A DNA stretch of 21,192 nt. Source: a virus. This document shows, piece after piece, positions 1 to 21,192 of the stretch. Location of the stretch: positions 1-21,192 of IMG/VR virus record IMGVR_UViG_3300028581_000286; one strand, given 5' to 3'. Both the position numbers and the translations under genes were made by a program. Positions within the stretch are counted from its first letter, which is position 1; every line of letters starts with the position of its first letter. The notes beneath the pieces are model-generated. The model was given only the letters and a program-made list of their open reading frames with translations. It made no database searches and had not been told where the DNA came from.

Positions 1-9
1 AGAGAGAAT

Positions 10-282
10 ATGAAAACAGTTATCAATACTAGAGAAGATTTAGATGCTATTGCTGGCACTCCTGAGCATGAGCAGTTTATGCAAATGCTTAAAGGCTCAA
101 TGACACGAAATCAAAACATTCAAGTGTATCCAGAGGGATACAGTCAGCCAGATTATTCTGGTGAAAAATTAGAGCCAATTTGGGAAGTTGTTGAGAATTT
201 ATCAATCATTCAACGCTTTGGATTTACTAAAGCTGATTTTGAAAACTTAACAACTCGCTTAAATGCGTTAGAAGGAAAATAA
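10..282 (+). CDS. Small phage protein, tail-module neighbour
   Basis: A 90-residue acidic soluble protein with no signal peptide or membrane segment. The C-terminal third (IIQRFGFTKADFENLTTRLN) looks helical. I do not recognise a family. It is the first of three short, closely spaced plus-strand genes that end at 849. The third of these has a tail-fibre-like sequence, so a tail or fibre accessory role is inferred from position only. The purine-rich AGAGAGAAT before the ATG could be its ribosome binding site, but the window starts 9 nt upstream. Confidence 0.75.
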   Translation: MKTVINTREDLDAIAGTPEHEQFMQMLKGSMTRNQNIQVYPEGYSQPDYSGEKLEPIWEVVENLSIIQRFGFTKADFENLTTRLNALEGK

Positions 283-283
283 A

Positions 284-595
284 ATGGAATTTACATGGAA
301 TGTAGTACAGATGGACAGACAATCGGCCACCGGCTTTGTCATTACAGTTCACTACAATGTATCAGCAGTAGATGGTGAATTTACTGCTTCTACATACGGC
401 ACAGTAGGCTATACACAAGAAGAAGGTAGTTATATTCCTTTTGAGCAATTAACGAAAGAAATCGTAGTAGACTGGGTACAGAACTCGCTTGGTAAAGACA
501 CAGTAGAAGAATCTTTGACAGCACAGATTGAAGCTCAGAAGAATCCTGTTACTGAATCTGGATTACCTTGGGCCTCAGCACCAACTGCAGAATAA
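284..595 (+). CDS. Conserved small phage protein (DUF7936-like)
   Basis: A 103-residue protein that opens with a beta-rich half (FTWNVVQMDR, GFVITVHYNV, GEFTASTYGTVGY) and ends in a helical, acidic tail containing VVDWVQNSLG. This layout matches a short protein often found beside tail-fibre genes in marine phages, which I recall as DUF7936; the family name is from memory. It starts 1 nt after the previous stop, with AAGGA upstream as the ribosome binding site, so the two are probably translationally coupled. Function unknown. Confidence 0.75.
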   Translation: MEFTWNVVQMDRQSATGFVITVHYNVSAVDGEFTASTYGTVGYTQEEGSYIPFEQLTKEIVVDWVQNSLGKDTVEESLTAQIEAQKNPVTESGLPWASAPTAE

Positions 596-609
596 TATAA
601 GGTACTACC

Positions 610-849
610 ATGAGCCTTTCAAATAACTTCCCGTCCATCAGACCAAGCCTACTCCTAGACTTTGCTAACACTGATGTTATCGGTACTATCTACAGACCTA
701 CTGAAGCAGTTGATGAAGAAGGTAATCCAGTTATGGAGGAGTTAACTGGGTATCATGTCAATATCCGAGCAGTAGCTGGTGAAGACACTACTGATATTGC
801 ACCATTCGCTGTAGTTCCTGCTAATCCTGTAAGAATCTGGGCTAGTTAA
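610..849 (+). CDS. Small tail-fibre-like protein
   Basis: A 79-residue protein. Residues 9-20 (SIRPSLLLDFAN) resemble the short segment that starts many phage fibre or tail proteins. The end, GYHVNIRAV followed by PANPVRIWAS, resembles a short phage tail protein whose C-terminus reads P-x-RVWA. AAGGT precedes the ATG at suitable spacing. Its last codons overlap by 8 bp the end of the convergent minus-strand gene at 842, with no terminator visible between them. A tail role is likely, but the exact function is unknown. Confidence 0.7.
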   Translation: MSLSNNFPSIRPSLLLDFANTDVIGTIYRPTEAVDEEGNPVMEELTGYHVNIRAVAGEDTTDIAPFAVVPANPVRIWAS

Positions 850-1276
850 CAAATAGTCTCTTTAAATGATTGCGGTGGATGCGTCCTCCAACGAACGAGT
901 TATAGTACTCATCAGGTTTTAACAATACGTTGTTGACAACCTGTTCTCTTAACTCGATGTAGGAGCATTCACCTTTTGAATAGCAATAGTGTAGTATCTC
1001 TCTCGTAAAGTTCTCACTACCAAGATCGATGACGTCCTGCTTCAACTCTTCATTGGATCCATAATAGGTCTTCCAATCTGAAGCAGTCTTGGACTTAATC
1101 TTTTTCTTCTTCTTCTCTCCGGATTTCAGAGTAACTGTTTTCGTCGAAGTACGGGAAAACTTGGCTAGCTTTTTGCCAATGTATTTATGTTGACTAGTCA
1201 GATTAACTATCAAATATACAAAACCCACACAATCTTCTGGTAATTCTTTTACCTCTTGTCCTTGATAAATCCACAT
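842..1276 (-). CDS. GIY-YIG-like nuclease (Seg/homing-type)
   Basis: Residues 17-36 hold GFVYLIVN...KYIGKK, which fits the Y-L-I and Y-I-G strands of a GIY-YIG nuclease core. A lysine-rich loop follows, then DWKTYYGSNEELKQDV and a C-terminal segment with YIELREQ, where the conserved glutamate of the fold could lie. The open frame extends to a GTG at 1285, but the ATG at 1276 (MWIYQGQEV) matches the usual start of this phage family, so I prefer it. The gene sits alone between the tail module and the nrd operon, a common site for free-standing homing-type genes. Whether it is an active endonuclease is unknown. Confidence 0.65.
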   Translation of the reverse strand: MWIYQGQEVKELPEDCVGFVYLIVNLTSQHKYIGKKLAKFSRTSTKTVTLKSGEKKKKKIKSKTASDWKTYYGSNEELKQDVIDLGSENFTREILHYCYSKGECSYIELREQVVNNVLLKPDEYYNSFVGGRIHRNHLKRLFVN

Positions 1277-1299
1277 AGTAAGCACCGAAAAGTTATAGT

Positions 1300-1470
1300 T
1301 TAATAATCGTCGGAGTAAATCCCATTATTATCGTCGTAACTCGTTTCTTCGTCGATTAAATCGATTTCATCAACTGTTTCTTGTCCACAATACGGGCAGT
1401 AGTTGAGTTTGGCAGTTTCTTCTTCGAATGTAACTTCAAAGTTAATGCCACATGCAAAGCATTCGGTCAT
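1300..1470 (-). CDS. Small zinc-ribbon protein in the nrd operon
   Basis: A 56-residue frame (MTECFACGIN... ending GIYSDDY). It has two Cys pairs, C4-x-x-C7 and C25-x-x-C28, about 18 residues apart, the layout of a zinc ribbon. The C-terminal half is strongly acidic (VDEIDLIDEE, DDNNG). Its ATG overlaps the stop of the glutaredoxin gene in an ATGA, with AGGA just upstream, so it is translationally coupled as the last gene of nrdA-nrdB-glutaredoxin. The function is not known; zinc binding is inferred from the cysteines only. Confidence 0.75.
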   Translation of the reverse strand: MTECFACGINFEVTFEEETAKLNYCPYCGQETVDEIDLIDEETSYDDNNGIYSDDY

Positions 1471-1715
1471 AGTGATAGTCCTGTAGTAACTTCTTTTGAT
1501 AAGAGATATGATTGTAATTGAGGAAGACCACCAATTACATTATCATTTTCTGTAATAAGGGGAAACTGTTTAATTTCTGGAAAGGTTTCAACAAAGTCAC
1601 GAGTTGTAATATCATCGGGAACTTTAACTGTTTGGTAATCCACCTTCTTAAAATCAAGAAGTGCTTTGGCTGCAATACAATACCCGCAACCATCCATTGT
1701 GTAAAACTTAATCAT
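1467..1715 (-). CDS. Glutaredoxin
   Basis: An 82-residue thioredoxin-fold protein. The redox motif C-G-Y-C lies at residues 10-13 right after the first strand (MIKFYTMDG). It is followed by LLDFKKVDYQTVKV, the cis-proline segment FPLI at about 51-54 and GGLPQLQSYL, which matches glutaredoxin. It most likely re-reduces the C-terminal cysteine pair of the ribonucleotide reductase encoded just upstream. The start overlaps the nrdB stop in an ATGA, with AGGA as ribosome binding site. Its last residues, GLSL, are the same as those of NrdB, because both genes end in nearly the same coupling sequence. Confidence 0.9.
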   Translation of the reverse strand: MIKFYTMDGCGYCIAAKALLDFKKVDYQTVKVPDDITTRDFVETFPEIKQFPLITENDNVIGGLPQLQSYLLSKEVTTGLSL

Positions 1716-2851
1716 AGTGATAATCCTTTGAGTGTATCAGAGGTAGCATCTTGTTTAATACCTCCAATAACATAACTTGAAATTTGTGTTTCCTGAGGAG
1801 CAACTTGCACATTAGATCCAGCAATCCAACGTTCTGTCCAGGGAAGCGGATTTGCCTGAGGTACTGTATAAGGACATTGAATATTAAGCGCTCGCATGCG
1901 GCGGCAACCAATCCATTCAATATAATCTCCCAACAACTTCTCATTCAAACCAATCATAGAACCATCTTTAAATAAGTATTTAGCCCATTCTTTTTCCTGC
2001 TCGATTGCAGTTACAAAAATCTGTTGAACTAATGGCTCACACTCTTTACGGATTTCTTCGTATGAACTATCTTCTTTTAAGAGTGATTTAATAATAGTTG
2101 TACTAGCGGCAAGGTGTAGATTCTCATCTCGCGCAATCAATTTAATAATCTTGGCGTTACTTTCCATACTCTTTAACTCAGCGAACGCCCATGAACATGC
2201 AAATGAAACATAGAAGCGTACACCTTCAAGAGCGTTAATTGCATGAAGCATTAACCATAGTTTCTTTTTGAGTTCGCGTTTACTAATACTGACAAACTTA
2301 CGCTCAAGACTAACCTTATCCTCAATCGCAAATTTACCTTCACCTAACAGTTCGTGCCATTGAGCATACTTTATAAAGTCATCATAATATTGTGTAATAT
2401 CATCAGCACAATTTGCAATCTCTTTTATATCAAGCATGTCATCAAAGACTACTGATGGATTAGGATATACGTTACGAATAATATGAGTATAAGAACGTGA
2501 GTGAATTGTTTCAAAGAACGCCCATGTAGTAACTAATGGTTCTAATTCTGGAATAGAAACAAATGGTAATAGTGCTGTGGTTGGGCCTCTTCCTTGAATA
2601 GAATCTAACATAATCTGACGCTTTAAGTTAGATGTAAAGATATGCTTTTCATGTGGATCTAAATTAGCAAAATCTGAACGATCTTTTGATACATCAATCT
2701 CCTCAGGTCTCCAAAAGAATCCTAATTGCTTATCTGTCATTCTATCAAGTACAGGATACTTTACTTGATCGTATCTCGCAATATCAACTGATCCATCAAA
2801 AAACATCATTGAATCAAGATGAGATTGATCTTTCTTTTTAAAAATAGCCAT
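1712..2851 (-). CDS. nrdB: Ribonucleotide reductase class Ia, beta subunit NrdB
   Basis: A 379-residue R2 protein, close to the usual 376-388. It carries the diiron/tyrosyl-radical site. Ligands are D83 (MLDSIQGRGP), E114 and H117 with radical Y121 (FFETIHSRSYTH), E209 (ALEGVRFY), and E243 and H246 (ARDENLHL). It makes the tyrosyl radical that is passed to the radical cysteine in NrdA for reduction of ribonucleoside diphosphates. It lies 12 nt downstream of the nrdA C-terminal piece and is uninterrupted, unlike nrdA. The C-terminal tail ends LKGLSL; in this family the tail docks on NrdA. Confidence 0.96.
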   Translation of the reverse strand: MAIFKKKDQSHLDSMMFFDGSVDIARYDQVKYPVLDRMTDKQLGFFWRPEEIDVSKDRSDFANLDPHEKHIFTSNLKRQIMLDSIQGRGPTTALLPFVSIPELEPLVTTWAFFETIHSRSYTHIIRNVYPNPSVVFDDMLDIKEIANCADDITQYYDDFIKYAQWHELLGEGKFAIEDKVSLERKFVSISKRELKKKLWLMLHAINALEGVRFYVSFACSWAFAELKSMESNAKIIKLIARDENLHLAASTTIIKSLLKEDSSYEEIRKECEPLVQQIFVTAIEQEKEWAKYLFKDGSMIGLNEKLLGDYIEWIGCRRMRALNIQCPYTVPQANPLPWTERWIAGSNVQVAPQETQISSYVIGGIKQDATSDTLKGLSL

Positions 2852-2863
2852 TTTAATCTTTAT

Positions 2864-3964
2864 TTAAATTTTACAGGAATCGCAATCTTCTTCGTCATCA
2901 ATATTATCATCTTGAATATTATCACCATCTGAAGAAGACTCGCTTTTAACTTCACCAGCGCCATCATGTGTATTGTTGTAATAGAGTTGCTTGCCCCCGA
3001 ACTTATAGAAGGTGACAATATCACGAATAAGTTGAGACATTGGTACTTTTGATTCTTCAAAAAACTCTGGATTATATGAAGTGTTAACAGATATCCCTTG
3101 GTCAATATACTTTTGTAGAATAGCACAAATCTTTAGGTAACCATCCGGAGTCTTTTGATCCCATAATAGATCATATTGATTCTTGAGACGATGATAACCT
3201 GGAACAACCTGAGCACTCACACCATCTTTAGATTGCTTATAAGATACTAAAGCGCGAGGAGGTTCAATACCATTTGTACTATTCGAAATTTGCGCTGATG
3301 TTTCAGCAGGCATTAGCGCCATTAATGTTGAGTTACGAATACCAAACTCTTTAAGATCCTTGCGAAGTTGTTTCCAATCCATGCGTTCATTTGGTTTAAC
3401 TAACTCATCTACATCTCGCTTATATGTATCAATTGGCACAATTCCATGTCCATATTTTGTTTCCATTAACTTTGGAATAGCACCTTTTTCTTTTGCAAGA
3501 TCCACCGATGCTTTAATCAAGTAATATGACCACGCTTCAGCAAAGCGATCTACTTCAGCAAAGGCCGATTCATCATACTTTAAACCACGTTTAGCAAGGA
3601 AGTATGCAAGGTTAATAATACCTACACCAAGAGGCCGACGGTTCTTTGTACTTTGCTTTGCAGCAGGTACTGGATACCCTTGATAGTCAAGTAAGGCATC
3701 GAGAACTCGGACGGTGATTGAACAATATTTTTCAAAGTCGGAGGGTTCGTTAATGAGACCCCAGTTAATGGCCGACAAAGTACACAATGAGATTTCAGCT
3801 TCTTCATCATCTGCAGAATTTAAAGGTTTACAAGGAAGGTTAATCTCACAATTGTGAACTAATATTCCATTTGCATAAAAGTTTTCATTTTTATCAACAG
3901 TAATATCATATACGTCTTCACAATAATCTAGGTATTCAATTTTTAACATATTTTTTTCTTCCAT
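2864..3964 (-). CDS. nrdA: NrdA C-terminal piece with split-intein C-fragment
   Basis: A 366-residue fusion. Residues 1-38 are an intein C-fragment ending in block F (EDVYDITVDKNENFYANG) and block G (ILVHN). The C-extein starts at C39 (CEINLPCKPL) and covers the second part of NrdA. C61 (ISLCTLSA) corresponds to E. coli C462. NSTLMALMP and SNSTNGIEPPRA are conserved core motifs, and the tail ends DCDSCKI with the redox cysteine pair. C61 falls 23 residues after the radical cysteine in the spliced product, as in E. coli. Trans-splicing with the N-piece would give 764 residues (E. coli 761). The start could be M1 or M6 (position 3949); GGAAG is well placed for M6. Confidence 0.93.
   Translation of the reverse strand: MEEKNMLKIEYLDYCEDVYDITVDKNENFYANGILVHNCEINLPCKPLNSADDEEAEISLCTLSAINWGLINEPSDFEKYCSITVRVLDALLDYQGYPVPAAKQSTKNRRPLGVGIINLAYFLAKRGLKYDESAFAEVDRFAEAWSYYLIKASVDLAKEKGAIPKLMETKYGHGIVPIDTYKRDVDELVKPNERMDWKQLRKDLKEFGIRNSTLMALMPAETSAQISNSTNGIEPPRALVSYKQSKDGVSAQVVPGYHRLKNQYDLLWDQKTPDGYLKICAILQKYIDQGISVNTSYNPEFFEESKVPMSQLIRDIVTFYKFGGKQLYYNNTHDGAGEVKSESSSDGDNIQDDNIDDEEDCDSCKI
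3851..3964 (-). other. Split intein C-fragment of NrdA
   Basis: Residues 1-38 of the nrdA C-piece. Block F is visible around DITVDKNENFYANG and block G is ILVHN, followed by Cys+1. The terminal Asn38 and penultimate His37 are those needed for Asn cyclisation. The length is typical of C-fragments in canonically split inteins. Confidence 0.92.
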
Positions 3965-3965
3965 T

Positions 3966-4202
3966 TTACTTTATTTTACGCTTTCCTAAATTTGCTTTTC
4001 TTAAAAGTTCTCTATGTTCTGGACTACGAAAATGTGGCTTATATTCTAATCCTAATTCTTCTTTAAGAATATTAACAAAATTCATGTAATCACCATTAAA
4101 TCTCATTTTTGAAAACGATTTAGGAAAATATAATCCTATTTTTTTAGCTTCTTTAATCTCAGAACTATTTATAAAATGTGAAATTATATTACCTTTAATG
4201 CG
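3966..4202 (-). pseudogene. Decayed homing-endonuclease-like frame between the nrdA halves
   Basis: Between the two nrdA pieces a 78-codon frame is open without an obvious start. It follows a TGA at 4203-4205, overlaps the end of the IntN frame and stops 1 nt before the ATG of the C-piece. An internal ATG at 4106 would give 46 residues. The product is basic and protein-like (KEAKKIGLYFPKSFSKMRF, NFVNILKEELGLEY). Its end, HFRSPEHRELLRKANLGKRK, resembles the NUMOD3-type DNA-binding motif of phage homing endonucleases. I infer the 3' end of a lost endonuclease gene. It could instead be a short functional peptide. Confidence 0.5.
4166..4173 (-). promoter_or_regulatory. T4-type late promoter within the nrdA split
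   Basis: An exact TATAAATA on the minus strand, inside the gap between the nrdA pieces. It would give transcripts through the endonuclease-like remnant into the NrdA C-piece, nrdB and glutaredoxin. Free-standing homing endonuclease genes in T4 often have their own late promoter, so this may be inherited from the lost gene. The 8-bp motif can also occur by chance in AT-rich DNA. Confidence 0.5.
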
Positions 4203-5791
4203 TCAGTTTCAACAAGATCTTGCGCTTCAACATATCCACGATTCATGGTATATACCCTATGATCAGGAGTGCATACTATTGAATTCCCTTGATCATCAGT
4301 GATTCGCATTAATGTTGCGTTTTTACGAGTCATTGCTGAAGCTTTTACTTTTCTAAATTCGTCTTCGCCAGTTTTATTATTACGACTAAGTACTTTCATA
4401 TCTGTAGTAACATCTTTTAGCATTGCATCAGTAATTGAACCATCTCTTAATTCAACAGTAACAAATGTATCTCCCGTTAAACAACAGAGATTTGATTGAC
4501 GGATAGGTGCTACTTCAGGTATGAAAGAACCATGCTCATTTGCATGATCTACGTTCATTAGGTAAATTCTACCTGTATCTTTACGCTCAGTGATAAACAT
4601 TGAGAATACATCAATTGCAGGTAGACTTATCTTTCGGATAGTAGGATCTGCTTCATACATTTCATATAAGCGTTTAAACTCAGTTTGATTTGCATAGAAG
4701 TTTTCAAGCAATCCAGGAACATCGTTTGGAGAGAAGAGAGTAATATTACCTCCACTCAAAAGACGCTCATACATTGTTTTATTGAATTGAAACGCGTAGT
4801 CCATATGACGCACACGATTCTCTTCAGTACCTTTGTTATTCTTTAATACGATAAGACTTTCAAATTCTAAATGCCAGATTGGAATGTACACAGTAGCAGC
4901 ACCTCCGCGTACACCACCTTGACTACAAGATTTTACAGCAGCCTGAAAATACTTAAGAAAAGGAATAAGGCCAGTGTGAACGACGCTGCCGTCACCAATC
5001 CGAGAACCAAGAGCCCGGATAGCCCCGACTGCAATGCCGATGCCAGCCTTTTTAGAAATGTATCGCACCACTGAGGTAACGGTAGCGTTAATTGAATCCA
5101 ACGAATCGCCAGACTCAATGAGGACACAACTAGAAAACTGGCGCGTAGGGGTACGGACACCAGCCATAATAGGGGTTGGGAGAGAAACATAAAAGAGCGA
5201 GATAGCATCGTAGAATTCTTTAACATACTTTAATCGAGTTTCTTTTGGATATGATGAGAAGAGTGTAGCTGCAATCATGATATAAAGAACTTGAGGAGTC
5301 TCATAAGGCATCTTAGTCAAACGATCTTGAACTAAGTACTTACTACGAAGTTGCTCCATTCCAACATAAGTAAAGGTATCATCCCTCTCGTGTTTAATGT
5401 AGTTATTTAAACTAACGAATTCTTCTTCAGTATAGAGATCAAGAATTTCTGCATCATATACACCAGCTTTTACATTATGACGAACAATGTCAAGAAGAGG
5501 CCAGGGGTGATATGAACCATATACTTCTTTACGAAGTTTATAGTTAATAAGACGTGCTGCAACGTATTGATAGTTAGGAGTATATTCGGAGATTAACTCT
5601 GCTGATGATTTAATGAGTAGTTCATGAATATCATAGGCTTTAATGTTATTATATAGTTGTATGTTAGCTTTTAATTCAATTTCAGATATGGATACACCGG
5701 TAATTCCATCAGTTGCCCAATACAATACTTTATGCAACTTTTCAAGGTCAAACGCTTCGGTTTTTCCATTACGCTTTACAACATTAATCAT
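4184..5791 (-). CDS. nrdA: NrdA N-terminal piece with split-intein N-fragment
   Basis: A 535-residue fusion. Residues 1-436 are the N-extein: an ATP-cone-like start (MINVVKRNGKTEAFDLEKLH), then the ten-stranded barrel with C222 (TRQFSSCVLIE, E. coli C225), and finally QSNLC with C436, the thiyl-radical cysteine (E. coli C439). The intein starts at C437 (CLTGDTFVTV). It has block B at GNSIVCTPDHRVYT and ends after VETDALKVI at a TAA. Spliced to the C-piece it restores SNLC-CEINLP, the counterpart of E. coli SNLC-LEIALP. A sigma70-like promoter and GGAG lie upstream. By itself the N-piece lacks C462, the redox tail and much of the active site, so it should be inactive until spliced. Confidence 0.94.
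   Translation of the reverse strand: MINVVKRNGKTEAFDLEKLHKVLYWATDGITGVSISEIELKANIQLYNNIKAYDIHELLIKSSAELISEYTPNYQYVAARLINYKLRKEVYGSYHPWPLLDIVRHNVKAGVYDAEILDLYTEEEFVSLNNYIKHERDDTFTYVGMEQLRSKYLVQDRLTKMPYETPQVLYIMIAATLFSSYPKETRLKYVKEFYDAISLFYVSLPTPIMAGVRTPTRQFSSCVLIESGDSLDSINATVTSVVRYISKKAGIGIAVGAIRALGSRIGDGSVVHTGLIPFLKYFQAAVKSCSQGGVRGGAATVYIPIWHLEFESLIVLKNNKGTEENRVRHMDYAFQFNKTMYERLLSGGNITLFSPNDVPGLLENFYANQTEFKRLYEMYEADPTIRKISLPAIDVFSMFITERKDTGRIYLMNVDHANEHGSFIPEVAPIRQSNLCCLTGDTFVTVELRDGSITDAMLKDVTTDMKVLSRNNKTGEDEFRKVKASAMTRKNATLMRITDDQGNSIVCTPDHRVYTMNRGYVEAQDLVETDALKVI
4187..4483 (-). other. Split intein N-fragment of NrdA
   Basis: Ninety-nine residues (437-535 of the piece), beginning with nucleophile Cys1 in block A (CLTGDTFVTV). 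Block B has the conserved T-x-x-H (CTPDHRVYT), followed by NRGYVEAQDL. From memory it resembles the published metagenomic NrdA-2 split intein. The codons TGT TGT at 4481-4486 encode the radical cysteine (extein -1) and intein Cys1. Confidence 0.92.
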
Positions 5792-5827
5792 GCTTAACTC
5801 CGTCTTATAATTTTATTCAGTACTTCT

Positions 5828-5856
5828 ATTATACCATATTTACAGCCGCTTGTACA
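5828..5856 (-). promoter_or_regulatory. Sigma70-like promoter of the nrdA operon
   Basis: -10 TATAAT (5828-5833) preceded by TGG, a 17-bp spacer, and a -35 of TGTACA (5851-5856), 4 of 6 to consensus. It lies 37 nt upstream of the nrdA start and directly after the Rz1 stop. This points to early or middle transcription by host polymerase, which suits a nucleotide-supply operon. Confidence 0.65.
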
Positions 5857-5859
5857 CCG

Positions 5860-6159
5860 TTAGAAGCAAATGTCGTTTGGATTTTTCTTTTCATTCATTG
5901 ACACTTTGACGCAGTTGTATAAATCGATTAACGCATTCATTTGACTTCCAACCTCGTTATACTTCCTTGTTGTATTCGCGTTATCCTGAATGATACCACC
6001 AAACGTTAGATCAGTTAACGGAGGAAGCTGAGTAGCTTTCTGAGCCAATGAGTTTGGAAGATCAGGAACTTGAACAGGTGTTGCAATACCAGTGTTTGGT
6101 GTAACACTAGCACAACTTACAAGTAGAAACGCTAAAGGGATTATATATAAAAACTTCAT
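5860..6159 (-). CDS. Rz1: Outer-membrane spanin lipoprotein (Rz1-like)
   Basis: A 99-residue protein with a lipoprotein signal peptide. A short basic start and hydrophobic stretch (FLYIIPLAFL) lead to lipobox L-V-S-C with lipidated C16. Ala at +2 is consistent with outer-membrane sorting. The mature part is proline-containing (VQVPDLPNSL, TQLPPLTDL), as is usual for o-spanins. The start overlaps the upstream membrane/coiled-coil gene in an ATGA. A TM-plus-coiled-coil protein followed by an overlapping lipoprotein is the standard spanin layout that disrupts the outer membrane at lysis, and it implies a Gram-negative host. Confidence 0.85.
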   Translation of the reverse strand: MKFLYIIPLAFLLVSCASVTPNTGIATPVQVPDLPNSLAQKATQLPPLTDLTFGGIIQDNANTTRKYNEVGSQMNALIDLYNCVKVSMNEKKNPNDICF

Positions 6160-6542
6160 TTCTGAGGTCCTAACTTACGAATAGCATTGAGTTCATTCAA
6201 TACTGAAGGTTGAGCTTTACATTCTTTATATACGTTGTTGCTATTTAGAATAGCGTTTAAAGATTGCAGATGGACAGCCTCAGCTTTTACGCGTTCAGCT
6301 GCATCAGCTTTAATCTTCTTTTCGTATTGAGCAATAACGTCTTTTAGTTTCTGCTCTTGAGCACGATTACGAGCTTCTTCTTCAGCGATGATTTTGGCAT
6401 ATCGAGTATTCTCTGCTAATACGCCTTTTTCGTAAGCTGCATCTTCGATTGAGTTAATCCAGAGCTTACCTGCAATAATAACACTTATGACGAGTAGTGC
6501 TATACCTATTTGCTTCCAATATAGTAATAAAAATGCTGGCAT
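6156..6542 (-). CDS. Rz: Inner-membrane spanin (Rz-like)
   Basis: A 128-residue type II membrane protein. One N-terminal TM helix lies at about residues 12-29 (IGIALLVISVIIAGKLWI). A long charged, alanine-rich segment likely to form a coiled coil runs from about 40 to 95 (YAKIIAEEEARNRAQEQKL and beyond). This matches i-spanins, which span the periplasm to the Rz1 partner encoded just downstream. The frame extends one codon to a TTG, but the ATG at 6542 with AAGGAG upstream is the better start. No holin or endolysin is recognised nearby. Confidence 0.82.
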   Translation of the reverse strand: MPAFLLLYWKQIGIALLVISVIIAGKLWINSIEDAAYEKGVLAENTRYAKIIAEEEARNRAQEQKLKDVIAQYEKKIKADAAERVKAEAVHLQSLNAILNSNNVYKECKAQPSVLNELNAIRKLGPQK

Positions 6543-6589
6543 CAATTCACTCCTTCGTCATCATCTCGAGTAAAACCCAAGATTAGTTA

Positions 6590-6772
6590 TTATTTTTGTT
6601 TCGTACCCTTGGCACGGTTATACAGTTTATTTGTAGACCAACGACTACGTCGATCCATCTTAATTACCAAGCTTTTCTTTCCATTAGGATTCATATCAAC
6701 TGCAGGTCCAGTTGAGTTGACAGGCGCTCCACCTTCCTCTTCAGCGAATTGTTTAAAGCTTTTAAAATTCAT
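6590..6772 (-). CDS. Small basic protein with capsid-targeting-like N-terminus
   Basis: A 60-residue protein. It starts MNFKSFKQFAEEEGG, the F-K-x-F...E pattern shared with four other proteins in this window and resembling the T4 internal-protein tag MKTYQEFIAE. The rest is basic (KKSLVIKMDRRSRWSTNK, RAKGTKQK). Its start overlaps the upstream gene in an ATGA. A small internal head protein, cleaved by the prohead protease after the tag, is my inference. The sequence beyond the tag matches nothing I know. Confidence 0.72.
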   Translation of the reverse strand: MNFKSFKQFAEEEGGAPVNSTGPAVDMNPNGKKSLVIKMDRRSRWSTNKLYNRAKGTKQK

Positions 6773-7356
6773 TTCATTATGTCCCGTGAGGATACGTAAA
6801 TTTCTTGTTTTGTTTGTATATGTCTAATTCTATATATATGTTGGTCTAACATAACGCCAACTGGAATAGTATTCTCATCTACCATCACTCGTGTACCAGC
6901 ACGAGCAATAATCTCGCCTGTCTTAGGTGATGCAACGTTTGTTGTAAGTGTATATGCACCAGGTGATAATGAGTTATCCCCAAGAACATACCATTTGTTT
7001 TCTTCTGCAATGAGTTGAGTTAAATCAAGGTTAACTTTTTCAAAGATTTTTAACATATACTTATCGGAAATGTTATAGTTATCCTTCAATAAGTATAATG
7101 CTGCAGCAATGTTAATGAATGGAGTTGGACCAGGCGCAAGATCAATAATTCGCTTAATGTTAAACACTAAACGAACAAAGAGTGTATATGCGTCTTTCTC
7201 TTCACTTGTCTTTAACTGAGAAGCTTTCTTTAATTGTTCGCCATTCTTACCAACAATACCAAGTTTATATGCGTCTGTGTCTGTCCACTTCATTGTCAAT
7301 AAACGAAGGAATTGATACGTATAAACTAGGTCTGCTGCGCGTGTTAATACACCCAT
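6769..7356 (-). CDS. Conserved phage protein of unknown function
   Basis: A 195-residue soluble protein. The N-terminal two thirds are helical (AADLVYTYQFLRLLTMKW, LFVRLVFNIKRIIDL). The last 70 residues are beta-rich (YVLGDNSLSPGAYTLT, TGEIIARAGTRVMV, HIYRIRHIQTKQEIYV). I recall very similar proteins, starting MGVLTRAAD, in marine T4-like phages, always uncharacterised. The ATG overlaps the upstream stop as TAATG, so the two are coupled. It lies between structural-type and lysis genes and may act in virion assembly. Confidence 0.75.
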   Translation of the reverse strand: MGVLTRAADLVYTYQFLRLLTMKWTDTDAYKLGIVGKNGEQLKKASQLKTSEEKDAYTLFVRLVFNIKRIIDLAPGPTPFINIAAALYLLKDNYNISDKYMLKIFEKVNLDLTQLIAEENKWYVLGDNSLSPGAYTLTTNVASPKTGEIIARAGTRVMVDENTIPVGVMLDQHIYRIRHIQTKQEIYVSSRDIMK

Positions 7357-7718
7357 TATAGTTCCCTTAATACCCTAACTACATTATCATTTAATGGAAT
7401 TTCAACCAACTCTTCTTCTTTAAGATAATTGAGATACACTAGGAATGTTTTTAACATTGGCCAGTGAGACTTATCTATCTTATAGAACATCATTTTGTTT
7501 GAAGCTTTAATGCCAAAGATATTATATAAAATAATTAAATGATTTAAAATTAATCGTTCCTGTAAATCACCTTGTTCTTGCCTTTTAAATAGTCGCTTTA
7601 AATATTTAAATCGATTTAAGTCATCATAGAACTCTTCAGTAGAAGTACACTGAGGGTTGCTATAGTGCCTTGAAGCATATAGCAAAAAGTTTTCATCGTT
7701 TAATTCATTGAACAACAT
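7356..7718 (-). CDS. Conserved phage protein (DUF7207-like)
   Basis: A 120-residue helical protein (NENFLLYASRHY, EEFYDDLNRFKYLKRLF, RLILNHLIILYNIFG, WPMLKTFLVYLNYL). The pattern matches a short conserved protein of marine T4-like phages that I recall as DUF7207; function unknown. It is the first gene after an 81-bp gap that contains a hairpin and a late-promoter-like motif, so it probably starts the late unit that runs through the spanins. Confidence 0.75.
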   Translation of the reverse strand: MLFNELNDENFLLYASRHYSNPQCTSTEEFYDDLNRFKYLKRLFKRQEQGDLQERLILNHLIILYNIFGIKASNKMMFYKIDKSHWPMLKTFLVYLNYLKEEELVEIPLNDNVVRVLREL

Positions 7719-7743
7719 ATGGTTCGCCTATTATATAGTGTAA

Positions 7744-7775
7744 GGGTTACTGATAAGTTTATTTATCAATAACCC
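7744..7775. repeat. Hairpin overlapping a late-promoter-like motif
   Basis: A 13-bp inverted repeat (GGGTTACTGATAA and TTATCAATAACCC, one G-T type mismatch) with a 6-nt loop. There is no T-tract on either side, so a simple intrinsic terminator is unlikely. It overlaps the GATAAATA motif and could influence promoter use, protect RNA ends or act as a transcript boundary after the 732-residue gene. Confidence 0.6.
7760..7767 (-). promoter_or_regulatory. Possible late promoter (GATAAATA)
   Basis: It matches the relaxed T4-family late consensus NATAAATA, 41 nt upstream of the gene starting at 7718. Position in a non-coding gap supports it; the first base differs from the T4 consensus. Confidence 0.4.
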
Positions 7776-7799
7776 CGCGAACACTTACTACATTAAATT

Positions 7800-9998
7800 T
7801 TACTTACGAAAATCTTTTAAAGTCTTCATTTTAGATTCACCTTTGTGATTATCGCCAGGACGCGCTGGTGCTTGAGACTTAACGCCACACTCTGGTTTAG
7901 TCTTATATGGCGTTGCAGTTACATCAACCTGATAGTCAGATTCAATATGTTTAGCAACCCAATCAACTTCTGCAGGCGCACGAGGAGCTAGTTCACCATC
8001 ATCCTCTCCTTTGCCACCTTCAAACCCACGCTTGATTTTGTCATTAGAAGCTTTTACAACCTTGGTATTCACCATTGCTTCTTCTAGTTCAATCTGTTGA
8101 TCGACTAATTCAAACTCTTCAGCAAAAGATTGAAATTCTTCATCGCTCAATTGTTCAATAAACAAATCTAGCTCTTCTTCTGATGCCTCAAGCAAAGCAT
8201 CCCAATTCCATTCCATAGATTCCTTTGTTAAGCGATCAACCGCTTTACTAATATTCTTTGTACGTTTAATAGCACCTGAACGAACTTTATTAATGTCATC
8301 CTGTGATGCGCCAACTGCTTTTCTCATACTATCACGTGCATCGGATTGACCAGACATGTGGCGATTTGTATAACGATCTACTTCATCTGCATCTGCTTGC
8401 TTTTTAGCAATTGCAGCGCCTTTATTTGCCATATCGCTTGAAGCTTTCTTAACATATGATCCAAGAGTGGATTTTGACAATTCATCTAATGATTCCTCTT
8501 TCAATGAAGATAGATGTTTATCTAAACTGGCAAACTTATTTGTACTGTCACCAGTAGCTTTAGTTCCTTTATGATTCCATTCACCATAACGGTTAATAGA
8601 AATCTCACCATGTTTTGGGTGTTTCATTCCAGCACCATAAGTGGTTCTGTTGAATTCCATACTGTGTTTCTTAGCAATAGCACCAAGATTATCATCCTCT
8701 TCATCTAACGCTTCTTCTTTTGTTAACTTATCGGTCGGTCTATAAACTGCTTTACCTAAACCTATTGCTCGTTTACTCATTACAGCTTGATGTTTTGCAA
8801 ATTGTTTTTTATCGCCATCACCATACGTTCCGTGATGCGCTTGCATGCCTTGCCCTGCTATAGTTTGCTGGGCATTAGCTTTCTTAACATATGATCCAAG
8901 AGTACTCTTTGACAATTCATCTAACGCTTCTTCTTTTAAGTTATATTTCTTTTTATACCAATCAGGTGAACCACTGGTTTTTCTAAAATGTCTAACGGTT
9001 GCAGAATCATTCGCCTGGTCACGGTACTTATTCTCAGCCGTTGTGTTGTGAGATTTCATTGCTTCAGCTGCTTTATGTGCATCTTTAGCAATATGTTCCA
9101 ACTCAGCATTAGTTTTTCTATGGTACTCATGGCCTTCAAGTGGATGTCGTTGTGATGGACGACCTTCTTGAACAACTTCTTCTTTAAGTTCACCATTTAT
9201 CCAATGGTCGGCATGAACACCGTTTAATTTTAATTCTAACTTGGCTGCATGTACTTTATCAGCAGCAACTTTAAAATAAGTGGACTTGTCGCTTTGGCCA
9301 TTATGTTTTGCACCATGTTTTTTCAAGATATTACCAATCATTTCGTGGCGATATGGATGTGAATGTGGAATTGCTAGTTCATGTGTCTCAGATTCATTAA
9401 CAACTGACTCTTTAAATACGTGTGGATGAAGATCTTTTGCTTCTGTTGAATCGTTACTATAGTGATTCAATACAGCTTTCTTAACATTTGCTTTTGGACC
9501 ATGATAAGACAACTCATCACTACCATGATACTTAGTGCTTACACCATGTGTCTTCTTCATATAATCAGCGTGATCTTTCTTTTCGCTGTCTGATGATAAG
9601 CCATGTTGTGCATTACCTGAAGAAGTTTCTTCACTGAGTTCTGTTTCTTCTTTACGAAGAAGTTTAAAATCGTGTCCATCAAGCTTACCATTCTTATTCT
9701 TATCAAGCTTGTGTTGGTTACCCTTTAAAGCTTCAGACATTTTAGAAGTCTTTGTCTTAACTTTCATTGAGCCATTATCAGTTTTGCCTTCGTCATCATA
9801 TTCACCTTCATCTTCTTCGTCGTCTTCGCATTTCTTACCCGACTTAGAAACATCAGACTTATTTGATGTAGTAATTTCTATTGCTTCAGACTTACCAGCT
9901 TTGCATTTAGCTTCGGCTAGTTCCTGAGGTGTTTTATTTGTTTCGAGCATACTCAAATATATTTGAGCCAGACTCATCGTTTTTTCGTCAAATGACAT
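7800..9998 (-). CDS. Large modular repeat protein, probable internal head protein
   Basis: A 732-residue low-complexity modular protein. After an acidic stretch (57-70) comes an EF-hand-like loop, D99-x-N-x-N-G-x-L-D-x-x-D110. Two copies of an about 70-90 residue module begin LDELSKSTLGSYVKKA (359-374 and 504-519) and end near KAV..TDKLTKEE or KAVDRLTKES. Linkers carry sites of the form L/I-x-E such as LLEA (602-605) and LEEA (638-641), like those cut by T4 prohead protease gp21. Many His/Lys-rich segments lie between. The C-terminus is MKTLKDFRK, itself like a capsid-targeting start. AGGAG precedes the ATG. I infer a structural or packaged protein; no enzymatic domain is recognised. Confidence 0.82.
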   Translation of the reverse strand: MSFDEKTMSLAQIYLSMLETNKTPQELAEAKCKAGKSEAIEITTSNKSDVSKSGKKCEDDEEDEGEYDDEGKTDNGSMKVKTKTSKMSEALKGNQHKLDKNKNGKLDGHDFKLLRKEETELSEETSSGNAQHGLSSDSEKKDHADYMKKTHGVSTKYHGSDELSYHGPKANVKKAVLNHYSNDSTEAKDLHPHVFKESVVNESETHELAIPHSHPYRHEMIGNILKKHGAKHNGQSDKSTYFKVAADKVHAAKLELKLNGVHADHWINGELKEEVVQEGRPSQRHPLEGHEYHRKTNAELEHIAKDAHKAAEAMKSHNTTAENKYRDQANDSATVRHFRKTSGSPDWYKKKYNLKEEALDELSKSTLGSYVKKANAQQTIAGQGMQAHHGTYGDGDKKQFAKHQAVMSKRAIGLGKAVYRPTDKLTKEEALDEEDDNLGAIAKKHSMEFNRTTYGAGMKHPKHGEISINRYGEWNHKGTKATGDSTNKFASLDKHLSSLKEESLDELSKSTLGSYVKKASSDMANKGAAIAKKQADADEVDRYTNRHMSGQSDARDSMRKAVGASQDDINKVRSGAIKRTKNISKAVDRLTKESMEWNWDALLEASEEELDLFIEQLSDEEFQSFAEEFELVDQQIELEEAMVNTKVVKASNDKIKRGFEGGKGEDDGELAPRAPAEVDWVAKHIESDYQVDVTATPYKTKPECGVKSQAPARPGDNHKGESKMKTLKDFRK
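8442..8468 (-). repeat. Direct repeat, copy 1 (27 bp)
   Basis: A perfect 27-bp direct repeat with 8877-8903, coding for part of the STLGSYVKKA module start. Similarity continues with mismatches for about 35 more bases. It shows that the module was duplicated within the 732-residue gene. Confidence 0.9.
8877..8903 (-). repeat. Direct repeat, copy 2 (27 bp)
   Basis: Second copy of the repeat at 8442-8468. A more diverged relative lies at about 10730-10790 in the neighbouring 533-residue gene. Confidence 0.9.
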
Positions 9999-10024
9999 TG
10001 AGTATCTCCTGTTAAATTGTTAAA

Positions 10025-10384
10025 TTATTTTGCAACGCCGATGGACATTGCTGCAGCTGCTACTACAACTGAAACTGCAGCGCCTACAACAAGCCAAAAG
10101 AATTTTGAAAGGGTTTTTACATCTGCTACATTTGATTCAGACTTTACTTCTAACATATGAATCTTAGTACTATTGGCAATTATTGCTTCTTTAATATCTT
10201 TAGTATCTTGCATAAGAATAGCAATTTTCTCTTCAGCACGTGCTAATGAAATTACAGCATCTGCTAACTGATCCAGCTTTTCTTCAATTCTATTCATACG
10301 TTGGTTATTCGTACGAGCCTCTTCATTATGACTATCAAGTTTATGTGATAGAGATTCAAGTTCTTTTAGAGTTGTGTTTGCCAT
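10025..10384 (-). CDS. Coiled-coil protein with C-terminal membrane anchor
   Basis: A 119-residue protein. Residues about 5-92 are a charged heptad-like helix (ELESLSHKLDSHNEEA, RIEEKLDQLADAVISL). Residues 95-117 form one strong transmembrane helix (FFWLVVGAAVSVVVAAAAMS). This layout resembles haemolysin XhlA-like and other small phage membrane proteins, including some linked to lysis, but no diagnostic motif is seen. It lies between the two large modular proteins, with GGGTAAC as a possible ribosome binding site. It could be a holin-type, superinfection or virion membrane-contact protein. Confidence 0.75.
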   Translation of the reverse strand: MANTTLKELESLSHKLDSHNEEARTNNQRMNRIEEKLDQLADAVISLARAEEKIAILMQDTKDIKEAIIANSTKIHMLEVKSESNVADVKTLSKFFWLVVGAAVSVVVAAAAMSIGVAK

Positions 10385-10410
10385 CTTTGTTACCCTAAGA
10401 TTGATGTTGT

Positions 10411-10418
10411 TATTTATT
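10411..10418 (-). promoter_or_regulatory. Possible late promoter (AATAAATA)
   Basis: NATAAATA motif 26 nt upstream of the coiled-coil membrane gene, overlapping the end of the 533-residue gene. A weak call because the region is AT-rich and the first base is non-consensus. Confidence 0.35.
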
Positions 10419-12015
10419 CTTCTTCTTTACCTGCTGCCTTAAGACGGAATGCTTTACGCACATCGGCATCCATTACACGGTCAACTGAAAGAATTGAATC
10501 TGCTTTTTTAATAATTTTTCTCAAATTCTGTTTTACTTCACTAGGACTTGCTGAAGTAATATACATTGTAGGTAATCCCTCAACTTCAACTTTGTAACTA
10601 GCATCTTCTGACATACGAGTTCTTTTTGCTTGAGCTGTCATTTTATCTGAAGCTTTTACAACACCATCAAATCTTTTATCGGCCTTTTTATCTTGCCCAG
10701 CTTTATCAAGTGCATGTACACTTGGCACTGCTTTATCTACATAACTTGCAAGAGTCTTATTTGATAATTCGTTTAAATCTTCTTTCATATAAGCATCATA
10801 CTTATTCTTCAAATGCTGTTGAGCTCTTGCATGAGCATCTTTACCATGTGTTGCACGACTAAAGGTTGCTTTTGTTTGTCCAGTATTGCCAAGGACTTCA
10901 TAGTTACCCTTGCCATCAGATGATACGTAAGGTTTTTGCTTACCCTTCATACGATCAGGCACAACAGATTCTTTAGTATCTTTCTTCTTTGCTACTTGTT
11001 GGCGAATAGCATTACGAGCTAAGTCACGAGCACGAGACATTGGTGTATGAATAGCACCAGATTTATCTTTTACGTTGCTAGGCGTCTTAGTATATGGACC
11101 ATCGAATGGAACAGTTGACTCAGTACGAACTGCTTTAGCCATCTTATCTTTAATCTTGTTCATGTAATTCTGATGAACTTTAACTGCATCATGGTCACCA
11201 TTCTTATTTGCTGCAATAGCTTTTTCTGAGTGACGAGCCAATGCTGCTCTTAATTGATTAACGTTATTCGTTGCTTCATCTAGATCTTCTTTTATTTGTA
11301 CAACAGAATGGAGCACATCGTCTTTTCCATCTTTGCGTTGTAATCTGCTAACACTTGCATGTTTTTTAGCAGCTTCTAAACTTTTATGATTGAAATCCAT
11401 CATATGAGCTACTTTACCAGTATCCGGATCATGATATGTAGCACGATAACGATTTGGATAATTGTTTGCTTCATCTAGATCGGTTTCTTCATTACGCGCT
11501 TTTGCTAAGTTAGCTGGAGCAGAAATAGAATCTTTACGTGGACCTTTTACATCAGCAACTGTAAGTGGTTTCTCACCCTTTTGCTTACGTAGATAAGCAG
11601 GAACATCTGACTTATTAACATTTTCTTTCATAGATTCTTTTTCCGAGGTTGATTCGTTTGATGCTTGATAACTCTTTTCATGATGAGCGTCTGCTTTATC
11701 TGAATGCGCTTGAGCAAGTGAGTTTTGGCCAAGTTGTGAATGGTAATTAGCCATTGAATCGTGATGACGTGCCATGTGAGCGTGATATTGCTCTTTATTA
11801 CCCTTAGCTAAAGTAGCCTTTTCTTTATGACCTTGAGCAATATCCCAATGCTTATCTGCGTTGCCACGACCTTCATTTATATCGATTTCTTCACGCATTG
11901 ATTTATACTTATCTAACATATCTTTGTTTTTATATTTAGCAACAAGCGAAGGTGTACCCATATCTCCAGCACCATTCTCTTCACTTATATTGCGAATTTT
12001 AAAAAAGTCTTTCAT
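10414..12015 (-). CDS. Second modular repeat protein, probable internal head protein
   Basis: A 533-residue hydrophilic protein built of short blocks. A His-rich helical block (about 52-118) is followed by linkers DLDEA (179-183) and DLDEA (244-248), with INEG at 46-49. All three fit the I/L-x-E then A/G/S pattern of T4 prohead protease sites. Residues 413-428 (DLNELSNKTLASYVDK) are a diverged copy of the module in the 732-residue protein, and a beta-rich end block (YKVEVEGLPTMYITSA) follows. The start MKDFFKIRNISEENG is a weak capsid-targeting-like tag. AAGGA lies upstream, and the ATG overlaps the upstream stop. No enzyme domain is recognised. Confidence 0.82.
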   Translation of the reverse strand: MKDFFKIRNISEENGAGDMGTPSLVAKYKNKDMLDKYKSMREEIDINEGRGNADKHWDIAQGHKEKATLAKGNKEQYHAHMARHHDSMANYHSQLGQNSLAQAHSDKADAHHEKSYQASNESTSEKESMKENVNKSDVPAYLRKQKGEKPLTVADVKGPRKDSISAPANLAKARNEETDLDEANNYPNRYRATYHDPDTGKVAHMMDFNHKSLEAAKKHASVSRLQRKDGKDDVLHSVVQIKEDLDEATNNVNQLRAALARHSEKAIAANKNGDHDAVKVHQNYMNKIKDKMAKAVRTESTVPFDGPYTKTPSNVKDKSGAIHTPMSRARDLARNAIRQQVAKKKDTKESVVPDRMKGKQKPYVSSDGKGNYEVLGNTGQTKATFSRATHGKDAHARAQQHLKNKYDAYMKEDLNELSNKTLASYVDKAVPSVHALDKAGQDKKADKRFDGVVKASDKMTAQAKRTRMSEDASYKVEVEGLPTMYITSASPSEVKQNLRKIIKKADSILSVDRVMDADVRKAFRLKAAGKEEE

Positions 12016-13241
12016 TTTGTTTTGTCCTTAAGTCCTACGAATGAGCTAAAACTACGATGTTCAAATGCTACACGTTTCTTTGCCATTTTAACTTCTTTAT
12101 CCATTGCTTTTTGAAGTTTTTTGGTAGTTATACCTTGGTCAAATGGTTGAGCCCCGACTACTTCGTCAGGCCTGCTTTTATCGACAACATCAACATCTCC
12201 ATCAACGTCTATATCTTTATGAATTACACTATGCTGCATTGCATGTTTAAAATTAGGCTGAAGAAGATGGTGTCTAACTGAACCAACATCTTCTTCAACA
12301 TCTTTATCGTCCGGCTTAGAATTCTTAAACCGAACTGCGTGGGCGCGAACCTTACGACCCGATGGAGTAACTCTTACATCAGCGCTAGAGATTACATCAA
12401 CACCTTCACTCATTTCTTCTAATTTCTCAACTGCATCTAACCATTTACGCATCTTACGTCCATCATGCATTTCAACCAATACATAATTTGAACCAAGATT
12501 AATAATCCGGCCAACTTCGCCCGATTCTTTGATGATTACTTCATCGTCTACACCATAGAGACTTCCTGCAACATATGCTTCACGAGTCTCGGATACTGAT
12601 TGTAGTTGAAGATGACTACGGAAGTCATGAGATTCTTTTAATCCCATACCCGTACGAATATCATTAAAGAGTTGTTTTGTTTCTTTGAATCCTGAAGGGA
12701 TTCCTTTTGAGAATATTTGGAAGTCGTTTTCAAAAGCTGCAGCACGCAACTTTGAAGCAGACATACCTGTTGCACCATCAGCATCAGGATCTCGTTCACC
12801 TGCAGAGATAATGTTTACACCACCGTCAAAATTATAAAAGCCATGACGACCTTTTACGCCATTATACTTTGAGCAGAGTGCTTCATATTCTGGTACACGA
12901 TCTGAACCAGCAATAAGGTTAACCTTTGTATATCCTTCATCGTATAACTTTGTTAAAATATCAAACATTGTTTTGATCTTAGGATCAAGTACAATTGAAC
13001 GTGCATGGCGTGGAAACATCTTACGCATGTACTTAACTTTAGTAGTATACTCTAATGGATTTTTCTTTGAATCAGTTGTTTGAGTTGCGTATATTCTATA
13101 CGTAGAACCTCTTGCAACTTTTGCAGTTGCCTCAAGTAACTTTTCATGTCCAATTGTTGGAGGATTAAATCGACCCCAAGCAAAGGTGACTTCTTTTGTT
13201 GCTTCAGTTACATACGCCGTAAACGATTTAAATTGATTCAT
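12012..13241 (-). CDS. Cytidylyltransferase-like nucleotidyltransferase with capsid-type tag
   Basis: A 409-residue protein. The start MNQFKSFTAYVTEA is the shared F-K-x-F tag. Residues 18-170 form an HxGH-superfamily nucleotidyltransferase: GRFNPPTIGH (23-32, with Thr for the first His as in CoaD-type enzymes) and SASKLRAAA (161-169), equivalent to the ISxTxxR motif. Residues 228-272 look like a small beta barrel (VDDEVIIKESGEVGRI, NYVLVEMHDGRKM). Residues 343-354 (DIDVDGDVDVVD) are a perfect EF-hand-type calcium loop. It would transfer a nucleotide from NTP to an unknown acceptor. No Shine-Dalgarno is visible; it starts 11 nt after the upstream stop, so it may depend on coupling. Confidence 0.85.
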   Translation of the reverse strand: MNQFKSFTAYVTEATKEVTFAWGRFNPPTIGHEKLLEATAKVARGSTYRIYATQTTDSKKNPLEYTTKVKYMRKMFPRHARSIVLDPKIKTMFDILTKLYDEGYTKVNLIAGSDRVPEYEALCSKYNGVKGRHGFYNFDGGVNIISAGERDPDADGATGMSASKLRAAAFENDFQIFSKGIPSGFKETKQLFNDIRTGMGLKESHDFRSHLQLQSVSETREAYVAGSLYGVDDEVIIKESGEVGRIINLGSNYVLVEMHDGRKMRKWLDAVEKLEEMSEGVDVISSADVRVTPSGRKVRAHAVRFKNSKPDDKDVEEDVGSVRHHLLQPNFKHAMQHSVIHKDIDVDGDVDVVDKSRPDEVVGAQPFDQGITTKKLQKAMDKEVKMAKKRVAFEHRSFSSFVGLKDKTK

Positions 13242-13252
13242 AATATAGTGTG

Positions 13253-13669
13253 TTATGCTTGTGGTAACGGAGTTGTATTTGCAGTAGTTTTCTTATTGCC
13301 AGAGTGGCGTTGTAAATCTAGTTTACGAAGACGAGGAATAAGTTTTGTTGCTAAACGAGCAATACCTGCTTTACGCTTTGCAATAATCTTTTCATATTGA
13401 GCGCGTTGGCTATATGGTAGATCAGATTTTTCTTTATTTTTAAGGATACGCTTTAGCATAAGCTTACGAGCCATACGCATTGCTCGACGCTTAAGTACTT
13501 CTTGAGAAGCAGTGTGGCGTTCAGCGCGCTTTCTTCCCATTGAAATTTTGGCCTTGCTGCGGCGCATTGACTGCTTACGTGCTAGTCGTTGTTGGGTATT
13601 CAACACTTCGTCAATTTGACTAGTTGTATCGCCCGATGCTTCTTCGCAGAATTGTTTGAAACTTCCCAT
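13253..13669 (-). CDS. Very basic protein with capsid-type tag
   Basis: A 138-residue protein beginning MGSFKQFCEEASGD, the shared tag. The remainder is dominated by Arg and Lys in helical stretches (RLARKQSMRRSKAKISMGRK, RRAMRMARKLMLKRILKNKE, KRKAGIARLATKLIPRLRKL). Such charge suits nucleic-acid binding, for example an internal head protein that lies on packaged DNA, as T4 internal proteins do. Similar basic proteins occur near capsid-type genes in marine T4-like phages. It is the first gene after a late promoter at 13740. Confidence 0.8.
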   Translation of the reverse strand: MGSFKQFCEEASGDTTSQIDEVLNTQQRLARKQSMRRSKAKISMGRKRAERHTASQEVLKRRAMRMARKLMLKRILKNKEKSDLPYSQRAQYEKIIAKRKAGIARLATKLIPRLRKLDLQRHSGNKKTTANTTPLPQA

Positions 13670-13739
13670 TTTTGTTCGCTCTTTCCATTAGGGTAAGGTA
13701 ATATACCTAGCCTATTACAATATGTATTTTACTCAAGGT

Positions 13740-13747
13740 TATTTATA
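13740..13747 (-). promoter_or_regulatory. T4-type late promoter
   Basis: An exact TATAAATA on the minus strand in a non-coding gap, with the start of the basic tagged protein about 70 nt downstream. Position and exact match make it one of the best late-promoter calls here. The rest of the 266-bp gap (13670-13935) holds only a weak 43-codon frame and nothing else I can support. Confidence 0.7.
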
Positions 13748-13935
13748 CATAGTCAACTTTTATCTTTTAAAGGCACAGAAACCCACCCTTTCCAACTACG
13801 GTTTTTGCATTCAGACAAGTATGGTATATTCATTTCTTTACACCACGGTTTAAGGTTTAATACTATAACCAATATAACCTTCACTTAAAAATTTGTATGC
13901 GATTTTCTTTTTACCCAGTATACGTAAAACATATG

Positions 13936-15171
13936 TTAAGAGCTCCAACCTTTCAGTATGTCAGCGCTGAAATTCGCCTTACTAAATTCCATACGATCTA
14001 CAATCTTAACTGCTCCACCGGTCATATGGTCTATAGCAACGAATCCTTCAACACCAGTAGTCTTAAATCCAGTGGTTGTTTTTAAGAATGTTTTAATATG
14101 ACCTGCTTCATTCATCTTATCAATAACCATTTGTTTAGCATCAACAATTAAATTTGATAAATCGAAAATGTTAACAATCTCTGAACGAGAATGAATCTTA
14201 AAGAATTGCATTACTGCATCTCTCTTAGCAGTCCATTGTTGTTTAGATTTATCAGTCTTCTTTGAATCAATTTCTTTCTGATACTTATCACGGATATATT
14301 CAATCAATCCTGCAACGTGAGAAGTTGTATTTGTAATCTTTTCACCTGCTCGAACCTTAGTATTATTATAGGTCTTTACGAGAGTGAGAAGATCAGAGTC
14401 ATTAGAGATGTAATCAATAGTGCGGCCGTTAATGTTTCTAAAAAGTGTACCTGCTTTTGAGAGGATAGCCGTAAGTCGTTTAGTTTCTGCTTTCGTGAAC
14501 GTAGCCGTTCCAGAATAGTCTTTATAGTTTGCATCATCCATCCATATCGTAGTAACATCATTAAACTTATCAGTGATTGTTTTACCAAACGTAGCCTTCA
14601 TTGTCTCAAATGAAGAACCAGTATATGTAGTATGCCAAACAACACCAATTTTAGAAGAACGAATCTTTTTGCCTAACTCAGAATCATATGGTACTGCATA
14701 TAAAATAGTATTAGGATGGAAGGTAATATATTTTTGACCATCAATCGTTTCTTCTTTTGTATCAGAAGTAAACATTAAGTCGCCTTGATAAACACCTGAC
14801 TTAATACCTAACTTACTGAATTCCGATAAAGCAATCTTTAACTTTTCAGCAAGATCACCAGTTGTATCTGCATCAACTTCTGAAGCTTTCTTATATATCT
14901 TTGGCGACTTATTAAACACGCCTTTCTTTGCAACAAAGAATTTACCATCGCTTGGATCTATACCTGCAAAAATAGCAGGCGCACCATCCCATTTCACTGT
15001 TGCAGTAACTTTATTATTACTTGATCCTGCTAACATATCACGAAGATCTTGTAAAAAATTAATGGCTCGACGCATGCCGGTAACGCCTTCGTCAAAAACT
15101 AAATCTTCAACGTGAGTCATATGAAGATTCTTTTCTTCCTTGAGTTCAACGAAGCTTTTGAATTCCATCAT
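13936..15171 (-). CDS. Ligase-like nucleotidyltransferase with capsid-type tag (DUF6267-like)
   Basis: A 411-residue protein. The start MMEFKSFVELKEEKN is the shared tag. Residues 56-66 (TATVKWDGAPA) contain K60-W-D-G, motif I of ATP-dependent DNA/RNA ligases and capping enzymes, with Lys as the site of nucleotide attachment. FFVAKKGVFNKSPKI and SGVYQGDLMFT follow where motifs Ia/III-like elements would be. I recall this as DUF6267 in marine phages. The frame runs 5 codons further upstream, into the previous gene; the ATG at 15171 lies 2 nt past that gene's stop. Substrate unknown: nick or RNA sealing, or nucleotidylation of a protein or small molecule. Confidence 0.82.
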   Translation of the reverse strand: MMEFKSFVELKEEKNLHMTHVEDLVFDEGVTGMRRAINFLQDLRDMLAGSSNNKVTATVKWDGAPAIFAGIDPSDGKFFVAKKGVFNKSPKIYKKASEVDADTTGDLAEKLKIALSEFSKLGIKSGVYQGDLMFTSDTKEETIDGQKYITFHPNTILYAVPYDSELGKKIRSSKIGVVWHTTYTGSSFETMKATFGKTITDKFNDVTTIWMDDANYKDYSGTATFTKAETKRLTAILSKAGTLFRNINGRTIDYISNDSDLLTLVKTYNNTKVRAGEKITNTTSHVAGLIEYIRDKYQKEIDSKKTDKSKQQWTAKRDAVMQFFKIHSRSEIVNIFDLSNLIVDAKQMVIDKMNEAGHIKTFLKTTTGFKTTGVEGFVAIDHMTGGAVKIVDRMEFSKANFSADILKGWSS

Positions 15172-15173
15172 GT

Positions 15174-15455
15174 TTAGCAATTCCATTTACGTAAGGCTAG
15201 TGCTTTACGAGTTGGACGTCCTTTTTCATCTTTCATTGGACCTTCCATACCACCCATTCGTGCACAGAAAGACTTACGACGATTTGCTGCTTTACTTCCT
15301 GCTTTTAATTTTGATGGAGGGGTAGTGACTGGGGCTTGTAAATTACCACCTTTAGCATTGTATGCATCGCGGCCTTTTTGAGTTAAGCCACCAGTAGAAG
15401 ACTTATGTCCCTTGGCATCAACTGCGGCTTCTGTAAATTGTTTAAATGTATACAT
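15174..15455 (-). CDS. DUF6321-like small protein with capsid-type tag
   Basis: A 93-residue protein. It begins MYTFKQFTEAAVDAKG, the shared tag, with F-T-E-A-A resembling the T4 internal-protein cleavage site I-A-E-A. The body contains GGLTQKGRDAYNAKGG, APVTTPPSKLKAGSKAA and NRRKSFCARMGGM, and ends ALRKWNC; I recall this as DUF6321 in marine phages. The ATG at 15455 has AGGAAG upstream. The frame runs further 5' into the preceding gene, but without support. Small and basic, with invariant-looking Cys residues; function unknown. Confidence 0.85.
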   Translation of the reverse strand: MYTFKQFTEAAVDAKGHKSSTGGLTQKGRDAYNAKGGNLQAPVTTPPSKLKAGSKAANRRKSFCARMGGMEGPMKDEKGRPTRKALALRKWNC

Positions 15456-15462
15456 TATCTTC

Positions 15463-16770
15463 CTAAGATATTTTAATAAACACTGCTGATAGTTCTGAAG
15501 CTGAAGAAGCATATCCAACAATCTCTCTTAATATAGCTTCCTGCTTAGCGTTATTTAACTCTTTGAATGTAGCAAACGTTTCAAGAGTAAGAAACTTTGA
15601 ATATTTCCAATCATTGGTTTGTCCAACAGGACTATTTACTGTTACACCTAGCATCTTTGCAAACTTTAAAATAGCTGAATCGATTGCCTGATCTTTATTT
15701 TGAATTCTTTGAGCAATGGCGTTTGCATTTCCTGAAGATAATTTAGCACCTTCATTAGCAAAAATCTTTGCAATACCACCACCGCCGATTTTACCACCTG
15801 CTGCATATTTACCTTTAATCTCGCCTTGCCATCCACCCGTATCAGAGAATGATCGAGTTTGGATTGACATGTTTGGATCATCTTTATACGAGAATAAGAT
15901 ATATCCATCTTTAGATTTTGGTGAAACAGTAAATGATTTAAACTTAGCGTTAGAAGGCTTTCTGTCTAAATTGAAAACCTCATGATGTGCAGTTGCACCA
16001 AGTTTCTTAAGTGAAACACCTATTGCCTGATGAGACGTATATAACTCTGAGATGAGTAGATTAAGAGAGGCAAAGGTTTGATCAGTTGGTGCATTCTGAA
16101 TAATAGACTTACCCTTTGCGGTGACTAACCAGATGTCGGCAGGTGACCATTTGTTGATGTTAGCAAAGTAATTATCTTTCTTATTTGCAGAAGCAAACAT
16201 TGTGTTAATCTTATCAACAAGAGTAGAACCTCGATGGAATTCATACTTTGTTAGATTGCCTCTAAACTCTGCCATCTTTTTCATATAATTGGCAATCTTA
16301 ATTGAAGATTCAACCCATTCTTCCGGAAGCTTTTCAATAATGTCTTTTATACTTGCAGTTGTATCACATTTACTTGATACTGTTTTATTAAGCTTTAAAA
16401 AATCATCAAGAGACTCAAGTTTACTATTATTAAATGCGATTGCAGTATACCAACATTGTGCTGACTCTCCAAGATTCGTGATCTTCGCACCTGCGCCTGA
16501 TCCGCCTCCGCCCTTTGCGTCTTTATAGACTATTGTAACTTCTTTATTATCAGGAGTTTTAATCTTTGTTACGTTAAAAGAAGATCGTGTTTCTTTAACG
16601 TCGAGATACTTATATTTGAATTTGTCAAGGTAAGCATATAAGTCTTTCTTTACCTTAATACGATCAACAACCTTAATTGTAATGATAGAACCCGACCCGT
16701 TAACAGTTAACGCACCACTATATACAGTGGTGATTAATTCTTTAACATATTGGTTCGTCATTATGGCCAT
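15463..16770 (-). CDS. Phage protein with nuclease-like PAD...K motif
   Basis: A 435-residue soluble protein (432 if started at the ATG at 16761). A Gly-rich linker (GGGGSGAGA, about 87-95) precedes LGESAQCWYTAIAF. NKWSPADIWLV (D212) and IGVSLKKLG (K255/K256) follow about 40 residues apart. This order resembles the P-D...x-K core of PD-(D/E)xK nucleases, which is my inference and not proof. A second Gly-rich run (AAGGKIGGGGIAK) lies further on. The frame extends to 16818, but that start lies inside a terminator hairpin. A late promoter ends 5 nt before the ATG at 16770. Confidence 0.75.
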   Translation of the reverse strand: MAIMTNQYVKELITTVYSGALTVNGSGSIITIKVVDRIKVKKDLYAYLDKFKYKYLDVKETRSSFNVTKIKTPDNKEVTIVYKDAKGGGGSGAGAKITNLGESAQCWYTAIAFNNSKLESLDDFLKLNKTVSSKCDTTASIKDIIEKLPEEWVESSIKIANYMKKMAEFRGNLTKYEFHRGSTLVDKINTMFASANKKDNYFANINKWSPADIWLVTAKGKSIIQNAPTDQTFASLNLLISELYTSHQAIGVSLKKLGATAHHEVFNLDRKPSNAKFKSFTVSPKSKDGYILFSYKDDPNMSIQTRSFSDTGGWQGEIKGKYAAGGKIGGGGIAKIFANEGAKLSSGNANAIAQRIQNKDQAIDSAILKFAKMLGVTVNSPVGQTNDWKYSKFLTLETFATFKELNNAKQEAILREIVGYASSASELSAVFIKIS

Positions 16771-16775
16771 ACTTC

Positions 16776-16783
16776 TATTTATA
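16776..16783 (-). promoter_or_regulatory. T4-type late promoter abutting a start codon
   Basis: An exact TATAAATA directly after a terminator. The ATG at 16770 begins 5 nt beyond the motif, so a T4-like start site would fall at about the A of that ATG, giving a leaderless message. Alternatively the ATG at 16761 is used. Confidence 0.65.
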
Positions 16784-16784
16784 C

Positions 16785-16817
16785 AAAAAAATGGCGGAGA
16801 CAATTGCGCCCCCGCCA
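16785..16817 (-). terminator. Rho-independent terminator after the metallopeptidase gene
   Basis: On the minus strand TGGCGG and CCGCCA (16812-16817 and 16792-16797) form a G+C-rich stem, extended inward by G-T and G-C pairs. Seven T residues (16785-16791) follow at once. It ends the transcript of the genes upstream of 16845 and insulates them from the late promoter immediately after it. Confidence 0.85.
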
Positions 16818-16844
16818 AAATACTACCACACAGTAAGGAAACCT

Positions 16845-17285
16845 TTAAACTACCTCTTTCATAAACTTTTTATATAATTGATTTTGCATTTTATATGCTT
16901 CTTTTTCCCAAGGTGATTGGCGATAAGAAGTCTTAGTATGATCAGTACCCTTCCAAGAAATACTATGGCCTGTTAAGAGGTGGCGTTCTCGCATTTCTCC
17001 AAGAGCATACTGTTTAACGTGTACTAATTCATGAAATAGTGTTTTGCAAAAGTCTTCGACAGATTGGTTTTCAGCAAGATCAATGCTGAACTCACGAGGA
17101 CGAATATTGCAATCCTCATAGATACACCAACCCACTACATTACCTTCGGACTCACGAAACTTACGAATACGAACAATAAAGCTGAGCGTCCTAAAGTTAG
17201 GTAAAAGCTCTTTTTTTGCAAACGCAATAATTTCACGCGTTAGCGCTTTTTGTAGAGGACTGCCTCCTCGTACTCTAATTTCCAT
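16845..17285 (-). CDS. SprT-like zinc metallopeptidase
   Basis: A 146-residue protein with the zinc-protease motif H85-E-L-V-H89 in FCKTLFHELVHVKQYALG. A likely third ligand, Glu127 or Glu129, lies in SPWEKEAYKMQ near the C-terminus. The compact size and layout match SprT/DUF45-type minigluzincins of phages. The target is unknown. CGGAGG upstream is a strong ribosome binding site, and the gene starts 1 nt after its upstream neighbour. It is followed by an intrinsic terminator. Confidence 0.85.
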   Translation of the reverse strand: MEIRVRGGSPLQKALTREIIAFAKKELLPNFRTLSFIVRIRKFRESEGNVVGWCIYEDCNIRPREFSIDLAENQSVEDFCKTLFHELVHVKQYALGEMRERHLLTGHSISWKGTDHTKTSYRQSPWEKEAYKMQNQLYKKFMKEVV

Positions 17286-17286
17286 C

Positions 17287-17598
17287 TTACCTCCGATACA
17301 AGTAAGCGTCTAAGATAGTAGCATTTTTAATGCCACCAACGATATTACCAGCCCAGTCATATGAGACTAGACCGCGTGATGGTGGTGTAACAAACCCTGC
17401 TCTTGTTGGCATTTTTACTTCTGGCTTACGGCCACGAACTACAATGCGATGTTTAATGCTACTCTTCTCAGATTTACTTACAAGCTTATTGATCGTTTTG
17501 ACCATTGCACGAAGATCTTCCAACTGCTGCATATCAGCGACTGACTTGACATCAAAGGTGCCGATATAATTACTAGACGTACGTTTTTTAATTTCCAT
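17287..17598 (-). CDS. Hypothetical basic phage protein
   Basis: A 103-residue protein. The N-terminal half is helical (ADMQQLEDLRAMVKTINKL). A basic strand (KHRIVVRGRKPEVKMP) and a C-terminal segment GNIVGGIKNATILDAYLY follow. I do not recognise the family. It is the first gene after a well-matched sigma70-like promoter and has AAGGA before the ATG, so it is probably expressed early together with the metallopeptidase. Confidence 0.75.
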   Translation of the reverse strand: MEIKKRTSSNYIGTFDVKSVADMQQLEDLRAMVKTINKLVSKSEKSSIKHRIVVRGRKPEVKMPTRAGFVTPPSRGLVSYDWAGNIVGGIKNATILDAYLYRR

Positions 17599-17631
17599 TA
17601 TTATAGATCCTTTTTTACTGTTTATAGATCT

Positions 17632-17660
17632 ATTATACCACAGGTAAATCTACCTGTAAA
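17632..17660 (-). promoter_or_regulatory. Sigma70-like promoter with palindrome
   Basis: -35 TTTACA (17655-17660, 5 of 6), 17-bp spacer, -10 TATAAT (17632-17637) preceded by TGG. An 18-bp inverted repeat, ACAGGTAGATTTACCTGT (17640-17657), spans most of the spacer and touches the -35. A repressor bound there would block the promoter, but it could also be a chance hairpin. This is the best host-type promoter in the window. Confidence 0.75.
17640..17657. repeat. Perfect inverted repeat, candidate operator
   Basis: Two 7-bp arms, ACAGGTA and TACCTGT, with a 4-bp centre, lying between the -35 and -10 of the promoter for 17598. Size and symmetry fit a dimeric regulator site; no cognate regulator is identified. 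Confidence 0.6.
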
Positions 17661-17710
17661 GGTTTATTTTCAAAACTGTATCATTTTAGACACGGTTTTA
17701 AGTCCGTCAG

Positions 17711-17784
17711 GAGGGCTTGAGGGCACTTTTAAGCTTTTTAGTGGTATATTACCCTTCAAAATCATAAAAAGACGTCCTGAGGGC
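17711..17784. repeat. Three GAGGGC elements in a non-coding gap
   Basis: GAGGGC occurs at 17711-17716, 17719-17724 and 17779-17784, in the gap between the 17598 promoter and the end of the membrane-protein gene. The latter two share TGAGGGC. Their role is unknown. I see no gene and no clear terminator in this part of the gap. Confidence 0.4.
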
Positions 17785-17786
17785 CC

Positions 17787-17996
17787 TTATTCAGTCTCTT
17801 TTTGAGTGGATTTAAGCTTATAAATATTACAGAGGCCAATAAGCTCCTCATTATCATCAAACTTAATATAACCCTCACTCACTAGCATATCAACTGCTCC
17901 TGATACACCTTCTGCATATACCGTACGTTTAATATCCCATAAGCTAAGAAACCACCATGCTGCAAATGCTAATAACATCCACCAATCTAAGAACAT
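17787..17996 (-). CDS. Small membrane protein
   Basis: A 69-residue protein with one N-terminal, Trp-rich transmembrane helix (WWMLLAFAAWWFLSLW, residues 5-20). A soluble tail contains EGVSGAVDMLVSEGYIKFDD and resembles a small helix-turn segment. No family recognised. AAGGAGG is a very strong ribosome binding site, and a late promoter lies 30 nt upstream. Confidence 0.75.
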   Translation of the reverse strand: MFLDWWMLLAFAAWWFLSLWDIKRTVYAEGVSGAVDMLVSEGYIKFDDNEELIGLCNIYKLKSTQKETE

Positions 17997-18011
17997 ACGG
18001 CCTCCTTGTTA

Positions 18012-18191
18012 TTATGACTCTAGTGTATTTATAACTGAGCCGTCTTTTGTGAGAGCTTCACGTTCCTTATAAAAATTATATAATTTTACGCAATTTGCAA
18101 ACTGATATGGATAGTGTTCAAAGTTTGGAAGTTTATCTCCAAAGAACTTTTCCATATCATTATATTTTGCTAATACTTCTTCATCTGTCAT
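18012..18191 (-). CDS. Small conserved-type phage protein
   Basis: A 59-residue frame beginning MTDEEVLAKYNDMEKFFGDK and containing LPNFEHYPYQFANCVKLYNF. The sequence is soluble, aromatic and mostly helical. Its ATG overlaps the stop of the upstream gene in an ATGA, the same coupling as its neighbours, which supports it as a real gene. I recall similar tiny proteins in marine T4-like phages without a function. Confidence 0.75.
   Translation of the reverse strand: MTDEEVLAKYNDMEKFFGDKLPNFEHYPYQFANCVKLYNFYKEREALTKDGSVINTLES
18026..18033 (-). promoter_or_regulatory. T4-type late promoter
   Basis: Exact TATAAATA near the end of the 59-residue gene, 29 nt upstream of the small membrane protein at 17996, which also has a strong AAGGAGG. 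The spacing suits a short leader. Confidence 0.55.
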
Positions 18192-18463
18192 CTACTTAAA
18201 TGCTTTCTTATATTAGCATGACATTGTCCCAAAACTCCTATTGCCATGTGTGTCTGTCCTTCTACTAACCAATCGGATGCTTTATCAATATCATCCATTA
18301 AGAATACAATCAATTCTTTATCGGTAAGTACATTCTCACTAGGCGCGTTCTTTCTATAACATATAAGTAAGTCTATTAATTTTGATTCTTCTTCAGAAAG
18401 ACTGCGCCCTCTAACTCTATTCAACACAGACTCAAGCATGTCTACAGTTTTAGTTGAGATCAT
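18188..18463 (-). CDS. Hypothetical helical protein
   Basis: A 91-residue helical protein (TVDMLESVLNRVRGRSL, EEESKLIDLLICYRKNA, ELIVFLMDDIDKASDWL) with one Cys-His pair near the end (GQCHANIRKH). The frame extends to 18532, but the ATG at 18463 has AGGAGTG upstream and overlaps the end of the upstream gene by 14 nt, so I choose it. No family recognised. Confidence 0.78.
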   Translation of the reverse strand: MISTKTVDMLESVLNRVRGRSLSEEESKLIDLLICYRKNAPSENVLTDKELIVFLMDDIDKASDWLVEGQTHMAIGVLGQCHANIRKHLSR

Positions 18464-18764
18464 TATCACTCCTAGCTTTCCTTGCTTGCTTCTGAGCGAT
18501 CTTTGCAAGATTTTGTTGTGTAAAGTAGTCACTCAATAAGTTAGTATAACGCTTTTCATATTGCTCAAGCGCCTTTGCAACTTTACCATAAACACGAGGT
18601 TTACCATGTTCTTTTTTACGGCCTGGACCAGACTTCGTAAAGCGTGATTTAAACTTTTGTTGTTGATAACCTTCACTTGGAAGATTTTCCATAATCTTAG
18701 AACGTAGTTCTTCAGAGGTTAATACTTCAGTTGCTTCTACATCAATCACAGTATTTTCAGTCAT
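18450..18764 (-). CDS. Hypothetical charged protein
   Basis: A 104-residue protein with an acidic start (VIDVEATEVLTSEELRSKI). A basic middle (FKSRFTKSGPGRKKEHGKPR) suggests nucleic-acid contact, and a helical end (QQNLAKIAQKQARKARS) follows. It starts directly after the upstream stop, with GGAG nearby. No known family. Confidence 0.75.
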   Translation of the reverse strand: MTENTVIDVEATEVLTSEELRSKIMENLPSEGYQQQKFKSRFTKSGPGRKKEHGKPRVYGKVAKALEQYEKRYTNLLSDYFTQQNLAKIAQKQARKARSDNDLN

Positions 18765-19010
18765 TTACTTCTCCTTCGGTTTATTCATAATAATATCAAG
18801 CACATCCCAAGCTTCTGGAAAAAAATCTGATGATTCAGTTAACTCGTCTACTTGGCATATTGCAACTAAGTTTAAAAGTATTTCTGAATCGCTTTTGTCG
18901 CGATCATTTAAACCTCTTTGCCAACTACGAATTTGGTCCATAGTATCGAGTGACCACATTATATCAAGTAAAAGAACTTGTCTATTTGTTAGGCCATTTA
19001 TACTTATCAT
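18765..19010 (-). CDS. Conserved-type small acidic protein
   Basis: An 81-residue acidic helical protein (MISINGLTNRQVLLLDIMWS, SEILLNLVAICQVDEL). I recall proteins starting MISIN-L-T-xx-Q-V-LLD in marine T4-like phages; function unknown. There is no Shine-Dalgarno. The ATG lies 5 nt after a GATAAATA motif, so it may be expressed from a leaderless late message or by readthrough from upstream. Confidence 0.75.
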   Translation of the reverse strand: MISINGLTNRQVLLLDIMWSLDTMDQIRSWQRGLNDRDKSDSEILLNLVAICQVDELTESSDFFPEAWDVLDIIMNKPKEK

Positions 19011-19015
19011 AAAGT

Positions 19016-19023
19016 TATTTATC
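19016..19023 (-). promoter_or_regulatory. Possible late promoter abutting a start codon
   Basis: GATAAATA, the relaxed late consensus, with exactly 5 nt between the motif and the ATG at 19010. This is the same spacing as at 16776. It overlaps the stop codon of the AbrB-like gene. Confidence 0.4.
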
Positions 19024-19400
19024 TATTTTGGGATTTTAATCCTAACATTGCGTTTAGACACCCAATTCTCTGCGCAGTTTTCAGCGTACTCTTGTGTCTT
19101 TTCTTTAATCTCACGTTCTTCAACACATTCATCACCACGATACATTGCAACCCAATATGCATCACCAACTGACATGAGTATAGCACTACGATTTGTTTCA
19201 TCGTTTGCATATTCAAAAAGTATCTTCCTTGGTTCTTTCTTTGTTAAAGACCAAGAGCCATCTTTCAAATCAGTCCATACTAAATCATCGCCTTCTTTCC
19301 AACCAGCTATTTCTAATAGATCTTCTGGAAAGGTAACCATAGCATCTCCAGTTTCTGGATCTTCTTCAACATTTAGTGTCCAACTCTTTTTATCTGTCAT
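19023..19400 (-). CDS. AbrB/SpoVT-like domain phage protein
   Basis: A 125-residue protein. Residues about 5-56 (SWTLNVEEDPETGDAMVTFP, LLEIAGWKEGDDLVW, GSWSLTKKE) have the layout of a swapped-hairpin AbrB domain, as in antitoxin-type DNA binders. The conserved pattern W-T-L-x-V-x-E-D-x-x-T-G-D with GW-x-EGD is common in marine T4-like phages. The C-terminal half is charged (EEREIKEKTQEYAENC). Its ATG overlaps the gp41 C-piece stop by 1 nt. A DNA-binding regulatory role is plausible but not shown. Confidence 0.75.
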   Translation of the reverse strand: MTDKKSWTLNVEEDPETGDAMVTFPEDLLEIAGWKEGDDLVWTDLKDGSWSLTKKEPRKILFEYANDETNRSAILMSVGDAYWVAMYRGDECVEEREIKEKTQEYAENCAENWVSKRNVRIKIPK

Positions 19401-19831
19401 TACATTTTAATCCCTGAAAAGTCCTGGCGTTCAGCTTTCATACGTCTACCAGAATCTGATTGGTCAAACAAAGGTGTGTCTTGAACTAATGTCTGTGCTG
19501 ATTGCTCAACATCATATAACTTCATTCGACTACGATCAACACCAATTACAAATCTCTTATACGTTGTAGGATCGTTATAACGATTCTTTAATTGTTTCAC
19601 CATGATTTGACCTAGTTTTTCTAAGTCTTCAGTTGATACAAGTGCAATCATTAAATCGGCAGTTGCAGGAAGACCAAAACTTTCACTCGTATCTTCCATT
19701 CCTACGTCGGTGTTTGAGTTGTGTGTGAGGATGTCATTGGCAAAAAACAAATGATTTCCGCTTACTTCAATATCTATTAAGTTGCGGGTTTCTTCAATAT
19801 CTTCTATTTCAACTATTTCATCATAATGCAT
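19400..19831 (-). CDS. 41: gp41 helicase C-terminal piece with split-intein C-fragment
   Basis: A 143-residue fusion. Residues 1-38 are the intein C-fragment (IDIEVSGNHLFFANDILTHN at its end), nearly the published gp41-1 C-fragment as I recall it, with Ser39 as +1. The extein (39-143) covers the last part of a T4 gp41-type DnaB helicase: SFGLPATADLMIALVSTEDL and QLKNRYNDPTTYKRFVIGVD. It starts 38 nt after the stop of the middle piece, with GGAG upstream. It must be joined to the middle piece to complete the helicase that unwinds DNA at the replication fork. Confidence 0.93.
   Translation of the reverse strand: MHYDEIVEIEDIEETRNLIDIEVSGNHLFFANDILTHNSNTDVGMEDTSESFGLPATADLMIALVSTEDLEKLGQIMVKQLKNRYNDPTTYKRFVIGVDRSRMKLYDVEQSAQTLVQDTPLFDQSDSGRRMKAERQDFSGIKM
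19718..19831 (-). other. Split intein C-fragment, second gp41 intein
   Basis: Thirty-eight residues with block F (LIDIEVSGNHLFFAND) and block G (ILTHN), then Ser+1. His37 and Asn38 are present. Confidence 0.93.
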
Positions 19832-19869
19832 TAATTTTTACTCCGTATTTTGGATGTGGTTTGCTATAA

Positions 19870-21021
19870 TCATTTCTGCGCATATATGTCATTATACTTT
19901 ACAATTAATTTATCTCCTACCTTTAACCCAAAATTAATAGACTTTTCATGTCCTTCATATGTTGGGAATAGATGGTCTGATGAACAATATATAACTTTAC
20001 CAGATTTAGTTTTAATCCTATAAGTTTTTTTATACTGAACCGGAAACACCGTTTCAACTGTATTCCAACCATTGCTAGAAAGAATTTCATCACCAACTAA
20101 AACATCTTTTAAGAATTTGTTGCCTTCCTTTCCAATAACCTCAGTAAAAGGATCTAAACAAAAACCAGATCTTGTAGTTTGTGTTGCACTTACAATAGGT
20201 ACATTAAACTCAACTGCAAGACCACGAATTTCCTCGGCAATAGATTTAATATATGTATAGGAATTAATAGATCCTCCCATACCTTTCATACGAGAAGATG
20301 AACAGATGTTTAAGTAATCGATAAAGATAACATCCGGAGCAAAGTTCTTCTTCAATTTCAACTCATTTAAGAGTGCTCGAAAGTGACCAACGTGAGCAGC
20401 ACCAGTTGGATACTCTTTAATAATTAACTTACCAATGTTCTTTGCAGCAATCTTTGCAATCTTTGTTTCATACATATCTTTTGAAAGATTTTCCAATTGG
20501 TCTACTGGCAAGTTCATTAGGTTAGCATCAATACGTTCTGCAATTCTTTCCTCGGCCATTTCCATTGTGATATAGAGAACGTTCTTTCCTTGAGTTAAAG
20601 ATGCTGCACCACAATGACACATGAAGAGTGATTTACCAACACCAGTGTTGTGAGAAGAAATTCCATTTGTATAATATCTATGATTTTCATGCTCAACGTT
20701 TATATCAACGATAGGAATAGATTTTCCAGTAGTAATTACTTCACCTTTTTTATATCCTGTTTTTGTTAGGATATTAATTAGACCACGCCCAACTAACTGA
20801 CTAGCAGAAATCCATCCTATGTTTGTTTCAAACAAATGATCTGCATTACAGGAAACAGTTTCAAGTGTGTTTTCCATTTGAAGCACATGCTCATCATATA
20901 TACCTTTATTAATAAAATAATTAACAGGAACGTATCCATCTGGAGAATCAACTTCAACTTCATAACCATTTTCTAATAGCGTTTGTATTTCGGCAATAGG
21001 TATTTCTTTTTCATTCCACAT
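19870..21021 (-). CDS. 41: gp41 helicase middle piece flanked by two split-intein fragments
   Basis: A 383-residue three-part protein. Residues 1-125 are a large intein C-fragment (block B SCNADHLFE, block F IPIVDINVEHENHRYYTNG, block G ISSHN). Residues 126-287 are helicase: Walker A T126-G-V-G-K130-S131, KNVLYITMEMAEE, Walker B with D235 (VIFIDYLNI), ending ATQTTRSGF. Residues 288-383 are the N-fragment of a second intein (CLDPFTEVIG; block B CSSDHLFPTY). The helicase part resembles T4 gp41 closely (GKSL, CHC, TMEMAEE, LLNELKLKKNF). The gp41 N-terminal piece and its intein N-fragment must lie beyond 21192. AAGGA precedes the ATG, and the gene has its own promoter. Confidence 0.94.
   Translation of the reverse strand: MWNEKEIPIAEIQTLLENGYEVEVDSPDGYVPVNYFINKGIYDEHVLQMENTLETVSCNADHLFETNIGWISASQLVGRGLINILTKTGYKKGEVITTGKSIPIVDINVEHENHRYYTNGISSHNTGVGKSLFMCHCGAASLTQGKNVLYITMEMAEERIAERIDANLMNLPVDQLENLSKDMYETKIAKIAAKNIGKLIIKEYPTGAAHVGHFRALLNELKLKKNFAPDVIFIDYLNICSSSRMKGMGGSINSYTYIKSIAEEIRGLAVEFNVPIVSATQTTRSGFCLDPFTEVIGKEGNKFLKDVLVGDEILSSNGWNTVETVFPVQYKKTYRIKTKSGKVIYCSSDHLFPTYEGHEKSINFGLKVGDKLIVKYNDIYAQK
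19873..20160 (-). other. Split intein N-fragment, second gp41 intein
   Basis: Ninety-six residues from Cys1 (CLDPFTEVIG) through block B (CSSDHLFPTYEG) to LKVGDKLIVKYNDIYAQK. It pairs with the C-fragment encoded 38 nt downstream. It is similar in layout to the metagenomic gp41-1 split intein. Confidence 0.93.
20647..21021 (-). other. Large split intein C-fragment at the gp41 P-loop
   Basis: One hundred and twenty-five residues containing blocks B, F and G but lacking the Cys1 block A. The split is therefore close to the intein N-terminus, an atypical site like that of the AceL-TerL and VidaL metagenomic inteins. Thr126 is the +1 residue and is also part of the helicase Walker A. Confidence 0.88.
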
Positions 21022-21036
21022 TAAAACATCCTTTTG

Positions 21037-21044
21037 TATAAATA
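21037..21044 (+). promoter_or_regulatory. T4-type late promoter for the endonuclease-like gene
   Basis: Exact TATAAATA on the plus strand, 71 nt upstream of the ATG at 21116, in a non-coding divergent gap. Confidence 0.5.
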
Positions 21045-21049
21045 TAATT

Positions 21050-21080
21050 GTTGATCGCGGATCGCCACAATCCCATCAAC
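21050..21080. repeat. Imperfect hairpin in the divergent gap
   Basis: GTTGAT/ATCAAC outer stem and GGAT/ATCC inner stem around a 7-nt loop. It lies in the predicted leaders of both divergent transcripts: downstream of the late promoter on the plus strand and of the sigma70-like promoter on the minus strand. Role unknown. Confidence 0.45.
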
Positions 21081-21087
21081 TCTATCC

Positions 21088-21116
21088 ATTATAACATAAC
21101 TTTTGGAGAAAGTAAA
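21088..21116 (-). promoter_or_regulatory. Sigma70-like promoter for the gp41 middle piece
   Basis: -35 TTTACT (21111-21116), 17-bp spacer, -10 TATAAT (21088-21093). The -35 touches the first base of the divergent endonuclease-like ATG. It would let the helicase middle piece be expressed independently of gp41-N. Confidence 0.6.
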
Positions 21117-21192
21117 TGGACAGCATTACTATTTATTCTAATCTTTGCAAATCACATAAGTACTTAAAAGAATCTTATGGTCCTGGCTCAGG
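21116..21192 (+). CDS. Probable HNH homing endonuclease, N-terminal end (partial)
   Basis: The start of a frame cut by the window end: 25 complete codons, MDSITIYSNLCKSHKYL followed by KESYGPGS. GGAG lies 8 nt before the ATG. The pattern N-L-C-x-S-x-K-Y-L-K...G-x-G is how many phage HNH endonucleases begin, just before their HH-I-x-P catalytic segment, which would lie outside the window. It is on the opposite strand to gp41, exactly where gp41 is split at its P-loop, the usual place for an endonuclease linked to a split intein. Confidence 0.6.
   Translation, partial: MDSITIYSNLCKSHKYLKESYGPGS

What the first reader, a model, noticed from the sequence alone, without database searches (positions are those of the whole stretch)
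19400..21192. Helicase gp41 encoded in three pieces that need two different split inteins
The middle piece carries an intein C-fragment at its start (P-loop site) and an unrelated intein N-fragment at its end (after TRSGF). Two orthogonal trans-splicing reactions would be needed to build one essential replication helicase, and the middle piece must react at both ends. Each junction has the expected catalytic residues. A wrong pairing (gp41-mid with an NrdA fragment) must be avoided, so the three inteins in this phage should be mutually orthogonal.
Basis: partly seen in the sequence, partly recalled or inferred. Interest (0 to 1): 0.85.

Follow-up and report, generated by a model that had tools for sequence, protein, structure and literature searches.

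The report
Phage helicase built from three pieces
A phage related to T4 encodes one essential DNA-unwinding enzyme as three separate proteins that two different self-cutting tags must weld together; relatives show the whole arrangement, which the papers I could read do not describe, but nobody has yet shown that it splices.

Summary
Confirmed. At 21021-19400 (minus strand) lie a gp41-mid ORF, which begins with an intein C-fragment fused to TGVGKS (inside Walker A) and ends with an intein N-fragment after TRSGF, and a gp41-C ORF that begins with the matching C-fragment. The window is a whole 21 kb viral contig, so gp41-N is not visible, but the contig ends 77 bases into an HNH endonuclease gene that, in dozens of relatives, sits between gp41-N and gp41-mid. 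Four contigs (L008, L115, L118, L165) carry all three pieces; five more plus the window carry a mid piece with both fragments. Joined extein pieces align without gaps to intact gp41. Intein 1 belongs with VidaL (split after ~14-18 residues); intein 2 is gp41-1-like (split canonically). The mid piece has the IntC-extein-IntN order that cyclises proteins when the fragments match, so mismatch is required; two split geometries plausibly provide it. All segments tested in close relatives are under purifying selection, and inteins are younger than the helicase around them. This is a new variant of 'fractured genes'. Splicing, orthogonality and the missing gp41-N are inferred. In passing: a covarying hairpin, no Rfam match, lies at the late promoter of the endonuclease genes.

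The parts
20647..21021 (-). Intein 1 (P-loop site) C-fragment, 125 aa, at the start of gp41-mid; ends HN before T+1
   Evidence: VidaL intein 6vgv E 6e-12; conserved in 9 aligned mid pieces
20161..20646 (-). Middle helicase (extein) part of gp41, 162 aa, TGVGKS..TRSGF
   Evidence: Pfam DnaB_C 5e-14; T4 gp41 structures 5e-40
19873..20160 (-). Intein 2 (TRSGF site) N-fragment, 96 aa, starts with Cys1
   Evidence: gp41-1 intein 6qaz E 3e-16
19870..21021 (-). gp41-mid ORF (383 aa)
   Evidence: Foldseek of its model finds T4 gp41, VidaL and gp41-1 in one chain
19832..19869 (.). 38-bp spacer between gp41-mid and gp41-C; no endonuclease here, unlike most relatives
19718..19831 (-). Intein 2 C-fragment, 38 aa, ends HN before S+1
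   Evidence: gp41-1 intein E 7e-9; Pfam Intein_splicing 6e-4, below that family's curated cut-off
19403..19717 (-). C-terminal helicase part of gp41, 105 aa
   Evidence: phrog_19 DnaB-like helicase 1.6e-21; T4 gp41 structure 8dtp 1e-15
21116..21192 (+). Start of an HNH endonuclease gene cut by the contig end (MDSITIYSNLCKSHKYLKESYGPGS..); in relatives this gene separates gp41-N from gp41-mid
21088..21116 (-). Sigma-70-like promoter TTTACT-17-TATAAT upstream of gp41-mid
   Evidence: such matches are as frequent by chance; a TATAAT or TAGAAT element at a similar place in several relatives
21049..21083 (-). Conserved covarying hairpin between the gp41-mid and HNH genes
   Evidence: E 6e-7 with model R1, which was built with this sequence included
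21037..21044 (+). TATAAATA, T4-late-type promoter element reading into the HNH gene
   Evidence: chance matches are common in the window; at +4 from the hairpin in most relatives
21029..21033 (-). AAGGA ribosome-binding-site-like sequence of gp41-mid
   Evidence: sequence
4187..4483 (-). Third split intein of this contig: NrdA IntN (99 aa) at the end of NrdA-N
   Evidence: Pfam Intein_splicing 5e-6, below the curated cut-off
3851..3964 (-). NrdA IntC at the start of NrdA-C, ends HN before C+1
   Evidence: Pfam Intein_splicing 3.5e-7, below the curated cut-off

Best explanation
This T4-like phage encodes its replicative helicase gp41 as three proteins. gp41-N (beyond the contig) should end ..ALAG-CVHP(E/D)T.. 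with an intein N-fragment of about 16 residues; gp41-mid and gp41-C are seen. Intein 1 (VidaL family, split very early) joins N to mid inside the Walker A loop; intein 2 (gp41-1 family, split canonically) joins mid to C. Both reactions must occur to give one gapless helicase chain. Because gp41-mid has IntC at its front and IntN at its back, matching fragments would close it into a ring; the two inteins avoid this, most likely because they are split at different places and differ in sequence. The state arose when split inteins with free-standing homing endonucleases invaded two sites of the same gene; at the second site this phage has lost the endonuclease. Shown: anatomy, homology, complete three-piece loci in relatives, purifying selection and intein mobility in relatives. 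Inferred: splicing, orthogonality, the N piece of this phage.
For: Window anatomy. Complete N/mid/C loci in L008, L115, L118, L165, and mid pieces with both fragments in L116, L123, L125, L130, L158 and the window. Joined extein parts align gap-free to three intact gp41 proteins at both junctions, including window mid+C. Catalytic residues conserved: Cys1, block-B His, HN at the C-end (KN at the DTSE site), +1 Thr or Ser. dN/dS 0.02-0.37 over the segments compared in close relatives, with IntN1 identical in protein at dS 0.29-0.77. No intact second gp41 in ten records. VidaL, T4 gp41 and gp41-1 are all found with the one mid chain by sequence and by fold. The window ends in an HNH gene homologous to the one between N and mid in relatives. 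gp41-1 and VidaL are reported to splice fast, half-lives 5 s and about 1 min (PMC13014065).
Against: No protein evidence; gp41-N of this phage not seen and no overlapping contig found. The window's inteins are only relatives of the tested ones (IntN2 49% identical to the gp41-1-type IntN of L115), so activity is inferred. Purifying selection was measured in relatives; window-L118 values are near saturation. One relative (L191) has a frame break in mid and a duplicated extein stretch, so not every copy is healthy.
Confidence: 0.87

Rival explanations
1. The pieces are not spliced: they assemble non-covalently into a helicase and the intein fragments are relics.
For: Some split phage enzymes are thought to work as separate chains (Aeromonas phage Aeh1 NrdA, from memory). 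No splicing was measured here.
Against: The first break is inside Walker A (ALAG/TGVGKS) and would leave a 125-residue domain on the nucleotide-binding loop; intein residues and both junctions are conserved and under purifying selection.
Confidence: 0.05
2. An intact gp41 elsewhere in the genome does the work and these pieces are a decaying copy.
For: The window is a fragment, so a second copy cannot be excluded.
Against: No second gp41 in ten relatives' records: 146, 107 and 92 kb for two-piece gp41, 43 kb for three-piece; low dN/dS in relatives.
Confidence: 0.03
3. Assembly or sequencing artefact (frameshift, chimaera).
For: Metagenomic contig that ends at the locus.
Against: The same architecture in ten contigs, with proper starts, stops and intein ends.
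Confidence: 0.02
4. The middle piece mainly closes into a ring (its IntC reacts with its own IntN), giving a circular product.
For: IntC-extein-IntN is the order used in the laboratory to cyclise proteins (PMC7765530).
Against: The two fragments belong to different inteins and overlap: IntC1 already contains the region that IntN2 would supply, so they cannot build one domain (inference from alignment to VidaL and gp41-1).
Confidence: 0.02

Closest known systems
Fractured genes (Dassa et al. 2009, doi 10.1093/nar/gkp095; paper not held, content from memory and from citing papers)
   Same: Phage replication gene broken by a split intein with a free-standing homing endonuclease gene between the pieces; gp41 and NrdA are known examples
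   Different: There each locus is broken in two (abstract, from memory); here one gene is broken in three by two different split inteins of different split type
gp41-1 split intein (PDB 6qaz)
   Same: Host protein gp41, TRSG[YF]/S junction, Cys1, HN/Ser+1, canonical split; sequence match 3e-16 and 7e-9
   Different: Window IntN 49% identical to the gp41-1-type IntN of L115; no endonuclease left between the pieces
VidaL split intein (PDB 6vgv/6vgw), IntN 16 aa
   Same: Early split after ~16 residues in relatives; IntC match 6e-12; found by fold too
   Different: Host site here is the gp41 P-loop with Thr+1; shortest IntN found is 14 aa (L086, L096, L131, L151), below the 15 aa called record-short in PMC13014065
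Shigella phage ESh36 gp41 (ON528746, isolate, record flagged UNVERIFIED)
   Same: T4-type gp41 broken by a split intein with an endonuclease-like ORF between the pieces
   Different: Two pieces only, at the DIAE/S site (the DTSE/S site of L008), no P-loop intein
Engineered three-fragment protein assembly with two orthogonal split inteins (e.g. dystrophin, PMC11271493)
   Same: N-IntN / IntC-M-IntN / IntC-C design, with versions using gp41-1 or VidaL
   Different: Man-made; here the same design is natural

Membership tests
T4 gp41 / DnaB-type replicative helicase | RecA-like core with Walker A and family-wide similarity | tested here: met
Fractured gene with split intein | Intein N- and C-fragments at the break, extein parts contiguous with the intact protein | tested here: met
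   TRSGF site in the window; both sites in four relatives
Fractured gene with split intein | Free-standing endonuclease gene between the pieces | tested here: inconclusive
   P-loop break: HNH gene start present but cut by contig end. TRSGF break: absent in the window, present in L115, L165, L125, L130
Fractured gene with split intein | Gene broken in two | tested here: not met
   Three pieces; a difference in degree, hence 'variant'
gp41-1 intein | Sequence homology, insertion site, Cys1, HN and Ser+1, canonical split | tested here: met
gp41-1 intein | Trans-splicing activity | not testable with these tools
   needs bench work
VidaL-like early-split intein | IntC homologous to VidaL with HN at its end | tested here: met
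VidaL-like early-split intein | IntN of about 16 residues starting with Cys | tested here: inconclusive
   Met in 56 distinct relatives; the window's own gp41-N is beyond the contig
Mutually orthogonal split inteins | No splicing between non-cognate fragments | not testable with these tools
   Only indirect: IntN2 vs NrdA IntN 29% identical, IntC2 vs NrdA IntC 39%, IntC1 last 38 residues vs IntC2 30%; different split geometry

The most novel reading that the evidence does not exclude
Double trans-splicing is not just tolerated but paces the phage: the three helicase pieces come from separately controlled transcripts (a promoter and hairpin brought by the endonuclease gene precede gp41-mid), so active helicase appears only when all three have been made and ligated.
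Probability: 0.08. Interest if true: 0.85.

Novelty: new variant of a known kind. Interest (0 to 1): 0.66.

Why it matters
Split inteins that break a gene in two are known; a natural protein that needs two different split inteins and a middle piece reactive at both ends is, as far as the held literature shows, undescribed. It suggests that evolution reached the design that protein engineers use for three-part assembly, gives a natural source of intein pairs that must tolerate each other in one chain, shortens the known natural IntN to 14 residues if active, and makes the question whether selfish inteins can accumulate in one essential gene without cross-reaction directly testable.

Tried and rejected
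Extending the contig: the record is 21192 bases and an exact 24-base search at its end found no overlapping viral contig. [quoted passage not shown] Looking for a published natural three-piece split-intein protein: none found, and the term T4Lh-1 gave no paper. Isolates: among 50,697 phage records, 158 match the P-loop IntC, all below 60% identity; the listed best hits are in UvsX/RecA of Pseudomonas phages and in terminase genes, none in gp41 (138 rows not listed). Rfam: no family in 20950-21192. Orthogonality from net charge: IntN1 (family consensus) and IntN2 are both positive and both IntC negative, so charge does not separate intein 1 from intein 2. AlphaFold of the mid piece: mean pLDDT 64, used only for fold matching. 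The hairpin's functional strand could not be settled: few wobble pairs, and the search that collected it favoured one strand.

Full report
Observation. The window is one complete IMG/VR record of 21192 bases. On the minus strand, gp41-mid (21021-19870, 383 aa) and gp41-C (19831-19400, 143 aa) follow each other with a 38-bp spacer. gp41-mid is a chimera of three parts: IntC of 125 aa ending ..TNGISSHN, helicase TGVGKS..TRSGF of 162 aa, and IntN of 96 aa starting CLDPFTEV. gp41-C begins with IntC ..FANDILTHN and continues SNTDVGMEDTSESFGLP. In the PDB, the mid piece matches T4 gp41 (5e-40), the gp41-1 intein (3e-16) and the VidaL intein (4e-12); gp41-C matches T4 gp41 (1e-15) and gp41-1 (7e-9). 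A fold search with a medium-confidence model of the mid chain finds the same three.

The missing piece. Upstream of gp41-mid the contig holds only 171 more bases. They contain the first 25 codons of a gene on the other strand, MDSITIYSNLCKSHKYLKESYGPGS, which resembles the start of HNH endonuclease genes of relatives (for example L006 MSIIYSTIYHNLCESKKYRIVEYVPGSGLHKHHIVPKHMGG). In relatives L003, L004, L005 and L006 this gene lies, on the opposite strand, between a gp41-N ending ..LAG-CVHP(E/D)T..-(few residues)-stop and a gp41-mid beginning with the IntC. In one search, 48 distinct loci with both N and mid pieces have an opposite-strand ORF between them, 39 of them with a clear HHIxPK motif and the other nine mostly with close variants of it. 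Among 56 distinct N-fragments the length is 14 to 23 residues, most often 16.

Three pieces in relatives. Four contigs carry all three pieces in order: L115, L118 and L165 with the second break at TR(S/A)GY/S, and L008 with the second break at DTSE/SFGLP. L118 is the one whose mid piece is closest to the window's (73% identity). L116, L125 and L130 (TRSG site) and L123 and L158 (DTSE site) show the same double-ended mid piece but run off the contig. Other contigs have the P-loop intein uncut plus a split second intein (L002, L098, L105, L112, L181), or only the second site split (L011, L046, L204, L205, L263), or only the P-loop split. When intein parts are removed on paper, the exteins of the four complete loci and of the window's mid+C align to three intact gp41 proteins with no gap at the junctions. 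Ten relatives' records contain no further gp41.

Selection and mobility. In close relatives every segment compared has dN/dS well below 1 (0.02 to 0.37), the short IntN1 being unchanged in protein while synonymous sites differ. Between L115 and L003 the P-loop IntC differs at 4% of synonymous sites, whereas the helicase next to it has dS 1.2: the intein region moved recently between distant helicases. On a tree of 225 distinct helicase cores, three-piece genes are scattered: the nine cases need nine changes, and the nearest cores of the window and of L118 are uninterrupted at both sites. This fits repeated invasion of the two sites by mobile elements. It does not by itself show how often each invasion occurred, because the two sites can be gained and lost separately.

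Mechanism. The order IntC-extein-IntN is the layout used to cyclise proteins with split inteins (reviewed in PMC7765530). For a middle piece this is a hazard: matching fragments would make a ring. Here intein 1 is split early (IntN about 16, IntC 125 residues) and intein 2 canonically (IntN 96, IntC 38). IntC1 already contains the middle part of the fold that IntN2 also supplies, so they cannot complement each other as one domain; I infer geometric orthogonality. The +1 residues also differ: Thr at the P-loop, Ser at TRSGF, Cys in NrdA. Sequence identity between the intein 2 and NrdA fragments is 29% (IntN) and 39% (IntC), and gp41-1, gp41-8, NrdJ-1 and IMPDH-1 are reported to be mutually orthogonal (PMC11766414), but the window's pairs are untested. 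Because the first break lies inside Walker A, unspliced pieces should have no ATPase site; the helicase therefore probably depends on both reactions.

Comparison with the known. Broken phage genes with split inteins and an endonuclease between are known as fractured genes (Dassa 2009, which I could not read). gp41-1 and VidaL are well-studied tools. A protein needing two natural split inteins was not found in the literature I could search. I therefore call it a new variant of a known kind. The 14-residue N-fragments (L086, L096, L131, L151) are one residue shorter than the 15 called record-short in PMC13014065; whether they splice is unknown. An isolate, Shigella phage ESh36, has a two-piece gp41 at the DIAE/S site with an endonuclease-like ORF between the pieces and could serve for a first test (the record is flagged UNVERIFIED).

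Control region. Between the HNH gene and gp41-mid, or at the matching place, about two dozen distinct loci carry a 32-38 nt hairpin, AGAG(N5)..GYGA(N5')CA; two more, L140 and L254, carry it in front of GIY-YIG-like genes elsewhere. In the 21-sequence alignment both stems change with compensation: 99.5% of pairs kept, 57 double changes, covariation 0.76 against 0.23 in shuffles and at most 0.11 when slid. The outer stem was a criterion of the collection, so only the inner stem (98.8% paired, three of four pairs with double changes) is largely independent evidence. A TATAAATA element reading into the endonuclease lies mostly four bases from the hairpin, and the endonuclease start codon mostly 25-35 bases on the other side, so the endonuclease's late transcript would begin at about the hairpin. 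The association with endonuclease genes at other places suggests that it belongs to the endonuclease and was brought along, as Dassa 2009 (from memory) describes for control elements.

Limits. All conclusions about splicing are inference from sequence.

Noticed in passing
window 21049-21083 (-); same element in L118, L087, L119, L129, L139, L160, L161, L166, L172, L176, L177, L183, L194, L198 and others: Covarying hairpin with no Rfam match, next to a T4-late-type promoter at the start of homing-endonuclease genes; also found before GIY-YIG-like genes in L140 and L254.
   Followed up: partly
window 3966-4106 (-) and 4166-4173 (-): Between NrdA-N and NrdA-C a 46-codon ORF ending SPEHRELLRKANLGKRKIK looks like the remnant of an endonuclease, with TATAAATA just upstream.
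   Followed up: partly
L086, L096, L131, L151, L162, L192: Natural intein N-fragments of only 14 residues with a stop codon right after.
   Followed up: partly
L115 versus L003: P-loop IntC nearly identical (dS 0.04) in helicases that differ at dS 1.2: recent transfer of the intein region.
   Followed up: yes
L191 2-754, 1405-2546: P-loop split gp41 with a duplicated KGGLPNKTLNIALAG before the IntN and a frame break in the mid piece; may be a decaying copy or an assembly error.
   Followed up: no
L278 1382-4362 (Shigella phage ESh36): Isolated T4-like phage with gp41 split at DIAE/S by a split intein and an endonuclease-like ORF between the pieces.
   Followed up: partly
phage records H42-H60: Relatives of the P-loop intein sit in UvsX/RecA of Pseudomonas phages (PA5oct group) and in terminase of Salmonella and Klebsiella phages.
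   Followed up: no
window 842-1285 (-): SegE-type GIY-YIG endonuclease ORF near the ribonucleotide reductase genes (Pfam PF19835, 2e-32).
   Followed up: no

What the first reader, a model, noticed from the sequence alone, without database searches (positions are those of the whole stretch)
20647..21021. Atypically split intein at the Walker A motif
This C-fragment is 125 residues and holds blocks B, F and G, so the partner should be only a short N-fragment containing block A. N-terminally split natural inteins are rare (AceL-TerL and VidaL are known). The +1 residue is Thr in the helicase T-G-V-G-K-S. The helicase therefore cannot form its P-loop until splicing occurs.
Basis: partly seen in the sequence, partly recalled or inferred. 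Interest (0 to 1): 0.7.

Follow-up and report, generated by a model that had tools for sequence, protein, structure and literature searches.

The report
Phage helicase split by short-N intein
In an uncultured phage, the gene for the DNA-unwinding motor is cut inside its ATP-binding loop by a self-splicing protein element whose first piece is only about 16 residues long; the element is a new relative of the known VidaL split intein, and near-identical copies with and without an inserted endonuclease gene suggest how such elements become split.

Summary
Confirmed. Window 20647-21021 (-) encodes a 125-residue intein C-fragment (blocks B, F, G; terminal His-Asn) fused to TGVGKS of a T4 gp41-type helicase. 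Its best PDB match by sequence and by predicted fold is VidaL.

The record is a 21,192-bp IMG/VR fragment ending inside a divergent homing-endonuclease (HNH) gene, so the partner cannot be read here. Relatives supply it: over 40 distinct N-fragments end ...LAG|CVHPxTKVxIRxRK, with an IntN of 14-21 residues, usually followed by the endonuclease and then the IntC gene. 62 inteinless helicases read LAG|TGVGKS uninterrupted, so the cut lies inside Walker A. This is therefore a VidaL-type, N-terminally split intein, and not a rare one: 253 relatives.

(2) Unsplit alleles exist: L139 and L126 are about 96-97% identical on both sides of the break, and only L126 has the endonuclease. (3) Intein similarity exceeds that of the flanking exteins, a homing signature.

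Splicing itself is untested. The kind is known; the member and double-fracture context appear new.

The parts
20647..21021 (-). IntC of the P-loop intein (125 aa; blocks B, F, G; ends His-Asn)
20161..20646 (-). middle segment of the gp41-type helicase (162 aa), starting TGVGKS (Walker A from its third residue) and containing IDYLN (Walker B region)
19873..20160 (-). IntN of a second, canonically split gp41-1-type intein (96 aa, Cys1 CLDPFTEV...)
   Evidence: TIGR01445; fused with its IntC: gp41-1 6qaz E=9.9e-30
19718..19831 (-). IntC of the second (gp41-1-type) split intein (38 aa, ...ANDILTHN|SNTD)
19403..19717 (-). C-terminal segment of the helicase (105 aa)
21116..21192 (+). first 26 residues of a divergent HNH-type homing endonuclease, cut by the end of the record
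   Evidence: 17/26 identical to the complete endonuclease of L007, which matches PHROG homing endonuclease E=7.7e-20
21088..21116 (-). sigma-70-like promoter TTTACT-17-TATAAT pointing to the IntC gene
   Evidence: about one such site expected in shuffles of this stretch; similar sites in L007 and L165
21050..21080 (-). conserved, strongly covarying hairpin between the endonuclease and IntC genes
   Evidence: no Rfam match
21037..21044 (+). TATAAATA, T4-type late-promoter-like octamer pointing to the endonuclease gene
   Evidence: sequence; same octamer in L004, L005, L007, L012 at the equivalent place

Best explanation
It is the C-fragment of a VidaL-type, N-terminally split, class 1 intein (Cys1, Asn C-terminus, Thr+1) inserted between residues 2 and 3 of the Walker A motif of a T4 gp41-type replicative helicase. 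The partner, just off the contig and behind a divergent HNH homing endonuclease, should be the helicase N-domain ending ...LAG|CVHPxTKVxIRxRKK, with an IntN of about 14-21 residues. The basic IntN (net +2 to +7) should pair with the acidic IntC (net -7 to -15) and splice in trans, joining LAG to TGVGKS and completing the P-loop. In this phage the middle piece also ends in a gp41-1-type IntN and must splice to a third polypeptide, so the helicase is assembled from three chains by two unrelated split inteins. The split most likely came from insertion of the endonuclease gene into a contiguous mini-intein at about codon 15; intein plus endonuclease spread by homing. Shown by sequence: anatomy, insertion site, partner in relatives, contiguous alleles, purifying selection, lateral transfer. 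Inferred: the window's own partner, trans-splicing, P-loop activation and the direction of the split.
For: IntC matches VidaL over its length (E=7.8e-13) and the AlphaFold model (pLDDT 85) has VidaL 6vgv as best PDB match. VidaL itself, located in its native context here, has IntN GESG|CLPKEAVVQIRLTKKG (16 aa) and HN|SGKS in the Walker A of a UvsX-like recombinase, with an endonuclease gene between the fragments in L023. Over 40 distinct IntN of 14-21 aa in gp41 relatives. 62 empty sites LAG|TGVGKS. The window's endonuclease start is 17/26 identical to that of L007, whose locus has the full N-fragment/endonuclease/IntC order. Contiguous forms: L027, L139/143/144/145/146/156; L139 vs endonuclease-bearing L126 96.0% and 96.7% identical on either side of the break. 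Intein dN/dS 0.06-0.32; intein dS 0.04 against extein dS 0.80 for L139-L160, and 0.08 against 0.78 for L010-L011; identity drops at the intein edge. Complete three-piece helicase in L122; others with both splits: L136, L164, L165.
Against: No splicing was measured. The window's own N-fragment was not seen; a search for an overlapping viral contig found none. The tree cannot say whether the contiguous alleles are ancestral or re-fused. The AlphaFold match is moderate (TM about 0.55), as expected for a fragment lacking its N-strands. Two loci are split with no endonuclease between (L131, L165), so an endonuclease is not always present.
Confidence: 0.9

Rival explanations
1. The partner is a canonical ~100-residue IntN and the 125-aa C-fragment merely overlaps it or carries an unrelated N-terminal extension.
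For: The second intein of the same gene is split in the canonical way, and the window's own partner is not visible.
Against: None of the distinct relatives' N-fragments at this site has more than 21 residues of intein. The 125 residues align with VidaL IntC from residue 3, and the contiguous alleles show IntN + IntC making one 141-142 residue mini-intein with nothing left over.
Confidence: 0.03
2. The intein is a decaying remnant that no longer splices; the helicase is supplied by another gene.
For: Splicing is untested; only a 21-kb fragment of the phage is known; block F varies in one relative (L122, HKNKRYY).
Against: Catalytic residues invariant in 18 relatives; dN/dS 0.06-0.32 in the intein and low in the extein; the gene fragments stay open across more than 100 loci.
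Confidence: 0.04
3. About the origin only: the contiguous form is not the ancestor but a re-fusion after precise loss of the endonuclease, and the splitting happened some other way, for example by a frameshift or stop mutation later filled by an endonuclease.
For: Contiguous L027 falls inside the split group, with weak support. L131 and L165 are split without any endonuclease. At least three kinds of nuclease or inserted gene occupy the break.
Against: Contiguous forms exist in two separate lineages (L027; L139 group) and in UvsX of phage SCTP-2. L165 keeps the promoter/late-promoter/hairpin cassette that elsewhere accompanies the endonuclease, which points to loss of the endonuclease after the split rather than a split without one.
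Confidence: 0.3

Closest known systems
VidaL split intein (PDB 6vgv, 6vgw; 16-aa IntN)
   Same: Homologous over the whole IntC; same split site, after the second beta-strand (S1) as described for VidaL in PMC13014065; Cys1; interrupts a Walker A motif; native gene also broken at an endonuclease gene.
   Different: Only about 30% identical; VidaL is in a UvsX-like recombinase with Ser+1 (GESG|SGKS), here a gp41 helicase with Thr+1 (LAG|TGVGKS), two residues earlier in the P-loop; separate branch in the tree.
gp41-1 split intein (PDB 6qaz) and other fractured gp41 loci
   Same: Same host gene; a gp41-1-type intein is the second split intein of this very helicase, and gp41-1 itself is the second intein in L139, L136 and L164.
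   Different: gp41-1 is canonically split (88-96 aa IntN, 38 aa IntC) at a site about 160 residues downstream; it resembles the P-loop IntC only weakly (E=0.0098).
AceL-TerL, GOS-TerL and PolB16 OarG atypically split inteins
   Same: Short natural IntN (15-37 aa as a group) and long IntC.
   Different: TerL inteins split after the first helix (S2) and lie in terminase; PolB16 uses Ser1/Ser+1 in a polymerase.
Contiguous UvsX intein of Salicola phage SCTP-2
   Same: Unsplit relative of VidaL at the same UvsX P-loop site.
   Different: Cis-splicing form with no endonuclease; recombinase host.

Membership tests
Class 1 intein | Block B His, block F, block G with terminal His-Asn, nucleophile at +1 | tested here: met
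   Residues 59-66, 105-117, 119-125 and Thr+1; invariant in relatives
Class 1 intein | Cys1 or Ser1 at the N-terminal junction | tested here: inconclusive
   Cys1 in every N-fragment of relatives; window's own N-fragment lies beyond the record
N-terminally (atypically) split intein of VidaL type | IntC holding everything after beta-strand 2, starting at its own Met | tested here: met
   125-aa IntC from ATG at 21021; aligns with VidaL IntC
N-terminally (atypically) split intein of VidaL type | Separate IntN of roughly 15-35 residues | tested here: inconclusive
   14-21 aa in over 40 distinct relatives' sequences; not readable in the window itself
N-terminally (atypically) split intein of VidaL type | Trans-splicing activity | not testable with these tools
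   needs expression of the pair
Fractured gene (split intein with free-standing endonuclease gene between the halves) | Endonuclease gene between IntN and IntC genes | tested here: met
   Start of HNH endonuclease adjacent to IntC in the window; complete order in L004, L005, L007, L012, L126 and others
gp41-1 intein | Canonical split and close sequence similarity to gp41-1 | tested here: not met
   For the P-loop intein: E=0.0098 and a different site. Met by the second intein of the gene
Homing (mobile) intein | Intein more similar than its flanking exteins | tested here: met
   Within the family: L139-L160 intein dS 0.04 vs extein 0.80; L010-L011 0.08 vs 0.78. Not testable for the window itself, which has no close relative

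The most novel reading that the evidence does not exclude
A replicative helicase that exists only as three polypeptides, joined by two unrelated split inteins split at opposite ends, one of them inside the P-loop; and a family in which near-identical contiguous (endonuclease-minus) and split (endonuclease-plus) alleles circulate in phage populations, so that the birth of a naturally split intein by endonuclease insertion can be observed directly.
Probability: 0.6. Interest if true: 0.72.

Novelty: new member of a known kind. Interest (0 to 1): 0.55.

Why it matters
Very short IntN peptides are wanted for protein semisynthesis. This family offers dozens of natural pairs, including IntN of 14 and 15 residues (L010, L175, L122), against the 15 residues called record-short for PolB16 in PMC13014065. 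Paired alleles with and without the endonuclease make the origin of split inteins testable: the same intein can be assayed in cis and in trans. The three-piece helicases are natural examples of two split inteins having to work side by side without cross-reacting, in an essential replication enzyme whose ATP site does not exist before splicing.

Tried and rejected
Own record searched for the partner: absent, the record ends inside the endonuclease gene. Exact search for an overlapping viral contig at the right end: none. Bacterial and archaeal genomes: no relative. Isolated phages: only distant relatives (<60% identity), in UvsX, PhoH-like and TerL genes. Rfam: nothing for the hairpin; the PYLIS_6 match is chance. 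Two regex hits for N-fragments (L005/L006 'CLPNTT...' and L039) were false and dropped; the true L005 IntN is. L002 carries a tandem repeat of 'TKGGLPNKTLNIALAG' before Cys1 and a broken C-ORF; treated as possible assembly error and not relied on. The original reports of VidaL and of fractured genes are not in the held library, so whether a gp41 P-loop member was already described there could not be checked. From memory only, one of the first VidaL-type inteins was named for a T4-like helicase; this is a lead, not a test.

Full report
OBSERVATION. The reading frame 19870-21021 on the - strand begins with 125 residues that end in ...VDINVEHENHRYYTNGISSHN and continues with TGVGKSLFMCH. The second part is a DnaB/gp41-type helicase (Pfam DnaB_C E=5.3e-14; PHROG DnaB-like helicase E=1.1e-53). 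The first part is an intein C-fragment with blocks B, F and G. It matches VidaL, a known N-terminally split intein, over nearly its whole length (6vgv, E=7.8e-13). An AlphaFold model of the fragment (mean pLDDT 85) also has VidaL as its best PDB match. No family library recognises this fragment alone, so automatic annotation would miss it.

THE MISSING PARTNER. The window is an entire 21,192-bp IMG/VR record and ends 77 bases into a gene on the opposite strand. The first 26 residues of that gene are 65% identical to the homing endonuclease of L007 (PHROG homing endonuclease for the full protein). In L007 and many others the order is: helicase N-domain ending in a short intein piece; endonuclease on the opposite strand; IntC-helicase gene. 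Over 40 distinct N-fragments end ...AG|C[VI]HPxT followed by a short basic tail and a stop, with 14-21 intein residues, most often 16 or 17 (individual examples). The endonuclease of the same type is almost confined to this place: 16 of 17 relatives lie between the two halves of the gp41 P-loop intein.

INSERTION SITE. In 62 related helicases with no intein the protein runs ...LNIALAGTGVGKSLFMCH, exactly the N-extein end joined to the C-extein start. The break lies between the second and third residue of Walker A (A-G|T-G-V-G-K-S), so the nucleotide-binding loop does not exist before splicing. That no ATP can be bound before splicing is inference.

CLOSEST KNOWN. VidaL's own genes were found in viral contigs. 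VidaL sits in a UvsX-like recombinase, GESG|CLPKEAVVQIRLTKKG (16 aa) and HN|SGKS; the L023 locus shows an endonuclease gene between the halves. So VidaL too breaks a P-loop. A PhoH-like ATPase of an uncultured large phage is split in the same manner (GKAG|CLYPDEKIKIYK... and HN|TGKT, L022), and UvsX of Salicola phage SCTP-2 carries a contiguous relative (L021). The gp41 group is a separate, well-supported branch (100/99). PMC13014065 places the VidaL split after beta-strand 2 and lists VidaL, AceL-TerL, GOS-TerL and PolB16 as atypically split inteins. The present element is a new member of that kind at a new site.

HOW IT WAS PROBABLY SPLIT. A profile of the IntC finds 253 relatives in viral contigs and none in bacterial or archaeal genomes. 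Of the 109 held loci that could be read (some are overlapping copies of the same contig), 102 are split and 7 contiguous. The contiguous ones read CVHPETKVKIRFRKISWWIEKETTIAEIKTLL... (L139 group) and CVHPDTKVKIRFKKKMIWTEKEVNISEIK... (L027). Split L126 is 96.0% and 96.7% identical to contiguous L139 on the two sides of the break; the DNA diverges only at the endonuclease insert...AGATTTAGGAAG|...|TGGATTGAAAAAGAAAC. This is a pair of alleles with and without the endonuclease. Its direction (insertion into a contiguous intein, or loss and re-fusion) is not settled by the tree; insertion is preferred because contiguous forms occur in separate lineages. L165/L169 and L131 are split with no endonuclease; L165/L169 still carry the promoter, late-promoter octamer and hairpin found next to the endonuclease elsewhere, which looks like later loss of the endonuclease.

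MOBILITY AND SELECTION. For L139-L160 the intein differs at 5 of 372 sites (dS 0.04) while the next 450 bases of helicase differ at 96 (dS 0.80). L010-L011: 0.08 against 0.78. L128-L153: 0.34 against 2.86. Identity falls sharply at the intein edge, with a short tail of raised identity into the C-extein. This is the signature of homing with short co-conversion. Intein dN/dS is 0.06-0.32, so the fold is maintained.

A HELICASE IN THREE PIECES. The middle piece of the window's helicase ends in a second IntN (96 residues, CLDPFTEV...), and the next gene begins with the matching 38-residue IntC followed by the helicase C-terminus. Read together they match gp41-1 with E=9.9e-30. The helicase is thus expected to come as N-domain + short IntN; IntC + middle + canonical IntN; canonical IntC + C-terminus. 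L122 contains all of these genes on one contig, with a 15-residue first IntN and the second intein at a different site. L136, L164 and L165 also carry both splits, and in L136 and L164 the second intein is of the gp41-1 sequence type (CLDLKTQVQTPQG...). No published description of a naturally three-piece protein joined by two unrelated split inteins was found, but the key older papers could not be read here.

CONTROL REGION. Between the endonuclease and the IntC gene lie a sigma-70-like promoter toward IntC (TTTACT-17-TATAAT), a TATAAATA octamer toward the endonuclease, and a hairpin. The hairpin recurs with complete compensatory change: in 13 distinct loci 99.3% of paired cells are standard, 9 of 11 pairs change on both sides, covariation score 0.83 against 0.28 in shuffles. 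Which strand it acts on is open. The central pair is G-C, G-U or A-U when read in the IntC direction (five G-U cases that would be A-C mismatches in the other direction), which favours the helicase mRNA. But in L115, L118 and L121 a sigma-70-like promoter lies between hairpin and IntC, and L120 has the hairpin before a free-standing endonuclease, which favours the endonuclease mRNA.

VERDICT. The element is a new member of the VidaL kind, in a common phage family rather than a rarity. The interest lies in the double break of one essential enzyme and in paired split and unsplit alleles. Splicing is untested.

Noticed in passing
window 21050-21080 (-); L004 3048-3078, L005 5937-5967, L007 5922-5951, L109, L114, L118, L120, L165 and others: A strongly covarying hairpin (6-bp stem, bulged G-Y pair, 4-bp stem, 6-7 nt loop) preceded by [AT]TAGAG, between homing endonuclease and IntC genes; no Rfam family; also before a free-standing endonuclease (L120) and beside a GIY-YIG gene (L111/L112). 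Strand of action unresolved.
   Followed up: partly
window 2864-3964 and 4184-5791 (-): The ribonucleotide reductase large subunit is also split, by a canonical split intein (IntN ~98 aa CLTGDTFV..., IntC ...GILVHN|CEIN), with a 219-bp gap full of stops between the genes. With the two helicase inteins this makes three split inteins in 21 kb.
   Followed up: partly
window 842-1285 (-): SegE-type GIY-YIG endonuclease gene (Pfam SegE_GIY-YIG E=2.4e-32).
   Followed up: no
L010 1250-1924, L011/L013, L175; L122 3111-3758: IntN of only 14 residues (CVHPDTLITVRVKK; CVHPETKVKIRFRK) and 15 residues (CVHPSTKIKVRIRKV), at or below the shortest characterised natural IntN.
   Followed up: partly
L165/L169 around 3834-4010; L131 64-180: P-loop intein split with no endonuclease between the halves; L165/L169 keep the promoter, hairpin and TATAAATA.
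   Followed up: partly
L021 2204-4210 (Salicola phage SCTP-2): UvsX with a contiguous VidaL-type P-loop intein and a second contiguous intein further on (SGG|CLVADTD...VVSHN|SGQ).
   Followed up: no
L022 626-3897 (LR756500.1): PhoH-like ATPase with an N-terminally split intein in its Walker A (26-aa IntN) and a nuclease-like gene between the halves, in an unannotated large phage.
   Followed up: no
L122 1243-2421 (-): IntC with HKNKRYY instead of HENHRYY in block F, a departure at an otherwise nearly invariant His.
   Followed up: no
L009 3858-4460, L114 4110-4679: UvsX-type recombinase fragments that start with canonical IntC pieces; these phages seem rich in split inteins.
   Followed up: no
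L136, L137, L140, L147, L149, L159, L163, L175, L177, L197 between IntN and IntC: Additional non-endonuclease-looking + strand genes (for example MDAQELRNLQEAYLEVV...) lie in the break beside or in place of the endonuclease.
   Followed up: no
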